DNA of 64,000 nucleotides from the NCBI GenBank assembly GCA_036268875.1, contig DATATI010000066.1, positions 1-64,000 on the forward strand, in the 5' to 3' direction. The position numbers and the translations under genes were made by a program. Shown one piece after another: positions 1-64,000 of the stretch. The DNA comes from Polyangia bacterium (GTDB taxonomy: Bacteria > Myxococcota_A > Polyangia > Fen-1088). Positions within the stretch are counted from its first letter, which is position 1, and every line of letters begins with the position of its first letter. The notes beneath the pieces were generated by a model, which was not told where the DNA came from, searched no databases, and was given only the letters and a program-made list of their open reading frames with translations.

Positions 1-11
1 TGGGACGAGCG

Positions 12-292
12 GTAACCGAGGCTGCACGCGCGGCTTGGACGGCGCGACAAATTCGGCGTGGTGGGCCGCTTGGCTGCTTTCGTCGCCGCATGGCATCCGA
101 CCGGCTCCGGAACAAGGCTTCCCGACGGCGGAAGGCCTCCCGGTTCGAAGGTCCAACGGATGCCATGCGGCGACGAAAGCCTTGATGGGAGAGGTGGCGT
201 AGACAGAGGCCTTCCGCGGGTGGGAAGCCGCCAAGCGGCCCAGGCCGGCCAATTTGTCGCCACGTCCAAGCCGCGCGTGCAGCCTCGGTTAC
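12..292. repeat. Interlocked set of three inverted repeats
   Basis: This non-coding stretch contains three inverted repeats whose arms cross. 12-40 is a perfect 29-bp inverted copy of 264-292. 76-99 is a perfect 24-bp inverted copy of 157-180. 116-139 matches the complement of 206-229 at 22 of 24 positions. A shorter match (gccgcttggc near 66 with gccaagcggc near 230) lies between. Arm order is A, C, D, C', D', A', so C and D cannot both pair in a simple hairpin: either a pseudoknot forms, or this is a rearranged pair of inverted repeat copies. A 93-codon open frame covers 58-339 but shows no protein family. Function unknown. Confidence 0.8.
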
Positions 293-335
293 GTTACCGA
301 TTCACCCCTCGATCTCGCTTCAACCTGATTGCGGC

Positions 336-1619
336 CTAGAGCATCTCGTCTTCGGCGTGGGCGATCAGATCTTCGTAGCGCCGGCGATCCACCGACAGAT
401 CGCACTCGCCCAGAAACGCCGCGTAGCTCATGAACGCCGTCAGATACGACAGGTCGCGCGCCCAGTCGGGCAGATAGCGCGGCTCGCTGACCACGCCCTC
501 GCGCAAGAGGCGCCCGAACAGCGGCACGTCGTCGAGATCGATCTTGCCGGCGAAAAACAACCGCACCAGCTCGAGGTGGCCCTTCACCAGGCAGACCCGC
601 AGGAAGTTGGTCACCCGCAGAAGACCGTCCAGATAGCAGACGTCCTTGGTGAACGGCGCCCCACCCTCGACGACGCCGCCGCGGCAAACCCGGCGGGCGC
701 AGTCGTACGCGGCCGCCTCGCCGTGGCCGTGGCTCAAGAAAAACTGGTAGAGGTGCAGGAAATCCGCGCCGTCCTCGGCCATCTTGATGGCCAGCGTCCG
801 GTCGGCCAGGCGCAACAGGCGCTCGAGGCTGGTGGAACGGGTAATGAACTCCGTCAGCACGGCCAGGCCTTCTTGGGTGGCGGTGGTGCGCGGCGAGGCG
901 TAGCCGGTGAACGACAGATACGGCTGGGCCCGGCCGTTGAGCGCCGTGGCCAGGTGCACATGGCCCTCGTGAAATTCCAGCTGCGACAGATCGCGCCGCG
1001 AAAAGCGCGCCCCGCGTTTGATCTTCACGCCGTCCACGCCGGCCACCGCTTTGGCGGCGATGCCGTCGGCCAGCTCGACGCGGATGGGATGCTCGGGGAA
1101 AAAATGGGCGAAACGGGCGGCCAGAATCGGCAGCACCTCCTCCGCCGACAACGTCAGCTCGTCGACCGGGCTGGGCAGGTTCGCCGTGCCGGCCACGCTG
1201 CTGACCACCTTGGCGAAGTGATCGGCCAGATCCAGGTTGGTGGTCTTGCGATCGGCGGTGAGACTGGCCGGGCGGCCATAAAGCTCGACCGAATGATAAT
1301 AAAATTCCTTCTTGCCCACCGCCTGCAGCATGCGGCCGGCGGTGAGGTATGAATCGCAGGTGTCGCGCAGGAACCTTTCAATGGCGTTGTCGCCGGTGAT
1401 CTTCGCTTTCAAGCCGCGAAAGCGATCGACGGCCGCGCCCACCTCGGGTGACACGCGGTACTCGGGGCGCGGCAGCGCGCGGCCTTGCGAGGCGAAGAAC
1501 GCCCGTTCTACTTCTTCGGGCCAGGAGATCGCGCGCAGGACGCGGATGGGACGTTGTGCTTCCAGAATCTCGGCGGAGATCTCTTTGATGCCGCTTAAAA
1601 CGCGCTCCGAAACCGCCAC
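336..1619 (-). CDS. DUF1704 / QEGLA-motif protein, putative metallopeptidase
   Basis: The 427-residue protein matches the DUF1704 family, known in bacteria as the flavohemoglobin expression-modulating QEGLA-motif protein. The QEGLA motif is visible at residues 249-253, after TAT. An HExxxH motif (HEGHVH, 217-222) lies 27 residues upstream; in the eukaryotic DUF1704 relative MATCAP this motif binds zinc in a tyrosine carboxypeptidase. A zinc-peptidase role here is therefore inferred from family knowledge. The length is normal for the bacterial family and the protein is soluble, without a signal peptide. No flavohemoglobin gene is nearby. The gene reads towards the inverted-repeat region and is followed by no other gene in this window. 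Confidence 0.85.
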   Translation of the reverse strand: MAVSERVLSGIKEISAEILEAQRPIRVLRAISWPEEVERAFFASQGRALPRPEYRVSPEVGAAVDRFRGLKAKITGDNAIERFLRDTCDSYLTAGRMLQAVGKKEFYYHSVELYGRPASLTADRKTTNLDLADHFAKVVSSVAGTANLPSPVDELTLSAEEVLPILAARFAHFFPEHPIRVELADGIAAKAVAGVDGVKIKRGARFSRRDLSQLEFHEGHVHLATALNGRAQPYLSFTGYASPRTTATQEGLAVLTEFITRSTSLERLLRLADRTLAIKMAEDGADFLHLYQFFLSHGHGEAAAYDCARRVCRGGVVEGGAPFTKDVCYLDGLLRVTNFLRVCLVKGHLELVRLFFAGKIDLDDVPLFGRLLREGVVSEPRYLPDWARDLSYLTAFMSYAAFLGECDLSVDRRRYEDLIAHAEDEML

Positions 1620-1648
1620 CCGCGCTAGCGCTCCGCTCCTGCCATACG

Positions 1649-2539
1649 TTACGTCCCCACCCCGACGCGAATTCCCGGCGGCACCGAATAGGTGATCCAG
1701 GCGTTGCCGCCCACCACTGCGCCCTGGCCGATCACCGTGCTGCCGCCCAGGATGGTGGCGTTGGCGTAGATGATCACGTCGTCCTCGATGGTCGGGTGGC
1801 GCTTGCGGCCGTGCGGGCGATCGGTGCGGCCGCGATCGCGGACCGAGAGCGCGCCCAACGTGACGCCCTGATAGATGCGCACCCGGTTGCCGATCAATGT
1901 GGTCTCGCCGACCACGATGCCGGTGCCATGGTCGATGAAGAACGATTCGCCGATGGTGGCGCCCGGGTGAATGTCGATGCCGGTGCGCGAGTGCGCGTGC
2001 TCGGTCAACATGCGCGGCACCACCTCGGCGCCCCCGTGCAGCAGGTGATGGGCCACGCGGTAGATGGCGATGGCGTAGAGGCCGGGATAGCAGGCGACGA
2101 TCTCGTCGATGCCGCTGGCGGCGGGATCGGATTCGAAGGCGGCCAGCACGTCCTTGCCCAGGACGGCGCGCACGTCGGGCAGCGCCTCCAGCAGGCGGCG
2201 GGTGATCGCTTGCGCGCGCCGCTGGCAGCGATCGTTCTTGATCTGGCTCTTCGGGCAGCGCCGGTGCAGGCCCAGAAACAACGACGCCGCCAGGCGCGCC
2301 TCCAATGTCTCGATGGTCGTGGCCACGTGATCGCGGAGAGCGCCGTCTTCGTTGCCCATGCGGTGCGATTCGGGAAACAGCACCTCGATCAGCTCGTCGG
2401 CCAGAATGCGGATGTCGTGGCGCGACGGCAGCGGCCCCTCGGAGGCCAACCCGGCGCGCAGACCGGCCGCCGCCGACAGCACCCGATCGGCCAGCCCAGC
2501 GTACGGGGAGCGTGCGGTCGGTCGTCTTTGGGTGGCCAT
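1649..2539 (-). CDS. cysE: Serine O-acetyltransferase
   Basis: The product transfers acetyl from acetyl-CoA to serine, the first step of cysteine synthesis. The C-terminal third shows left-handed beta-helix hexapeptides and the SAT signature (ARIGTGIDIHPGA-like block, here SRTGIDIHPGATIGESFFID, followed by HGTGIVVGETT and GVTLGAL). The N-terminal half is the alpha-helical SAT domain. I chose the ATG at 2539 (MATQRR), 13 bases after the stop of the upstream gene. The frame stays open to 2587, but that longer form would overlap the upstream gene. No cysteine synthase gene lies beside it, so the job is inferred from family alone. Confidence 0.88.
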   Translation of the reverse strand: MATQRRPTARSPYAGLADRVLSAAAGLRAGLASEGPLPSRHDIRILADELIEVLFPESHRMGNEDGALRDHVATTIETLEARLAASLFLGLHRRCPKSQIKNDRCQRRAQAITRRLLEALPDVRAVLGKDVLAAFESDPAASGIDEIVACYPGLYAIAIYRVAHHLLHGGAEVVPRMLTEHAHSRTGIDIHPGATIGESFFIDHGTGIVVGETTLIGNRVRIYQGVTLGALSVRDRGRTDRPHGRKRHPTIEDDVIIYANATILGGSTVIGQGAVVGGNAWITYSVPPGIRVGVGT

Positions 2540-2552
2540 CGCGCCTACGTTA

Positions 2553-3479
2553 CTACGGCGCCGGGCGGGCATCACGTTGTTCGACACGGTCTGCCACCAG
2601 GGCCGCCAGCTTGGTCAGCACCTCATCGTGGCGCGCCTCCGGCACCGTCACCCGGGTGGGCATCCCGCCGCCTAGATTGAAAAGCTTGACGAAGTCGAAG
2701 CCCGATTCGAAGTCGGCGGCGATGGTCAGGGCGCCCGAATCGCGCACCACCGCCACCGGCGCGCGTTCTTGACCGAGCAACAGAAGCTCGGTCTTGTCGA
2801 ACGGCGCTCCCGAAGACACCTCGACGTAGGCGACGCCCCTGGCGACGTGAAACCGCTCGGCCAGGCGACGCGACTGCTCAAGCAGCGGATCGATCTCGCG
2901 GGCGGCGTGTTCGATCTCTTCCCAGTGCAGCGGCGCTTTGGTGCGGGCCACCAGATACTGGACGATTCTGTTCTTCAGGGTCTCGTCGCGAAAGCGGGCC
3001 CGCAGCGCGCGGTCGATGCGCGATGCGATGGGCCCGGGTGTGCCGCGGCGGGTGTCGACGGCGCGGGCGTCGTCGTCGGCGCCCGGGTACGGCTCGACGC
3101 CGCCCAGAACCCACTTCGCGCCCGAGTAGATGCCGTCCAGATCCAGGTGCACCGCGATGGTGTCGACTGGACCGGCGGCCAGCACCACCTCGGGTGTGAC
3201 CATCTCCGGGCAGGCGCCGTGCTGCGCCTTGGTCGCCAGCACGAACCGCTTGTCGTCGGCGAAGTCGATGTGGCGTTCGTGATCGTGGTGATCGACCCAG
3301 GCGGCCAGGCGGCTGCCGAGACCGCGGATGAAAGGCAAGGTCGTCTTCTCGAACGACGACCCGCCGCCAGCGCTGGCAAAGGCCACATCCAGGACGGCGA
3401 CGCGCCCTTTGATCCGATCTGCCGGTGGCAACGTGCGCGGGGTCAGATAGACGAACGGCGGGATCGAGGGGGCGGTCAC
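2553..3479 (-). CDS. DHH-type phosphoesterase-like protein
   Basis: The 308-residue cytoplasmic protein carries a DHH motif (VDHHDHERH, DHH at residues 63-65), preceded by an Asp-containing strand (VAVLDVAF, about 28-35) and followed by an LDLDG block near 113. This is the pattern of metal-binding residues in DHH phosphoesterases (RecJ, NrnA and relatives). A clear DHHA1 C-terminal domain with its GGGH motif is not evident; there is a GGGMPTR stretch near 275 that could play that part. The substrate cannot be told. It sits just upstream of the serine acetyltransferase on the same strand with a gap of 13 bases, so the two are probably co-transcribed. Confidence 0.6.
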   Translation of the reverse strand: MTAPSIPPFVYLTPRTLPPADRIKGRVAVLDVAFASAGGGSSFEKTTLPFIRGLGSRLAAWVDHHDHERHIDFADDKRFVLATKAQHGACPEMVTPEVVLAAGPVDTIAVHLDLDGIYSGAKWVLGGVEPYPGADDDARAVDTRRGTPGPIASRIDRALRARFRDETLKNRIVQYLVARTKAPLHWEEIEHAAREIDPLLEQSRRLAERFHVARGVAYVEVSSGAPFDKTELLLLGQERAPVAVVRDSGALTIAADFESGFDFVKLFNLGGGMPTRVTVPEARHDEVLTKLAALVADRVEQRDARPAP

Positions 3480-3587
3480 CGCCCAAAGATACTCGATGGC
3501 AGGCGACGGCGCGCGCGGGGCGACTTCGGGCGCCGCGCGGGGTCGGGCTCATACTGCGGCCAGTAGCCACCGCGGCGATCGGTCAGA

Positions 3588-4478
3588 CTACGGCGAGCAG
3601 AAGCCGTACTTGGCGCCCATCGGCTTGCAGGACATGCCGGACGGACAGGCAGCCTTGCTCGGGTTGCAGACGGTGCGGCAGACGGAGGTCGCCGGGGCGC
3701 CGTTGACGGACATGGTGATGCACGTCAGGCCGGCCTTGCAGTCGCTGTACAGCGTGCAGGCGGCGCCTTCGATGCCCGCCTTGTCGGGCGCCAGGCCCAT
3801 GCTGTTCGTCGGGCAGTCGCAAAGCGTCTTGCCGGTGTTGAGGAAGAAACAGGCCAGGTTGCCCGCGCAGCCGGTCTTGCCGATCGGGTCGCAATCCTGC
3901 CGGGGCACGTTGCAAACAGTGAACATCGACGGCACGCTCATCATCTGCGGGACCACCGGAATGTTGCACAGCACGTCGCTGTCCGGCTGGTTGCACTGAT
4001 CGTCGTCGTTGCAAAGCTTGTAACAGCGGTTCACTGCCGCGCATTCTTTTGCCTCGGCCAGACAAACCAGGCCTTGCGCGCAGTCGTCAAAGCCAAGTTC
4101 GTGGTCATTGGTCTGCATGCAGACCTGTCCCAGGGTCTTTGTCCCAATGGCCACACACCGGCTGGCCGCGCCGGCGGCGTTGCAGCGCTGGCCGCAGCCG
4201 CACCCGGTCTGACAAATCACGTTGCAAGCCTGTCCGCTGGGCGGTGGGTCAGCGCACAGCGCGGTCGATCCACCACAGTCAGTCGGTCCGCTGTCGGGTC
4301 GATAACAACGTCCGCTGGGGTGACAGAAGAAGCCGTCCGGACACATTCCCCCCTCGGAGCAGTGCAACCCTCCGTTGACGATGTTCGGATTGTAACAACC
4401 GTTCGACCCGGCGGTGGCGGCCACAGCCACCAATGCCAGGAACCCAAGGCCGATGGTCCGATGAAGGATTTTTTTCAT
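3588..4478 (-). CDS. Cys-rich secreted lipoprotein, paralogue of the preceding gene product
   Basis: The protein begins MKKILHRTIG with a hydrophobic signal segment and a Cys at 28 (AGSNGC), a loose lipobox. The mature part has about thirty cysteines in EGF-like or disulfide-knot spacing, opening with a CYNPNIVNGGLHC block and CPDGFFCHPSGRCY. The same opening (CYRPHIADGGYLC, CPDGFLC) occurs in the protein encoded just upstream, so the two are tandem duplicates. Many Myxococcota encode such lipoproteins; their role is unknown, possibly cell-surface adhesion or sensing. I chose the ATG at 4478, 14 bases after the upstream stop, because an open frame continuing to 4592 would remove the signal peptide from the N-terminus. 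Confidence 0.75.
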   Translation of the reverse strand: MKKILHRTIGLGFLALVAVAATAGSNGCYNPNIVNGGLHCSEGGMCPDGFFCHPSGRCYRPDSGPTDCGGSTALCADPPPSGQACNVICQTGCGCGQRCNAAGAASRCVAIGTKTLGQVCMQTNDHELGFDDCAQGLVCLAEAKECAAVNRCYKLCNDDDQCNQPDSDVLCNIPVVPQMMSVPSMFTVCNVPRQDCDPIGKTGCAGNLACFFLNTGKTLCDCPTNSMGLAPDKAGIEGAACTLYSDCKAGLTCITMSVNGAPATSVCRTVCNPSKAACPSGMSCKPMGAKYGFCSP

Positions 4479-4492
4479 GAGGATCGTCAACG

Positions 4493-5428
4493 TTAAAGGC
4501 AGAATCCGTAGACCTTGCTGCCGTTGATGGGCCGGCAGGTGGCGCCGCCGTCGCAGGGATTCGATTGCGCCATTCCGCAGGTTGCGAGGCAACGTAGATC
4601 TCCTGAGTTATTCGCGTCTATACACGTGAGGCCCGGGAAGCAATCTTGCGTCTGTTCGCATGAATCCGATTCGCGCTTGTCGCCGTCGGGACAGTCGCAA
4701 AACGTCTTGTCCGGCACCACCGCAGACAGATAACACGTCTGGCCTCCCAGCGGGCAGCCGCTAGCAGCCGTATTTACCGGATCGCAGGTGCGGAACGGAA
4801 CTTCGCACACCTTGAAACCGCCGGGGTTGCCCAACTTGGCGGCTGGCCGCGAGCACGACGAACCGGGACAGTCGTCGTCGGTGCGGCAATACTGAAAGCA
4901 ATGCATGCCGCATCCTTCGTGCAGACACACCAGCCCCGCCGCGCAGCTGTCGGTCTGGGCCGGCGATCCCGCCGAAGCGATGTCGCAAGAGACGCCGACC
5001 GGCAGATTGCCGGGCAACGGCTGCGAGCACGTCGGCGAGCCGGCCGAATTCACGATGCACCGCTGTTCGCAGCCGGCGCATCCGCTTTGACAGTACGGAT
5101 CACAGCTTCGGCCGCCTCCCTGCGGCGTACAGTTGGGACGCGGCTGGATGCACATCGCCTCCATTTGATCGGGCTTCGGATCGGACGGCAGGGTGTCCGG
5201 ATGGACGTCCCTGGGCAGATCGGTCGCGGCGCCGTCCGTGGAAATTTGATGTCGGCAAGTGTTGCTTCCGGGGTCGCAAAGAAACCCGTCCGGACATTGT
5301 TTGTTGGGCAGCGGCGCGCACAGGTAGCCACCGTCGGCGATGTGCGGGCGGTAACAAGCGGACGCAACCACCATCGTGGCTAGGACTGCACCAAAGCCAA
5401 TCTGGCTCGCCTGACGGGCATCGCGCAT
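4493..5428 (-). CDS. Cys-rich secreted lipoprotein
   Basis: About 311 residues. The N-terminus MRDARQASQI is followed by a hydrophobic stretch and VVASAC, with the lipid-acceptor Cys at 25. After this come CYRPHIADGG, CPDGFLCDPGSNTC, a short Pro/Asp-rich linker and repeated Cys clusters such as CDPYCQSGCAGCEQRC. Spacing of cysteines parallels the downstream neighbour across the whole length. I prefer the ATG at 5428; a TTG at 5440 in frame would add four residues. The gene lies directly behind the TPR membrane protein and before its paralogue, so the three probably form one transcript. No enzymatic motif is visible; a surface or periplasmic binding role is only a guess. Confidence 0.75.
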   Translation of the reverse strand: MRDARQASQIGFGAVLATMVVASACYRPHIADGGYLCAPLPNKQCPDGFLCDPGSNTCRHQISTDGAATDLPRDVHPDTLPSDPKPDQMEAMCIQPRPNCTPQGGGRSCDPYCQSGCAGCEQRCIVNSAGSPTCSQPLPGNLPVGVSCDIASAGSPAQTDSCAAGLVCLHEGCGMHCFQYCRTDDDCPGSSCSRPAAKLGNPGGFKVCEVPFRTCDPVNTAASGCPLGGQTCYLSAVVPDKTFCDCPDGDKRESDSCEQTQDCFPGLTCIDANNSGDLRCLATCGMAQSNPCDGGATCRPINGSKVYGFCL

Positions 5429-5444
5429 CCTGGGTTGCAACGTC

Positions 5445-6380
5445 TCAGAATGACCAGCCGGCCTGGGCCCCCATGTACCCCACGCCGATCACGGGCGCCA
5501 CCGACGGCGCCGAGTTGTGCGGTGTCGCTTCCGGTGATGGGGAGAAGGACGATCCCGAAGAAGGCGTGGTCAGAAGGACGATGCCGCCGGCCACGATGGT
5601 GGCGGCGCTGAACGACCCCAAGACGATGGCCACCAGGTTGGCGTTCTTGCCGTTGGTCTCCACCGCCGGGTTGAAATAGACCGAACCGGCGGACTGCGAT
5701 TCGCTGCTGAGCTTGTCGGCCTTCTCCTGGGCGATCTTGCCCTGCCAGATACTGGCTCCGCCCAGGATCGCGCCCACCCCCAGCAGGACCGCGCCGACCA
5801 CAAAGTGGGCCGTCCGGTTGCCAGACTGAACCGGCGCCGGTTCCAGCGGTATCACTGGTGTCGGCTCGGTGATGGCGGGCGGCGGCACGGTCGGCGGCGG
5901 CGGCGTGGGCGGGGAAGCGATCGGGCTGACGGGTGTCGGCGTGGGCATGGGCGTGGGCGCCACCGGGACCATCGGCGCCCCGGCCTTCTTGCGCTCGTCC
6001 ACCACCTTCTCCAACTCGGCGATGCGTCGTTCGACGATTTCTCGGTTGGGCGCGCTGGGTGATCGCTGCAAATAGCGGCGATAAAAGCGGATCGCTTCCG
6101 ATAGCTGGTCACTGAGACGATACGCCTGGGCGATGTTGTAGATCATCGCCGCGTCGCCGCCTATCTCGTAGGCCTTCTGATATTCCTCGATGGCTTCCTG
6201 GTACTTGCCCACGTCATAAGCCCGCGTGGCTTTGTCGTAGTGCAGCTTCATATCCGCCTTCTGTTGCGGCGAAAGCTGCATCGCCTGCGCCGAGGCGCCG
6301 GCGAAAAATACCCAGACTCCCAATGCTGCGGCGAGAACGACAACCTTTCCGGATCCGGCCGACCACTGCGCGCGCGTCAT
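5445..6380 (-). CDS. TPR protein with C-terminal membrane hairpin
   Basis: The protein starts with a signal peptide (MTRAQWSAGSG, then a hydrophobic core ending ASAQA). Residues about 40-130 form TPR units (YDVGKYQEAIEEYQKAYEIG, then AAMIYNIAQAYRLSDQLSEA). A charged helix and a long Pro-rich linker (about 140-195) follow. The C-terminus has two transmembrane segments (HFVVGAVLLGVGAILGGASI and LVAIVLGSFSAATIVAGGIV) separated by a loop. Proteins of this build are common in Myxococcota beside Cys-rich lipoproteins and kinases. I chose the ATG at 6380, preceded by GGGGAC; the frame stays open upstream to 6464 but the signal peptide argues for the shorter form. It heads the three-gene minus-strand group. 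Function unknown; a scaffold between periplasmic parts is plausible. Confidence 0.75.
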   Translation of the reverse strand: MTRAQWSAGSGKVVVLAAALGVWVFFAGASAQAMQLSPQQKADMKLHYDKATRAYDVGKYQEAIEEYQKAYEIGGDAAMIYNIAQAYRLSDQLSEAIRFYRRYLQRSPSAPNREIVERRIAELEKVVDERKKAGAPMVPVAPTPMPTPTPVSPIASPPTPPPPTVPPPAITEPTPVIPLEPAPVQSGNRTAHFVVGAVLLGVGAILGGASIWQGKIAQEKADKLSSESQSAGSVYFNPAVETNGKNANLVAIVLGSFSAATIVAGGIVLLTTPSSGSSFSPSPEATPHNSAPSVAPVIGVGYMGAQAGWSF

Positions 6381-6558
6381 GGAGTCCCCAAAATTAAGTG
6401 AGCTGACACTGAAACTTTTCCAACGGTAACCTACCCTACTGGAACGGATCTGAAAAGGGGCCAAAGGCTTGCGGTCCTTTCCGCGCCCCTCGCGCCGCCG
6501 CCGAGATTCGTAGTAGCGTGCAGCGGTCCGTCACCGACCCGCCCCCCTGGAGGTTCCG

Positions 6559-7566
6559 ATGCGCGATCGCGGTCTGCGTTCTGCCCCCTTCGCTGCGACC
6601 AGCTTGGCTCGGCTTTGCTTGTGTTCCGTTTTGGGCCTGGCCGCCAGCGCCAGCGCCCTGTCCTGCGCCCAGAAGACCGAAGCGCCCTCGGTCTGCTGCG
6701 ATCAACCGAAGTTTCCACCCGGCATCCCGGCCTTCACGGTCGTGACCGACGACTCGACAGGGCCCTCCGACGGACAGGACGTGCGCATCAAGGTGGCCCT
6801 GCGGCAGAAGACCTCGCGCGACAATCTCTACAAGTCGATGCAGTTCCTCTATCGGTACGCCATGACCCGCCGGTCGTTCGAGCCCACCACCTTCACCGGC
6901 CAGTTCTTCACCACCGAGGGCGAGGCGCAGTCGGGCGCTAACCCGGTGGCCAAGATCTGGCGGGACCGTTCGGACCAGGGCCCGAAGTGCGAAAACGGCG
7001 TGGCGCTGGATTTCGGCGAGCAGATCGACAAGGCGTTCGCCTACAGCCTCAATCGCGCCGAGCCGGAGGACCTGGCTGACACCTGCCACCTTTCGCAGAA
7101 AAAAGCCCAACCGCGCTTTGACGAAAAGTTCACCCACAAGGCGATCTACAAGATCGATCCGGCTCATCACGCCGCGGAGGTGAACTATCCGTACCTCGAG
7201 ACCGGCAAGGACGAGTACGCCAAGTCGCTGACCTTCAACGCCGCCATGACCTACTGGGCCGAGTTCACCAACACCATGTTCAGCAAGGCGCCCGAGCTCG
7301 CCGAGCTGACCTACAACGGGATCCTCGACGATCAGCCGGTCTTGAAGATCACCGTCACCCGGCAAGAGTTCGATTCCAAGCTGTCCACAGTCCAAGAAAC
7401 CATCGCCTCCTACGCGGCCATCACCTTCGCCAAGCTCGGTCTGCACAAGACCGACGACAAAGGCGCGCTCAAGGATCAGGAGCAGCAGAAGACCAAGACG
7501 TACAAAGCCGCGCTGTCGTTCTTGCCGAAGAACCGGGTCTTCGTTTCGCCGAAACTGAAGACGTAG
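6559..7566 (+). CDS. Secreted hypothetical lipoprotein-like protein
   Basis: I do not recognise this 335-residue protein. It starts with a basic N-terminus, a hydrophobic stretch and ASALSC, so it is either a lipoprotein (Cys about 36) or cleaved nearby. The mature part is hydrophilic, rich in Lys, Thr and Phe, with few cysteines (CCDQPKFPPG just after the signal, then PKCENG and DTCHLS). The C-terminal portion has helical charged segments (KTDDKGALKDQEQQKTKTYK). An AGG within gaggttccgATG precedes the start. It is divergent from the TPR gene, the two sharing about 180 bases of upstream DNA (6381-6558). No motif indicates an activity. Confidence 0.6.
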   Translation: MRDRGLRSAPFAATSLARLCLCSVLGLAASASALSCAQKTEAPSVCCDQPKFPPGIPAFTVVTDDSTGPSDGQDVRIKVALRQKTSRDNLYKSMQFLYRYAMTRRSFEPTTFTGQFFTTEGEAQSGANPVAKIWRDRSDQGPKCENGVALDFGEQIDKAFAYSLNRAEPEDLADTCHLSQKKAQPRFDEKFTHKAIYKIDPAHHAAEVNYPYLETGKDEYAKSLTFNAAMTYWAEFTNTMFSKAPELAELTYNGILDDQPVLKITVTRQEFDSKLSTVQETIASYAAITFAKLGLHKTDDKGALKDQEQQKTKTYKAALSFLPKNRVFVSPKLKT

Positions 7567-7575
7567 TATCTCGCC

Positions 7576-7599
7576 ACAACGATTTCGAGGGTTGTTTTT
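7576..7599 (+). terminator. Weak intrinsic terminator candidate
   Basis: ACAAC (7576-7580) can pair with GTTGT (7591-7595), and four more T residues follow. The stem is only 5 bp with a 10-base loop, but it lies 10 bases after the stop of the secreted hypothetical gene, and the T-run stands out in GC-rich DNA. Confidence 0.3.
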
Positions 7600-7683
7600 C
7601 CAGAATCGTCAATCGGCTAATTCGGTCGTTTTTTTGGCGATGCGCCGCTTCGGTTCTACGCTGGCGGTTCAACGGCGACGGCG

Positions 7684-8574
7684 ATGTATCAGATTCGAAT
7701 CGGCTGCCAGCTCAATTACTTCGCGCCCACGGCCACGCCGTCGGTGTTCATCGTGCAGCCGTTGCCACAGCCGCGACAGTCGCTCTTGCGTGAAAGCTTC
7801 GATACGGCGGGCGCGGCGATGACGGGCGCCTACGTCGACGGGTTCGGTAACCGCTGCCAGCGGGTGACCCTGGCGGCCGGCGATTCGGTTCTCCGCTACG
7901 ACGCTCTGGCTTCGGTTTCGCGCGACGCGGACGCTTTTCGGCCCGAGGCGCGCGCCGTGCCGCCACAAGAACTGCCGTCCGAACTTTTGCGCTTCACGCT
8001 GCCCAGTCGGTACGCCGAGACCGACGAGCTGCTTGGTTTTGCCTGGGAGCGCTTTTCCCGGGTGCCGGCCGGCTGGGAACGGGCCCGCGCCATCTGCGAT
8101 TGGGCCCACTGCAATGTCGAGTACAAGCCCGGCAGCAGCGCCCCCGATTGGTCGGCGGCCGACGTGCTGGCGCGCCGGCAAGGCGTCTGCCGCGATCGCG
8201 CGCACGTGGTGATCGCGCTTTGCCGCGCGTTCAACATGCCGGCCCGCTATGCGGTCTCGTACCTGCCCGACATCGACGTGCCCGACGACGGCGCCACCAT
8301 GGATTTTCACGCCTACGCCGAGGTCTGGCTGGAAGGCGGCTGGCACGTCTTCGATCCGCACGGCCTTTCTCCGCGCAAAGGGCGCATCTTCATCGCCAGC
8401 GGTCTCGACGCCGCCGACGCCGCTTTCGCCACGCTGTACGGCGCCGCCTCGCTGACCCGCTTGCGGGTGTGGGCCGACGCCGTTCCGTCGCTGGTCACCG
8501 AGGCCCTGTCGCCAATCGCGCTCGCGCCCGGAGCGGCCGCCTTCGTCGTCAGCGGCCAGACGATGTTCTCCTAG
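7684..8574 (+). CDS. Transglutaminase-like cysteine protein
   Basis: The 296-residue protein has the transglutaminase-like catalytic triad: Cys in RQGVCRDRAHV (about 162), His in MDFHAYAEVW (about 206) and Asp in WHVFDPHG (about 221). An N-terminal beta domain (LNYFAPTATPSVFIVQPLP) of the kind found in bacterial transglutaminase-like proteins precedes it. Members of this group are peptidases or cross-linking enzymes; the substrate here is unknown. No signal peptide is visible, so it is probably cytoplasmic. Its stop codon overlaps that of the convergent small membrane protein in the palindrome CTAG at 8571-8574. Confidence 0.82.
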   Translation: MYQIRIGCQLNYFAPTATPSVFIVQPLPQPRQSLLRESFDTAGAAMTGAYVDGFGNRCQRVTLAAGDSVLRYDALASVSRDADAFRPEARAVPPQELPSELLRFTLPSRYAETDELLGFAWERFSRVPAGWERARAICDWAHCNVEYKPGSSAPDWSAADVLARRQGVCRDRAHVVIALCRAFNMPARYAVSYLPDIDVPDDGATMDFHAYAEVWLEGGWHVFDPHGLSPRKGRIFIASGLDAADAAFATLYGAASLTRLRVWADAVPSLVTEALSPIALAPGAAAFVVSGQTMFS

Positions 8575-8801
8575 CCGAGGCGCAGGTGACCGATTGGCAA
8601 TACGCCCAGTCCGACCAGCAGCCCGACGATGCCGAAGCTGACCGTCACGACGGCGGTGATGGTGGCCCGGTTCACGAAGCGCTCGGCGGCCGACTCGCGT
8701 TCCTTGCGCGGGCGCACGAAGGCCTGAGCCAATCCTGAGATGATCAGGATGACGCTGCAGATCACGAAGAACTTCGGGAGAAAAGCCGCCGCCGGGTTCA
8801 T
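8571..8801 (-). CDS. Small two-helix membrane protein
   Basis: A 76-residue protein starting MNPAAAFLPK, with two predicted transmembrane helices (FFVICSVILIISGLAQAF and ITAVVTVSFGIVGLLVGLGV) joined by a charged cytoplasmic-type loop (RPRKERESAAERFVNR). I do not recognise the family. The ATG at 8801 lies 13 bases after the aminotransferase stop, and an upstream in-frame start at 8843 would overlap that gene. Likely co-transcribed with the aminotransferase. Function unknown. Confidence 0.6.
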   Translation of the reverse strand: MNPAAAFLPKFFVICSVILIISGLAQAFVRPRKERESAAERFVNRATITAVVTVSFGIVGLLVGLGVLPIGHLRLG

Positions 8802-8814
8802 GCGCGTCCGCCGT

Positions 8815-9681
8815 TCAATCGACGCCCCGCCGGGCCAGTTCATCGTAAAGGGTGATCAGCCGCCGCGTGATCGGGCCCGGAACGCCGGTTTTCACTGGTT
8901 GGTCGTCGATGCGGGTGGCGGGCAGCACGCCCCGGGTGGCGCTGGTGATGAAGACCTCGTCGGCCGCGCGCAGTTCCTCGGGCAGGATGCGGCGGTCTTG
9001 AAAGGGAATGTCGTTGGCCCGACAAAGGTCGATGACCTTGGCGCGGGTGATCCCGTCCAGGATCCCTACCGCTGCCGACGGCGTCGCCACCACCCCGCGG
9101 GAGACCAGGAACACATTGCTGCTGGCGCCCTCGGCGATCGAGCCGTCAGCGGCGCACAAGATGGCTTCGTAGGCGCCGAAGCGCCGGCGCGCCTCGCCCA
9201 GGGCCAGGACGTTGTTCAGATAGTTTCCCGACTTCACCGCCGGGTCGATGGCCAGTGGGCTGTTGCGTTCGACCGAGACGATGCTGATCGCGACGCCTTT
9301 CTCCAGCATCTCGGCCGTCGGTGCGCCGAGCGGAAAAACGATCACCACCAGCTGCGTGTCGTCGACGGCCGCCGGGTCGAGATCCAACTTCCCGGCCCCC
9401 CGGGTGAGGATCACCCGGACGCGCGACTCGGGATTTCCCGCCGCGGCGACGGTGTCGTGAATGGCCCGCTCGATGTCGGCCCGAGGCGGTGGCCGCAGGC
9501 CGATCCGCTGCGCCGATCGCTCCAGACGGACCAGATGATCCTTCGCGGCGAACAGACGCCCGTACGCCGTGCCGATGGTTTCGTAGACGCTGTCGCCATA
9601 CAAAAACCCGCGATCGAACACGGAAATCTTGGCCTCTTCGGGCAGGCAAACCCGACCGGCGATGTAAACACGGATAGACAT
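8815..9681 (-). CDS. Class IV PLP-dependent aminotransferase (BCAT / D-amino-acid transaminase family)
   Basis: The 288-residue protein has the fold-type IV layout: FDRGFLYGDSVYET near 22-35, the PLP lysine in AVKSGNYLNN (about 149), EGASSNVFLV near 180, and GILDGITRAKV. Length and motifs fit branched-chain aminotransferase, D-alanine transaminase or aminodeoxychorismate lyase; sequence reading alone does not separate these. It lies upstream of a small membrane protein and opposite a PilZ gene, so context does not resolve the substrate. Start ATG at 9681 (MSIRVYIAG) is the only good candidate and the preceding 90 bases separate it from the divergent PilZ gene. Confidence 0.85.
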   Translation of the reverse strand: MSIRVYIAGRVCLPEEAKISVFDRGFLYGDSVYETIGTAYGRLFAAKDHLVRLERSAQRIGLRPPPRADIERAIHDTVAAAGNPESRVRVILTRGAGKLDLDPAAVDDTQLVVIVFPLGAPTAEMLEKGVAISIVSVERNSPLAIDPAVKSGNYLNNVLALGEARRRFGAYEAILCAADGSIAEGASSNVFLVSRGVVATPSAAVGILDGITRAKVIDLCRANDIPFQDRRILPEELRAADEVFITSATRGVLPATRIDDQPVKTGVPGPITRRLITLYDELARRGVD

Positions 9682-9771
9682 CAGCGGGCAGAACCTAGTA
9701 CATCCGAGGCGACTCGGCTATTGTGCCGACCCAAGTCCGACCGTTTCCGCATAACCCGTCCTGGAGTGCCC

Positions 9772-10392
9772 GTGAACATTCTCCGCGTCCGCTGCCGGAA
9801 CATCGACGAGTTCGAGGAGCACTACCTCCCCGACCTCCCGCACGGAGGCGTCTTCGCCCCCACCACGACCGAGCTGCCCGTCGGCGCGCCGGTCGTCGTC
9901 GAAATGGCTTGCGACGGCCTGCCCAACAAGGTGCTGATCAAAGGCACCGTCACCGCCTGGCGCCCCGCTCTGCCGCGCATGCGGGTGCGCGCCGGCGCCA
10001 CCGTGGCCTTCGACGAAGACGAAACGACCAAGCGCGATTTCGTCGTGCAAACCCTGCGCGGCAGCCGCCCGCCCACCCGCAAGCGCAAACACACCCGCAT
10101 CCCCATCGGCATCCCGGCCAAGGTGCGCATCGCCAGCGAGCTGGAAGCCAGCGACGCCGAGCTGCGCGAGATCAGCGTCAGCGGCGGCCTTATTTACGGC
10201 TCGCTGCAGCCGCCGATCGGTACCGACGTGGTGCTGGAGATCGCCCCACCCGGCAGCGAAGCGCCCTTCGACCTGTCGGGCCGCGTGGTTTATCATGCGG
10301 GCGAAAATCAGATTGGTGTTCGCTTCCTTTACCGTGAAGGCGGCGGCTCGCGGCGGCTTCGCGAGCTGGTGCGCCGGTTCAAAGCGCTGTAA
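9772..10392 (+). CDS. PilZ-domain protein, probable c-di-GMP effector
   Basis: About 206 residues with two PilZ-like halves. The C-terminal half has the RKHTR basic box (about 105-109), ISVSGG (the usual D/NxSxxG position, with Glu in place of Asp before it) and an ending IGVRF. The N-terminal half has a similar beta-barrel pattern but lacks the RxxxR box. This layout resembles PilZ variants found in delta-proteobacteria and Myxococcota. I chose the GTG at 9772, preceded by TGGAG at 5 bases' distance; the reading frame is open far upstream, but that part is the antisense of the aminotransferase gene. Binding of c-di-GMP is inferred from the box only. Confidence 0.75.
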   Translation: MNILRVRCRNIDEFEEHYLPDLPHGGVFAPTTTELPVGAPVVVEMACDGLPNKVLIKGTVTAWRPALPRMRVRAGATVAFDEDETTKRDFVVQTLRGSRPPTRKRKHTRIPIGIPAKVRIASELEASDAELREISVSGGLIYGSLQPPIGTDVVLEIAPPGSEAPFDLSGRVVYHAGENQIGVRFLYREGGGSRRLRELVRRFKAL

Positions 10393-10424
10393 ACGGCCCC
10401 GCCACCCCACCCAGGAGAGTGCCC

Positions 10425-10910
10425 ATGAGACCAGCCATCGCAACCGCCGCCTTCTCTTTCACGCTTTCCCTGCTGGTGGCGGGGCCGGCGCTGGCCAGTC
10501 ACTATGCGCTGTCCGAGGTGTCGCGTCTGGTTCCGCCCACTGACGCCGAGAAGTTGAACAAGGCTGGCGTCGACACCACCGAACAGCTGCTGGACAAGGC
10601 GGGGAAAGCCAAGGATCGCAAGGCCCTGGCCAAGACGTCGGGGCTCAGCGTGGCGACGCTGACCGGGCTGGCGAAGCACTGCGATCTCCTGCGCATCAAG
10701 GGCGTCGGCCCGGAGATGGTGCTGCTGCTTGAAGCAGCCGGGGTCAAGTCGATCGTCGATCTGAGCAAGCGCGACGCCGCCGGGTTGATGGCCGCGGTCG
10801 AATCGGCCAACAAGGCCAAAAAGATCTCCGAAAAGATGCCGACCGAGCCGCAGCTTGCCGATTGGATCGAACAGGCCAAGAAGCTACCGCCCGTTCTGGA
10901 CGGCAAATAG
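10425..10910 (+). CDS. Secreted DUF4332 (helix-hairpin-helix-like) protein
   Basis: A 161-residue protein with an N-terminal signal peptide (hydrophobic AAFSFTLSLLVAGPALA). The rest fits the DUF4332 family: helix-hairpin-helix-like segments with AGVDTTEQLL, then KHCDLLRIKGVGPEMVLLLEAAGVKSIVDLS. Such domains usually bind DNA or protein; the signal peptide makes a periplasmic location more likely here and its partner is unknown. The ATG at 10425 has AGGAGA 6 bases upstream, better than the GTG at 10419. It follows the PilZ gene by 32 bases on the same strand, so the two may be co-transcribed. Confidence 0.75.
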   Translation: MRPAIATAAFSFTLSLLVAGPALASHYALSEVSRLVPPTDAEKLNKAGVDTTEQLLDKAGKAKDRKALAKTSGLSVATLTGLAKHCDLLRIKGVGPEMVLLLEAAGVKSIVDLSKRDAAGLMAAVESANKAKKISEKMPTEPQLADWIEQAKKLPPVLDGK

Positions 10911-10995
10911 CGGATTTCCTGGCCCCGCCGCCGGCGGCCTCAGCGCCGATCACCTTCGGTTCACTCCGGTTTTTTGGTAGAGTCGCCCTCGCGCG

Positions 10996-12822
10996 ATGGT
11001 ACCCGCACCCGATCCCCTGGCGCCGCTGTCCGGTGTCCAAATCATCCCCGGATCGATCATTGGTGGGCGCTTCCGCGTCGACGCGTTCCTTTTTCAGGAC
11101 GCCATCAGCCAGACCTTCCGCGCCTTCGACACCGGCCAGGGCATCCCCGCCACCATCCGCATCATCTCGGCGCGCGCGCTCGGACCGGCTGGCTCGCCGC
11201 TCGAGGCTGACGTCGAGAAGGCCAGCGCCATCGTCCACAAGAACCTGGTCGACGTGCTGCTGGTCGGCCGCGAAGCCGACTTTTATTTCATCGCCACCGA
11301 ACTGCTGGACGGCCAGACCCTGCGCGAATTCCTGGACAGCAAGCTGGGCGAAGGCGCCGGCATTTCGCTGAAAGGCGGCTACAACCTGGTGGCGCACGTG
11401 GCCAACGGCCTGGAAAAAGCCCAGGCGGTGATGCCCCACGGCGCCTTGAACCCCAGCAACATCTGGGTGGGAAAATCCGGGCGGGTGAAGATCGCCAACC
11501 TCGGCCTCGGGCGCACGTTCCCCGCTCTGGCGGGCCGCGATGGCGGTAGCGCCATCGATCAGATTTACGTCGCGCCCGAGGTGCTGGCCGGCGGCGCGCC
11601 GACGCTGACCGGTGATGTTTACTCGCTGGGCGCCATTTTGTTCGAGGTCCTGACCGGCCGCCCGCCGTCGGCCGGGATCGGCGCCAGTGAGGTCAACCCC
11701 GACGTGCCGCCGGAGGTTGATCGGATCATCACCCGCGCGCTCAGCAAGAGCCCCGCCGGGCGATACGCCACCGCCGCGGATTTTCGCAACGCCCTGTCCG
11801 CCGGCCTGGCCTTGCAGGGCAGCGGGGGAGCCGACGCGATATCAAACGCGACGACCGACCGGCCTTCGCCGACCGCTGGTCGTCCGGTTCAGCCGGCCGC
11901 CAGTGGAACCACCATCCCCCCCGGCAACAAAAGCGGTCTGACGCCCCTCGGAGAGCCGGCGCGTCTGACCCTGGGAAAGTCATTCAACGTGATGGAAGCA
12001 GCAGGCGGAGCCGACGACAACCAAGAGCGCTGGCTGATCCAGAAGGACAAGCTGGACTTCGGGCCTTTCTCATTGGCGCAGATCAAAGCCCAGATCGAAT
12101 CGGGTGAAATCCGCGGCGAGCACATGATCGTCGACAGCGATTCGGGCGCGCGGAAGAAGGTGAAGGACTTTCCCGGCCTGCAGGACTTCACCAAAAACGC
12201 CGAACGCCGTCTGGAACAACAGCGCCGGGCGCGCGCCGAGAAGGCCCACGAGACAGTCGAAAAGAAAAAATCGATGGCCACCTTCGCCATCGTCGGCGCC
12301 GCGGTCATCGTGGTGGCGGGCGCGCTGGCCTTCTACCTTTTGTCGCGCAAGGCGGCCGACGGTGGACAGCTGGCATCGCGCGAAGAAGAGCAAGAGGTCG
12401 ACGCGTTTCTCAAGGGCGTGAAGATCAATTTCGCCACCGCCCACGTGGCCAAGCGAACCTCCGGCGGCGGCCACCGCGCGGGCGGCGGCGACGAGTTCAA
12501 CAACGACCTGAACATCGGCGACGTCACCAAGGGCGGCGGCGGCGACGAGACCTTGAGCGACGACGTCATCCAGCACGTGATGATGGGCAACTACCGCAGC
12601 CTGGTCCCCTGCATCGTGCAAGAACGACGGCGCGCGCCCGGGATCTCGGACATGAACATCGACTTCGTGGTGCGCGGGACGGGCAGAGTCTCGGCGGTGA
12701 AGGTCAACGGTCAGTCGGGCGGCGGATTTTCCGGCTGCGTCCTCGGACGGATGCAGGGCTTCGGGTTTCCGCGCTTCAACGGTGCGAAGACCATCGCCAG
12801 TTGGTCGATGTCGCTGCGCTGA
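10996..12822 (+). CDS. Pseudokinase-GYF-membrane-AgmX/PglI fusion protein
   Basis: The 608-residue protein has four parts. Residues about 20-275 follow the Ser/Thr kinase fold (VYVAPEVLAG-like APE site at 193-195, GDVYSLGAILFEVLTGRPP) but lack the catalytic core: HRDLKPxN is HGALNPSN (148-155), DFG is NLG (168-170), and the VAIK lysine is absent (TIRIIS). Residues about 335-390 form a GYF_2-like domain (WLIQKDKLDFGPFS). A transmembrane helix follows near 428 (FAIVGAAVIVVAGALAFYLL). The C-terminus (about 525-608, YRSLVPCIVQERRRAPG to the Cys-containing GFSGCVLGRM) matches the AgmX/PglI C-terminal domain known from myxobacterial gliding motility. A phosphotransfer-dead sensing or scaffold role is inferred. 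Confidence 0.85.
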   Translation: MVPAPDPLAPLSGVQIIPGSIIGGRFRVDAFLFQDAISQTFRAFDTGQGIPATIRIISARALGPAGSPLEADVEKASAIVHKNLVDVLLVGREADFYFIATELLDGQTLREFLDSKLGEGAGISLKGGYNLVAHVANGLEKAQAVMPHGALNPSNIWVGKSGRVKIANLGLGRTFPALAGRDGGSAIDQIYVAPEVLAGGAPTLTGDVYSLGAILFEVLTGRPPSAGIGASEVNPDVPPEVDRIITRALSKSPAGRYATAADFRNALSAGLALQGSGGADAISNATTDRPSPTAGRPVQPAASGTTIPPGNKSGLTPLGEPARLTLGKSFNVMEAAGGADDNQERWLIQKDKLDFGPFSLAQIKAQIESGEIRGEHMIVDSDSGARKKVKDFPGLQDFTKNAERRLEQQRRARAEKAHETVEKKKSMATFAIVGAAVIVVAGALAFYLLSRKAADGGQLASREEEQEVDAFLKGVKINFATAHVAKRTSGGGHRAGGGDEFNNDLNIGDVTKGGGGDETLSDDVIQHVMMGNYRSLVPCIVQERRRAPGISDMNIDFVVRGTGRVSAVKVNGQSGGGFSGCVLGRMQGFGFPRFNGAKTIASWSMSLR

Positions 12823-12829
12823 GGGTCCC

Positions 12830-13111
12830 CTAGCGGCCGAACCCGGCGTGGCGATCCTTCGGGGTCGAGGTGGCTGCCAGCTTGAATCCCAGGACGTCTT
12901 CGTAGGCGAAGTGAAATCGTTCGTCCTTGGCCGTCTCCAGCACCAGCGACTTGTCTTTGAGTTCGATCTTCACCAATCGCACCACCGGCAGGACATCGCC
13001 TGGCGTGGACACGTAGCAGGTGGCGTCGCGGTCGTCGCGCACGATGAAGGCGCCGCCCACGGCTTTGATGCCTTCGCTCTCCAGAATTTGAACGATGATC
13101 TCACGGGTCAT
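12830..13111 (-). CDS. Small conserved-looking hypothetical protein
   Basis: A 93-residue soluble protein, MTREIIVQILESEGIKAVGG onwards, with alternating short strands (GAFIVRDDRD, VRLVKIELKDKSLVLETAKD) that suggest a small beta fold. I do not recognise the family. It lies alone between the pseudokinase and HEAT genes on the opposite strand, 7 bases after the convergent pseudokinase stop. The start at 13111 is the best ATG, but the sequence before it (ttcctcc) is not a Shine-Dalgarno site, so the start is uncertain. Confidence 0.55.
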   Translation of the reverse strand: MTREIIVQILESEGIKAVGGAFIVRDDRDATCYVSTPGDVLPVVRLVKIELKDKSLVLETAKDERFHFAYEDVLGFKLAATSTPKDRHAGFGR

Positions 13112-13153
13112 GGAGGAACAGTTTAATCCATTTGGGCTGGCTATACTCGCCGG

Positions 13154-15352
13154 GTGATGATCGGGATGACGGCACTGCTGGCGGTGGTCGCCGGCGGCTT
13201 CGCCTGGCCGGGTGCGCTGGCGGCGGACGCGGCAGATCTGGAATCGCTGGATCACGCGCAGCGGTTGCGCGCGGTGGAACGCCTGGGCGCGCGCGGCGAC
13301 GGCGATCTGCCCACGCTGCTGGCGCCGCTGCTGTCCGACAGCGACGGCGGCGTGCGCGCGGCGGCGGTCCGCGTCCTTTTGCGCGCCGGCGCGCCCGAGG
13401 CGACGGAGGCGGCGCTGCGCTGGGTGCAGGCGCCCTCGCCCAACGATCGGCCGCTGGGTCTGATGATCCTTCGCGACGCGCCGGCGCTGGCCCCGGCCGC
13501 GCGGGCCGCGGTCGATCGCTGCCTGCGCGACGCCGAAGTGACAGTCCGGCTACTGGCCCTCGACGTCTTGTCTCGGCACGGCGCCGGGCCGTCGTTCGCC
13601 GCGGTGGCCAACACCCTGGATGACGACCAGCGCGAGGTCCGGCTGCACGCCATCCGTCTGCTGGAGGCTGCCGGCGATCGGCGCGCGGTGACGTTGCTGC
13701 TGGGACGCCTGCCCGACGGCGATCGCGAGGTCGGCTTGAGCGCGATTCACGCCCTGGGAGTGCTGGGCGAAGCCGGCGCGGCGCCCGCGCTGGTTCGGCT
13801 GGTACAAAGTGGGCCTGACGACGCCCGCCTGGCGGCCATCGACGCCTTGGGGGCGCTGAGTCTGCCGGCGGCGACCACGGTGCTGGCCCCGCTGGCCCGC
13901 CGCCGACCCAGCGATGAAGCCGGTCGCCACGCGCTGCTGGCGCTGGGTCAGATCGCCACCGCGCCGGCGTTGGCCGTGCTGATTGAACGACTGCACGAGC
14001 CGCCGATCTCGCCGGACGTCAAGGAGGCTTTGCGCCGGGCGGGCGCGGCGGCGGTGCCGTCATTGGTCGGGGTGCTCGACAGTGCGGGTCACGGCGCCAG
14101 CACCGCGACGGTCACGGCGGCGGTTTCCATCCTGGGCGCGATCGGCGATCGACGGGCGACGGCGGCGCTGGCCGGGCTGGTCGATCGCCACCACCCGGCC
14201 ACGGTCGAAGCGCTGCAAGCGCTGGTGGGGCTGCGCGATCCGGCGGCGCTGGTGCCATTGGTGCAAGCGGCCAGCGACGGCGATTCCGACCCCGACGTCC
14301 GCAAGCTGGCATTCGATGCGCTGACCGCCACCGGCGCGACGGCGGCTGTGGCGGCCTTGCCGACCGGGCTTGCCGACGGTGATCGCGACGTGCGCATCGC
14401 CGCCCTGCGACTGGCGGCGCGGCTGGGCGCGGGGGTGGCGGCACCGGCCGTTCTCGGCAGCGTCATCGCCACCGACCGCGATCTGCGGCGGCAAGCGCTG
14501 GCCACCCTGGCGGCGCTGGACGCCACCCCGCCGGGTGCGATGACGGCGCTGCTGGCCGCCGCCCGGCTTTGCGATCACCCGCCGGCGGGCGCGGACGGCG
14601 ACCGGGAAGCGTTCGCGCTGGGCGACGCGCTGGAACGCGTGGCGGCCGACAGTGATCGGCATATTCTCGCCGCGGCCGTTGCCCACGCGACCGGGGCGGC
14701 CCGGACACCGCTGTTGCGTGGGTTGGTGGCGGCATTGAGCCGCGGACGAGCGCCGGCGGGAGAGGTCGAGGCCGGGCCGTTATTGTCCCTGGTGTCGGCA
14801 GGCGGCACGGTGGGCGAAATGGCCGCCGACGCTTTGGTGGCGGCCAACGTTTCAACCCGAGACGAAGCGGCGCTGATCGCCGGCTTCGATGGCGCCGAGC
14901 CAACCGTGCGGGCGCGCCTGGCGCCGGCCCTGGCCCGGGTCCACACCTCGGCGACGCTGGCGCACCTGCGTGCAGTGCTCGACGACCAAGCGGAGACACC
15001 CGACGTGCGCGCCGCTGTCGCATGGGCTGCCGCTGGCGTCGATGATCCGGTGGTTCGCGCGGCTCTGCTCCGTCAAGCGACCAGGCCGGCACCGCCTGCG
15101 GTGGTCGCCAACGCCCGCGCCGCCCTGAAACAGACCCGCGCCGACGTGACCTGGCGCTGGATGGCCTTTCGCGTGTCCCGGCCCGCCGGCCTGGGGCCGC
15201 TGGCGCGGCAGTGGCTGAAGCTGCACACGGAGAACGGCGAGCCGATCTGGGTCATGACCGGCGCGGCCGGCGAGGCACGGGTATGGAACCTGACCGGCGC
15301 GGCGACGATCAGCGCGGATGATCCGGCGCTGTCGCTCGCAGCCGAGCCATGA
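13154..15352 (+). CDS. Secreted HEAT-repeat protein
   Basis: The 732-residue protein has a short signal-like N-terminus (MMIGMTALLAVVAGGFAWPG) and then about fifteen HEAT/PBS-lyase-like repeats. The repeats carry Asp-x-x-Val-Arg-x-x-Ala cores such as DSDGGVRAAAVRVLLRAG, DDQREVRLHAIRLLEAAG and DGDRDVRIAALRLAARLG. These superhelical repeats bind other proteins. The end has no repeat (about 660-732, ADVTWRWMAFRVSRPAGLG). Partner unknown. Its last 44 bases overlap the end of the convergent nnr gene. Confidence 0.75.
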   Translation: MMIGMTALLAVVAGGFAWPGALAADAADLESLDHAQRLRAVERLGARGDGDLPTLLAPLLSDSDGGVRAAAVRVLLRAGAPEATEAALRWVQAPSPNDRPLGLMILRDAPALAPAARAAVDRCLRDAEVTVRLLALDVLSRHGAGPSFAAVANTLDDDQREVRLHAIRLLEAAGDRRAVTLLLGRLPDGDREVGLSAIHALGVLGEAGAAPALVRLVQSGPDDARLAAIDALGALSLPAATTVLAPLARRRPSDEAGRHALLALGQIATAPALAVLIERLHEPPISPDVKEALRRAGAAAVPSLVGVLDSAGHGASTATVTAAVSILGAIGDRRATAALAGLVDRHHPATVEALQALVGLRDPAALVPLVQAASDGDSDPDVRKLAFDALTATGATAAVAALPTGLADGDRDVRIAALRLAARLGAGVAAPAVLGSVIATDRDLRRQALATLAALDATPPGAMTALLAAARLCDHPPAGADGDREAFALGDALERVAADSDRHILAAAVAHATGAARTPLLRGLVAALSRGRAPAGEVEAGPLLSLVSAGGTVGEMAADALVAANVSTRDEAALIAGFDGAEPTVRARLAPALARVHTSATLAHLRAVLDDQAETPDVRAAVAWAAAGVDDPVVRAALLRQATRPAPPAVVANARAALKQTRADVTWRWMAFRVSRPAGLGPLARQWLKLHTENGEPIWVMTGAAGEARVWNLTGAATISADDPALSLAAEP

Positions 15353-16913
15353 CCGTCGCCACCGCTTCAGGCAGATCGCCGGCGATCACGCCGCCCGTGC
15401 GCAGGGCCGCTTCCGCACCAGCGGCGCCGTGAACGAAGACCCCGGCGATCGCCGCGTCGATCGGAGCCAGGCCTTGCGTCAGCAGCGCGGTGATCACGCC
15501 GGTGAGAACATCGCCGCTGCCGGCGGTGGCCAGCGCGCCGTCGGCCGTCGGGTTGATGAACACCGTTCCGTCAGGCTGCGCGATCAAGGTGCGCGCGCCC
15601 TTCAGCACGACGATCGCCTTGGTCTGAGTGGCCAGCGTGCGCGCCGAAGACAAGCGCGCCTCCTGCACTGCCGCCGTCGAGATGCCAAGCAGGCGCGCCG
15701 CTTCGCCCGGATGCGGGGTGAGCACGCGCGGGCCCGGTGCCGCCGCCAGCGTCGCGCAGTGTTCCGCGCCGAGAAGATTCAGCGCATCGGCGTCGATCAC
15801 CATCGGCAGCGGCAACGTCGCACCGAGCTCGCGCACCACCACGGCCATCGTCGGGCCGGTGGGGATTCCGGGACCGATGGCCATCGCCTTCATGCGTGCG
15901 GCCAGGCCGGCGATCGCCGCCGCGCTGCCACTGTCGGCGTCGTCGCCAGGCGCATAGTGGGCGGACATCAACTCGACCAGCTTGGCGTCCAGGGACACCT
16001 GCCCGGCCGCCGTCGAGGCCAGCGTGACCAGGCCGGCACCCGCACGCATCGCCGCGCGACCCGCCAGCACGGCGGCGCCGGTCTTGCCGGCTGATCCGGC
16101 GACGATCAGCGCGTGGCCGGCGCTGCCTTTGTGGCTGGTTGCCGTCCGGCGCGGCAAGGCCGCCGCCACCACGGCTTCCTCCAGCCAGAACGCCAGCGGA
16201 CCACGATCGATGGGCGCGCGCAGAGGAACACCGAGGCTGATCACCTCCACGCGGCCGGCGGGCGCATCGGCGTCCAGCGCCGGGCCCAGCTTGCGTGCGC
16301 CCATGGTCGCGGTGACGTGGGCGCGAAAGCCCACAGCGTGGATGCGGCCGCTGTCGGCGTCCAGGCCCGACGGAATGTCGGCCGCCACCTTGAGACCGGG
16401 CGCCGCGTTCATGGCCAGGATGGCGGTTGCCGGAACGCCGATGACGTCGGCGTGCAGGCCGATGCCGAAGACCGCGTCGACCACCGCGTCGGCGTCGGCC
16501 AGCGCCGCCCGCCAGGCGCGCGCGGGATCGTCCCACGTTGCAGCGTCTTCGATCGCCACCGTGTCCAGCGCCGTCGCCGCCGCAAGATTGATCGCCGCGT
16601 CGCCGGCCATCTTCGCTCGCGCAGCGACCAGAAAGACCCGCACGTCGGCGCCGGCCAAGGCCAGGTGGCGCGCGGCCACCAATCCATCGCCGCCGTTGGC
16701 GCCGGCGCCGCACACCACGCGCACCCGCGGGCCCACCCGCGGCGCGCATTCGCGCAGCAAGAGCTCGGCCAGGCCGCGCCCGGCGTTTTCCATCAACAGC
16801 AAGCTCGGCACGCCGAACTGCGCCGAAGCGGCCTCGTCAGCGGCGCGCATCTGCGCGGCGCTGAGGACCAGCGCGTGGCCGCGCCCCGGTCCCGGTCCGT
16901 CCGTCGGTTTCAT
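15309..16913 (-). CDS. nnr: Bifunctional NAD(P)H-hydrate epimerase / ADP-dependent dehydratase
   Basis: The enzyme repairs damaged NAD(P)HX in the cytoplasm: the N-terminal epimerase interconverts the two hydrate epimers and the C-terminal dehydratase restores NAD(P)H with ADP. The N-terminal YjeF_N part (about 15-215) shows [10 protein letters not shown] and [17 protein letters not shown]; the C-terminal carbohydrate-kinase-like part (about 240-525) shows [12 protein letters not shown] and [16 protein letters not shown]. The 534 residues fit a fused family member. Its start overlaps the pdxJ stop by ATGA, showing translational coupling, and its 3' end overlaps the HEAT gene by 44 bases. It is the last gene of the folP-glmM-pdxJ group. 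Confidence 0.93.
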
Positions 16914-17647
16914 CCTGCCGCGCCCGCGGCGCCGGCCGCGATCGCCGCGCGCAGCTCGGTCACCGCCGCCGGCATCCCGACCATCACGGCCCGGGCGACG
17001 AGGCCGTGACCGATGTTCAGCTCTTCCAGATTCGGCAGCGCCGCCACCGGACCGACGTTGGCATAGTCGAGGCCGTGCCCGGCGCCCAGACGCAGCCCCG
17101 CGTCGCCCGCCGCCCGCGCCGCCACCTCTAGACGATGCAGTTGCTGGCGCGACGCCGGACTGCGCGCGGCCGCCTGGCAGTAATAGCCGGTGTGCAGCTC
17201 GACGGTGCCGGCGCCCATCTGGCGGCTGGCTTCGATCACCTTCGGCTCAGGATCGATAAAGAGACTGACGCCGATGCCGGCGGCGTTCAGCTTGCCGACC
17301 ACCGTCGCCAGCAAACCGCCGGCGCGCACCTCCAGGCCGCCTTCGGTGGTGCGCTCCTGGCGTTTCTCGGGCACCAGGGTGCAAAAGTCGGGCTTTATTT
17401 CCAGGGCCAACGTCAGCATCTCGTCCGTCGCCGCCATCTCCAGATTGAAGGTTCCGCGCACGGTCTGGCGCAGGATGCGGACGTCGCGCTCCTGGACGTG
17501 ACGGCGATCCTCGCGCAGATGGACGGTGATGCCGTCGGCCCCGGCCAGCTCGCACAGCGCCGCGCCGACCACCGGATCGGGATAGGCGACGTCACGCTGC
17601 TGGCGAAGCGTGGCGACGTGGTCGACGTTCACATAAAGACGAACCAT
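16910..17647 (-). CDS. pdxJ: Pyridoxine 5'-phosphate synthase
   Basis: The enzyme condenses 3-amino-1-hydroxyacetone phosphate with deoxyxylulose phosphate to form pyridoxine 5'-phosphate, the last ring-closing step of the DXP-dependent vitamin B6 route. Family markers are visible: [13 protein letters not shown] at the start, [41 protein letters not shown] and [12 protein letters not shown] near the C-terminus. It is about 245 residues, normal length. I start at the ATG at 17647 ([10 protein letters not shown]); an upstream ATG at 17668 would add seven residues. No pdxA is in the window. Confidence 0.95.
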
Positions 17648-17679
17648 GGTGGCGCGCAGTATAGCCACACCGACGGGCG

Positions 17680-19056
17680 TTACGGCCCGCCGAGCTCGCG
17701 TTTCAACACCACGGCAATGTCCTCGGCGTGGGCGCGGATGCGCACCTCGTCGGTGCCTTCGATCATGATGCGCGCCTTGGACTCGGTGCCGGAGTAGCGC
17801 ACCACCACCCGTCCGTCCGCGCCCAGATCTTTTTCCACGCCGCTGATGGCCTTGGCCACCGCGGGCATCTCTTCCAGCGGCCGCTTGCGCGCCACCGTGA
17901 AGTTCAGCAGCACCTGCGGATAGCGGGTCATGGCCCGCCCCAGATCCGACAGCGGCTTTCCTTCTTGCACCATCACCGCCAGTACGCTGAGCGCGGCCAC
18001 TACGCCATCGCCGGTGGTGGCGTGGTCCAGGAAGATGATGTGGCCCGATTGCTCGCCACCCAGGGCCAGACCCTTGGCGCGCATCTCTTCGACGACGTAG
18101 CGATCGCCGACCGCCGTACGCAGCAGCTTGCCGCCCTTGGCCGTGAGGGCGCGTTCCAGGCCCAGGTTGGACATGATGGTGGCGACGACGGTCTTCTCGG
18201 GCAGCGTGCGGCGATCCAGCATGCGCGTGCCCAGGATGGCCATCACCTGATCGCCGTCGACGACGTTTCCGGCTTCATCCGCCAGGATCAGCCGGTCGGC
18301 GTCGCCGTCCAGCGCCACGCCCAGCTGCGCGCCGGCGCGCCGCACTTCCTCGACCATGCACTCCGGGTGCATCGCACCGCACTTTTCGTTGATGTTGCGA
18401 CCGTTGGGATCGACGCCGAGAGCGATCACCTCGGCGCCCAGCTCCTCAAAGACCTGCGGGGCGACGTGGTAGGCGGCGCCGTTGGCGCAGTCGACGACCA
18501 CCTTGATGCCGTCCAGGGTGCGTTCCTTAGGAAAGGTGTTCTTCAAGAACTGTACATAGCGCCCGCGCGCATCTTCGATTTTGCGGGCCTTGCCGATGGA
18601 TTCGGACGGCGTGCGCGGACCACCGCCGCCGGCGATGGACTCCATGCGACCTTCCAGCTCGCTCTCCACCTCGTCGGGCAGCTTGAAACCGTCGGCGGCG
18701 AAGATCTTGATGCCGTTGTCCTGAAACGGATTGTGGGACGCGCTGATGACGACGCCGGCGTCGGCGCGCATCGACCAGGTGATGAAGGCGATCCCGGGCG
18801 TCGGCAGCGGCCCCACCAGCATGACATCGGCGCCCGCCGAGACGATCCCCGCCTGCAGCGCGCTTTCCAGCATGTACCCCGACAACCGCGTGTCCTTACC
18901 GATGACGATGCGGCCGGGACGATCGGGGTGGCGAAAGTGTTGCGCCACCGCCTGCCCCAGACGCAGGGCCATCTCGGCGGTCATCGGATCTTTGTTGGCG
19001 ACGCCGCGAATGCCGTCCGTGCCGAACAGCTTCCTCACCGGAGACTTGTCAGCCAT
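17680..19056 (-). CDS. glmM: Phosphoglucosamine mutase
   Basis: Interconverts glucosamine 6-phosphate and glucosamine 1-phosphate for UDP-GlcNAc, hence peptidoglycan and LPS. The 458 residues show the family landmarks: [13 protein letters not shown] (9-21), the catalytic serine in ISASHNP (Ser107), the metal loop DGDADRL and, near residue 325, [10 protein letters not shown], and the sugar/phosphate loop [12 protein letters not shown] at the C-terminus. It lies 9 bases behind folP and 32 before pdxJ, the same strand; folP-glmM linkage is common across bacteria, which supports the call. Confidence 0.95.
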
Positions 19057-19065
19057 GGGACCAGT

Positions 19066-19866
19066 TTAAACACGAATCAAAGCTTCCGCGACTGCCACCA
19101 CGTCGCGCGTCGCTCCCACATCGTGGACCCGCACGGCGGCCGCGCCGCTCAGCACCGCCGCGGTCACCGCCGCCGCGGTCCCGAAAATGCGCGCCTCGGC
19201 AGGCCGGCCGGTCAACTCGCCGATGAAGGCCTTGCGCGAGACGCCCACCATCAGCGGCACGCCCAGCGCGGCGACCAGGGTCGGCAGTGCGCGCAGCAAG
19301 GCCAGGTTGTGCGGCAAGCGTTTGCCGAAACCGATGCCCGGATCGGCCCAGATCTCGGTGCAGCCGGCGGCGCGCGCGACCTCGACGGCGTCGGCCAGCT
19401 CGGCGTTGACCTCGGCCACCACGTCGTCGAAGTGGACGGCGTCCATCATCGTGGCCGGCGTTCCGCGCAGGTGGCCGACGACGACAGCGGCGTTGGCAGC
19501 GGCGGCGACGGCGAAGAGGGCCGGATCCAATTTTCCGCCCGAAATGTCGTTGACCACGGTGGCGCCGGCGGCGATGGCCGCGCGAGCGGTGCCGGCCTTG
19601 TAGGTGTCGATCGACAGCCGCACCCGATCGCCCAGGCGGCGGCGCAGGCCTTCGATCACCGGGACCACTCGCGCGATCTCTTCGTCTTGCGCGACCGGCT
19701 GGCTGCGCGGCCGCGTCGATTCGCCGCCGACGTCGATCCAGTCAGCGCCTTCGTCGCAGAGGCGCGCGCCGGCGTCGACGGCGCCGGCGACGCTGGAGAA
19801 GCGGCCGCCGTCAGAGAACGAGTCGGGCGTCACGTTCAGCACGCCGACGATCAGACACCGCGCCAT
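19066..19866 (-). CDS. folP: Dihydropteroate synthase
   Basis: Joins p-aminobenzoate to hydroxymethyl dihydropterin pyrophosphate in folate synthesis; the sulfonamide target. The 266 residues show the pterin- and pAba-binding signatures: VGVLNVTPDSFSDGG (about 7-21), DWIDVGGESTRP (about 39-50), VVNDISGG and DPGIGFGKRLPHNL, ending with the VRVHDVGATRDVVA strand. First gene of the folP-glmM-pdxJ-nnr group. Neighbouring upstream gene encodes an unrelated membrane protein with a 30-base gap. Confidence 0.95.
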   Translation of the reverse strand: MARCLIVGVLNVTPDSFSDGGRFSSVAGAVDAGARLCDEGADWIDVGGESTRPRSQPVAQDEEIARVVPVIEGLRRRLGDRVRLSIDTYKAGTARAAIAAGATVVNDISGGKLDPALFAVAAAANAAVVVGHLRGTPATMMDAVHFDDVVAEVNAELADAVEVARAAGCTEIWADPGIGFGKRLPHNLALLRALPTLVAALGVPLMVGVSRKAFIGELTGRPAEARIFGTAAAVTAAVLSGAAAVRVHDVGATRDVVAVAEALIRV

Positions 19867-19896
19867 GCGGCTGTCCTAGCACGCGGGCGCGCCGGC

Positions 19897-20715
19897 TCAG
19901 AGCGGTTCGTCGTCGGAAATAACCGAGGTCGCGGCGCCACCCGGCTGCGCCCGCAGATAGCGCTGCACCAGCAGGTCCAAGAATCGCTCCGGGGCCAGCG
20001 CGGCGCGGTTGCGGCTTTCCAGGTAGCGGCGCCGTTCGATGGCGAAGATGCTGCCGGCGGCGACCCCACCGCTGGCCAGGGCGACGATGTCGAAGGCGCC
20101 GAAGCCCGGCATGATCGCCGCGCCGCCCAGGCCCAGCACGACGAACGCCAGCGCCGACCGAACCCCCATGTGCGTGAGACGTTCGCGCCGCATCTCCGAC
20201 AGATCGATCTGAAACGTCACCGAGGTGGCCTGCGGCGACGCCTCGCTGATCACCGTCTCGACCCGGCCGGCCAGGCCGAAGGCATAACGCTTGGAAAAAT
20301 CCAGCGAGCGCACCAGGCCCGGCCACACGCCCTGCGCCCGCTCCCATTCGATGCGATCGCCGTGGTGGCGGCGAATGGTCATCAGTTGTTCGCGCAAGAA
20401 CCGATCGACGGCGCGCCGCACGGACGAAGCCGGCCCCGGCACCACCCGGCTAACGATGATCTGGCTTGCGCCCAGGGTGCGCGACAGCGCATCGGTCGGC
20501 TCAGGCTCGGTGAGCGCCCCGCGCTTCATCTCGGTCAGCGCCTGCGCGATGGCCTCCGGTCCGAGGCCCGCTTCCTCGCCAAGACGCATGACCTCGCCGA
20601 CGCTGAGGGTTTCGTCCGGGACGTGTTCTTGCGCAGCCCTGGTACCGCTGTCGATTTCGGCAGCGCGACGCAGGACAAAATCGACCTGCTGGCGCGAAAG
20701 CTTGTCTCCGGACAC
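19897..20715 (-). CDS. Hypothetical membrane protein
   Basis: A 272-residue protein I do not recognise. The N-terminal part (about 1-90) is acidic and helical with a KLSRQQVDFVLRRAAEID segment that resembles a short N-terminal region of some SHOCT-less membrane proteins. Residues about 190-230 hold two closely spaced hydrophobic helices (SALAFVVLGLGGAAIMPGFG and FDIVALASGGVAAGSIFAIE). The C-terminus (ALAPERFLDLLVQRYLRAQP) is helical. Same strand as folP, 30 bases upstream of its start, so possibly in the same transcript. Confidence 0.55.
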   Translation of the reverse strand: MSGDKLSRQQVDFVLRRAAEIDSGTRAAQEHVPDETLSVGEVMRLGEEAGLGPEAIAQALTEMKRGALTEPEPTDALSRTLGASQIIVSRVVPGPASSVRRAVDRFLREQLMTIRRHHGDRIEWERAQGVWPGLVRSLDFSKRYAFGLAGRVETVISEASPQATSVTFQIDLSEMRRERLTHMGVRSALAFVVLGLGGAAIMPGFGAFDIVALASGGVAAGSIFAIERRRYLESRNRAALAPERFLDLLVQRYLRAQPGGAATSVISDDEPL

Positions 20716-20749
20716 TGCCCTTCCAGTATAGCGGCAAGAGGGGAGCGGT

Positions 20750-21613
20750 TCACGCCCGGCGCGATTTGATCGGAAAACCCAGGCGCAGCAGCCATTCGAA
20801 CAAACGATCCGGCACCAGCGCCCGCAGTTTCCCCGCCGACAGCGCGCTCGGCCCGGTGGGCCAGCGCAGCTTCGGATCGGGTTCGGTGGCGGCGCGGTAA
20901 ATGGCCTCGATCAGCGGATCCAGCTCGGCGCGATCCAGCTTGTGAAATTGCCGTTTGTACGCGGCCAGCAGCGGCGCGTACGGGCTGTCGGGGCGCTGTG
21001 ATTGCGCGGCCAGGATCTCCTTGCTGTGGAATGGCGTCTTGAACGGTCCCGGTTCAATCAAGGTGACGCGGATGCCGAAGGGGATCAGTTCATAGCGCAG
21101 CGATTCGATCATTCCTTCCAGCGCCCACTTCGACGTGTGATACGGCCCGGTCATCGGCAGCGCCACCCGCCCCGAGATCGATCCGATGGTCACCAGCGCG
21201 CCACCGCCGCGGGCGCGCATGGCGGGGAGCACCGCGCGCGTCACCCGGTGCACGCCGATGACGTTGGTTTCCAGCTGGGCGCGCAGCTCGTCGGGCGTGG
21301 TCTCTTCGAGCGCGCCGAAGAGAAAATAGCCGGCGTTGTTGATGACGGCGTCCAGCCGCCCGCCGGTGGCGTCCAGCGCCCCCGCCACGGCGCGGGCCAC
21401 CGATTCGTCACTGGTCACGTCCAGCGTCGGCGCCGTCAGGGCCCAGTTTTTCTGGCGCGCCAGCTCCAGCAGCGGCGCGGCGGCGGCCAGGTTGCGGGCG
21501 GTGGCGAACACGCGCCAGCCCTTGCGGGCGAAACACTCCGCCGCCGCGCGCCCGATCCCCGACGATGCGCCGGTGATCAGCACCGCGGGCATGGTTCCCT
21601 CGTTCGCGTTCAT
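20750..21613 (-). CDS. Short-chain dehydrogenase/reductase
   Basis: About 287 residues in the classical SDR pattern: the nucleotide-binding GASSGIGRAAAECFARKGW (about 14-32), an NAG motif (VINNAGYFLFGA), the catalytic Ser in ITIGSISGRVALP and the YHTSK box (Tyr-x-x-x-Lys). The C-terminal extension with PGPFKTPFHSKEI resembles the uncharacterised SDR group that works on lipids or sterols. Substrate unknown. I start at ATG 21613 (MNANEGTMPA); the frame is open further upstream, but only as antisense of neighbouring DNA. Five bases separate it from the small membrane protein upstream, suggesting one transcript with the DUF3570 group. Confidence 0.85.
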   Translation of the reverse strand: MNANEGTMPAVLITGASSGIGRAAAECFARKGWRVFATARNLAAAAPLLELARQKNWALTAPTLDVTSDESVARAVAGALDATGGRLDAVINNAGYFLFGALEETTPDELRAQLETNVIGVHRVTRAVLPAMRARGGGALVTIGSISGRVALPMTGPYHTSKWALEGMIESLRYELIPFGIRVTLIEPGPFKTPFHSKEILAAQSQRPDSPYAPLLAAYKRQFHKLDRAELDPLIEAIYRAATEPDPKLRWPTGPSALSAGKLRALVPDRLFEWLLRLGFPIKSRRA

Positions 21614-21618
21614 TCGCT

Positions 21619-21945
21619 TCACCCCCTCAGCAAGAAACCGACCACCGCGGTGGCCAGCACGCCCCACAGCGCCGCCGCTGCCACCCACAGACGCTGGGCC
21701 CTCCGCCGCACCCGGCCCAGCGTCCGCAGGCCCAGCGCCACGTACGTCGTCGACATCACCAAGAGCGCGGTCATCCACCACAGGCTTTGCCGGCTGTGGC
21801 GATCGGGCGCCCGCGCGTAGGCCAGCGCGCCGATCAGAAACACCATGCCCAGGATGATCCGCCCGATGGCTGCGCGCCGCGCCCGCGCCCGCAGCTGGGC
21901 GGCGCGCACGTGGCGCAAGGTGGTTGGCGGTGGCAGCGCGGGCAT
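21619..21945 (-). CDS. Small three-helix membrane protein
   Basis: A 108-residue protein with a basic N-terminus (RARARRAAIGR) and three predicted transmembrane helices (IILGMVFLIGALAYA, WWMTALLVMSTTYVALGL, LWVAAAALWGVLATAVVGFL). No family recognised. It sits 6 bases after the DUF3570 gene and 5 before the SDR, so it is probably co-transcribed with both. Function unknown. Confidence 0.55.
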   Translation of the reverse strand: MPALPPPTTLRHVRAAQLRARARRAAIGRIILGMVFLIGALAYARAPDRHSRQSLWWMTALLVMSTTYVALGLRTLGRVRRRAQRLWVAAAALWGVLATAVVGFLLRG

Positions 21946-21951
21946 CGGCGA

Positions 21952-23052
21952 TCAGTATGGCATCGAGTACCCCGCCTGCAGCAGGTGCGCGTTGCCCAGA
22001 GCGGCGCTGCTCTGAAAATAACGGGCGTAGGAGATCTCGAAGGTGCCGGCGGCGAACCAGCCGAAGAATGGGACGCCGCGCAGGCGGTACGCCTCCCAGG
22101 AAAATTTGATTTCCGGCATCGACGTGCGCACGCGCGCCAGCTTGGGATCGCCCGGGTAATACTGCGCGCTTGGCGCATAGCAATCCGGGTGGGCCATCCA
22201 GTCGCACCAAAAATCGGCCGGCGTCTGAAAGTACTGTCGGAGGCTGAGGCGCACTTCCAGATCGTCGGTCAGCGCTTGATAGACCCGACCCTCGACGGTG
22301 TGGCTGTCCACCGACCAGGTGTCGCGGTAATAGCGATAGTGAATCTGCAGGCCGGTGCCGGTGCTGGGAAAGTAGTACGCCGCGCGCGGCGCCAGCGCCA
22401 ACCGCGTGCGCTGCGAGGGCACCGCTTCATAGCCATGGTTCGGCACCGAGCGATAGAGATTCGCCTGAAAGCCGTCCAGGTAGCCGAGATCGGCGCTGCC
22501 CTGGACGATGAACTGCGGGGTGATGATCTGCGTGTACGAAAGGCCGCCGAAGTACGAGCGCAGGTAACAGGACAGCTCGCCCGGTTTGGCGCACGCCGGG
22601 GTGCGGCCGCGCGAGATCATCGAATCGAAGCCCAGTCCGACCGACACCGCCAGCAGGCCGGTGTCGCCCCACAGGTGCTGCGCCACCGCGCCGCTCACCG
22701 TGTGCGACCAGTAATCAGATTCGGCGCTGTAGTGATAGCCGAGGGTCGCCTGGGTCTGCGTCCAGCGCTTGGCGACCTGCAGGCCGACTTCGTTGCGAAC
22801 CTCGGTGAAGATGTTGTCGCCGGTCAACGTGCCGGCGGCCACCGACGCCGAGGTGATGGCGTCCAGCAGATAGCTGGCCCGCACTTCGATCCCGTGCGGC
22901 AGGTCCTTGGCGATCTCGACGATGGGCTGGATAACCCGCGTGGACGGCTCGCGGTAGTAGGCGCCGCGGATGGTGACGACGTTCTCGGCGCGGGTGGGCG
23001 CCATCGAAAGCAGCACCAACCCGACCGGGACCAGCGCGGCCGGCGATCTCAA
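21952..23052 (-). CDS. DUF3570-type outer-membrane beta-barrel protein
   Basis: The 366-residue protein has a signal peptide (MRSPAALVPVGLVLL, cleaved after TRAE) and alternating amphipathic strands with aromatic girdles, ending with a C-terminal SMPY that fits a beta-barrel. Features of DUF3570 include VRASYLLDAITSASV, TEVRNEVGLQV and repeated YYR and Y-x-Y pairs. Its start overlaps the DUF4266 stop by ATGA. In other genomes DUF4266 and DUF3570 genes sit with a thioredoxin-like protein and an ApbE flavin transferase; neither is here. A role in an envelope redox or flavin export path is inferred from that usual context only. Confidence 0.8.
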   Translation of the reverse strand: MRSPAALVPVGLVLLSMAPTRAENVVTIRGAYYREPSTRVIQPIVEIAKDLPHGIEVRASYLLDAITSASVAAGTLTGDNIFTEVRNEVGLQVAKRWTQTQATLGYHYSAESDYWSHTVSGAVAQHLWGDTGLLAVSVGLGFDSMISRGRTPACAKPGELSCYLRSYFGGLSYTQIITPQFIVQGSADLGYLDGFQANLYRSVPNHGYEAVPSQRTRLALAPRAAYYFPSTGTGLQIHYRYYRDTWSVDSHTVEGRVYQALTDDLEVRLSLRQYFQTPADFWCDWMAHPDCYAPSAQYYPGDPKLARVRTSMPEIKFSWEAYRLRGVPFFGWFAAGTFEISYARYFQSSAALGNAHLLQAGYSMPY

Positions 23053-23309
23053 TTACAGCCGCAGCCGCCGCCCGGCTGTCCGTACCCAAGGTCCGAGCCT
23101 TCGCGCGAACCGTAAAGGTGCTGGCGAAACCGTTGTTCCAGGCGATCGGCGTCGAAGCGCATGGCTCGCTTCGTTAGATAGGCGCGCTGCCATGGCTTCA
23201 CCGGCGGGTGGGCGCACCCGGCGGCGGCGACGGCCACCCAGGCCAGCAGCGCGAGCCCGGCGCGCGGCAACCACCGCGTGGTCAGCGTGCTGCGCCTGCC
23301 GATCGCCAT
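23049..23309 (-). CDS. DUF4266 small lipoprotein
   Basis: The 86-residue protein has a signal region and lipobox (VAAAGC, Cys about 31), followed by the DUF4266 pattern: HPPVKPWQRAYLTKRAMRFD, then a charged helix, SREGSDLGYG and the C-terminal GGGCGCN. It is paired with the downstream DUF3570 gene through a 4-base overlap, as it is in many other bacteria. The terminal CGC is conserved in the family and may bind a metal or flavin-linked partner, but its role is unknown. Divergent from a hydroxylase gene. Confidence 0.88.
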   Translation of the reverse strand: MAIGRRSTLTTRWLPRAGLALLAWVAVAAAGCAHPPVKPWQRAYLTKRAMRFDADRLEQRFRQHLYGSREGSDLGYGQPGGGCGCN

Positions 23310-23440
23310 GAAGCGACGCTTTTACCGTGCCTGACCGGCGACCCGCAAGAGACGCGTCGGGCGCGCAGGACCGGCCGTCACCGTCGGCTTTCCTCGCGCG
23401 GATCTTCGGTCTAGATTCGCCCGGGAGAAAGCCGCCCGCC

Positions 23441-24037
23441 GTGAGCGAACGAACCGAACTGATCCGCAAGCTGGGCTCATCGAAGTTCAACTACTGGTTT
23501 GGCTACGCGGCCAACATCAGCCTGGTCATCTGGCTGTGCAGCCACGGCATTGCCGGCGGCAAGAGCCGCCTCACCCCCGGGCAGTGGATCGGGTGGAGCG
23601 CGGTCGGCTTCTTCTCCTGGACGCTGTCCGAGTTCCTTTTGCACCGCTACGTCTATCACCTGTGGGAATCATTCCTCAGCGAGGGACACGCCCTGCACCA
23701 CCGCACGCCGCGCGCGCTGATCGGCGTGCCGTGGTACCTGACGGCGATCGCCCTTTGGGCCGTCTTCGAAGCGCTGTGCCTGGTGACCCGGCCCCAGATC
23801 ACCGGCGTGGTGATGGGGTTCAACTGGCTGGGGTACATCCTTTACTGCATCGCCCACCACGGCAGCCACCACTGGTCGCTGCGCTGGAACTGGTTCAAAC
23901 GCATGCAGCGCCACCACCTGATTCACCACGCCCACCCCGAATGCAACTGGGGCTTCACCACGCCCATCTGGGATTACCTCTTTGGCACCGACTTCGACCG
24001 CCGGCGCGCCCCCGCCACGGCCAAGCCGACCCAATAA
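23441..24037 (+). CDS. Sterol desaturase / fatty acid hydroxylase family protein
   Basis: About 198 residues with the histidine boxes of the di-iron fatty acid hydroxylase superfamily: HRYVYH (HX4H), EGHALHHR (HxxHH), HHGSHH and the final HHLIHHAHPECNWG. Three to four hydrophobic helices carry them (FGYAANISLVIWLCSHGIAG, WIGWSAVGFFSWTLSEFLL). Members insert oxygen or double bonds into membrane lipids; the substrate is unknown. I choose the GTG at 23441 (VSERTELIRK) because an ATG at 23327 would leave only 17 bases to the divergent DUF4266 start; that longer form cannot be excluded. Confidence 0.78.
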   Translation: MSERTELIRKLGSSKFNYWFGYAANISLVIWLCSHGIAGGKSRLTPGQWIGWSAVGFFSWTLSEFLLHRYVYHLWESFLSEGHALHHRTPRALIGVPWYLTAIALWAVFEALCLVTRPQITGVVMGFNWLGYILYCIAHHGSHHWSLRWNWFKRMQRHHLIHHAHPECNWGFTTPIWDYLFGTDFDRRRAPATAKPTQ

Positions 24038-24071
24038 CCTTCGCTCCTTCGTGCCGTGATACTGTGGAGGG

Positions 24072-24950
24072 GTGGGTTCCCGCTTGTCGGACGTGGAGGT
24101 CTCTTCCCAGGTAGAGGACGCGGTGGTGCGGCGGATCGCCGCCGACGACCTGGCGCTGCCACCTTTGCCGGCGGTGGCGGCGCGCTGCCTGGCGGTGCTG
24201 AACGGGGGCAAGTTCTCGCTCGGCGACGTGGCCCGCCTCATCGAGACTGATCCCATCCTGGCCGCGCAGGTGGTGCGTCTGGCCAACGTCGCCTCACGCG
24301 CGCCGGTGGCGCCCATTCGTTCCATCAGCGAGTGCGTGTCGCGCGTCGGCGTCAACGAATTGCGGCTGTTCTTGATCGAGACCTCGGCCCGTCGGACCTT
24401 CGAATCCGTCGACCGCGACATCTCGCGCATGTGCCGCGGGCTTTGGGAGCACTCGCTGGCGGTGGCGGTGCTGGCCCGGGATCTTTTGCGCCAAGCAAAA
24501 GTGGAACGCCCCGACAGCGGGTATCTGGGCGGCCTGTTGCACGACATCGGCAAGCCGGTGGTGGCGACCATGCTGCTGGATTCCGAGACCCGCCTGCGGG
24601 GCAAGCGCACGCCGAACTGGCTGCCGCCTGCCACCTGGAGCGCGCTGGTGGCCCGCATCCACCGCACCGTCGGGGTGGCCCTGGCGACCAAGTGGGGCCT
24701 ACCAGAAAGTATCGGCCACAGCATCCGCGACACCGCCGACTATGACTCCGCCGACCCGCATTCGGAAGCCAACGCCGTGCGCCTGGCCAACGCCATGGCC
24801 AAACGCGAGGGAATCTACGTCGGTGACGTCGACGCCGAGGAGATTGACTCGCAGATCTTCGTTGGACGCGCCTTGTTCTCCGTCGACGACGAGCAGTTTC
24901 AGTACCTGACCCGCTACCTGAGAGAACGCATCTCCGAGCGCCTGCTCTGA
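24072..24950 (+). CDS. HDOD-domain protein
   Basis: A 292-residue protein with the HDOD fold: LPPLPAVAARCLAVLNGGKFS, ETDPILAAQVVRLANVAS, and LGGLLHDIGKPV, where HD (about 161) is retained. HDOD proteins are HD-GYP-like regulators, often without phosphodiesterase activity, involved in motility and signalling; no GYP motif is seen. The protein is cytoplasmic. It lies 34 bases behind the hydroxylase. The start is a GTG at 24072; other in-frame starts downstream are possible. Confidence 0.82.
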   Translation: MGSRLSDVEVSSQVEDAVVRRIAADDLALPPLPAVAARCLAVLNGGKFSLGDVARLIETDPILAAQVVRLANVASRAPVAPIRSISECVSRVGVNELRLFLIETSARRTFESVDRDISRMCRGLWEHSLAVAVLARDLLRQAKVERPDSGYLGGLLHDIGKPVVATMLLDSETRLRGKRTPNWLPPATWSALVARIHRTVGVALATKWGLPESIGHSIRDTADYDSADPHSEANAVRLANAMAKREGIYVGDVDAEEIDSQIFVGRALFSVDDEQFQYLTRYLRERISERLL

Positions 24951-25037
24951 CGCGCCCGCCCGCCCGGCCGGGTCGCCTGGCAGGCAGCCACGTCGTCGCA
25001 GTTGCGGTAACCGTGCAGCCGCGATATTGCGTTGATC

Positions 25038-26117
25038 ATGCACATCCTGGTCAACACGGGCGGCGGCGATGCCCCGGGACTGAACGCCGTCATCCGGGCA
25101 GTCACGTTGTCCGCCTTGCGCCGCGGCTGGAAAGTCACCGGCATCAAACGCGGTTATCACGGCTTGGTCGGCGGCGAGCCGGACGGCCTCATCGAACTGA
25201 CGCGCGACAAAGTCCGCGGTATCGCCCACCTGGGCGGCACCATCCTTGGCACCGTGAACAAGGGCCACCCGTTCGAGTTCCTGGTCACCCGCGACGGCAA
25301 GACCGTCACCACGGACATCTCCGACGAGGTCATGCGCCGCTTTCGCGAGGTGGGCGGCGACGCCCTGATCGCCATCGGCGGCGACGGCGCCTTTCGCATC
25401 GCCAGCCGGTTCGCCAAGAAGGGTCTGCCGGTGGTCGGCGTACCGAAGACCATCGACAACGATCTCAGCTGCACGCAAGCGACGTTCGGCTTCGACACCG
25501 CCGTCACCGTCGCCACCGAAGCCATCGATCGCCTGCACACCACCGCCGAATCGCACGAGCGCATCATGGTCGTCGAGTTGATGGGCCGCTACGCCGGCTG
25601 GATCGCCCTGCACGCCGGCGTGGCCGGCAACGCCCACGTCATTCTGATGCCGGAGATCCCCTACGACATCGACAAGGTGGTGGCGCACATCGAGAAACGC
25701 TATGCCAGTCGACGCCGCTATTGCATCGTGGTCGTCGCCGAAGGCGCCAAGCCTCTTCACGGAGACATCAGCACCATCGGCACCGAACTCGGACGCGAGG
25801 TTCGCCTGGGCGGCCTGGCCGAGAAGATTGGCACCTACCTGGGCGAGCGCACCGGCTTCGAATCGCGCTCGCTGGTGCTGGGCCACTTGCAGCGCGGCGG
25901 CAGTCCCACGCACCGCGATCGTCTGCTGGCTTTGCGCTTCGGCGCCGCCGCTGTGCGCATGGTCGAGCAAGGCAAGTTCGGCAACATCGTTGCTTATCAC
26001 CCGCCGCGCATGGTGCCGGTGCCGATCGACGAGGCCATCGCCGTCATGAAGCAAGTCCCGCTGGACTCGGACACGGTGATGACGGCGCGGGACCTTGGGA
26101 TCTGTTTGGGCGACTAG
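25038..26117 (+). CDS. pfkA: 6-phosphofructokinase
   Basis: Phosphorylates fructose 6-phosphate to fructose 1,6-bisphosphate in glycolysis. About 359 residues: NTGGGDAPGLNAVIR at the N-terminus, IGGDGAFR (113-120), PKTIDND (136-142), the catalytic ELMGRYAGWIAL and LGHLQRGGSPTHRDR near the C-terminus. The key pair is Gly117 with Lys137. Asp plus Lys marks PPi-dependent enzymes and Gly plus Gly typical ATP enzymes; Gly plus Lys is found in an ATP-dependent group. I start at ATG 25038; a TTG at 25032 adds two residues. Confidence 0.92.
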   Translation: MHILVNTGGGDAPGLNAVIRAVTLSALRRGWKVTGIKRGYHGLVGGEPDGLIELTRDKVRGIAHLGGTILGTVNKGHPFEFLVTRDGKTVTTDISDEVMRRFREVGGDALIAIGGDGAFRIASRFAKKGLPVVGVPKTIDNDLSCTQATFGFDTAVTVATEAIDRLHTTAESHERIMVVELMGRYAGWIALHAGVAGNAHVILMPEIPYDIDKVVAHIEKRYASRRRYCIVVVAEGAKPLHGDISTIGTELGREVRLGGLAEKIGTYLGERTGFESRSLVLGHLQRGGSPTHRDRLLALRFGAAAVRMVEQGKFGNIVAYHPPRMVPVPIDEAIAVMKQVPLDSDTVMTARDLGICLGD

Positions 26118-26127
26118 TCAGACTTAC

Positions 26128-27030
26128 TCAACCGGTTTCGATCCGGCATCCGGCGTCAGCACCGCGCAGCTGCAGCAACGCCAGCGCCGCGCAAAAGTCG
26201 TCGCCCGGCGGCACTGCCAAGTCGATGGATTCGCCGCGCCAGGGGAAGGCGAGGCGAAAGGCGTGCAGCAGAATTCGGGCAGCCGGGGCAGCGGAGCGCG
26301 CGTCGCGATCGCCGACCACCGGAAAACCGGCGGCGGCGAGGTGACGACGGATCTGGCGAAAGCGGCCGGTCTCCAGTCGCACCTCCAGCAACGCGGCTGC
26401 CTCGCCGGCGCGCTGGCGCACCTGCACGAAGGTGCGCGCCGGTTGGTCGTCCAGCGGGCTGTCGATGGTGTGGGTCGACCAGGGCGGCGCCGGGGTCACG
26501 GCGGCCAGATACTGGCGTTCGACGCCGTGGACGGCGAACAGACGATTCAACTCGGACTGCGCGGCGGCTGTCGTCGCCACCACCAGCGCGCCGCTGACCG
26601 GGGCGTCCAGCCGGTGCGTGATGAACGCCGGCCGGCCTTGCTCGCCGAGCCAGCGCGTCACGGTGGCGATGTCGCCGGCGCGCGTGGGCTCGACGGCCAT
26701 GCCGGCCGGCTTGTCGACGACCAGAAAATCGGCGTGGGTCAAAATCACCTGGGGCACGCTTCCGATCGGCGCCAGCGCCAGCCGGTAACACACCAGCCGC
26801 TGGCCGGCGCGCACCAACCGTGAAGCGATGCGCGTGCGGTGCTGGTCGACGAACACCGACCCGCCGCTGATCATGCGCCGCGCTTCCATGCGGCTGATGC
26901 GGGGATTCAACCGGGCGATGGCCCGATCCAAACGTTCGCCGTGAAGGTCAGCAGCGATCAAACAGTCGACAAGAGGTTCGGGCACGTCGGCGATCTCGGT
27001 GGCGCATCCTAGCATCGGCCACCCGACCAT
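26128..27030 (-). CDS. RluA-family pseudouridine synthase
   Basis: Converts uridines in rRNA or tRNA to pseudouridine. About 300 residues: an S4-like RNA-binding N-terminal domain (RLDRAIARLNPRISRMEARR), then the catalytic domain with the RluA core HRLDAPVSGALVVATT holding the catalytic Asp, and RFRQIRRHLAAAGFPVVGDR near the C-terminus. The usual RLDxxTSG is RLDAPVSG, still family-like. Start is uncertain: ATG 27030 or ATG 27015 leave the S4 domain intact. It diverges from the kinase gene at 27116. The specific target site cannot be told. Confidence 0.85.
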   Translation of the reverse strand: MVGWPMLGCATEIADVPEPLVDCLIAADLHGERLDRAIARLNPRISRMEARRMISGGSVFVDQHRTRIASRLVRAGQRLVCYRLALAPIGSVPQVILTHADFLVVDKPAGMAVEPTRAGDIATVTRWLGEQGRPAFITHRLDAPVSGALVVATTAAAQSELNRLFAVHGVERQYLAAVTPAPPWSTHTIDSPLDDQPARTFVQVRQRAGEAAALLEVRLETGRFRQIRRHLAAAGFPVVGDRDARSAAPAARILLHAFRLAFPWRGESIDLAVPPGDDFCAALALLQLRGADAGCRIETG

Positions 27031-27115
27031 CGTCCCGTCGACGAATGGTGGTGTGGCGTACCGCGCCACGACCCGGGAATTGCGATACAATCTGGCCCAA
27101 AGGCCCACGTCCGCA

Positions 27116-28852
27116 ATGAACCAACCCGAAGAGCCCCTGATGGCGGCAACCGACCCTTTGATCGGTCAGGTGATCGCCGGGAATTTTCGGGTCGAGAAGC
27201 TGATCGGCACCGGCGCCATGGGCAATGTGTACAAGTGCGAGCAGCTTTCCTTGAACAAGGCGGTGGCGGTCAAGATCCTGCACCACCACCTGATGAACGA
27301 CGAAACGCTGGTCATGCGGTTTCAGCGCGAAGCGAAGAGCGCATCGCTGCTGAACCACCCGAACTCGATCCAGATCATCGATTCGGGGCAGGACCACCAC
27401 GGCACCCTGTACATCGCGATGGAGCTTTTGAACGGGCGCGATCTGGCCCAGGTCATCCGCGATGATTTTCCGCTATCCTTGCCGCGCATCGTGCGCGTGA
27501 TGTCGCAGGTGCTGTCGGCGCTGGACGAGGCGCACGTGCAGAACGTCGTTCACCGCGATCTCAAGCCCAGCAATATCATGCTCATTGAACGGCGCGGGGA
27601 AAAAGACTTCGTCAAGGTGTGCGACTTTGGTATCGCCAAAGCGCAGGGCCCGGACGCCAAGGAAGATCGCTCGGCGATGTTGACCATCCAGGGGCTGGTC
27701 TGCGGCACGCCCGAGTACATGGCGCCCGAACAGGCGCGCGCCGAGCCGCTGGACGGCCGCGCCGATCTGTATTCGGCGGCGGTGATCCTGTACCAGCTGG
27801 TCACCGGCGACATTCCGTTTCGCGCCGATTCACCGATGGGGATCGTCAGCCGCCACCTGTCGGAGCTGCCGGTGCCGCCCAGCCTGCAGCGCCCGGATCT
27901 GCCGATCCCGCCCGCCATCGATGCGCTGATCTTGCGCGGCATGGAGAAACGCCGCGAGCTGCGCTATCCGAACGCCCTCGCCTTTCGCGAGGAGCTGGAA
28001 TCGCTGGGCGCCTGGCTGAGCGGATCAACCAGCGGCGCCAGCGCACGCGCGGCGGCGCCGACGGCGCAGATGACCGGCGTCCCGGCCGGCGAGACCGCGA
28101 TCGTGCCCAGTGTTTCGAGCGCGGTTCGCTATGGATCGACGGCGAACCTCGGCCCACAGAAAAAAAGGCGCGCGCTGGTGGTGCTGGCGGCGCTGGGTCT
28201 GGCGGGCCTGGCCGCGGCGGCGATGTACGTGGTACGACCGCGCCTGGCGCCGCAACCGGAAATCGGTACGGCGCCCGCGGCGGCGATCGCTTCCCCCATC
28301 GCCAGCGCGGCGCTCAGCAGAACACCGAGCGCAGCGCCTGCGCCCGAACCGCCCGCACCACCGCCGCCCGCAGCGGCGGCAGCGCCGATCGCCGCGCCCA
28401 GCGAGCCGGCGCCCGCCGCTCCCGAGCACCCCATCGCCTCACCGCACGAACGCGAAGCCCACCGGCACAAACCACCACCGCGCGCCCTTGCTAGCCTGGC
28501 GCCTCCCGCGGCAGTCAGCGCAACGCCCGCAACCGGATCCAAGGCCGTCGCGACAGGCGAAACCACGGTCATCGCCGCGGCCAACGACGACAAGGCGCCG
28601 ACCGTGCGCGGACCGCGGGAGGTGCTGGTCGAGGGCGAAAAACTTCTCGGCCAAGGGGAAGTCAAGGATGCTTGCGCGCGTGGCGAGGAGGCCAAACGAA
28701 TGAATCCGAAGTTCGTCCTGTCTTATAAATTTCTCGGTAAGTGCTACATGCGTGCCGGCGACGCCAGCCAGGCCAATGACAACTACCGCAAGTACCTCGA
28801 GCTCGCCCCCACCGCCTCCGACGCCCTGTTCATCAAGAGCATCGTCAAGTGA
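27116..28852 (+). CDS. Membrane-anchored Ser/Thr protein kinase with TPR tail
   Basis: The 578-residue protein is a complete Hanks-type kinase: glycine loop LIGTGAMGNVYK (29-40), Lys53 in VAVKIL, HRDLKPSN (146-153), DFG (170-172) and GTPEYMAPEQ. A linker leads to one transmembrane helix (LVVLAALGLAGLAAAAMYVV), then a Pro/Ala-rich stretch and a C-terminal TPR-like domain (LLGQGEVKDACARGEEA, then NYRKYLELAPTASD), probably extracytoplasmic. Active-site residues are all present, unlike the pseudokinase at 10996. Start ATG 27116; ATG 27140 is an alternative. The stop overlaps the following Cys-rich gene by GTGA, so the kinase is co-translated with its two neighbours. Confidence 0.92.
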   Translation: MNQPEEPLMAATDPLIGQVIAGNFRVEKLIGTGAMGNVYKCEQLSLNKAVAVKILHHHLMNDETLVMRFQREAKSASLLNHPNSIQIIDSGQDHHGTLYIAMELLNGRDLAQVIRDDFPLSLPRIVRVMSQVLSALDEAHVQNVVHRDLKPSNIMLIERRGEKDFVKVCDFGIAKAQGPDAKEDRSAMLTIQGLVCGTPEYMAPEQARAEPLDGRADLYSAAVILYQLVTGDIPFRADSPMGIVSRHLSELPVPPSLQRPDLPIPPAIDALILRGMEKRRELRYPNALAFREELESLGAWLSGSTSGASARAAAPTAQMTGVPAGETAIVPSVSSAVRYGSTANLGPQKKRRALVVLAALGLAGLAAAAMYVVRPRLAPQPEIGTAPAAAIASPIASAALSRTPSAAPAPEPPAPPPPAAAAAPIAAPSEPAPAAPEHPIASPHEREAHRHKPPPRALASLAPPAAVSATPATGSKAVATGETTVIAAANDDKAPTVRGPREVLVEGEKLLGQGEVKDACARGEEAKRMNPKFVLSYKFLGKCYMRAGDASQANDNYRKYLELAPTASDALFIKSIVK

Positions 28853-30264
28853 GCGGCCCGCTTCTGCGGCACCTCGATAGGCGCGCCTTCTTCGCACCGC
28901 TGGCCGCCGTCGTCATTGCGGGCGCCGGTGGCTGTCGCGTCGACGCCAACGACTTTCAAAACCGCGTCTTTCACTGCGACACCACCGCACCCGATCCGCT
29001 GTGCGGGACTGACGTCGACGGACAGCCGATGACCTGCTTCGCCGCGCGCCAGCTGGGTGGGTCAGACTTTTGCACCCAGCAGTGCGGTGACGCGCCGATG
29101 TCGTTACCCGACGAGGACGCGGTCTGCGCCCAAGGCAAAGCCAAGCTGAAAGCCTGCGACCCCACCGATATGACCACCGCGCTCGGCCCCTGCGGCCGGC
29201 GCGAGTTCGGCTGTCTGCGCACTGACGTGCTGACCGACGAGGGGATCTGCGTGACCATGTCGCCCTGCACGACCGATGTCGATTGCCACGATCCGGTGCG
29301 CTCGACCTGCGCGGCGACGTTTCTGAAGGAACTGTACGTCAATGCCAATGGCGGCCAGCTGCACGCGGACAATCTTTATTGCTTGCAGGAAGGCTGCAAG
29401 AAGAACGCGTCGTCGTGTTCGCCCGGCGAGACGTGCTTGCGCGACGTCATCCCGGAGTCGGCGGACCCGCCGGACATCTGCGTGCCCAACTGCGATTCGC
29501 AGCTGCGCTGCCCGCCCAATCATTTTTGCTTTCAGAAGATCTCCGGCCCCGCCAACCCGGCGGTGTGCATCCCCGGCCTGTTGGGCTTTGTCTGCACCAG
29601 CGACGTCGATTGCCTGATGGGCAAGTGCGCAAGCGACGGCGATCCGACCCCCGACGACGGCCTCAAGCTGTGCGCCACTGACTGTGTCACCGACGAGCAA
29701 TGCCAGGCCTTCGACAGCCAGCAGGGTCTGTTCGTATGCGTGGCCGGCCATTGCGCCACCCCCAACGCTTATCGCGGCGCCAGCTGCGACACCGACGCCG
29801 ACTGCATCCGCGACAAGGGCACGCTGTGCATGCGCTTCGACAGCGACTTCACCCAGCAAGGGACCTGTCTGCGGCCTTGCGACGCGGACGGCACCTGCGC
29901 CCCCCGCGCCGGCATCGGCCACGCCTGCCTGCCGCTGGTGGGTCAAGGCGGCACCATGACGGCGGCCTGTTTCCCCGGGTTTTTCGGCCTGCCGTGCTTC
30001 ACCTCGGCGGCCTGCGTGGGCGGCATGACCTGCCGGGGCGCCGACGCCGCTGGTGGCAAGCCGGGGCTGTGCACCGCTTTGTGCGCCAATGATGCCGACT
30101 GCTTCGCTAACCGATTCATCGGCGGACAAAGTTATTGTGCCGCCCCCACCGCACCTTTCTGTCTGCCGTTGCAAGACGACGGCACCGACTGCGCGGACAA
30201 GAAACAGTGCGCGTCGAGCACCTGCACCGCCGGCAAGTGCGGCACCGGGAAGGGAGCGTCCTGA
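28849..30264 (+). CDS. Large Cys-rich secreted lipoprotein
   Basis: The 471-residue protein starts with VSGPLLRHLDRRAFF, a hydrophobic segment and AGAGGC (lipobox, Cys about 29). The mature part contains over forty cysteines in repeated Cys-x(5-8)-Cys arrangements with Asp-Cys spacing (TTDVDCHDP, TSDVDCLMG, DTDADCIRD, NDADCFANR), typical of Myxococcota Cys-rich proteins. It starts at a GTG that overlaps the kinase stop by 4 bases (GTGA), and its own stop overlaps the next start (TGATG). The coupling to a sensor-type kinase suggests a surface ligand-binding partner; this is inference. Confidence 0.75.
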   Translation: MSGPLLRHLDRRAFFAPLAAVVIAGAGGCRVDANDFQNRVFHCDTTAPDPLCGTDVDGQPMTCFAARQLGGSDFCTQQCGDAPMSLPDEDAVCAQGKAKLKACDPTDMTTALGPCGRREFGCLRTDVLTDEGICVTMSPCTTDVDCHDPVRSTCAATFLKELYVNANGGQLHADNLYCLQEGCKKNASSCSPGETCLRDVIPESADPPDICVPNCDSQLRCPPNHFCFQKISGPANPAVCIPGLLGFVCTSDVDCLMGKCASDGDPTPDDGLKLCATDCVTDEQCQAFDSQQGLFVCVAGHCATPNAYRGASCDTDADCIRDKGTLCMRFDSDFTQQGTCLRPCDADGTCAPRAGIGHACLPLVGQGGTMTAACFPGFFGLPCFTSAACVGGMTCRGADAAGGKPGLCTALCANDADCFANRFIGGQSYCAAPTAPFCLPLQDDGTDCADKKQCASSTCTAGKCGTGKGAS

Positions 30265-31241
30265 TGAACGCCGTCGGAAAGGCGCTGCTGGGGTTGGTCG
30301 TCGCCAGCGCGTTGCTGTCGGCGCGGACGGCGCGCGCCGGTGAAAAGATGGCCGTGTTGGTGCTGGCCACCGCCGAAAAAGACGCCGAGCTGGCCGACAA
30401 CCTGACCGAGGTGATCATCGGCCGCGTGGCCCGCCAGGGCGGCACCGAGATCGCCGGCAAGGAAGAGTTCCGCGCCCGCCTGGGCGTGGAGAACGAACGT
30501 AAAGCGCAAGCCTGCCTGGACGACATCTCGTGCCTGGGGCGCGCCGCGGTCTCGCTGGGCGTTCGGCGCATCGTCGCCGGCAGCGTCGGCACGCGCGGAA
30601 AGCAGTACCTGTTCAACCTGAACCTCGACAACGTCGAGACTGGCCGGGTCGAGAACCGGGTGTTTCGTCTGGTCGAAGGCGGCGTTGAAGATTTGATCCG
30701 CGCGGTTCAGGAAGGGTCGGAGGAATTGTTTCGCGCCAAGGTCGAACCCGGCCACATCCAGGTGTCGTCGATGCCGGATGGCGCGCGCGTGTCGATCGAC
30801 AACGCGTACCTGGGGGTCACGCCGCTTATCTCCGGAACGTTGCTGGCCGGCAAGCACAACGTACGCGTGGAGGCGGACAATCGGTTTGCCTGGTCTTCGA
30901 AGGTCGACGTGCTACCGGGGCAGGAACTTCAAATCAAGCTGACGCCGGACAACCTGCCCAGGCGGCGGCGCTGGCCCAGCAACGCCGCTTATGGAAGCCT
31001 GGTGGCGGCGGCGTTGTCGTTCGCGACCGGCGGCTTTCTAGGCGTGCTATCGCAGCAACCACCGAACGGCAGCACCCGCTTCGACGCGCAGCAGGACTAT
31101 GACCAGAAGCGCCACTTCGCCCTGGCGGCGAACATTTCGTTCGGCGCCGGCGCGTTGTTCACGGTGCTGTCGTCGTACTTCTTCATCCACTACCGCGACG
31201 ACATCTTCGGTCGCGGCGGGCGCAGCGACGAGACACCCTGA
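30264..31241 (+). CDS. PEGA-domain membrane protein
   Basis: About 325 residues with a signal peptide (LLGLVVASALLSARTARAG), a TolB-like N-terminal domain (ETAEKDAELADNLTEVI-like region, with the paired-Cys block ACLDDISCLGRAAVSLGV), a PEGA domain (GHIQVSSMPDGARVSIDNAY, then LAGKHNVRVEA) near 170-215, and two C-terminal transmembrane helices (YGSLVAAALSFATGGFLGVL and ISFGAGALFTVLSSYFFI). The start ATG 30264 overlaps the upstream stop (TGATG). Third gene of the coupled kinase cassette; the same TM-loop-TM ending as the TPR protein at 5445 suggests a shared anchoring design. Confidence 0.8.
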   Translation: MNAVGKALLGLVVASALLSARTARAGEKMAVLVLATAEKDAELADNLTEVIIGRVARQGGTEIAGKEEFRARLGVENERKAQACLDDISCLGRAAVSLGVRRIVAGSVGTRGKQYLFNLNLDNVETGRVENRVFRLVEGGVEDLIRAVQEGSEELFRAKVEPGHIQVSSMPDGARVSIDNAYLGVTPLISGTLLAGKHNVRVEADNRFAWSSKVDVLPGQELQIKLTPDNLPRRRRWPSNAAYGSLVAAALSFATGGFLGVLSQQPPNGSTRFDAQQDYDQKRHFALAANISFGAGALFTVLSSYFFIHYRDDIFGRGGRSDETP

Positions 31242-31247
31242 CCAACG

Positions 31248-31260
31248 CGGGGGCGCCCCG
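31248..31260. terminator. Short GC hairpin between convergent genes
   Basis: CGGGG (31248-31252) pairs with CCCCG (31256-31260) around a 3-base loop. It sits exactly between the stops of two convergent genes (31241 and 31261). No T-tract follows in either direction, so activity as a terminator is uncertain. Confidence 0.3.
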
Positions 31261-31674
31261 TTACGGCTTGGCCGGGCCGGTGTAGTCGACCGTCAGCTCG
31301 CCCTTGGCGGTGCTGCCGGAAGCGATCGGGACCGACACCTTGCCCTCGCCGATCTCCGTCACCTCGCCGGCGCCGGAGTACGCCTTCAGTGTGAACGTGA
31401 CCGTGCCCGAGCTGGCGAACGTGGAGTAGTCAAAGGTGCCGACGTCGTTCGCCGCCGGCGGCGAGCACTTGTTCAGCGTGGCATCGCTGGTGGCCGCGCC
31501 GGTGACGAAGACGTGGCAGGTGTTAATCATCGCCCGCGTCGGCGTATCGAAGGCGTCGGTCAGCGTGACGTGAATGTCGAAGTAGGAATAGGTGTCGCAG
31601 CCGGCGGCGCCCAGCACCGCCAGCAGAAACAAAGCGACGCCCCAGACCCGACCCGGCCGCAAGAAGCTTTTCAT
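31261..31674 (-). CDS. Small hypothetical lipoprotein
   Basis: A 137-residue protein: MKSFLRPGRV, hydrophobic segment LFLLAVLG, AAGC lipobox (Cys about 26). The mature part is beta-rich with Thr/Val/Ser (TYSYFDIHVTLTDAF, GTVTFTLKAYSGAG) and two more Cys (INTCHVFV, NKCSPPA) that could form a disulfide. No family recognised. Start ATG 31674 overlaps the upstream stop (ATGA), which is co-translational coupling. It converges on the PEGA gene. Confidence 0.6.
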   Translation of the reverse strand: MKSFLRPGRVWGVALFLLAVLGAAGCDTYSYFDIHVTLTDAFDTPTRAMINTCHVFVTGAATSDATLNKCSPPAANDVGTFDYSTFASSGTVTFTLKAYSGAGEVTEIGEGKVSVPIASGSTAKGELTVDYTGPAKP

Positions 31675-32141
31675 CGGCCTTCTCCAAAGCATCCGACGTC
31701 CGTGTTGGGGCACGACTTGACGTCGCCGCCGTTGGCCGCGTGCACCAGCGCGGAGGTGCCCCAGACCAGGGCGACGGCGCCCACCACGGCTGCGCCGGCC
31801 ACCGCCCAGAATTTCCACTGCTTATAAATGGGAGGCCCGGGTGGCGGCGGGACTGGTTTGGCCACCAGCGCGGCGGCAGCCGCTGCGGCGGCCGCTTTGG
31901 CCTCGGCGTTTCCGGGATCGTCCGGATCCTGGGCCTGCAGCTTGATCGGCCCCTTCGGCGCGGTGTCGGCGTCGGTGCCCGGTTCGCCCCCCGTGGCGGC
32001 CGGTTCGGCCTTGGCGGCCGGCTTTTTGCGGAAGGCCACATCGGCGCGCGCGACACCGGGGGATGTGCCGAGGGCGACGGCCACGGCCACCACGACGGCG
32101 ACCGGGGCAACGATCGATTTCCACTGACCAGGAAAGATCAT
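31671..32141 (-). CDS. Small Ala/Pro-rich membrane protein
   Basis: A 156-residue protein with a signal-like N-terminus (VVVAVAVALGTSPGVARA), an Ala/Pro/Lys-rich middle (PAAKAEPAATGG, PVPPPPGPPIYKQ) and one transmembrane helix (WAVAGAAVVGAVALVWGTSA). It ends SCPNTDVGCFGEGR with two cysteines, a pattern shared with many Myxococcota membrane proteins of this area. Function unknown. Coupled by ATGA with the lipoprotein downstream. Confidence 0.55.
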   Translation of the reverse strand: MIFPGQWKSIVAPVAVVVAVAVALGTSPGVARADVAFRKKPAAKAEPAATGGEPGTDADTAPKGPIKLQAQDPDDPGNAEAKAAAAAAAAALVAKPVPPPPGPPIYKQWKFWAVAGAAVVGAVALVWGTSALVHAANGGDVKSCPNTDVGCFGEGR

Positions 32142-32244
32142 GCGCGCATATTACATGAGACGTGCCGGTCGGGAAGCGGTGGACTGAAGACTCTTGCCGC
32201 GCCGCGATCGATGCTTAGGTTCCGGCGCGGGGAGGGATCAAAAG

Positions 32245-32460
32245 ATGGCAGACGACAAAGCGAGCAATGGCCCCGGGGCTCCCAATTCCGAGGCGATCGC
32301 CAAGCGTGCGTACGAGCTGTTCTTGCAGCGGGGTTCAATCCCCGGGTTCGAGCTGGACGATTGGTTGCAGGCCGAGGCCGAGCTGGTCTCGATGGCCGCC
32401 ATCAAGAAGACGTCGGTCAACGGCAAGACATCGCGCCAAACCAACGCCAGCGCTCGCTGA
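32245..32460 (+). CDS. DUF2934 small protein
   Basis: A 71-residue soluble protein with a DUF2934 helix pair: RAYELFLQRGSIPGFELDDW followed by LQAEAEL, the usual RAYELYxxRG...DWLxAExEL consensus. Starts MADDKASNGP with GGGAGG 9-14 bases before it. Short basic C-terminal tail (KTSRQTNASAR). The family is widespread and of unknown role, often linked to stress. Alone on its strand, flanked by minus-strand genes. Confidence 0.82.
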   Translation: MADDKASNGPGAPNSEAIAKRAYELFLQRGSIPGFELDDWLQAEAELVSMAAIKKTSVNGKTSRQTNASAR

Positions 32461-32495
32461 GCCGCGACGCGGCGCCCCTGCCGCCGGGGGCGGCT

Positions 32496-33644
32496 TCAGT
32501 TGCCACACAGGCCAGGCTCCAGCACGGCGCCCGGCCACAGGTGGCGCACGCAGCGAATGGCGTCTTCTTCAGAAAACGCCGGGACGTAGACGCGCACGCG
32601 GCCAGCCCTGCAGAAGTCATAGCGGCGAATCGAGCCGCCAACCACCTCGTGGCCGGGCTTTTTCAGTGAGCAGGCGTTGGCTTCCTCGCGCGAGTCGGCC
32701 AGCTGGGCCATGATCTCGCCACAGCCGAACCCGTCGTGAACGCCGACGTAGTAGCCGCGTGACAGCTCCGTGGCGAGCGCGCCATTGCAGCGCACGCCGG
32801 TGGTCAAGTAGGCCGGACGCTGCGGGTCCAAGCAACGCAGCGTGCGCGCGTCGCAACGATAGGCTCTCTCGCAGGCGCCGGCGCTGTCTTGGCAACAGGC
32901 CTGGCCGAGGTTCCCGCAGCGCGGAGCGACGTCGACCGGCCTGGCGGCGCCAGCCTTGGCCGCCGGCACACCGCTACAGGTGCCCGAGACGATCACCGCC
33001 GGCGTCAGCGGGACGGCACCACCACCGCCGCAGGTCTCGCTGGGCTTCAGCGGCGCGATCAGCGTCCATATCCCGGCCAGCGGCGTCCCCTCGAAGGACG
33101 CCGTCGAACCGAGCGGCAGCGTCACCGGCGCCAGGCCGCCGTGCACGACAGTCATCGGTCGATCGGCGCGCGCGCTGACCGACACCACCTGCATGCGTTG
33201 ATCGATCTGGGGATCGGCCATGTGAAAGTCGATCACCACCCGAACTTCGCCGTTTCCGCACTGGGCCGCACCCGACAGGGTGAAGGTCCAGGCCTCGCTG
33301 ATGACGTGCACGTACCGGCGCCGGACGACTGACTCGCCGCCGCGGCGCGCCTCCACGACCACATCGAAGTCGCGATATCCTGACAGTCCCTGAATGCCGT
33401 CGGACGACGTGCGCGCCTCGGTCAGGCTCATGGGTGGATCCTGGCGCAGTTTGACCGACGAGCCGTCAGCGGACCAGGACACTTCCACTGGATCGTTGGG
33501 ACAGACCTCAGTCGGCTTGACGGTCAGATGGTCGACGCGCGCGGGTCCCAGGCAGCCGGCCGCCGCCGGCAAGACTGCCATGGCCACCGCCGAAACCAGG
33601 CGCCCGAGTGGACCGCATGGGCAGCGACGCATGGGGAATCGCAC
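32496..33644 (-). CDS. Secreted Cys-containing lipoprotein
   Basis: A 382-residue protein with an N-terminal signal (RLVSAVAMAVLPAAAGC; lipobox Cys about 31). The first 200 residues are Ig-like beta segments (DPVEVSWSADGSSVKLRQ, FDVVVEARRGGESVV); the C-terminal part is Cys-rich (GQACCQDSAGACERAYRCD, then RCVRHLWPGAVLEPGLC). No family recognised. A candidate -10 and AT-rich upstream element lie at 33653-33694. The start could be the ATG at 33644 or 33632. It is on the same strand as pntB but separated by 92 bases. Confidence 0.6.
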   Translation of the reverse strand: MRFPMRRCPCGPLGRLVSAVAMAVLPAAAGCLGPARVDHLTVKPTEVCPNDPVEVSWSADGSSVKLRQDPPMSLTEARTSSDGIQGLSGYRDFDVVVEARRGGESVVRRRYVHVISEAWTFTLSGAAQCGNGEVRVVIDFHMADPQIDQRMQVVSVSARADRPMTVVHGGLAPVTLPLGSTASFEGTPLAGIWTLIAPLKPSETCGGGGAVPLTPAVIVSGTCSGVPAAKAGAARPVDVAPRCGNLGQACCQDSAGACERAYRCDARTLRCLDPQRPAYLTTGVRCNGALATELSRGYYVGVHDGFGCGEIMAQLADSREEANACSLKKPGHEVVGGSIRRYDFCRAGRVRVYVPAFSEEDAIRCVRHLWPGAVLEPGLCGN

Positions 33645-33652
33645 AGAAACCG

Positions 33653-33694
33653 ATTATCCATTGAAACCCTGGCGCTCGCGAAAAATCTATTTTT
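33653..33694 (-). promoter_or_regulatory. Candidate promoter for the lipoprotein gene
   Basis: On the minus strand, GATAAT (33658-33653) matches the -10 consensus in 5 of 6 bases. An AAAAAT-AG-ATTTTT palindrome (33694-33681), exceptional in GC-rich DNA, lies about 23-36 bases upstream, the region of an UP element or -35 box. No good -35 hexamer is seen at the right distance. If correct, transcription begins close to 33646. Confidence 0.35.
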
Positions 33695-33736
33695 GCAAAG
33701 CGGCCGACCCAGCCGCCGTCCAGGCAGTGGAAAGGG

Positions 33737-35221
33737 TCAGGACGACCGCAGCGCGGTCAACAGATTGGTCACGCTTTGCCGGGCGTCACCGAACAGCATC
33801 AGCGTGTTGTCGTTGTAGGCCAGCGGATTGTCCACGCCGGCGTAACCGGCGGCCATGCTGCGCTTGAGCATCACCACCCGCGCCGCCTTCCACACTTCCA
33901 GCACCGGCATGCCGTAGATGGGGCTGCCCGAATCATCCTGGGCGCTGGGATTCACGATGTCGTTGGCCCCGATCACCATCACCACGTCGGTGGTGGGGAA
34001 GTCTTCATTTATCTCATCCATCTCTTTAACAATGTCGTAAGAGACATTCGCTTCTGCCAGGAGAACGTTCATGTGCCCTGGCAGTCGGCCGGCCACCGGG
34101 TGGATGGCGTATCGGACCTTGACGCCCTTGCCGATCAACAGCGAGGAGATCTCCTTCACCTGGTGCTGGGCCTGCGCCACCGCCATCCCGTAGCCGGGCA
34201 CGATGATCACGCTGCGCGCGGCCAGCAGCAGCTCGGCCACCTGGGGCACGGTGGCTTCGTTGACGTGGCCGGCGGCCGTCTTGGCGTCGCCGCTGACCTT
34301 TTTGGCCTCGCCGCTCGTCGAACCGAAGCCGCCCAGGATGACGCTGACGATGGAACGGTTCATCGCCTTGCACATGATGTAGCTGAGGATGGCGCCGCTG
34401 CTGCCCACCAGCGCGCCAGTGATGATCAGCAGATCGTTCGACAGCATGAAGCCGGCCGCCGCTGCCGCCCAGCCTGAATAACTATTCAGCATCGACACCA
34501 CCACCGGCATGTCGCCGCCGCCGATGGCCAGCACCAGGTGCATGCCCAACACCAAGGCGATGCCGGTCAAGATCATCAGCGGCGGCATTCCGCCTTCGAA
34601 CAGGGCGCCGCCGTCAGGTGGCCAGGGCGCAGCGGCGCGCAGGAACACCACCGCCAGCGCCATGCAGCCGAGCACCATCAACAGATTCAGAAGGTGCCGC
34701 CCCGGTAGCAGCAGCGGCTTGCTGCTCACCACGCCGCGCAGCTTGCCGAAGGCGATCACCGAGCCGCTGAAGGTGACGGCGCCGACCAGGACACCGACGA
34801 AGATCTCGACCAGATGAACGCTGCGGCCGGTGACGGGCTCGACGCCGGGGTGCATGTACGTGGCGATGCCGACCAGCACCGCCGCCGCGCCGACAAAGCT
34901 GTGCAGCACCGCCACCAACTCGGGCATCGACGTCATGGCGACGCGCGCGGCCAGCAGCGCGCCCACCACGCATCCGATGCCCAGGCCCGCGCCCAGCAGG
35001 CCGACGCCTGAAGCGCCGCCGGTCTCCGCGGCGTGCGGCCCGAAGGCCGACACCAGCAATCCCAAGGCGGTCATCACCACCGCGATGGCCATGCCGACAA
35101 TGCCAAAGGCATTCCCGCGGCGCGCCGATTCCTGCGTCGATAGGCCGCGCAGGCTGAGAATGAAAAGCAGGCTGGCCGCCAGATAGGCCAACGAGCGCCA
35201 GGTGTCCGTCAAGGTCGCCAC
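33737..35221 (-). CDS. pntB: NAD(P) transhydrogenase subunit beta
   Basis: Membrane subunit of proton-translocating transhydrogenase, which makes NADPH at the expense of NADH and proton motive force. 494 residues: N-terminal membrane domain with about nine helices, then the NADP(H)-binding domain III with [36 protein letters not shown] and [10 protein letters not shown]. It follows pntA with one base between (stop at 35223, start at 35221), so they are co-transcribed. Confidence 0.95.
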
Positions 35222-35222
35222 G

Positions 35223-36791
35223 CTACCTCCGGAACATCCGAAGCATTCGCTGGGTCACCAGGAATCCTCCCGCGACGTTGATCGATGCCAGCAGGATGGC
35301 CGCCCCGCCCAGCACCTGCACCGCGGGGCTGGCCCCCCCGCGCAAGACGTCCATGCCGCCAATCAAGATGATCCCGCTGATGGCGTTGGTGACGCTCATG
35401 AGCGGCGTGTGCAGCGCCGGCGTCACATTCCAGACCACATGCCAGCCCACCACGCACGCCAGCAGGAACACCGTCAGGTGTTCAAGAAACTCTTTCGGTC
35501 CGAACAATCCCGCCGCGCCCAACAGCAGCGCCAGCACGGCGATCCCGATGCGCCCGCGCGCGGTCATGCCTTGCGCCTGCGGGGGCGCCGCCTTGGCCTG
35601 CGCGGCGTGGTTGTTATGGTTGGGTGCCGTCGGTCCGCCGGCGCGTTGCTGCGGCGGCTTGGGCGGCGGCCACATCAAGTTTCCGTCCTGCAGCACCAGC
35701 ACGCCGCGGTGGATCTCGTCTTCCAGGTTGATCTGCACGCGTCCGTCGGCGGTCACGAGATCGCGAAACAGGTTGAAGACCGTGTTGGCGTACAGTTCGC
35801 TGGATTGGTGGGCCATGCGGCTCGGCAGATCGGTGAGGCCGATGATGGTGACGCCGAATTTTTCCACCACCTTGTCTCGCTCGGTCAGCGCGCAGTTGCC
35901 GCCCTGCTCGGCCGCCATGTCGACGATGACCGAGCCGTGCACCATGCTGACCACCGCGCCCGAGGTGATCAATTGCGGCGCCTGCTTGCCCGGGATCAAC
36001 GCGGTCGAGATGATGATGTCCGACTGCTTGGCGTGCTGGGCGATCAACGTTTGTTCGGCGACCAGATACGCGTCGCTCATCTCCTTGGCATAACCGCCAG
36101 TACCCTCGCCCGATTCGTTGAATTGAAATTCAAGAAACTGCGCGCCCAGACTTTCGACCTGCTCGCGCACCGCCGGGCGGGTATCGAAGGCGCGCACCAC
36201 TGCTCCCAGGCTGCGCGCCGCCGCCACCGCCGCCAGGCCGGCCACGCCCGCGCCCAGCACCAGGACCTGCGCCGGCTTCACCCGACCGGCCGCGGTCACC
36301 TGCCCGGGGAAAAACCGGCCAAAGTGACTGGCCGCTTCGATCACCGCGCGATAGCCGGCGATGTTCGCCATCGCCGACAGCGCGTCCATGCGCTGGGCCC
36401 GGGTGATGCGCGGGATGGCGTCCATGGCCAGCACGGTGGCCTTGCGCGCGGCCAGGTGTTTGATGAGCTCGGGGTTTTGCGCCGGCCAGAAGAAACCAAT
36501 GATGATGGCGCCTTCTTTGACCAGATCCGCTTCGTGCTTGTTGCCGCCGGGAATGAACGTTGGCTGACGAACCTTCAAGACGATATCGGCGTCGGCCCAC
36601 AGCTTGGCGGCGTCCGGGACGATGGTGGCGCCCGCTTCCGCGTACGCACCATCCGAGAACTGGGCGGCGTCACCGGCGCCGGCCTGAACCACGACGTCCA
36701 GGCCAAGTTTCCTTATCTTCTGAACCGTATCGGGGGTGGCGGCAACACGACGTTCGTACGGGTAGATTTCGGCCGGGACGCCAACCTTCAT
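35223..36791 (-). CDS. pntA: NAD(P) transhydrogenase subunit alpha (fused alpha1-alpha2)
   Basis: Domain I (NAD(H)-binding) and the alpha2 membrane part lie on one chain of 522 residues. N-terminal [40 protein letters not shown] (nucleotide loop) and [19 protein letters not shown] are typical of the family; helices follow after about residue 405 ([32 protein letters not shown]). In many genomes these are two genes, here one. First gene of the pntA-pntB pair; its promoter must lie in the 36792-37193 gap. Confidence 0.94.
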
Positions 36792-37123
36792 CGCGGAGGA
36801 GAGTACACGCCGTGCGTATGAGATGGAAGTGCGGGCGTGGTCAGTCCGCCTGAGGATCGATCACGTGCGCGCGGCCGTACTAACGGGCAAACGAAGGGGC
36901 GCCGACAGAGATGTGTGATGGTGGAATCCCTTCGCCCACCGCCTGATCCCGTCGACCGCGGGGAAAGAAAAAAGCGCACATTTGGCTGTATGGACATCGC
37001 GTGAAGACCTGGTACCGTAGTCGAAGCGGTCCTTTTTGACGTCGTCTCCTTTCTGCCACGGTCGCCGTTACGTTGTTGAGCGAACCCTTGGGCGTTCAGG
37101 TAGCCGAAACAGTGAAGGACGCA

Positions 37124-37149
37124 ACCCGCAAAGTTGCGGGTCAGCAACT
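37124..37149 (+). promoter_or_regulatory. Two mutually exclusive hairpins in the RRM leader
   Basis: ACCCGCAA (37124-37131) pairs with TTGCGGGT (37134-37141), an 8-bp perfect stem with a 2-base (or looser 4-base) loop. AGTTGC (37132-37137) pairs with GCAACT (37144-37149), a 6-bp stem with a 6-base loop. The two stems share 37134-37137, so only one forms at a time. They lie 45-70 bases upstream of the RRM start. An attenuator or temperature-responsive switch is inferred. Confidence 0.5.
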
Positions 37150-37154
37150 GAGTC

Positions 37155-37166
37155 GCCCGATCGGGC
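37155..37166. promoter_or_regulatory. 12-bp palindrome before the RRM gene
   Basis: GCCCGATCGGGC is a perfect palindrome, 14-25 bases upstream of the RRM ribosome binding site (AAGGAG, 37180-37185). It may form a third small RNA hairpin with the alternating pair, or be a dimeric operator. It cannot be told from one sequence. Confidence 0.4.
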
Positions 37167-37193
37167 ACTCGCGACCACCAAGGAGAGAGAGAG

Positions 37194-37601
37194 ATGGGAA
37201 AGAGGCTATACGTCGGAAATCTGTCCTATAGCGTGACCGAAGCGGATCTGCGCGAGGTCTTCGCAGAGGGTGGAAACGTCGAGGAAGTCAGAGTGGTCCT
37301 CGATCGCGACACTGGCCGCCCGCGCGGCTTTGCCTTTGTCGAAATGGCGTCTGACGCCGAGGCGACCGCAGCAATGAATGCCTTGAATGGACGCGATGTA
37401 CAAGGTCGCGCCATCAGCGTCAGCGAAGCGCGCGAGCGCACCGGTGGTGGCGGCGGCGGTGGTGGCGGGGGTGGTGGTCGTGGCTTCGGTGGTGGTGGCG
37501 GCGGATACGGCGGTGGTGGCGGCGGCGGTGGATATGGCGGTGGTGGTGGCGGCGACCGCGGCGATCGTCGTGGCGGCGGTGGCCGTCGCGGCCGCTGGTA
37601 G
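37194..37601 (+). CDS. RRM-type RNA-binding protein with glycine-rich tail
   Basis: The 135-residue cytoplasmic protein has one RRM: RNP2 LYVGNL (5-10) and RNP1 RGFAFVEM (44-51), then a Gly-rich Arg-containing tail (82-135) of GGGGGGGGGG-like repeats. Such proteins are cold- or stress-induced RNA-binding proteins in cyanobacteria and delta-proteobacteria. A strong AAGGAG sits 8 bases upstream of the ATG. The leader has alternative hairpins and a 12-bp palindrome, and a hairpin terminator lies downstream (37634-37661). Confidence 0.9.
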   Translation: MGKRLYVGNLSYSVTEADLREVFAEGGNVEEVRVVLDRDTGRPRGFAFVEMASDAEATAAMNALNGRDVQGRAISVSEARERTGGGGGGGGGGGGRGFGGGGGGYGGGGGGGGYGGGGGGDRGDRRGGGGRRGRW

Positions 37602-37633
37602 CCTAGCCCGCTTCTCCACGTCGGCTGTCTCTT

Positions 37634-37661
37634 AGGTGGGCGGCGATCAGCGCGCCCACCT
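37634..37661 (+). terminator. Hairpin downstream of the RRM gene
   Basis: AGGTGGGCG (37634-37642) pairs with CGCCCACCT (37653-37661), a perfect 9-bp stem around a 10-base loop, 32 bases after the stop. No immediate T-run; CCTTTTGG appears about 15 bases later. It could end the RRM transcript or protect its 3' end. Confidence 0.5.
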
Positions 37662-37746
37662 CAAAGCAGCACCTGAGCCTTTTGGTGTTATCCGATTCGG
37701 CGGTTTGGTCTGCCTGCTCTGTATGCGCGGTTTCCCGGTGAGCCGG

Positions 37747-37932
37747 CTATTCTTCGGCCACAGGTTGAGGGCCGGGAACGATCCCCGCGATGTCGGGATC
37801 TTCTACCTCTTCGCCGCCCCGATCATTCTTGTCGCGCTGACGCTGCGCCTTGCGCTCAGCTTTCTCTTTCTGTTTTTGCTGGCGGACCATTTCTTTCATT
37901 CGTTTCGCCAGTTGAGGCCTTCTATTGTCCAC
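37747..37932 (-). CDS. Short basic coiled-coil protein
   Basis: A 61-residue protein with GTG start, preceded by GGGAGG 5 bases away. Sequence MDNRRPQLAKRMKEMVRQQK continues as a Lys/Glu/Gln/Arg helix, then an acidic end (GGEEVEDPDIAGIVPG). Small RxPxxAKRMKExxRQQKxKxKxxR proteins of this form occur in Myxococcota, which supports it over the antisense frame. Function unknown; nucleic-acid binding possible. Confidence 0.6.
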   Translation of the reverse strand: MDNRRPQLAKRMKEMVRQQKQKEKAERKAQRQRDKNDRGGEEVEDPDIAGIVPGPQPVAEE

Positions 37933-38023
37933 GGGGACCTCCCTTGAAGCGTGGCATCAAAACTTACACTTTGATTCTAGCTCTATCTTTTGTCGAGAGT
38001 GAAAATGGAGCGCGAAGGCCGTC

Positions 38024-39907
38024 TCATCGCGGCGGCCGTCGCGCTTCGTGAAACCAGGCTCGGTACTCATTCATGCGTTGGCGTTGATCGTCGGGCAAAT
38101 GACGCTGGCAGGTGGCGGCCTCCGGCGTACCTTCGGCCGCACCCCAGCGCACCTCGACACAGTCGTTCGGATTGTAGGCGATCTCCAGGGCTGTCTTGCG
38201 GGCCAGCAGATCGGCCACCGTCAGTTTCCACGGCGAACCGTCGCTGCGTTTGTATTCGATGCTGCGTTCGGTGATGCGCTGGCGATGCAATGTCTCGATC
38301 TCGGCGCGGACGGTGTCAGGTTTCTTTCCGTTTAGCACGAACAGTTCCGGGTGGCGCACGATCCGTTCGGGCAGCGAGGCCAGCACGTTCAAGGCGATGA
38401 GCAGCCGCATGTCCCGCGACGGAGTGGCGTAATCTTCCCACGGCCCGGTGGTCTCGAAGATCTTCGCGCCCTCCGGCATGGCTACCACCGGATTCTTATT
38501 TTCGCGCATGAACTTTTCGCCGTTGTCCACGGAACCGACGCGCACCTGCATCTGCTCGACCAGCGCGTCCAGCGTCTCGGCGTAGGCGGCGCGGGCATCA
38601 AGGCCGCGCGGGTTGATGATGGCGCCCATGCGCGCGTAGAAGGCGTCCGGCGACAGAGCGCCCTGCTCGGCGGAAAAGCGCGGTGCCCCGGGATGCGCGT
38701 CGCCGCCGAGACCGGCATTGGGCACCGACTCCAGCGCGCCGGCGGCGTTGCGCACGATGGGGCGGAAAGCCTTGAATCCGGGGCCGGCGCTCTTGGTGTC
38801 GTTGGTGAACAGGAACGTCCCTTCCCAGAAACGCTTGCGCCCGATCGAGGTGTCCGGCTGTCCGTCGACCGCCAGCAACAAGCCCCCGTGCTGATCGGTC
38901 TGGTCGATCCACTTGGCGATCACCATGACGTGACCGTAAGGATCGGCGTAGATGACGCCCGGTCGCAGCGACGTTCGGTCCAGCTTCACTGGATAATAGT
39001 CGGTCTCGTCGTCGGGCAATGCCGTGCGCGCGCTGCCCGATTGCACGCGGTTCATCACCCGGCGCAGGTACGCCTTCACCGAGGCGAGAGCGTCGCGCAC
39101 CGGCGCCCGCTCTTCGTTGGATAGAAATCCCTGACAGCGCGGCGGGCGCGCGTCAGTGCCGCGATCGCAATCGCGCGACCCGAACGGCAGGCCCATTTTC
39201 CAAGAGAAATACGCGCGCAGGTAGTACGGCAGATCAGCGCAGTCGGGCGTGGCGGGGATGGCGTTCTTGTTCGTTGGGTCGTCCTCGCGCAGGCCGAGAT
39301 AGCCATAGAGAAAATTCTTGGCAGGCTCGCGCAGGACCTGGTGCAGCGGCCGATAGTCGACCGACTTGTCGGGCGGCGCATCGAACAGCATCTCGATCCA
39401 CGCCGAGTAAAGATCCTCCGTCGCGCGATCCCAGTTTCGTTGTGCCGACCAGACAACGTTTTGTGGTTTGACGGCCACCCCGTCGGTCGCCGCCGTTGAA
39501 CGCCCGTGCCCGCTGCTGACGGTAATGGTCTGGCAGGAGACGACTTTGCCTTTGCGGAGCCAGGAGACGCGGTACGGGCCGGGCGCCGCCTTGTCGACGT
39601 CGGCGGCCAGGCTGAACGGTGGGCCGCCGCGTTTGACCGCCGCGGACGACAGCGAAGTGCCGTCGGGCCCGACGATCTCCAGTTGGCCGTCAGCCTCGGC
39701 CTCCGAGACCGCCAGCAAGCGCAGCGGCGCGCCGGCCAGCGGGTCACGCGGCGACCACCAGATGGCGGCCGCGTCGTGGGGCACGCAACCGGCGGACGCC
39801 GGCGGTAATGTCGCACCGGCGGTTCCAGCCTTTGGTTTCTTCTCTCGTCCGTGGGCCGCGCCGGCGATCAATATCGCCAAAGCGCTGGTGGCCAAGAGGC
39901 GACGCAT
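38024..39907 (-). CDS. Large secreted protein with a putative cysteine-histidine active site
   Basis: About 627 residues starting MRRLLATSAL with a signal peptide ending AGAAHG. The middle contains PDCADLPYYLRAYFSWKMGL (about 228-247), where Cys before Ala-Asp and a helix resembles the catalytic cysteine of NlpC/P60 and papain-like peptidases, and a later PYGHVMVIAKWID that could supply the histidine (about 332). The N-terminal 100 residues are beta-rich (APLRLLAVSEAEADG, PYRVSWLRKGKVVSC). The family is not recognised with confidence; the peptidase idea is inference. I chose the ATG at 39907; an upstream frame to 39958 is possible but has no signal-peptide shape. Confidence 0.6.
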   Translation of the reverse strand: MRRLLATSALAILIAGAAHGREKKPKAGTAGATLPPASAGCVPHDAAAIWWSPRDPLAGAPLRLLAVSEAEADGQLEIVGPDGTSLSSAAVKRGGPPFSLAADVDKAAPGPYRVSWLRKGKVVSCQTITVSSGHGRSTAATDGVAVKPQNVVWSAQRNWDRATEDLYSAWIEMLFDAPPDKSVDYRPLHQVLREPAKNFLYGYLGLREDDPTNKNAIPATPDCADLPYYLRAYFSWKMGLPFGSRDCDRGTDARPPRCQGFLSNEERAPVRDALASVKAYLRRVMNRVQSGSARTALPDDETDYYPVKLDRTSLRPGVIYADPYGHVMVIAKWIDQTDQHGGLLLAVDGQPDTSIGRKRFWEGTFLFTNDTKSAGPGFKAFRPIVRNAAGALESVPNAGLGGDAHPGAPRFSAEQGALSPDAFYARMGAIINPRGLDARAAYAETLDALVEQMQVRVGSVDNGEKFMRENKNPVVAMPEGAKIFETTGPWEDYATPSRDMRLLIALNVLASLPERIVRHPELFVLNGKKPDTVRAEIETLHRQRITERSIEYKRSDGSPWKLTVADLLARKTALEIAYNPNDCVEVRWGAAEGTPEAATCQRHLPDDQRQRMNEYRAWFHEARRPPR

Positions 39908-39981
39908 CTGCCCGCAGCATAGCCGAAACCCGCTCGGCGCCGGCCCAAGAAAAACCAACCACCGACGCGGCGCCCGTGTTT

Positions 39982-41211
39982 TCAGCGCGCCGCCGTGGCC
40001 GACGCGCCGGCAGAGACGGCGATGGTCACCCGCGCGCCACCCTCTGGCTTGTTTGCTATCTCCAATTGGCCTTTGTGGGCATCGGTGATCCGGCGCACCA
40101 GCACCAACCCCAGCCCCAGCGATCCCACCGGCCGCTCGGCCTCGGCGCCGGCGGCGGGAAAGCCGGGGCCGCTATCCTCCACATCGAACAGCACCAGCCC
40201 GGGCGCGGCGCGCACGCGCAGGCGATCGACGCCGCCGCCATACTTGCGGGCGTTGTCGATCAGGTTCGCCAGCGCCCGCGCCATCAGCGTCGGATCGCCG
40301 GCGAACGCCGCGTCGCCCGCTTCCACCGACAACACACCGGCGGCGACTCCCGCGCGTTCCAGCGCCTTGCGAGCGACGTCGGCTCCGTCCAGCGGCCGCA
40401 CCGCCAACGCGGCGAAGTCGAGCCGCGCGCTGGCCAACAGCTCACCAACCAGGGCGTCGATCTCCATCACCTCGCGTTCGAGTTCGTCCAGCGTATGGGC
40501 GTCGGTGGCGCCGTTGCCCGCGCCGCCGCGGGCCAGCTCCAGCAGCACCCGGATGCGGGCCAGCGGCGTGCGGATCTCGTGCGATACGCCGGCCAAAAGC
40601 TCGCGCTGGTCGGCGATCTGGCGTTCGATCCGCTCGGCCATGTCGTTGATGGCCTGGGCCAGGATGGCAATCTCGCCGACGCGCCACAGCGGCACGCGGG
40701 CCCGTGTCTTCAAACGACCGGCGCCGATCTCTTTCGCCACGTGTACCAGTTCATAAAGCGGCTGGGCGATGCGCCGGGCGATCCTCCCGGACATCGACCA
40801 CAACACCACGCCGACGATCAACACCGTCAGCAGCACGCGGTGTGAACCGTTGCCGTTGTCCATCCGGCGCGACAGCATCCCCACCACCAGCGCGGTCATG
40901 AAGATGGTCGCCCCGAACCACCAGAACAGCCGGCGGTGCAGGTGCGCGCCGAAGTAATGGCGCAAGCGGTGCCGCCGCCGGTTCAGCAGAAACTGCACAT
41001 GCGGCGGCAGGCGCGGATCGATCACCGGCAGGTGGCGACGAAGATGCGCGTGCAGGTGATCATGCAGGTGATCGCGCAGATGATCGCGCAAGTGATCGTG
41101 CAAGTGCGCGGGGTCCTCACGATCGGGGTCGTGGCGATGATCGCCACCGTCGTCGCGGTCACGCTCGGCGCCGTGACGGCGACGATAGCGATCGTGCCAG
41201 GGGCGCTTCAT
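39982..41211 (-). CDS. Sensor histidine kinase with histidine-rich cytoplasmic N-terminus
   Basis: 409 residues. Residues 1-95 hold nineteen histidines, with a four-residue repeat (HLHDHLRDHLRDHLHDHL, 36-53) that would put His in one stripe on a helix. Two transmembrane helices follow (about 96-113 and 126-140) with a loop of about 12 residues, so there is almost no periplasmic sensor. Then HAMP-like region, phospho-acceptor His211 (GVSHEIRTPL), N-box (LANLIDNARKY) and G-boxes (VEDSGPGFP, LGLGLVLVRR). The start ATG overlaps the regulator stop (ATGA). Metal sensing by the N-terminus is inferred from the histidines. Confidence 0.92.
   Translation of the reverse strand: MKRPWHDRYRRRHGAERDRDDGGDHRHDPDREDPAHLHDHLRDHLRDHLHDHLHAHLRRHLPVIDPRLPPHVQFLLNRRRHRLRHYFGAHLHRRLFWWFGATIFMTALVVGMLSRRMDNGNGSHRVLLTVLIVGVVLWSMSGRIARRIAQPLYELVHVAKEIGAGRLKTRARVPLWRVGEIAILAQAINDMAERIERQIADQRELLAGVSHEIRTPLARIRVLLELARGGAGNGATDAHTLDELEREVMEIDALVGELLASARLDFAALAVRPLDGADVARKALERAGVAAGVLSVEAGDAAFAGDPTLMARALANLIDNARKYGGGVDRLRVRAAPGLVLFDVEDSGPGFPAAGAEAERPVGSLGLGLVLVRRITDAHKGQLEIANKPEGGARVTIAVSAGASATAAR
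41051..41108. repeat. 12-bp tandem repeat encoding the HLxD units
   Basis: About five copies of a 12-base unit, CAGGTGATCATG-like (caggtgatcgcg, cagatgatcgcg, caagtgatcgtg), lie in the sensor-kinase N-terminus. They encode the HLxD repeat on the other strand. Slippage could change the histidine number in phase. Confidence 0.75.
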
Positions 41212-41897
41212 CCGGCCGTCTCCTTGGTCAGCACGTAGCCGACCCCGCGCACGGTCTTGATGATCTTCGGCGCCCGCGGATCATCGCCCAGCTTGCGGCG
41301 CAGGTGCGAGACGTGAACGTCGACCGTGCGATCGCTGACGCTGACGTCGTTGCGGCCAGCCTGCGACAGCAATGTGTCGCGCGGAACCACCCGCCCCGGC
41401 CGCCGTGCCAGCGCCACCAGGATGTCGAACTCGACGCCGGTCAATTCGATCGGCTGGCCGCCGACGCGCACCTCGCGAGAGGCCACGTCGACGGCGATGT
41501 CGCCGATGGCCAGCACCGCCTGGGTGGCCTCGGGCGCTGACCGCCGCAGCACCGCGCGCAGCCGGGCCAGCAGTTCTCGCGGCGAAAATGGCTTCGGCAC
41601 GTAGTCATCGGCGCCGATCTCCAACCCCACCACCCGATCGGTCTCGTCTCCCTTGGCGGTGAGCATGATGATCGGGATGCGGCTTTTCGCCCGGATACGC
41701 CGGCAGACCTCGATGCCGTCCATCCCCGGCATCATCACGTCCAGCAGCACGGCGTCGAACACCCCGCCCTCGAGCGCCGCCAGTCCCTGGCGTCCGTCGG
41801 CGGCGTGCAGCAGCGTCACGCCGTTCGGACCCAGGTAACTGGCCAGCAGTTCGTAAAGGCGACTGTCGTCGTCGATGCAGAGGACGCGCAGGGACAA
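41208..41897 (-). CDS. OmpR/PhoB-type response regulator
   Basis: 229 residues: receiver domain with acidic pair CIDDDSR (8-12), phospho-acceptor Asp53 (LLDVMMPGMDG), Thr at MLTAKGD and Lys in DDYVPKPFSPREL; C-terminal winged-helix (TVDVHVSHLRRKLGDD, RGVGYVL). Start is TTG at 41897. It is co-transcribed with the kinase downstream (ATGA overlap) and with the Spy/CpxP-like protein upstream. Most similar in layout to CpxR or RstA. Confidence 0.93.
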   Translation of the reverse strand: MSLRVLCIDDDSRLYELLASYLGPNGVTLLHAADGRQGLAALEGGVFDAVLLDVMMPGMDGIEVCRRIRAKSRIPIIMLTAKGDETDRVVGLEIGADDYVPKPFSPRELLARLRAVLRRSAPEATQAVLAIGDIAVDVASREVRVGGQPIELTGVEFDILVALARRPGRVVPRDTLLSQAGRNDVSVSDRTVDVHVSHLRRKLGDDPRAPKIIKTVRGVGYVLTKETAG

Positions 41898-41908
41898 GGC
41901 GTTTGACT

Positions 41909-42559
41909 CTACCAGCTCCCGTGCCGGCGGCCGAAGCCGCGTCCCAAGCCGCGCCCGAAAAAACGCGGCCCCGACTCGATGATGTCGGCCAGGCGCGTCC
42001 GCTGCTTTTCATCCAGCGCCTCGTGCACCTTGGCGGTGGCGCCGACGAAGGTCCGGCGCAGGTCTTCGATGGCCCGGTCGTGGCGGGCGTAAAGCTCGCC
42101 GAACAGAACCTCGTCGTGGACCGGCTTGCGGAACGATCCGGCCACGTCCTTGCGCGAGGCGCGCATCTCGCCGCGCAGCTTGCTGGCCGCTTCGCGCATC
42201 TCATCGACGGCGGCGAAGACCACCCGTTCCTGCGCGGGCGTCATCTCCAACGGTTCGAGCGCTCCGCGCAGGAACATCCGCCCGCCGAAGCCGCCGCCAC
42301 CGCTGCCCGGACCGAAGTCGTCCGGCCCTTCGCCATCACCGCCTTCACCGCTGTCTTGGCCCTGGCCGTACCCCGGTCCGTTTCCCCAGCGCCCGCGGTG
42401 CCAGTCGCGGTGCGGGAACCCGCCGAAGCCGTGATGGTGGTGTCGCCACCAGCAGCCGCCTCCTCCTCCGCATGGCCCGGCAAAGCAACCATACCGGCGC
42501 GCGCGCGCCATCTTGGCCAGCGCGATGATCCCCAACGTTCCCAGTACACATCCAATCAT
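41909..42559 (-). CDS. Spy/CpxP-like protein with His/Gly-rich region
   Basis: About 216 residues. The N-terminus has a hydrophobic stretch (MIGCVLGTLGIIALAKMARA), a His/Gly/Trp-rich stretch (WWRHHHHGFGGFPHRDWHRG), then a helix bundle of LTxxQ family (EMTPAQERVVFAAVDEM; Arg/Glu/Asp rich to the end). CpxP/Spy-type proteins are periplasmic chaperones that repress two-component sensors and respond to zinc and copper. Start may be ATG 42559 or 42568; AAAGG is better spaced for 42559. First gene of the three-gene two-component group. Confidence 0.8.
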   Translation of the reverse strand: MIGCVLGTLGIIALAKMARARRYGCFAGPCGGGGGCWWRHHHHGFGGFPHRDWHRGRWGNGPGYGQGQDSGEGGDGEGPDDFGPGSGGGGFGGRMFLRGALEPLEMTPAQERVVFAAVDEMREAASKLRGEMRASRKDVAGSFRKPVHDEVLFGELYARHDRAIEDLRRTFVGATAKVHEALDEKQRTRLADIIESGPRFFGRGLGRGFGRRHGSW

Positions 42560-42714
42560 GTCGGTCATCCTTTCTTGGAAGCGTCTCTCGCTCCCGCCAA
42601 GAAGAATGACCACCGCCTGTTAAGAACAGGCCCGGCCTGATGTGAAGAAATGTTAAGCGCGCCAGCCGCCAAAACCCCGAGGTTTCGGGCGCTTTTTGGC
42701 CGTTCGCCGATCCT

Positions 42715-43410
42715 TTACTTGAGGATCTCCAAAAGCTCGACGTCAAAGATCAGCGTGGCGCCGCCCGGGATCGTCGGGGGATGGCCGCTGTCGCCGTAGG
42801 CCAGGTCGGACGGACAGGTCAGCTTGGCCTTCTCGCCGACCTTCATTTTCTGGACACCCTCGGTCCAGCATTTGATCACGCCGTTCAGTGCAAATTGCGC
42901 CGGTTCCTTGCGCTTGATCGAGCTGTCGAACTCGGTGCCGTCGGGCAACGTGCCGACGTAATGAACCTTGACCCGGTCGGTGGCCGCCGGACTGGGGCCG
43001 GTGCCGGCCTTGATCGTGCGGTAGACCATGCCTGAAGGCAGCTTGACCGCCCCGCTCTCTCTCTCCGCCGCTTCGATGACCTGCTTGGCGCGGCCTTTCT
43101 CGACCGTGGACGCCGCCTGCTGCCGCGCGCGCGCCATGCCGTCCACCTTGGGGCCGTACGCTTCCAGCTCGACCACCGGCTTTTTCTTCATCACCTGATC
43201 GGCCATGCCGGTCTGCACCACCGCCAGCTCGTCCTTGCTGAGATTGAAGACCGAGATGTTCCGCCCCAGCATCAGGCCCAGCGCGTACAACGTCTTCTGA
43301 TCTTCGGTCTTGGGTTGCACCGCCCCCGTCGAACCACCGAGTTTGTTGCAGCCGACAGACGTTACGCTGATCACCAGAAGCACAGCAAAAGAAGCGAGCT
43401 TGCTTTTCAT
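42715..43410 (-). CDS. FKBP-type peptidyl-prolyl isomerase lipoprotein
   Basis: 231 residues: signal peptide with lipobox SVGC (Cys21), N-terminal helical dimerisation region ([14 protein letters not shown], about 40-110), then an FKBP domain ([57 protein letters not shown]) from about 125. Similar to Mip/FkpA periplasmic folding helpers. Transcribed alone, ahead of the Spy/CpxP gene in the same direction with a 155-base gap. Confidence 0.93.
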
Positions 43411-43504
43411 CGGCCCCTGGTAACACGGGAAGGCCTCGCTGGCCAGCGAACAAGCACGCCCCCGAGGTTGACACCAGCCGGGCCTAGCGGGCTATGAAAC
43501 ACCT

Positions 43505-43858
43505 GTGCCGCTGATCCAAATCTTCACCTCTGTATCCGAACCAGCAAGCGATACCAAGGCCACGCTGCTGAGCGATCTGTCGCGGCTGCTGGCGGAAACT
43601 TTTCAAAAGCCAGAACGCTGGTCGATGACTTGTCTGCTGCCCAACCTGAGCATGACCTTCGCCGGCCAGGCCGCGCCCTGCGCCTTCGTGGCCATCCGCA
43701 ACGTCGGCAAGATGACACCTGCCCAGACCGAAAAACTGAGCGCCGCCATCTGCCGCCTTCTGTCGCCGGCGCTGGGATTGCCCGCCGATCGCCTCTACAT
43801 CGAATTCGGCGACGTCGACGACTATCGCTGGGGGTGGAACGGTTCAACGTTCGCGTGA
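43505..43858 (+). CDS. MIF / phenylpyruvate-tautomerase family protein
   Basis: 117 residues from a GTG start, with the catalytic Pro directly after the initiator (MPLIQIFTSV), as required in the MIF tautomerase superfamily. The repeat of beta-alpha-beta units is visible (CAFVAIRNVGKM, ADRLYIEFGDVDDYRWGWNGSTFA, the C-terminal part matching MIF). Substrate unknown. Divergent from the FKBP gene. Confidence 0.88.
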   Translation: MPLIQIFTSVSEPASDTKATLLSDLSRLLAETFQKPERWSMTCLLPNLSMTFAGQAAPCAFVAIRNVGKMTPAQTEKLSAAICRLLSPALGLPADRLYIEFGDVDDYRWGWNGSTFA

Positions 43859-43916
43859 GCGCGGGAGCGACGCCAAGCGCGCGAATCGCCACCGAGCCTG
43901 CTAGCCTTCTTTGGGT

Positions 43917-44465
43917 ATGGATTCGGGGAGGGCTTCGATCGTCACACGCGCGGCGCTGCTGCTGGGACTGTCGATGGCGCTTGGGCTGGCCGCCAATGCG
44001 GTTCGGCCGAATGGCGTCGGCTTGCGATCGTTCGCGGCGCCGACGATTTGCGCGACCACCGGGGCCGCCGGGGCGGCCAGCGCGGCGCCGCCACTGACGG
44101 TGGTGGCGCCGGAAGACGCCGTCGGGCTGTGCGGCGATCCGCAGACCGTCATCGCCGACGTGCGGCCGGCGGGTGAGTTCGCTCAGGGCCACGTCACCGG
44201 CGCCATTCACCTGCCTTGTGCGGCGTCGGGTTCGGTCGCCGACGCCGCCGCCGGGCAACTGGGCGGCCGGCGCACGTTGATTGTCTACGGCGACGACACC
44301 GCCGACGCGCAGGTGGTGGCCGACGAGATGCGCCGTCGCATCAACCGCGCCGATCTGCGCGTGCTGGTGCTGGCCGGCGGCTTTCCCGCCTGGAGCCGCG
44401 CCGGTCTGGCCTGCTCCAGCGGTCCTTGTCCGGACTGCCAGGCGCAGAAGGTTTCGTCGCCGTGA
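43917..44465 (+). CDS. Secreted rhodanese-like protein without catalytic cysteine
   Basis: 182 residues with an N-terminal hydrophobic segment (ALLLGLSMALGLAANAV) and a rhodanese fold: VIADVRPAGEFAQGHVTGAI (about 78-97), ARRTLIVYGDD-like strand, then ADEMRRRINRADLRVLVLAGGFPAW. The active-site Cys position of CxxGxR is Gly (IVYGDDTAD), so classic sulfurtransfer is unlikely. The C-terminal tail has three Cys (CSSGPCPDC). The stop overlaps the next start (GTGA). Confidence 0.82.
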   Translation: MDSGRASIVTRAALLLGLSMALGLAANAVRPNGVGLRSFAAPTICATTGAAGAASAAPPLTVVAPEDAVGLCGDPQTVIADVRPAGEFAQGHVTGAIHLPCAASGSVADAAAGQLGGRRTLIVYGDDTADAQVVADEMRRRINRADLRVLVLAGGFPAWSRAGLACSSGPCPDCQAQKVSSP

Positions 44466-44893
44466 GCCGTCTGCTGCTCGCCGTGCTGCGCTTGGCGCTG
44501 GCCGCGGTGCTGATCGTCGCCGGCGTCCTGAAGCTGCGCGACCCCACCGCCTTCGCCACCGAGATCGCCAACTATCAACTGTTGCCGGCGCTGGCGCCGT
44601 ATCTGGCGGCGGCGCTGCCCGCCACCGAGGTGCTGGTGGGCATGGCGCTGCTGGTCTTTCCGTCGGTCTGGCGGCGATCGGCGGCGCTGGCGGCGGCGGC
44701 GCAGTTCGCGATGTTCCTGCTCGCCGTCGGCTCGGCGTACCTGCGCGGCATCAACATCGAGTGCGGCTGCTTCGGCACCGGCGGCGGTCCCATCACCGCG
44801 CTGACCTTGCTGCGCAACTTGCTGCTGATGGCCGCTGCCCTGGCGGTGCTGCGCTGGGAACGCACGGCGCCCGCCGGCGCGCCGGCGACGTAG
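44462..44893 (+). CDS. MauE/DoxX-like membrane protein
   Basis: 143 residues with four predicted transmembrane helices (LLAVLRLALAAVLIVAGVLK, VLVGMALLVFPSVWRRS, ALAAAAQFAMFLLAVGSAYL, LLRNLLLMAAALAVLRW). The IECGCFGTGG motif between helices is shared with MauE and related DoxX-family redox proteins. GTG start overlaps the rhodanese stop (GTGA); its TAG stop overlaps the next start (TAGTG). With the rhodanese-like gene upstream, a thiol redox role in the envelope is inferred. Confidence 0.8.
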   Translation: MSRLLLAVLRLALAAVLIVAGVLKLRDPTAFATEIANYQLLPALAPYLAAALPATEVLVGMALLVFPSVWRRSAALAAAAQFAMFLLAVGSAYLRGINIECGCFGTGGGPITALTLLRNLLLMAAALAVLRWERTAPAGAPAT

Positions 44894-45711
44894 TGCGTAC
44901 GCTGACCGCCACGCGTGTGCTGTCCAGCATCCGGCGCGGCAGCTCGTGGCCGGTGCTGGTAGAGACGGAAGCGGGACCGCGCCTGGTCAAGTTGCGTGGC
45001 GCCGCCCAGGGCACCGGACCGCTGGTCGCCGAAGTGTTAGTGGCGCTGCTGGCCGAGGCGCTGGACCTGCACGTGCCGGCGCGCACGCTGGTGCAGCTGG
45101 CCGCCGGCACGCCCAGTGACGATCGCGATCAGGAGCTGCGCCAGTTGCTGGAGGCCAGCGTCGGGGTGAACCTGGGCTTCACCATGCTGCCGCACGCCCG
45201 CGACGCCAGCCCGGCTGATCTGGCCGCCGTGTCCCCGTCGGTGGCGGCGGCGATCTTGTGGGTTGATCGCCTGGCGCTGAACCCCGATCGCACCGCCGAC
45301 AATCCCAACCTGCTGCTGTCCGGCGGCGCGCTTTATCTGATCGATCAAGGCGCGGCCTTGCGCTTTCAATACGATTGGCCGTCGGTGACCGAGGACGCCG
45401 CCCGCGCCGACGGCCACTCCGGGCGGCCGCACGTCTTCGGGGCGGCGGCGCGCGCGGCGGACTGGCCGCTGTGGGACAGCCTGTTTGCCGCCCGCCTTGA
45501 CCGCGACGTGCTGGAGTCGGCGGTGGCAACTGTGCCCGACGAATTTCTGCTGCCGCTGCTGTCGCCGCTCAGCGACGGCGCTGGATCGCCGGCGATCGTC
45601 GAGGCTTTGCGCCGTCGCCGCGCGGCTTACGTCGCCTTCTTGTGGAAACGCCTGCAGATGCCGCGCCGGTTCGCGGCCATCGACGATTCGGTCGGTCTGC
45701 TCTCGCGATAA
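44893..45711 (+). CDS. HipA-like kinase family protein
   Basis: 272 residues. N-terminal part VRTLTATRVLSSIRRGSSWP and a Lys-containing strand (RLVKLRGAAQG) resemble the nucleotide-binding lobe. The catalytic region DRLALNPDRTADNPNLLL followed by LYLIDQGAALRF matches the HipA-like kinase family (DxxxxNxDRTxxNPN and IDxG). HipA toxins phosphorylate tRNA synthetases; this domain family's substrate is unknown. Starts at a GTG overlapping the MauE stop (TAGTG). Confidence 0.8.
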   Translation: MRTLTATRVLSSIRRGSSWPVLVETEAGPRLVKLRGAAQGTGPLVAEVLVALLAEALDLHVPARTLVQLAAGTPSDDRDQELRQLLEASVGVNLGFTMLPHARDASPADLAAVSPSVAAAILWVDRLALNPDRTADNPNLLLSGGALYLIDQGAALRFQYDWPSVTEDAARADGHSGRPHVFGAAARAADWPLWDSLFAARLDRDVLESAVATVPDEFLLPLLSPLSDGAGSPAIVEALRRRRAAYVAFLWKRLQMPRRFAAIDDSVGLLSR

Positions 45712-45862
45712 AGCGGCGCCAACGACGAGGTGGTTCGATTTGGCCGGCTGCCGCCCTCGCCCAACGGTCCGGGCGGCTGACGGCTCAAGCCTGGGCGTGT
45801 TCCTTCCGTAGATAGCGACGGATGGCGCCGATCGCCCACACGGAAAGGGGAAGCCGGACGCG

Positions 45863-47410
45863 ATGTTGATCGCGCAGCTGAGCCTTGCCACCAGCGAACG
45901 CGGTGGCGACTGGCTTTATCGCATCCACGGACCGGGCCGCGCGCTGGCCGAGACCGACGGCACTTGGATGGTCGATGCGCCGCACATCCACCGTGCCCGA
46001 CGCGCGTTGTTGGAAGAGGCCGACATCCTGATCATCAACATGGTGCCGGACGTGGATCTGCGACCGGACATCGCCGCCCGCCGCTCCCGCGGTCAGCGCA
46101 CGGTGTTCGAGCTGAACGACGACGTGGCCCATCTGCACCCGTCGAACCCGTACGCGCGTTTTTACGTCGACCCGTACGAGGTGACCAAGTTGAAGCAATT
46201 GCTGGGCGCCTGCGACGGCGTGCAGTTCTCCACGCCCGAACTGCAACGGATCTATGGCCGGTACGCGCGCGCGGCGGTGGTGTTCATGAACCAGATGCCG
46301 GCCCAGCGGCGCCAGCAGGCGGCCAGCAGCGGCAGCGGCGGTCCGGTGGTGATCGGCTGGGGTGGCTCGGCCGGGCACCTGCCGGATCTGGCGTGGGTGG
46401 CGCCAGCGCTCACCCGCTGGCTGCAGACGCGAGCCAACGTCGAACTGCGCGTCATGGGCGATCCCGCGCTGTTCGATCTGTTCCGCGCGGCGCCGCCGAC
46501 CAAGAAGCGGCACGTCCCGATCGGCGACATCAACGCCTATTATGACTTCGTCACGGGACTCCACATCGGCATCGCGCCGTTGCTAGACAACGGATTTAAT
46601 CGCTCGCGGTCGGACGTCAAGTTCCTGGAGTACGCCTTGCACGGCGCCGCGCCGGTCGTGCAAGACCTGGCCCCTTATCGCGCCACCGTTCGTCATGGCG
46701 AGACCGGCCTCTTGGTGGGCGAGCCGGAGCAACTGATCGCGGCGCTGGATCGCCTGGTCGACGAGCCGCACACGCGTACGGCGATCGCGGCGCGCGCCCA
46801 GGCGTACGTCCAGGGGGAACGTAGCGGCGGCGCCGGCGCCCTGCAACGGCTGAACTTCTATCGCGCGCTTCTGCCCGCCGGGCACGGGGCAGCCCGGACG
46901 GCGCGCGCGCGTTCGGTGTGCGAACAATTGCAGACCATCGACGGCGTCGAGGTTTGCGGACGCCACGTTTCGCTGGGGTTCGGCGGCTACGAAGAACTGG
47001 TCCGCCGCGCGCTGGCCCTGGGCGGCGCCAATCGCGGCGGCGAGGCGGTGCAGCTGCTGGAGCAAGCGGCGGCCTTGCAGACCGACGCTTATCAACCGCT
47101 GGCTTTCGGCGCGGTCTTCGCCCAGCCCGCCGAGCGAGAACACTATCTGCAGCGAGCCCTGGCGCGCGAGCCTCGCAGCCTGTCTTGCTGGATCGAGCTT
47201 GGCGATCAGCTGAACGATGCCGGTGCCTTCGCCGGCGCCTTGCGGGCGTACGCCGGCGCCGCGGAGATCGAGCCCACCTTCGATCAAGCGTACGCCAAGA
47301 CGTCGCTGCTGATGGGCAAGCTGGGCCGCCATCAGGAAGCGCACGAGTTCGGGGCCATCGCGCAAGCCATTCAGAAGCCATTCCTGAACGACGCGCCCAG
47401 CGAGCCCTGA
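45863..47410 (+). CDS. Glycosyltransferase with TPR C-terminus
   Basis: 515 residues. Residues about 1-345 follow the GT-B glycosyltransferase pattern (HLPDLAWVAPALTRWLQTRA, HVPIGDINAYYDFVTGLHIG, PLLDNGFNRSRSDVKFLEYA, then GETGLLVGEPEQLIAALDRL). About 370-510 carry TPR-like repeats (LGGANRGGEAVQLLEQAAAL, EIEPTFDQAYAKTSLLMGKLG). Function probably surface polysaccharide or protein glycosylation; the donor and acceptor are unknown. Not overlapping its upstream neighbour (151-base gap, nothing recognised there). Confidence 0.82.
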   Translation: MLIAQLSLATSERGGDWLYRIHGPGRALAETDGTWMVDAPHIHRARRALLEEADILIINMVPDVDLRPDIAARRSRGQRTVFELNDDVAHLHPSNPYARFYVDPYEVTKLKQLLGACDGVQFSTPELQRIYGRYARAAVVFMNQMPAQRRQQAASSGSGGPVVIGWGGSAGHLPDLAWVAPALTRWLQTRANVELRVMGDPALFDLFRAAPPTKKRHVPIGDINAYYDFVTGLHIGIAPLLDNGFNRSRSDVKFLEYALHGAAPVVQDLAPYRATVRHGETGLLVGEPEQLIAALDRLVDEPHTRTAIAARAQAYVQGERSGGAGALQRLNFYRALLPAGHGAARTARARSVCEQLQTIDGVEVCGRHVSLGFGGYEELVRRALALGGANRGGEAVQLLEQAAALQTDAYQPLAFGAVFAQPAEREHYLQRALAREPRSLSCWIELGDQLNDAGAFAGALRAYAGAAEIEPTFDQAYAKTSLLMGKLGRHQEAHEFGAIAQAIQKPFLNDAPSEP

Positions 47411-47452
47411 TCGCCTGCCGTTCAAGCTCCGCCGCGCTAGGATTACTGCCGC

Positions 47453-48145
47453 ATGTGCGCGCGCACCACGCTGACCAACGAAGGCCTGGCCGAGATCGCC
47501 GAGGCGCTGGACGCCGAGTACGCCTTCGCCGATGCCGCTTTGTACAAACGGCGTTTCAACGTGGCGCCCACCGATCTGACCTGGATCGTGCGCTTCGGCG
47601 CCGATCGGCGCGTGCTGCTGCCGGCGGTCTGGGGCTATCAGACGGCGCGTGGCCGACCGCTGATCAACGTGCGCAGCGAGCAGGTCGGCTCGGGCGCTGG
47701 GTTTCGCGACGCCTTCGCCGGCCGTCGCTGCGCGATGGTCACCGACGGCTTTTACGAGTGGCCCGGACAAGGCCAGGCGCCGTTTTGGTTTCATCGACCC
47801 GAAGGCGGCCTGCTGTTGCTGGGCGGTTTGTTTCAAGCCGCCAGCGCCAGCGCCGTCAACAGCGGGGGCGATGGCCACCCGCGCTTCACCGTGCTGACCA
47901 CTCGGCCGAACAAACTGGTGAGCGCGGTCCACGACCGCATGCCCGTGATCGTCTCGCCGCAGGCGCTGGACGACTGGCTGACGGCCGAACCGACGCAGGC
48001 CGCAGAGCTGCTGGTCCCGGCCGCCGAGGATGTGCTGGCCGCGATGCCGGTGTCAAAGCGCGTGAACAGCGTCCGCCACGACGATCCCGCCTGCATCGCC
48101 GAGAGCGCGCATCCGCCTTCGCCCACGCAGGGCTCGCTTTTCTAG
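47453..48145 (+). CDS. SOS response-associated peptidase (SRAP/YedK family)
   Basis: 230 residues. The family forms thiazolidine crosslinks with abasic sites in single-stranded DNA. All key residues are visible: Cys2 after the initiator Met, Asn in FNVAPTD, the NVRSE block, Glu in DGFYEWPG and His in HDRMPVIV. Length fits. Convergent with the HupE-like gene; 43 bases separate them. Confidence 0.95.
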   Translation: MCARTTLTNEGLAEIAEALDAEYAFADAALYKRRFNVAPTDLTWIVRFGADRRVLLPAVWGYQTARGRPLINVRSEQVGSGAGFRDAFAGRRCAMVTDGFYEWPGQGQAPFWFHRPEGGLLLLGGLFQAASASAVNSGGDGHPRFTVLTTRPNKLVSAVHDRMPVIVSPQALDDWLTAEPTQAAELLVPAAEDVLAAMPVSKRVNSVRHDDPACIAESAHPPSPTQGSLF

Positions 48146-48188
48146 AAGTGTTTTTGTGACGGGCGCCGGCGCGCGCCACAAGATCCCC

Positions 48189-49472
48189 TCAGCCGGAGGC
48201 CCCTCGCCCGGCGACGCGCACGATGAACCAGACCATCGCGACGGCGGCGACGACGACGCAAACCGCGCGGCGCACGCGGGCGTAGAGCGCCTCGTGCGCC
48301 CGCAGGCGCAGCACCAGCGGGAATAGCGGAAGGACGATCAGCAACTGGCCCAGCTCGACGCCGATGTTGAAACCGAACAGCGCCCGCAAGAGCGCGCCGC
48401 CGGAAAGGCCGATGGTGCGCAGCGCGCTGCTCAAACCAAAGCCGTGAATCAACCCGAACCCGAACGTCACCCACGCCCGCGCCGAGCCGCGCGGCCGGGC
48501 CAGCGCATCGGCGGCGACCGCCAGCACCGTCAACGCGATGGCCGGCTCGATGATTCGCGACGGCAGCACCACCCAGCCGAGAGCGCCCACGGCCAGCGTC
48601 AGGCTATGGGCCAGCGTGAACGACGTGACGATGACGGCCAGCCGCCGCCACGACGCCACCACCAGCATCAGCGTGACGATGAACAGGACGTGGTCGTAGC
48701 CGGTGAAGATGTGCAGGATGCCCTGGCCGATGAAGTACAGCACCGATTCCAGCCGACCGGCGGACACGTGGGGCGCCATCAGCGCGTCGCCTCCCAGCTC
48801 GGCGCGCGCCAGATCATCGTAGCGGCGTTCGCGATCCGGCACGCCCACGAAGGAGAACTTGCCGCGCCGGCGCGGCGCCACCGCCGAATCGCCGCCCGCA
48901 GCGGCCAACGCCGGCAGCGAGAGATGCGCCTCAACGTCGTCGTTGGCGAACGTGCTGCGAGCCTGCGCGCCGTCGTAGAGGAGATCGCCCACCAGCTCGT
49001 GCGCGGTGGGCATGTCGTGGGTGACCGTTGATCGAATGGTGAGCTGGTTCAGAACGCCAGGACAGACAAAGCTGGTCACCGCCACCACGCGCTTGGTAGG
49101 TTCGTCCCAGAAGAAACGGCCCAGTTCGGGTGGGTGCGCGCACGGAGCGCCGTCGTTGCTGACGCTGAAGCGCGCAAACAAGAACTGCGAGAAGAATGCC
49201 CGGTGCTGGCTTACGGTGGCCACGTCGACAGGCGCGTGCGTGACGTCGCGCTGGATAAGCTGCAAAACCGACGGGCGATCCAGGGCGAAGACGAAGGCGA
49301 TCCGCCGCCCGCTGACCGTCGCCTCGTACTTGCTGTAGACGGCGAAGGTAGGCGCGTGCGCCGCTGCATGCGGCGCAAACGCCATCACGATCGCTGCGGC
49401 CAAGGCGGCGACGAACGCCGCCCTGGCCCTTTGACGTCGCTCGACGACGACGGCGTTGCTTACTGCGTGCAC
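48189..49472 (-). CDS. HupE/UreJ-2-like membrane protein
   Basis: 427 residues. After a signal-like N-terminus (FAPHAAAHAP), an extracytoplasmic beta-rich domain runs to about 220, then about seven helices with the HupE_UreJ_2 hallmark GILHIFTGYDHVLFIVTLML and HSLTLAVGALG, FGLIHGFGLSS. Related HupE and UreJ proteins carry nickel or cobalt; the metal here is unknown. Start GTG at 49472 lies inside the end of the upstream deacetylase gene (13-base overlap, stop 49460), so translation is probably coupled; a later start at residue 30 is also possible. Confidence 0.8.
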   Translation of the reverse strand: MHAVSNAVVVERRQRARAAFVAALAAAIVMAFAPHAAAHAPTFAVYSKYEATVSGRRIAFVFALDRPSVLQLIQRDVTHAPVDVATVSQHRAFFSQFLFARFSVSNDGAPCAHPPELGRFFWDEPTKRVVAVTSFVCPGVLNQLTIRSTVTHDMPTAHELVGDLLYDGAQARSTFANDDVEAHLSLPALAAAGGDSAVAPRRRGKFSFVGVPDRERRYDDLARAELGGDALMAPHVSAGRLESVLYFIGQGILHIFTGYDHVLFIVTLMLVVASWRRLAVIVTSFTLAHSLTLAVGALGWVVLPSRIIEPAIALTVLAVAADALARPRGSARAWVTFGFGLIHGFGLSSALRTIGLSGGALLRALFGFNIGVELGQLLIVLPLFPLVLRLRAHEALYARVRRAVCVVVAAVAMVWFIVRVAGRGASG

Positions 49473-51628
49473 AGCGCGGCGGTGTCGGCGCCGTGCAAGG
49501 TGATCTGCTCGATGTGCGTGGTGAAGGCCTTGGCGCCGGTGACGGGCGTGGCAGCCGACTCGAAGGAGATGCCGGTGACCTTGTTCATGTAGTCACCGGT
49601 GACCAACCCGGCCGCCGTCACCTGCGCGGCGGTCGCTTCCGGACCCGGCGTGAAGTCCTTGATGCGCAGGCGCGCCGTGCGATCGCCGCCCACCCCGGCC
49701 AACAACACCGTGGTCGACAGCGTTCCGTCGCTGGTCAGCAAACGCACGCGGAAAGGAACGTCGGTCGAATATTTGATGTCGATGTGTGACAGACCCTTCA
49801 GCGACCCACCGTTCACCCCGGCGACCACCGAGACCGGCGCGGCGGCTGCCGTCGCGACGGTGAAGGTGATGTCGGCGCTGTTGCCGCCCTTGACGGCGAT
49901 GGTGGCACCGTGTCCGGTCCAGGTCAGGCGCGAGAAGAGGCCGTTCGAATCCGGCGTGGCCACCGCGTCGGCCGCCACGGCCTTGCCGGTCTTGTCGAAC
50001 GGCGCCTTCATGTACGCCGCCAGCTGGGCTTCGGACAGGAAGAAGGTGTCTTGCTTCAGCGTGGCGTCGCTCTTGATCCAGCTGATGAAGTCGCGCACCG
50101 CCTGCTGCCGCGCCGAGAACGTGCTGAACTTCGTCACGTCACGGAAACCGTAGTTGTTACCCTGCACGGCCAGCGTGTAGCTGTCGTACGGCTCGGTGTA
50201 TTCGACCGGGTGCGCGCCGTAAGTCAGCGGCGCCCGGTTGCCGTAGTAACGCAAAAGGAACGAGTGCTTCATGATCTCCAGCCACTGCGCCGGCGTCATG
50301 CGCGAGTAGATGAACGTGTTGAAGTCAAAGCCGGTGATCTCGTTGACCACGTCACCGGCCTGCAACTCGCCCGCTGCCAGGTAGCAGTGCATGCGCTGAT
50401 CCGCCGCGACGTAATCGGGGAAGATGCAGTTCTTCGGATTGTCCGAGGCCAGCATGGTGTCGGCGATGGTCTTGCCCAGGTTGTTCTTGTTGGGAACATA
50501 GACCTGATAGACCGGCAGCTCCCAGACTCCCGTCGGGAAGTTGGTCACGTAGCTCTTGTCGTTTTGCTGCTGCTGGTTCCAGATGCCGGGTGATCCGTTG
50601 TCCAGGGTGTAAGGCCAGGGAATCCAGTTGAAGCCCTTCATGGTGTCGGTATCGATGGCCACCGCCGCGTCGACGTGGGTCTCGGGCAGGATCTCTTCCA
50701 GGTTCTCGTCGTACTGATAGCCGACCGCCTTGATGGCGTTCAAACCCTGGTCGTTGATTTCCAGGCGCGGGGCGCGGAAGCCGTTGATGGGCAGCACGCC
50801 GCCCGTGCCATAGAGAACCTTCAATTCGGCGTCGTTGGCCTTCATGACGCCCGTCCACGTCGCCAGGTCCATCGAGATGCCGGGGCCCATGCCGTCGTCG
50901 GTGAACTTCCAGCCGAAGTTCATGGTGTCGCGCCACGCGGCGGGGATGCCGCTCCAACCGGGAGCGACCTCGAGGTTCTCGAGGTGATCGATTGTGTGGT
51001 TGCCGATGTCGAAGGTGGACGCGCCGACCATCGGACGGGCGAACGACAGCGTGCCGTCACCGCAGGTGTAGACACCGGCGGCGGGCGCGCCGCCTTCGCC
51101 GTAACACGAGTTGGGGTTGAGGTTGCAGCGCGCGGGCTTGCCGTCTGGGTTGGTCACGCCGGTAAATAAGCTGCTGACGAAGGTGATGCCGGCCTGGCTT
51201 TCAATGTCGTCCCAGCCGAACACGACGATCTGCGGAGCGGTCGCCGCCGTCAGGTTTCCGGGGGGCGAAGGCGAGGCGATCAAATTGTTGGAAAAATCCA
51301 AGGCCGTCGCGGCAGCTTCGTTCACCGCGCCCATGCACTTGGCCGCCGGCGGCGGATTGATGACCACCATTCCGCCGGTGCCGTTGCCCGACCCGCCGCC
51401 GCCATTGTTTCCGTTGCCACCGGTGCCGGTGTTGCCATTGCCCCCCGACCCGTTTCCCCCGCCATCCGGGTTATTGCCGTTGCCCCCCGACCCGCCACCG
51501 TTGCTACCACCGCTGCCGGTCGACTGCTTGCCTGGGCCACTGCCGCCGCAGGACGGCAGCGCCAGGCTGGCGAGACCAAGAAGACCGAGCGTGGTGACCA
51601 GATAAGAGCCTCTAATTGCACGGACCAT
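49460..51628 (-). CDS. Polysaccharide-deacetylase-like lipoprotein
   Basis: 722 residues. Lipobox LPSC (Cys27), then a Gly/Asn linker (GGSGGNGNNPDGGG, 31-86), then a NodB-type deacetylase pattern: Asp140-Asp141 in FGWDD, His211 and His215 in NHTIDH, Arg285-Pro287 in GFRAPR. This is the metal triad (Asp-His-His) of carbohydrate esterase family 4. The C-terminal 200 residues (after about 520) are beta-rich. Acts outside the cell on a polysaccharide, substrate unknown. Overlaps the HupE start by 13 bases. Confidence 0.8.
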   Translation of the reverse strand: MVRAIRGSYLVTTLGLLGLASLALPSCGGSGPGKQSTGSGGSNGGGSGGNGNNPDGGGNGSGGNGNTGTGGNGNNGGGGSGNGTGGMVVINPPPAAKCMGAVNEAAATALDFSNNLIASPSPPGNLTAATAPQIVVFGWDDIESQAGITFVSSLFTGVTNPDGKPARCNLNPNSCYGEGGAPAAGVYTCGDGTLSFARPMVGASTFDIGNHTIDHLENLEVAPGWSGIPAAWRDTMNFGWKFTDDGMGPGISMDLATWTGVMKANDAELKVLYGTGGVLPINGFRAPRLEINDQGLNAIKAVGYQYDENLEEILPETHVDAAVAIDTDTMKGFNWIPWPYTLDNGSPGIWNQQQQNDKSYVTNFPTGVWELPVYQVYVPNKNNLGKTIADTMLASDNPKNCIFPDYVAADQRMHCYLAAGELQAGDVVNEITGFDFNTFIYSRMTPAQWLEIMKHSFLLRYYGNRAPLTYGAHPVEYTEPYDSYTLAVQGNNYGFRDVTKFSTFSARQQAVRDFISWIKSDATLKQDTFFLSEAQLAAYMKAPFDKTGKAVAADAVATPDSNGLFSRLTWTGHGATIAVKGGNSADITFTVATAAAAPVSVVAGVNGGSLKGLSHIDIKYSTDVPFRVRLLTSDGTLSTTVLLAGVGGDRTARLRIKDFTPGPEATAAQVTAAGLVTGDYMNKVTGISFESAATPVTGAKAFTTHIEQITLHGADTAALCTQ

Positions 51629-51951
51629 GGGGGACCCCCTTTTTACGAATGGGCGCTACTACCTTGTCCAGCCGGGGGACAATTTTCGCGGCGAAAACAA
51701 CCAATATCACGTTCATTTTCGGTCAACCGGATGCGTCGCGCGGGGCGCGCGAAGGAACCACTCCGCCGTCAACAAACGCCGCGAAGCGGCCAAGCCGTCG
51801 GGGAAAATCGCTGCATAACGCGTTTAAGAAGCACAAGAGATCTGGAAAAGATAGGGCAATGCGCAGTACAGTACCGGCACTGTCAGCCTGTCGTCTGCTT
51901 GTAATCGGGTTCACATTGCTAGCACGTTGACTTGGGCGGGGGGAAAACGGA
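51629..51951. other. Gap between deacetylase and CBM6 lipoprotein genes
   Basis: A 323-base divergent gap with no recognisable gene. AAAAAGGGGG lies before the deacetylase start (minus strand). The only strong sequence element seen is the near-perfect palindrome at 51868-51883. No promoter boxes are convincing. Confidence 0.5.
51868..51883. promoter_or_regulatory. 16-bp near-palindrome, possible operator
   Basis: ACAGTACCGGCACTGT reads as its own complement at 14 of 16 positions (one mismatched pair, A73 with C78 numbering within the element). It lies 69-84 bases before the CBM6 lipoprotein start at 51952 and about 240 from the deacetylase start. A dimeric regulator site is inferred. Confidence 0.4.
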
Positions 51952-52869
51952 ATGAGTCGCTCGCTTTTCATGGGATCTCGATCGGGGGCGTGGTGGTGGC
52001 CGGTGGTGGCGGTGGCGCCCATCGCGATCCTGCTGATGACGAACGGCTGTCAGCAAGACGAAGGCGTGACCCCGATGCTCGGTTCGGGAGGTGCCAGCGG
52101 CCAGGGCGGCAACATCACTGGCGTCGGCATCAGCACCGGCGGCGACAGCGGCACGATCTCGCCGAATGACGGCGGCATGGATGGCGCACCCAGCGACCTG
52201 CCGGCCCCGATCACCGACGCGGCGCCGGTCGAGACAGCACCGGATGCCCCGGCGATGGACACCATGTCCGTGCCGCCAACCGACTCCGGTTCGGATGTGG
52301 CCACCGTTCCGAACTATGCCGGCCTTCCCTGGAACAACATGGCCCAGGTCATTCCCGGGATGATCCAGGCGTCATTTTACGATCAGGGCGGCGAAAGCGT
52401 CGCCTACCACGACGGCGATCCAAACAACAAAGGAGCTGATCAGGCCCGCACCAGCGATCCCACCCTACCGGAAGCCACCTTCCGTGCAACCGAAGGGGTC
52501 GATCTGCGCTCTATCCGCGCCGGCATGGACAAATACGTCACGGGCGAGAACCTGCAACCGGGCCAACTCTATGTCGGCTGGACACAGCCCGGCGAATGGG
52601 TGAACTACACGGTCAACGTCGCCCAGACCGGCCACTACACCATCTCGGCGCTGGTCGCCACGTTGGACGACGGCACGCGCGTCACTTTCACCCTTGAGGA
52701 CGGCACCTCGACCGGGCCGCGCGCGCTGCCCTGGACCCACTCTTACACCGCCTGGCGGTTCGCCGACAACATTGCCAGCTTGGATTTGACCGCCGGTCAG
52801 CACGTGCTGCAGGTCCGGTTCGAGACCGCCGCCGTCAACCTCGAGTACCTGTCCTTCATAGCCAATTAG
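51952..52869 (+). CDS. CBM6-like carbohydrate-binding lipoprotein
   Basis: 305 residues: signal with LLMTNGC lipobox (Cys33), then a Gly/Ser/Thr-rich linker (GSGGASGQGGNITG, TGGDSGTISPNDGG), then a CBM6/CBM35-like domain from about 125: GMIQASFYDQGGESVAYHDG, WTQPGEWVNYTVNVAQTGHY, LDLTAGQHVLQVRFETAAVN. No catalytic domain. Probably a surface protein that holds polysaccharide. Divergent from the deacetylase gene with a similar Gly-rich linker. Confidence 0.82.
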   Translation: MSRSLFMGSRSGAWWWPVVAVAPIAILLMTNGCQQDEGVTPMLGSGGASGQGGNITGVGISTGGDSGTISPNDGGMDGAPSDLPAPITDAAPVETAPDAPAMDTMSVPPTDSGSDVATVPNYAGLPWNNMAQVIPGMIQASFYDQGGESVAYHDGDPNNKGADQARTSDPTLPEATFRATEGVDLRSIRAGMDKYVTGENLQPGQLYVGWTQPGEWVNYTVNVAQTGHYTISALVATLDDGTRVTFTLEDGTSTGPRALPWTHSYTAWRFADNIASLDLTAGQHVLQVRFETAAVNLEYLSFIAN

Positions 52870-52924
52870 CCGCGCCCGCGGTTTTCGCCTGGCCGGCGGC
52901 CACGCGCTGCGCTAGACAACCGGC

Positions 52925-53524
52925 ATGCAAGTTATCGTCGGCGCGCCTTTCGGCCGTGGCCGATTTTTTCGGTGGTCGCCGCCGCTGGCCGTGGCGGCAG
53001 CGATGTCCATGCTCTTGGCGTGCAGCCACAACAGCGCCGCGACCACCAGCGAGGATGGTAACGTGAAGAAGGCCAATGGTGATCTCCTGGCGGTGGGCAC
53101 GCCCGCCCCTGATTTTTCCACCACCGCCCATGACGGTCAGCCGGTGCAGCTATCGCGGCTGAAAGACCGTTACGTCGTCTTGTATTTCTACCCGCGCGAC
53201 AACACGCCTGGCTGTACCAAAGAGGCCTGCGATTTTCGCGACGCGTGGGATCGTCTGCAGCAAGCGGGCGTCGCCGTCTTCGGCGTTTCCACCCAGGACG
53301 CCACGTCCCACCAGGCCTTCGCCCAGAAATACAACCTACCCTTCCCGCTGTTGCCGGACAAAGGCGGCGAGATCGCCGCCAAGTATCACGTGCCGGTTTT
53401 CCTGGGCCTCACCAAGCGCGTGACATACCTGATCGGCAAGGACGGCCGAATCGCCTACGTATGGCCCTCGGTAAAGCCCGTCGGCCATGCCGCCGACATT
53501 CTGGCGCACATTCCGCAAGGCTGA
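52925..53524 (+). CDS. Lipoprotein peroxiredoxin (BCP type)
   Basis: 199 residues: N-terminal hydrophobic signal and lipobox LLAC (Cys33), then an AhpC/TSA-type peroxiredoxin of the bacterioferritin comigratory (BCP) family: YFYPRDNTPGCTKEACDFRD with peroxidatic Cys97 and resolving Cys102, FGVSTQDATSHQAF, LPFPLLPDKGGEIAAKY. Membrane attachment is unusual since most BCPs are cytoplasmic. Removes peroxides at the envelope, inferred. Follows the CBM6 gene by 55 bases. Confidence 0.9.
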   Translation: MQVIVGAPFGRGRFFRWSPPLAVAAAMSMLLACSHNSAATTSEDGNVKKANGDLLAVGTPAPDFSTTAHDGQPVQLSRLKDRYVVLYFYPRDNTPGCTKEACDFRDAWDRLQQAGVAVFGVSTQDATSHQAFAQKYNLPFPLLPDKGGEIAAKYHVPVFLGLTKRVTYLIGKDGRIAYVWPSVKPVGHAADILAHIPQG

Positions 53525-53559
53525 CGCTCGGCGCGCCGAGACATGCGCGAGGCGAGGCG

Positions 53560-54957
53560 CTACCCGAACAGTCCCGGCAGGGCGCCCTTGCTGAAGGCGG
53601 TGTCACCGAAGGTCGTCATCGGCATGCCCATCGCGTTGGCGATCGCCACCCAGACGTCGTTCATGTAACGCATACCGAATTGCAGGTGCTGGCCGGTCTG
53701 CAGCTTCAGGTTTTTCCCGCCGAACATCAGCACCGGCATGTTCTCGATTGAATGGTCCCAGCCGTAGCAGCACTCGTTGAAGTACACGACGATGGTGTTA
53801 TCCAGCAGCGTTCCGGCTCCGTCCGGCGTGGCCTTCATCTTGGACAGGAAGTCGGCCATCATCTGTGAATAGAACGTGTCGATGGCGGCATGTTCGTTGG
53901 TGGCGCCCATATTGTGTGAGATGTCGTGGTGGCCCGCGCCGTCGGTGAAGTTGGGAAGGATCTTGGAAAAGCGCAAAGCCGAGTTGCCGTGCGCGAACGA
54001 GAACGTCGCCACCCGGGCCAGGTCGCACTGGAACGCCGACAGGATGATGCCCAGTTGGTTCTGCGCCAGCGTCTTGTGCTGCGCTTCGTCCTGGGTGGTG
54101 TCGCCGGTCGGACCGGGCAAGGCCGCGTCGACCGGCGGCGTGCAGGCCGCGCCGACAGGCATCGTCGGGTTGCTGGTCGCCAGAAGACGGGCTTGCAGCT
54201 TCGAGATGCCGTCCAGGTGCGCGTCCAGCTTTGTCATCTCCGTCTTCGGCACCAACCCGCGCAAACGGGTCAGGTCCTTGTTCACGAAGTTGAGGACGCT
54301 GGTGTTCTGCGAGCGCATCCGCGCCAGATCTTGTGGCGAAGCGTTGGCCATCGCGCCGCCGAAGACGTTCGAGAACATCACCGAATCGCGGCTCTCCGGG
54401 AACATCGCCCCGGCCGTGCCGTAAGACATGACCTTGAAGTTCGGCAGCCCGATGCTCGAAGGGGCATATGCCGTCGACTGGATGCCGGAAGACATCGCCA
54501 CGTTTTGAAGACCCAGCGACGCCTGCTGCAGGAAGAACTGATCCACCGACGGACCGGCGGCCATCTGGTTCTTGGCGTTGGCGTCGCCGCCCGAACTGGT
54601 CCCGGGAATTTCGATCGGGCGCTTGCCCGACATCATGGTGATCATCCCCGCCCCGTGCTGGTCGCCGGCCCAGCTATGGTCGCGCGGACAATAGATGCCG
54701 TTCAGGATCACCATCTGATCTTGCAGCGACGCAAGCGGCTGCAAGATCGGCGGCAGCGTGAACGTCGTGGCGTTGCCTCCCTGCGGGAAGAAGGCGGTCG
54801 GGAACGTGCCGCACGGTCGGTGCACGATGAGAAGACGGGTGGGCGATGCGTTCGCGGCCGACGCGAAGAGCGGGCGCAGCAGTGATCCAGCGGCGGTGGT
54901 GCCGACGCCGGCCAGGAACGATCGCCGCGGAACATATCGAAACAGATCGCTCTTCAT
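53560..54957 (-). CDS. DUF1552 secreted protein
   Basis: About 465 residues with a Tat-like signal (MKSDLFRYVPRRSFLAGVG, then AAGSLL). Matches DUF1552: LLIVHRPCGTFPTAFFPQ, GDQHGAGMITMMSGKRP, SVDQFFLQQASLG, NFVNKDLTRLRGLVPKTEM, and C-terminal VVYFNECCYGWDHSIENMPV. The family is always found with DUF1592-type proteins in planctomycetes and Myxococcota; role unknown. ATG at 54957 (AAAGGCGAG 8 bases before) is preferred; ATG 54981 overlaps the upstream stop. Confidence 0.88.
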   Translation of the reverse strand: MKSDLFRYVPRRSFLAGVGTTAAGSLLRPLFASAANASPTRLLIVHRPCGTFPTAFFPQGGNATTFTLPPILQPLASLQDQMVILNGIYCPRDHSWAGDQHGAGMITMMSGKRPIEIPGTSSGGDANAKNQMAAGPSVDQFFLQQASLGLQNVAMSSGIQSTAYAPSSIGLPNFKVMSYGTAGAMFPESRDSVMFSNVFGGAMANASPQDLARMRSQNTSVLNFVNKDLTRLRGLVPKTEMTKLDAHLDGISKLQARLLATSNPTMPVGAACTPPVDAALPGPTGDTTQDEAQHKTLAQNQLGIILSAFQCDLARVATFSFAHGNSALRFSKILPNFTDGAGHHDISHNMGATNEHAAIDTFYSQMMADFLSKMKATPDGAGTLLDNTIVVYFNECCYGWDHSIENMPVLMFGGKNLKLQTGQHLQFGMRYMNDVWVAIANAMGMPMTTFGDTAFSKGALPGLFG

Positions 54958-54977
54958 TTTCGTCTCGCCTTTGCTTT

Positions 54978-56690
54978 TCATGGCAGATCCCGGGTCAGGA
55001 AGCCGGGAGAGGTGAAGACAGCGCGGTAGTAGTCGGTGAACGACCCGGTCGAGGCCAGCTTGTCTTTCACCTTCTGCAGATCGCACGAGTTGTCAGTCAG
55101 CAGATCGTCACGGCCGATGGTGGGCTTGGAGAGATTCTTCACCGCGCAGTCAGAGACCCGCCGGCCCATCTTCAGCTTCGTCACCAGATCGGGCAGCCCG
55201 GAGATCGGCCCGTCGAGATCCGCTCCGAGGTGAGCCAACGTCGCCGACGCATCGACAGCCTGGCCGCTGCCGTCCTTGGGCGCATAGCGTCCGATGGGAT
55301 CATATTGCTCGGTCGACAGGCCCAGGGGATCGAACAGACCGTGGCAGGCGCCGCAGCCTTCCTTGGCGGTGGCGCGCAGCGTCGCCTTCTCGCGCTCGGT
55401 GGCCATGGGTGGGAACGTCGAGGCCACCGCGGCCGCGTTGGCTGGCGGCGACCCGATCGAGATCCCACACACGAGAGCGTTGTAGATGAACAACCCGCGG
55501 TGAATGACGTCCCCCCGCATGGGATCGCCGCCCGAATCGGGCTGCGTCCAGGCCGCCAGAATTCCCGGCTGGGTGATGATGCCCGCGGCGTGATCGCTTC
55601 CGGCGTGGACGGCCGTGAGATCGGTGCCGGTGGCGCCCGAGATACCGTAAAGCTTTCCGACGCCCGCGTTGGCGTACAGCTTGTCCGATGTCAGCAGGTC
55701 AGCGACCGTGCCGTGCGCCATGAGATCGCTCACGAACAGCTCGCCGCTTTTGTAAAGATCCTGGGTCATGGTGGCGTCGAAGTCGGGGAACGCCGTGGCG
55801 CTCTTCGGCACCATCGAGCGAATTTTTTCCACGCCCAGCCAATAGCCGGCCTTTTGTCCCAGATTGGCCTGCACCTCTGGCTCGGCCAGCAGCCGATCGA
55901 CTTCAGCGGCCAGCACCGCCGGCTTGAGCAGCGCGCCGGAGTCGGCCTTCGCCCATAACTGATCGTCCGGTACCGAATCCAGCAGCGCGAACGAAACCGC
56001 CGTGGCCAGTTCGTGCGCGGTCAGGGTCGTCTTCTTGCCGGACGTGGTGGTCCCAAGCTCGCTGCGATACAAGAACGACGGCGTCTGCAGCGTCGCCTCG
56101 ATGATCAAGCGAATGCCGGCGGCGGCGCTCTCCGTCATCAGACCGGTGTGGTAAACGCCGAGCAGATCCGAAACCTCCGCGTCGGTCACCGGGCGCCCGA
56201 AGGCGCGGGCCACGCGGTTGCGGATGAAGTGTTCGACCTCGGCGTCGGGCGGGGCGGTGGTGCCGGCGGGCAAGAAGACATTCAGGTTGGCGTAAACCGC
56301 CGCCGCGGCCGCGGTGTGCGCCGCCGTTGCGTAGGCGTTCACCGTGTTCGCCTGCACCGTCAACTCAGGCGACTCGGCCGTGGCGGTGAAATCGGCGGGC
56401 GCGGAGTCGGACTGGGTGATCGCCGACGGAACGCGCACGCCGAAGACCTGCGCTACGACGTTGACGTATTGCTGATCGGTGAGCCGCCAGAGACGCGCTG
56501 GCGCCAGCGACGCGTCTGGTGTGCAGGCCGTCGGCTGCGTCGTCACCTGCCCGCCCGTGCCCGACGGCATCGTCACGCCGCCCTTGTCGCCGGGAGGGTT
56601 TGAGCTGTCGGCGATCGCGCCCGAACAACCGCTCACCGCGGACGCGGCCACCAGAGCCAATGCCAACCAGCCTAGGAAATTTTTTACCAT
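54978..56690 (-). CDS. DUF1595/DUF1592/DUF1588/DUF1585 secreted protein with one c-type haem motif
   Basis: 570 residues. Signal and lipobox AVSGC (Cys22), then the domain chain: DUF1595 (HFIRNRVARAFGRPVTDAEV), DUF1592 (ATLQTPSFLYRSELG, LTAHELATAVSFALLDSVPD), DUF1588 (GCGACHGLFDPLGLSTEQYD, with a CxxCH haem-c motif near 443) and DUF1585 (FTDYYRAVFTSPGFLTRDLP) at the end. The haem motif suggests redox or electron-transfer function at the envelope. Directly upstream of the DUF1552 gene. Confidence 0.92.
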   Translation of the reverse strand: MVKNFLGWLALALVAASAVSGCSGAIADSSNPPGDKGGVTMPSGTGGQVTTQPTACTPDASLAPARLWRLTDQQYVNVVAQVFGVRVPSAITQSDSAPADFTATAESPELTVQANTVNAYATAAHTAAAAAVYANLNVFLPAGTTAPPDAEVEHFIRNRVARAFGRPVTDAEVSDLLGVYHTGLMTESAAAGIRLIIEATLQTPSFLYRSELGTTTSGKKTTLTAHELATAVSFALLDSVPDDQLWAKADSGALLKPAVLAAEVDRLLAEPEVQANLGQKAGYWLGVEKIRSMVPKSATAFPDFDATMTQDLYKSGELFVSDLMAHGTVADLLTSDKLYANAGVGKLYGISGATGTDLTAVHAGSDHAAGIITQPGILAAWTQPDSGGDPMRGDVIHRGLFIYNALVCGISIGSPPANAAAVASTFPPMATEREKATLRATAKEGCGACHGLFDPLGLSTEQYDPIGRYAPKDGSGQAVDASATLAHLGADLDGPISGLPDLVTKLKMGRRVSDCAVKNLSKPTIGRDDLLTDNSCDLQKVKDKLASTGSFTDYYRAVFTSPGFLTRDLP

Positions 56691-56703
56691 GGGGCCCTCT
56701 TTC

Positions 56704-56719
56704 CTTCGTCGCGACGAAG
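56704..56719. promoter_or_regulatory. Perfect 16-bp palindrome
   Basis: CTTCGTCGCGACGAAG is a perfect palindrome 14-29 bases before the DUF1592 start and 18 bases after the upstream lipoprotein stop. As RNA it would be a stem with no loop to spare; as DNA it is a dimeric-regulator site. Either is possible. Confidence 0.45.
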
Positions 56720-56736
56720 AGACATCGCCGGTCGCA

Positions 56737-57426
56737 TCAGAAAAACGTCACGCAGTTGCCGTCGACAAAGATCGGGTGATAAGTCACATCGGTCTTTGCG
56801 GCATGGTCACCGACTGTCCAGTTCAGGGCCGGATCGCTGCCCGACCGGGTATAGGTCATGGTTCCAGTCTGCTGGGCGTTGCAGACCACCGGACCGGTGA
56901 TTCCGCTACCGCGCCCGCTGTCCCAGATTCCGCCCTGAGTCGATGCGTTGTCGCAGGAATACCCGCCGTGGATCTCGACCGTGATCGGGTTGCAGCCTTT
57001 GTGCGTGGCCACCATGGTCACGTCGGCGCCTTTTGGTGTGAAAGACAGGGTGATGTTCAAGGCCGGGAACATCTTCACCGCGGCCATTCCCCCGGCGGTG
57101 GATCCGTCGGTCGTGGCGCCGGTATCGCTGGGCGCCGACGCATCCATCGGCACCACCGCCGGCGCGGCGTCGGCAAATAGTTCGCCGTTATCGAAACCGT
57201 TGCCCGAAGTCGGCGCGCCGCCCGTGCCGTCATCGCCGCCGGTCGCCATGTCGCCGCCAGAACCAGAAGATCCGGTGATCGGATTGCCACCCGTCCCGGT
57301 CGAAACCGAAGCGCCGCCCGCGCCGCCGTCGTTGCCGCCGCTACTGGACTGTGAATTTCCGGAGCAGCCGGCGCCCAGGGTCGCCAGGGCAATCGCCGCC
57401 AGAACTGCCGGGACTTGCCGAGTCAT
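56737..57426 (-). CDS. Gly-rich-linker lipoprotein with superoxide-dismutase-like block
   Basis: About 229 residues starting MTRQVPAVLAA, lipobox TLGAGC (Cys21), then a Gly/Ser/Thr linker (GGNDGGAGGASVSTGTGG). The C-terminal 120 residues hold VEIHGGYSCDNASTQGGIWD and NPITV, which faintly recall the His-x(n)-Cys-GGxW pattern of Cu/Zn superoxide dismutase; this is weak and unproved. GAGG lies before the ATG at 57426. Transcribed ahead of DUF1592 and DUF1552, with a 46-base gap. Confidence 0.55.
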   Translation of the reverse strand: MTRQVPAVLAAIALATLGAGCSGNSQSSSGGNDGGAGGASVSTGTGGNPITGSSGSGGDMATGGDDGTGGAPTSGNGFDNGELFADAAPAVVPMDASAPSDTGATTDGSTAGGMAAVKMFPALNITLSFTPKGADVTMVATHKGCNPITVEIHGGYSCDNASTQGGIWDSGRGSGITGPVVCNAQQTGTMTYTRSGSDPALNWTVGDHAAKTDVTYHPIFVDGNCVTFF

Positions 57427-57556
57427 TGACACCTCACTCTTCAAGACGCCGCACGACGCGGTGCCAGGCAGGGAGTTTTCGAACCAACAGTAACCTGGTA
57501 AATCGGTCCAGCCAATATCCACTCGCTTTTCGCGACCGCCCGATTTATACAAGATC

Positions 57557-57570
57557 TGTTATCGGTAACA
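57557..57570. promoter_or_regulatory. LacI-type operator O1
   Basis: TGTTATCGGTAACA is a near-perfect 14-bp palindrome (6 of 7 pairs, CG centre), the form of LacI-family operators. It lies 92-105 bases upstream of the lacI start and 131-144 from the divergent lipoprotein start. A TATACA box (57546-57551) sits just upstream and could be the -10. Twelve of 14 bases equal O2 at 59774. Autoregulation is inferred. Confidence 0.6.
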
Positions 57571-57661
57571 TTGGGATCTGTCAAGATGCCGCGCGATGGA
57601 ATTGACGGTCTTGGGGAGATCGGGATAGTTGGCGTCATTGGTTGGAAGGACTCTGCCGTTC

Positions 57662-58705
57662 ATGAACGCCACCGTCCGTGACGTGGCCAAACACGCCGGC
57701 GTCTCCGCGATGACCGTTTCCCGGGTGATCAACGGCGCCGTCGGAGTGCGCCCGGAGACCCGCCGCCGGGTCGAACGAGCGGTCAGCGAGCTGGACTTTG
57801 TCCCCAACGGCGTGGCCCGCGGCTTGACGTCAAAGCGCACCGGCGCGCTGGGACTGATCGTCCCCGATATCGTCAACCCATTCTTCGCCATCGTCGTGCG
57901 CGGCGCCGAGACCGTCGCCCGCCGCGCCGGCTATCGCCTGCTTCTGTGCAACAGCGAAGGCGATCTGGGCCTAGAACGGCAATATGTCGAGGATCTGATC
58001 TCGCACCGCGCGGAGGGCCTGATCATCGCGCCGGTGGGCGATCGCTCGAAGGCCAACCTGTTGCCGGTGGTGCGGCGAAAATTTCCTTTCGTGCTGGTCG
58101 ATCGCTCGGTGGCCGGCCTGCCCTGCGACGTCGTGCAAGCGGATAGCGTCTCGGGCGCCCGCACGATGATTGCCCATCTGATCGCCATCGGCCACCGTCG
58201 CATCGGCGTCATCGTCGAGCCCGACAACGTCTCGACAGCCCGCGAACGTTTGCAAGGCTATGCCGACGCGATGACGGCAGCAGGACTGAAAATGACTCCC
58301 GAGCTGGTCATTCGCACCGCCGCCGATCGCGCCGGCGGTTACGGAGCCATGCAACAGTTCCTGGGGTTCGATTCCCGCCCCACCGCGGTGTTCGCCGTGA
58401 ACAACATGACCGCCCTTGGCGCCATGCAGGCGGTCCGCGAGCGCGGGCTGGCGGTACCCAAGGACATCGCCCTCGTCTGCTTCGACGATGTGGAACATCT
58501 CGCCGTGCTGTCGCCGTTCCTGACCGTCATCAATCAACCCACGGAAATGTTCGGCACCTTGGCGGCTGAGATCCTGCTCCATCGCATCACCGGCGACCCT
58601 GTTGGTCCGCGTCGCCACGTGGTCCTGCAGTCCGAGTTGATTGTGCGCGAATCGTGCGGCGCCAAGGCAGGCATTCCGCCCGCCAAGGACACAGACCCAA
58701 CGTAA
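57662..58705 (+). CDS. LacI-family transcriptional regulator
   Basis: 347 residues: helix-turn-helix at 4-23 (TVRDVAKHAGVSAMTVSRVI) with NGAVGVRPETRRRV, then the hinge (SKRTGALGLIVPDI) and the periplasmic-binding-like effector domain (VFAVNNMTALGAMQAVRERG, ALVCFDDVEHLAVLSPFLTV). Binds a sugar or derivative and controls the adjacent aldo/keto reductase and, by shared operator, the ABC transporter. The ATG at 57662 gives an N-terminus standard for LacI; an upstream in-frame start at 57629 exists. Confidence 0.93.
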   Translation: MNATVRDVAKHAGVSAMTVSRVINGAVGVRPETRRRVERAVSELDFVPNGVARGLTSKRTGALGLIVPDIVNPFFAIVVRGAETVARRAGYRLLLCNSEGDLGLERQYVEDLISHRAEGLIIAPVGDRSKANLLPVVRRKFPFVLVDRSVAGLPCDVVQADSVSGARTMIAHLIAIGHRRIGVIVEPDNVSTARERLQGYADAMTAAGLKMTPELVIRTAADRAGGYGAMQQFLGFDSRPTAVFAVNNMTALGAMQAVRERGLAVPKDIALVCFDDVEHLAVLSPFLTVINQPTEMFGTLAAEILLHRITGDPVGPRRHVVLQSELIVRESCGAKAGIPPAKDTDPT

Positions 58706-58725
58706 AACCCCAGACCCAAGGTCCC

Positions 58726-59718
58726 ATGACAAAAGCATTCGCTTCCGATCGATACGACAAGATGCAATACCGACGTTGCGGCCGCAGCGGCCTTCATTTG
58801 CCCGCGGTCTCGCTGGGCGCGTGGGAAACCTATGGCGGCACGCACGACGGTGACGTCGCGCAGGCCTGCATGTTCCGCGCGTTCGATCTCGGCATCACCC
58901 ACTTTGACCTGGCCAACAACTACGGCACGCCGCCTGGCAACGCCGAGGTGGTGTGCGGCCGAATCTTGAAAGACATGCCACGCGACGAGCTGATCATCTC
59001 CAGCAAGGCTGGCTATCGCATGTGGCCGGGCCCATACGGCGAGTGGGGCTCGCGCAAGTACCTCATCGCCAGCTGTGATCAGTCGCTCAAGCGCACCGGT
59101 CTCGAATACTTCGACATTTTCTACTCGCACCGTCCCGATCCGAACACCCCGTTCGAGGAAACCTTGGGCGCGCTGGACACGCTGGTCAAGCAAGGCAAGG
59201 CACTTTACGTCGGCGTGTCCAGTTACAGCGGTGTGCAGCTGGAAGCCGCGCAGGAGATCACCCGGCGCGAGAGCTTCGCCCCCATCACCATTCACCAGCC
59301 GTACTACAACATGCTGGGGCGAACCATCGAGGCCGATCTGCTGCCCCACACCGACCGCGCCAGCATCGGGGTGATCGCGTTCTGTCCGCTGGCGTCGGGA
59401 TTGCTGTCGGGTACGAAATACCAGGACGGCGTGGTCCCGCCGGACACGCGCCCGGCGCGCGAGTGGGCGTCGTCGTGGGTCGCCTCGAAGTCGAAAGACG
59501 AAAAGAAACGGATCCTGAGTGGCCTCAACGCTTTGGCCCACGATCGCGGCCAGACGCTGGCGCAAATGGCGGTGGCCTGGGTGCTGCGGCACAAGGGCAT
59601 GGTGTCGGCGGTGATGGGCGCATCGCGCGTCGAGCAGGTGGAACAGAACGTCGCCTCGCTGGCCAAGCTTGATTTCAGCCACGACGAGCTGGCGCGCATC
59701 GACGCGCTGACCGCCTAG
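58726..59718 (+). CDS. Aldo/keto reductase (YghZ/KCNAB-like)
   Basis: 330 residues: YRRCGRSGLHLPAVSLGAWE at the start, catalytic Asp and Tyr in DLANNYGTPPG, Lys in IISSKAGYRMWPG and His in FYSHRPDPNT. RKYLIASCDQSLKRTGLEYF and the C-terminal RVEQVEQNVASLAKL are as in E. coli YghZ (L-glyceraldehyde 3-phosphate reductase). Actual substrate unknown, probably a sugar aldehyde. Twenty bases behind lacI; followed by a strong hairpin. Confidence 0.92.
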   Translation: MTKAFASDRYDKMQYRRCGRSGLHLPAVSLGAWETYGGTHDGDVAQACMFRAFDLGITHFDLANNYGTPPGNAEVVCGRILKDMPRDELIISSKAGYRMWPGPYGEWGSRKYLIASCDQSLKRTGLEYFDIFYSHRPDPNTPFEETLGALDTLVKQGKALYVGVSSYSGVQLEAAQEITRRESFAPITIHQPYYNMLGRTIEADLLPHTDRASIGVIAFCPLASGLLSGTKYQDGVVPPDTRPAREWASSWVASKSKDEKKRILSGLNALAHDRGQTLAQMAVAWVLRHKGMVSAVMGASRVEQVEQNVASLAKLDFSHDELARIDALTA

Positions 59719-59736
59719 GATTTTCCGCGTCGGCGC

Positions 59737-59752
59737 GCGAAAAGCTTTTCGC
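59737..59752. terminator. 16-bp palindrome behind the reductase gene
   Basis: GCGAAAAGCTTTTCGC (59737-59752) is a perfect palindrome 18 bases past the reductase stop. Outer arms gtcggcgcgcga (59730-59741) and tcgcgcgtcgac (about 59757-59768) match in 11 of 12 and could form a longer alternative stem. It could end the lacI transcript; it can also be a binding site. Confidence 0.45.
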
Positions 59753-59773
59753 TTGCTCGCGCGTCGACACCGA

Positions 59774-59787
59774 TGTTAACGGTATCA
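59774..59787. promoter_or_regulatory. LacI-type operator O2
   Basis: TGTTAACGGTATCA matches O1 (57557) at 12 of 14 positions and is a slightly poorer palindrome (5 of 7 pairs). It lies 131-144 bases before the sugar-binding gene. TATCAT (59783-59788), 5 of 6 to a -10 box, overlaps it, so binding would block transcription. Confidence 0.55.
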
Positions 59788-59917
59788 TCGCCTCGCCCCC
59801 CTGACATTTCGCCCGTGTTTTGCCTAGGCGCGTTCAATCCTTCGGCGCCGATGCCAGTCAGAGTGGGCTTGGTCGTCAATTCCCAGAAGATTCGAACGGC
59901 CACGCGAAAGGACCATC

Positions 59918-61018
59918 ATGAGATCGCATCAGACTGACCGGCAGTCTCGCAAGACGCTCTTGGCTTCGTTGGCCGCCACGGTGATCGCCGCAAGCGCCTT
60001 CACTGGTGTTTTTGCGCCGGCGCCGGCGCACGCCGCTTGCACGCCGGGAAAGACCGGACGGATCGCCTTCCTGCTCAAGCAGCAGACCGCTTTCCGTTAC
60101 CTGCACGCCGACGTGCCGTTCTTCCAGAAGACTGTCGAGGCGGCCGGGTACAAGGTTGTCTTTCAATCGGCGGAGAACGATCCCAACACCCAGGTTTCGC
60201 AGGCCGAGAACGTCATCACCCGCGGCGTGGACGCCATCGTCATTCAGCCGGTCGACTTCAACGTCGCCGGGACCATCGTCAAGATGGCCACCAAGGCGAA
60301 CATTCCGGTGGCGTCGTACGACGACGTGATCCTGAACGTCAAGCACGCCGCCTTCATCGGCCGCGATCCGAAAGAAGGTGGCATCGCCGCCGCCAAGGCC
60401 GTGGTCCAGGCCGTGCCCAAGGGCAATTACGCCCTGATCGGCGGCGACCCGGGCCAGACCGGATCGACCAAGATGCAGGAGGGCTATCGCGAGGTGCTGG
60501 CCCCGCTGGTGAAGAAGGGAGACGTCAAGATCGTCCTCGATCAATTCACGCCGAAATGGAAGACCGAGCCGGCCCAGGCGCACGCCGAAAACGCCTTGAC
60601 CAAGAACGGCAACAAGGTGAATGCCTTCCTGGTTTCGTACGACGGCATGTCGCTCGGCGTCCTGCAGGCGGTGCACGGCGCCGGCCTGAAGGCGGGATCG
60701 ATCGCCATCACCGGCCAGGACATGGAGCTGTCGGCGGCGCAGGCCATCGTTGAAGGCAAGATGTTCGGCACCCTATGGCCGGCGCCCGACGAGATGGCCG
60801 TTCGCGCCGGCAAAGTGGCCGTGGCGATGGCCAAGTGTGAAGAGATCAAAGCCGACGACGTGGTGAACAACGGCGCCGGCAAGATCCCGTGGGCCAAGAC
60901 GCCGATCTATCTGGTGACGGCCAAAGACATGCCCAAGTTCGTTTGCGAGCACCAATTCTGGTTGAAACCGGACGACGTCTACAAGAACGTCCCGGCCAAA
61001 AAGCCGACCTGCAAGTGA
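59918..61018 (+). CDS. Sugar ABC transporter substrate-binding protein (XylF-like)
   Basis: 366 residues: signal peptide ending APAHA, then a type I periplasmic-binding fold (GRIAFLLKQQTAFRYLHAD, QAENVITRGVDAIVIQPVDF, GGDPGQTGSTKMQEGYREVL, VSYDGMSLGVLQAVHGAGLK, SIAITGQDMELSAAQAIVEG). Layout fits the D-xylose or ribose class. AAAGGA is 5 bases before the ATG. Its TGA overlaps the ATPase GTG (GTGA). Preceded by O2. Confidence 0.9.
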   Translation: MRSHQTDRQSRKTLLASLAATVIAASAFTGVFAPAPAHAACTPGKTGRIAFLLKQQTAFRYLHADVPFFQKTVEAAGYKVVFQSAENDPNTQVSQAENVITRGVDAIVIQPVDFNVAGTIVKMATKANIPVASYDDVILNVKHAAFIGRDPKEGGIAAAKAVVQAVPKGNYALIGGDPGQTGSTKMQEGYREVLAPLVKKGDVKIVLDQFTPKWKTEPAQAHAENALTKNGNKVNAFLVSYDGMSLGVLQAVHGAGLKAGSIAITGQDMELSAAQAIVEGKMFGTLWPAPDEMAVRAGKVAVAMAKCEEIKADDVVNNGAGKIPWAKTPIYLVTAKDMPKFVCEHQFWLKPDDVYKNVPAKKPTCK

Positions 61019-62532
61019 CCGCGACGCCCCTGCTGAAAGCCCGGGGGATCGTCAAACGGTTCCCTGGCGTGGTCGCCGTCGACCATCTGGATTTGACTGT
61101 CAACGAAGGCGAAGTGATGGCCTTGCTGGGCGCCAACGGCGCCGGCAAATCGACGGTCATCCAAATCCTGGCCGGCGTGCACCCCTACGGCAGCTACGAA
61201 GGCGACATCTCGATGCAAGACCGCGCCTTCCGGGCGTCCAGCGTCTCGCAAGCGCAGGCGCTGGGCGTGGCCCTGGTGCCGCAAGAGGTGAACGTCGTTC
61301 CGGAGCTGACCGTCGCCGAGAACATGTTCTTGAACAGCGAGCCCACCCGTTACGGTTTCATCGATCAAGCGGCGCGCCAAGCCGAGGCGCGCCGCACCCT
61401 GGACGAGTTCGACGTGGACGTCGATCCGCAGGCCACCATGGGCACGCTGGATCTGGCCACGCAGCAACTGGTGCACATCGCTCGCGCGCTGTCGAAGAAG
61501 GCGCGCTTGTTGATTCTCGACGAGCCCACGGCCGCGTTGACCGACAACGAAGCGCAGCGGTTGTTCGAGCGCATGCGGGCGCTGCGGGCGCGCGGCGTGG
61601 CCTGCATCTTCGTCTCGCACCGGCTGGCCGAGGTCTTCGCCATCGCCGATCGCATCGTGGTCATGCGCGACGGCAAAGCGGCCGGCGAATACCCGGCCCG
61701 CGCCGACGCCAAGGATCAGGTGGTGCGCGCGATGCTGGGCGGATCCATCGCGGCCGAGCACGTCCGCCCCGACCACCTGGCCGGCGCCGATATCGCTCTG
61801 GGGGTCCGTGACCTGGTGGTGCGCGATCCCGACGAACGACGACGCCCGCCGGTCACCGGCGTGTCGCTGAGCGTGGCCAAGGGTGAAATCCTGGGCTTGT
61901 TTGGCTTACTGGGCGCCGGCTGCGGCGAGATCGCGCAGGCCATCTTCGGGGCCTGGCCGGGCGCGGTCGAGGGACGCGTCTCCGTCGACGGGTGCGAGGT
62001 CTCGATCAGCAACCCGGCCGAGGCCATCGCCTTTGGCATTGGCCTGGTGGCGCAGGATCGCCGCGAGAGCCTGGTGCACGAACACACCATCGCCGAGAAC
62101 ATCGTGCTGGCCTGTCTCGGCTCGGTCACGCGGCGCGGGTTTCTGGACGTGCCGAAGATGCGCCGCCTGGCCACCGACTTCATGAAACGGCTGGCCATCC
62201 GCGCGCCCGGCATCGACACGCCGGTGGGCACGCTGAGCGGCGGCAACCAGCAGAAGGTGCAGGTGGCGCGCTGGCTGGCCACCGGCGCCCGCATCCTGTT
62301 GCTGGTTGATCCCACGCGCGGCATCGACGTCGGCGCCCGCCACGAGATCAACCAGCTATGGCGAACATTGTCTGACGAGGGGTGCGCCTTGCTCTTGATC
62401 TCATCGGAAGCGGAAGAGTTGGTCGACGTCTGTCACCGCGTGACGGTGCTGCGCAACGGCGCCGCCGTCGGCGATCTGGCCGGTGCCGACATCACTGAAG
62501 AGCGCTTGCTGCGCCTGGCGGCGGGGGTCTGA
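61015..62532 (+). CDS. Sugar ABC transporter ATP-binding protein (CUT2)
   Basis: 505 residues with two nucleotide-binding domains. First: Walker A GANGAGKS (39-46), DLATQQLVHIARALSKKA as signature, Walker B LLILDEPTAALTD. Second: degenerate Walker A (GLLGAGCGE), LSGGNQQKVQVARWLA signature and LLVDPTRGIDVG Walker B. This two-domain form is specific for CUT2 monosaccharide importers (XylG, RbsA, MglA). Coupled to the binding protein (GTGA) and 2 bases before the permease. Confidence 0.95.
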   Translation: MTATPLLKARGIVKRFPGVVAVDHLDLTVNEGEVMALLGANGAGKSTVIQILAGVHPYGSYEGDISMQDRAFRASSVSQAQALGVALVPQEVNVVPELTVAENMFLNSEPTRYGFIDQAARQAEARRTLDEFDVDVDPQATMGTLDLATQQLVHIARALSKKARLLILDEPTAALTDNEAQRLFERMRALRARGVACIFVSHRLAEVFAIADRIVVMRDGKAAGEYPARADAKDQVVRAMLGGSIAAEHVRPDHLAGADIALGVRDLVVRDPDERRRPPVTGVSLSVAKGEILGLFGLLGAGCGEIAQAIFGAWPGAVEGRVSVDGCEVSISNPAEAIAFGIGLVAQDRRESLVHEHTIAENIVLACLGSVTRRGFLDVPKMRRLATDFMKRLAIRAPGIDTPVGTLSGGNQQKVQVARWLATGARILLLVDPTRGIDVGARHEINQLWRTLSDEGCALLLISSEAEELVDVCHRVTVLRNGAAVGDLAGADITEERLLRLAAGV

Positions 62533-62534
62533 AC

Positions 62535-63698
62535 GTGCTGGGACGACTGGGCCGTCTGTTTAATCGCGACGCTTTCCGTGATTCCACACTGCTGCTGGTG
62601 GTGGCGGGGATCTGGATCTTCTTTCAGTTCACCACCGAGGGAACTTTCCTCACCCAGCGCAACCTGGTGCTGCTGGCCTTGCAGACATCGATCGTCAGCC
62701 TGGCGGCCATCAGCGCGGTGATGTTGATCGTGACCCGCAATTTCGATCTGTCGGTGGGCTCGGCGGTGGCGCTGGTGGGCGTGGTGGTGGCGGTCTTGAC
62801 CGTCAACCACGACATGAACCCATTGCTGGCACTGCCGATCGCGCTCCTGGCCGGCGTGGCCATGGGCGCCTGGCAAGGGCTGTGGGTCACGCGCATGGGC
62901 GTGTCGTCGTTCATCGTCACGCTGGCCGGCATGTTGTACTTCAGGGGCGCGTCGATGATCGCCACCAATGGCGCGACCATCGCCCCGCTGCCGGATGCTC
63001 TGGCCGATCTGGCCACCGGCTTTCTGGCGCCCGGCCCGTCCATTGCGTTGATCGTCGTCGGGATCGGCGCGCTGGCGGGATTTCAACTGCTGGGCGCGCG
63101 GCGGGCACAGCAGCTGGGGTTGATGGACGCCGTCGGCGCGCACCTGGTTCGCCGGCTGGCGCCGTTCGTCGTCGGTGGGCTGGCGTTTGGTTGGGTGGCC
63201 ACCCGGCAGGGCATTCCGTATCTGGTGCTGCTGGTGGCGGCGGCGGCGGTGGGCGCCGAGGTGGTGATGCGACGGACGCGCTTCGGCTTGCAGCTTTACG
63301 CCATCGGCGGCAACCCGGAGGCGGCGCGGCTGTCAGGCATCCGCGTCAACCGGGTCATCTTTGCCAATTTCTTGATCGCCGGGCTCGCCTACGGCGTCAC
63401 GGGCGTGGCCCTGACCGCACGCGTGGGCGGTGCCGTCGCGGGCAGCGCGGGTTTGTTCCTGGAGCTGGACGCCATCTCGGCGGCGATCATCGGCGGCACG
63501 TCGCTGACCGGCGGCCGCGGACGCGTCTTCGGCGCGTTGGTCGGCGCGTTGTTGATGGGCAGCCTGAACAACGGCATGAGCCTGATGAACGTCCCGACCT
63601 TCTATCAAGAGACGGCGCGCGGTGTGGTGCTGCTTTTTGCCGTCGCGGCCGATCAATATCGCCGTACGCGCAAATCGACGGGCCGAAAGACGACCTGA
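62535..63698 (+). CDS. Sugar ABC transporter permease (XylH-like)
   Basis: 387 residues from a GTG, with about ten hydrophobic helices (LLLVVAGIWIFFQFTTEG, LVLLALQTSIVSLAAISAVM) and the CUT2 permease signature (VTRNFDLSVGSAVALVGVVV) and EAARLSGIRVNRVIFANF, AAIIGGTSLTGGRGRVFGA. Completes the transporter. Downstream is about 145 bases without a gene, then a bidirectional terminator. Confidence 0.94.
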   Translation: MLGRLGRLFNRDAFRDSTLLLVVAGIWIFFQFTTEGTFLTQRNLVLLALQTSIVSLAAISAVMLIVTRNFDLSVGSAVALVGVVVAVLTVNHDMNPLLALPIALLAGVAMGAWQGLWVTRMGVSSFIVTLAGMLYFRGASMIATNGATIAPLPDALADLATGFLAPGPSIALIVVGIGALAGFQLLGARRAQQLGLMDAVGAHLVRRLAPFVVGGLAFGWVATRQGIPYLVLLVAAAAVGAEVVMRRTRFGLQLYAIGGNPEAARLSGIRVNRVIFANFLIAGLAYGVTGVALTARVGGAVAGSAGLFLELDAISAAIIGGTSLTGGRGRVFGALVGALLMGSLNNGMSLMNVPTFYQETARGVVLLFAVAADQYRRTRKSTGRKTT

Positions 63699-63845
63699 AC
63701 CGCTGCCAGGCCTTCGGCATCGACGGCAGTGACAACGGTAGCCGCACCGGACCTGGGTTTACGATCCGATGGGCAACTGTCTTACAGCGGTCGGCGCCGA
63801 CGTGGGTCGATTCGACCGACCTGACGCTGACCCGCAAATAGAAAA

Positions 63846-63872
63846 TGGGCGGAGCCACTGTGGCCCCGCCCA
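63846..63872. terminator. Bidirectional intrinsic terminator
   Basis: TGGGCGGAGCCA (63846-63857) pairs with TGGCCCCGCCCA (63861-63872), 11 of 12 pairs, with CTG as loop. On the minus strand TTTTC follows the stem; on the plus strand CTTTC. It lies between the sugar permease and the truncated minus-strand gene and can end both. Confidence 0.7.
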
Positions 63873-63902
63873 CTTTCAAAATGGCGGCACGCTGGCGCCT
63901 CG

Positions 63903-64000
63903 CTAGCCGTTGCCGCCGATGTTGCGCGACTGGCCGATGCTGCGAAAGACCATCGGCGGCTGATTGGACTGTGCCGGCGGCTGAGGACGTTGCTCCCCTT
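63903..64000 (-). CDS. Partial gene, C-terminus only
   Basis: The last 98 bases carry a minus-strand frame ending in TAG at 63905-63903: QRPQPPAQSNQPPMVFRSIG followed by QSRNIGGNG and stop. The N-terminal part lies beyond the window. The Gln/Pro-rich tail is not assignable to a family. A terminator hairpin 30 bases downstream supports a true gene end. Confidence 0.5.
   Translation of the reverse strand, partial: GEQRPQPPAQSNQPPMVFRSIGQSRNIGGNG

What the first reader, a model, noticed from the sequence alone, without database searches (positions are those of the whole stretch)
43917..45711. Rhodanese-like, MauE-like and HipA-like kinase in one coupled unit
GTGA and TAGTG overlaps join a secreted rhodanese fold with Gly in place of the active Cys, a MauE/DoxX-like membrane protein with ECGCFG, and a HipA-like kinase. 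The rhodanese tail has CSSGPCPDC, perhaps a new thiol site. I know no described system with this set; toxin-like control of an envelope redox pair is one speculation.
Basis: partly seen in the sequence, partly recalled or inferred. Interest (0 to 1): 0.6.

Follow-up and report, generated by a model that had tools for sequence, protein, structure and literature searches.

The report
Redox gene pair beside antitoxin-less kinase
Two of the three genes form a conserved envelope redox pair, while the third is a toxin-like kinase whose whole branch lacks the usual antitoxin gene and which sits beside the pair only in this genome, so the proposed three-gene system is probably not real, though each half has a new twist.

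Summary
The three genes, their overlaps, the Gly-for-Cys loop and the CSSGPCPDC tail are all present. The unit is two things. (1) A rhodanese-MauE pair, adjacent on one strand in 43 of 43 readable loci of the class. In the window's group the rhodanese loop Cys is Gly in 19 of 19 members, and a tail CxSG[PA]CxxC is kept in 18 of 19. Relatives that still have the loop Cys already carry a tail CxxC. (2) A HipA_2 kinase that lies beside this pair nowhere else. Its more distant homologues in the class are followed by DUF3037, which is the published HipAD / DS-6 / PDC-M66 anti-phage toxin-antitoxin system. The window's kinase belongs to a well supported 14-member clade without DUF3037 that keeps the kinase motifs. 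Most likely it is a self-restrained descendant of the HipAD toxin that landed behind an unrelated redox operon. The thiol-site guess is supported by conservation, not by chemistry.

The parts
43917..44465 (+). Rhodanese-fold protein with N-terminal membrane segment; catalytic-loop Cys replaced by Gly125; six conserved Cys: C45, C72, C101, C166, C171, C174; tail CSSGPCPDC
   Evidence: PF00581 8e-12; Cys conservation across 45 homologues
44462..44893 (+). MauE/DoxX-family membrane protein with ECGCFG
   Evidence: PF07291 5.4e-27; CGC in 52 of 52 homologues
44893..45711 (+). HipA_2 kinase of the DUF3037-less clade; K33, E47, N130-x-D132-R133, N137, N139, D151, G153 kept
   Evidence: PF20613 34.8 bits; PADLOC PDC-M66A 5.1e-16; motifs
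44462..44465 (+). GTGA start/stop overlap rhodanese-MauE; overlap or short gap conserved in relatives
44891..44895 (+). TAGTG start/stop overlap MauE-kinase; this gene order found only in this genome

Best explanation
Two independent units, perhaps on one transcript. (a) The rhodanese-MauE pair is an envelope thiol redox couple. In this group the membrane-anchored rhodanese domain can no longer do loop-Cys sulfur transfer; its C-terminal CxSGPCxxC, with C45, C72 and C101, carries thiols or a persulfide and exchanges electrons with the CGC motif of MauE, which would pass them to or from the quinone pool, as DsbA/DsbB-type pairs do. Shown: the pairing, the conservation of the cysteines, the loop loss. 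Inferred: location, chemistry, direction, substrate. (b) The kinase shares ancestry with the toxin of the HipAD (HipA_2 + DUF3037) anti-phage toxin-antitoxin system. Its clade lost DUF3037, kept the catalytic residues, and must be restrained in cis or have become a benign Ser/Thr kinase. Shown: the clade, the missing partner, kept motifs. Inferred: kinase activity and self-restraint. The kinase lies behind the pair by lineage-specific juxtaposition.
For: Pair: 43 of 43 loci with both genes readable have MauE on the same strand directly downstream, gap -16 to +64; CGC in 52 of 52 MauE. Rhodanese: Gly loop in all 19 of the window's group, tail CxSG[PA]CxxC in 18 of 19, C45 in all 45 homologues; seven of the eight loci L175-L182 have both loop Cys and an AxxGxCxxC tail. 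Kinase: all 22 class homologues of about 42% or less that were read carry DUF3037 directly downstream, those of about 44-55% none; the DUF3037-less 14 form one clade, 100/100, inside the DUF3037-bearing kinases when rooted on Bacteroides and actinomycete relatives; no DUF3037 in the window's genome or in 11 of 12 other genomes of the clade; K33, E47, N130, D132, R133, N137, N139, D151 kept in both clades and dN/dS 0.17-0.64 in five pairs; no conserved neighbour except synteny within a genus; no rhodanese or MauE near any kinase.
Against: Only one genome of the window's genus is held, so the trio could be conserved inside the genus. Genomes are drafts, mostly MAGs, so absence of DUF3037 is not absolute (G236 has a weak unlinked one). 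Some other, more distant HipA_2 genes (L155, L157, L159-L162, and L193 of Streptomyces) also showed no DUF3037 by tblastn, so lack of the partner is not unique to this clade and the direction of change rests on one tree. No structure was obtained (pLDDT 43 and 38), so thiol proximity is untested. The tail is absent in many more distant pairs, and the Gly-loop group as one clade has only moderate support (87/63).
Confidence: 0.6

Rival explanations
1. The three genes are one functional system in this lineage: the kinase, freed of DUF3037, is controlled by the envelope redox pair or phosphorylates part of it, giving redox-triggered growth arrest.
For: Start/stop overlaps join all three; the kinase has no other partner.
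Against: Kinase and pair unlinked in all relatives examined; the clade's other kinases live in genomes without this rhodanese; the rhodanese cysteines are probably outside the cytoplasm and the kinase inside; such overlaps are common in the window, 8 of 41.
Confidence: 0.08
2. The kinase is still a toxin, held by an unlinked or non-homologous antitoxin, and still serves abortive infection against phages.
For: Kinship with HipAD; PDC-M66A match 5e-16; kept kinase motifs; in Retron-Sda1 the HipA kinase is needed for defence and loss of DUF3037 is toxic (PMC12548924).
Against: No DUF3037 in 12 of 13 genomes; no conserved neighbour; the locus lies among FKBP, MIF, glycosyltransferase and SRAP genes, not recognised defence genes.
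Confidence: 0.2
3. The Gly-loop rhodanese is catalytically dead and its tail cysteines only stabilise the fold or bind a metal.
For: Loop Cys lost; C72, C101 and C166 appear together and could be structural.
Against: 18 of 19 keep the tail CxxC, outside the Pfam domain (66-161); relatives with an intact loop also have it; the pairing with MauE is kept.
Confidence: 0.25

Closest known systems
HipAD / DS-6 / PADLOC PDC-M66 (HipA_2 kinase + DUF3037); PMC13092281, PMC12548924
   Same: Kinase family PF20613, PDC-M66A match, catalytic Lys, NxDRxxxNxN and LIDxG motifs
   Different: No DUF3037 beside it or in the genome; GGS of the N-terminal loop changed to GSS (13 of 14); separate clade
YjjJ / HipH of E. 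coli, a stand-alone HipA-like toxin (PMC9948734, PMC8262856)
   Same: HipA-like kinase with no antitoxin gene beside it
   Different: YjjJ has an N-terminal HTH domain and belongs to the classical HipA tree; P0003 matches only HipA_2
MauE/MauD and DsbB/DsbA type envelope redox pairs (own knowledge)
   Same: Small membrane protein with a conserved Cys motif beside a thiol protein with a membrane or export segment
   Different: The partner is a rhodanese fold, not a thioredoxin fold; no methylamine genes seen beside it
Single-domain rhodaneses such as PspE, GlpE, YgaP (sequence matches in the PDB)
   Same: Rhodanese domain; YgaP is membrane bound
   Different: Loop Cys replaced by Gly; C-terminal CxSGPCxxC; paired with MauE

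Membership tests
HipAD / PDC-M66 | HipA_2 kinase domain | tested here: met
   PF20613 34.8 bits (cut-off 27); PDC-M66A 56.7 bits
HipAD / PDC-M66 | catalytic Lys, NxDRxxxNxN, metal Asp | tested here: met
HipAD / PDC-M66 | DUF3037 partner gene beside the kinase | tested here: not met
HipAD / PDC-M66 | anti-phage activity and toxicity without the partner | not testable with these tools
   needs expression and phage assays
YjjJ / HipH | no antitoxin gene beside the kinase | tested here: met
YjjJ / HipH | N-terminal HTH domain and classical HipA kinase | tested here: not met
   only HipA_2 found in 272 aa
Catalytic rhodanese (sulfurtransferase) | Cys at the start of the active loop | tested here: not met
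   Gly125 here and Gly in 19 of 19 group members
MauE (PF07291) | profile match and CGC motif | tested here: met
   95 bits against 27; 52 of 52 homologues have CGC
MauE (PF07291) | role in methylamine dehydrogenase maturation | not tested
   no mau genes noticed in the neighbourhoods read; the genome was not searched for them

The most novel reading that the evidence does not exclude
A clade of HipAD-type kinases has lost its antitoxin and become self-restrained or benign, a phage-defence toxin turned ordinary signalling kinase; and, separately, a rhodanese group has moved its working thiol from the active loop to a C-terminal CxSGPCxxC tail served by MauE.
Probability: 0.3. Interest if true: 0.5.

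Novelty: new variant of a known kind. Interest (0 to 1): 0.36.

Why it matters
If the DUF3037-less kinases are harmless alone, comparing the two clades would show which residues make the HipAD kinase a toxin that needs an antitoxin; five clade-separating columns are listed. The rhodanese-MauE pair is widespread in this class and no paper found in the library describes it; it would add a rhodanese-based route to envelope thiol chemistry.

Tried and rejected
Selenocysteine: search rows showed in-frame TGA in several rhodanese and MauE matches; nearly all are the ordinary stop codons at gene ends. One case (L084) has TGA before a GACxxC tail; its genome has a SelB, but no tRNA-Sec over the cut-off and no unusually stable hairpin (z 0.83) were found, so it is left unproven. 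A hidden partner of the antitoxin-less kinases: open frames of 40 codons or more within 1.8 kb were compared all against all; only synteny within a genus and antisense shadows of the kinase appeared. Structures: rhodanese alone pLDDT 43.5, kinase with two sequences 38.0, not interpretable and not searched further. A profile search of the kinase in the PDB gave nothing significant.

Full report
What is there. The three genes and both overlaps are as described. Pfam names them Rhodanese, MauE and HipA_2. The window lies in a 6.15 Mb draft genome of 95 contigs. Relatives are unnamed; their sizes, up to 16 Mb in one contig, suggest Myxococcota of the Polyangia type, which is inference. Upstream is a MIF/tautomerase gene (43505-43858), downstream a glycosyltransferase-TPR gene (45863-47410).

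The pair. In the relatives the rhodanese and MauE genes lie side by side. In all 43 loci where both could be read, MauE is on the same strand directly downstream with a gap of -16 to +64 bases, often overlapping. What follows MauE differs from genome to genome. So the conserved unit has two genes, not three.

The thiol site. The rhodaneses differ in their loop. Many have the ordinary loop Cys (YCDxxxxC). The window's group of 19 has VYG there in every member. Eighteen of the 19 carry C-x-S-G-[PA]-C-x-x-C near the C-terminus, and all 19 have C72 and C101; C45, after the membrane segment, is present in all 45 homologues. Seven of the eight loci L175-L182 keep the loop Cys and also have a tail AxxGxCxxC, so the tail CxxC is likely older than the loss of the loop Cys, and the further Cys of CxSG came later. 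The Gly-loop group itself has moderate tree support (87/63). MauE homologues have CGC in 52 of 52. The simplest mechanism is a thiol relay between the tail and the MauE CGC; this is inferred from the motifs and from what is known of MauE, DoxX and Dsb-type proteins, and is not shown.

The kinase. P0003 matches PDC-M66A of PADLOC at 5.1e-16. Relatives of this kinase in Bacteroides, Parabacteroides and Streptomyces globosus, and all 22 class members of about 42% identity or less that were read, are followed by DUF3037. Two papers report this two-gene system, called DS-6 or HipAD, as anti-phage defence; in Retron-Sda1 deleting DUF3037 is toxic and deleting the kinase ends defence. P0003 is different. 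It and 13 homologues of about 44-55% identity form a clade with 100/100 support and have no DUF3037 beside them. Rooted on distant relatives, the clade falls among DUF3037-bearing kinases. DUF3037 is absent from the whole genome in 12 of 13 cases, the exception being weak and unlinked. No other gene is shared by their neighbourhoods beyond synteny within a genus. Yet Lys33, Glu47, Asn130, Asp132, Arg133, Asn137, Asn139 and Asp151 are kept, and dN/dS in five comparisons is 0.17 to 0.64, so the gene is held by selection. The window's own copy has LIDQG where nearly all have LIDHG. A stand-alone HipA-like toxin is known (YjjJ), but of another family and with an HTH domain. Some other distant HipA_2 genes outside the class also lack a detectable DUF3037.

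Are they linked? Of 26 kinase loci read over about 5-15 kb, of both clades, none has a rhodanese or MauE relative of this pair. None of the 12 other whole genomes of the clade has the window-type rhodanese at E<=1e-8. Genomes with both have them apart, 665 kb in G283. The kinase-MauE overlap is one of 8 such overlaps among 41 same-strand junctions in the window. I conclude that the three-gene order is a lineage-specific neighbourhood, possibly a shared transcript, and not a system.

Limits. One genome of the genus; draft genomes; no usable structure; literature limited to the open-access library. No paper found describes the pair or the antitoxin-less clade; that is a statement about the library searched only.

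Noticed in passing
L084:642-644: In a rhodanese of the same family an in-frame TGA precedes a conserved-looking tail GACATCG and would give a U-G-A-C motif; its genome has a full-length SelB but no tRNA-Sec over the cut-off, and no unusually stable hairpin follows. One genome only; may be a plain stop.
   Followed up: partly
43505-43858: A MIF/tautomerase-family gene (PF01187 1.1e-20, proline right after the start) just upstream of the pair.
   Followed up: no
L174, rhodanese tail: One Gly-loop rhodanese ends CASGGCPWP, so it has lost the last tail Cys.
   Followed up: no
L148: A long-branched HipA_2 without DUF3037 is sister to the antitoxin-less clade, perhaps an early offshoot or a decaying copy.
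   Followed up: partly
L002:6001-6834: One of the kinases closest to the window's (52%) lies in a MAG labelled Gemmatimonas, outside the class: transfer or a misbinned contig.
   Followed up: no
39982-42613: Sensor kinase and response regulator beside a Gly/His-rich protein of no Pfam family, looking like an envelope-stress operon.
   Followed up: no
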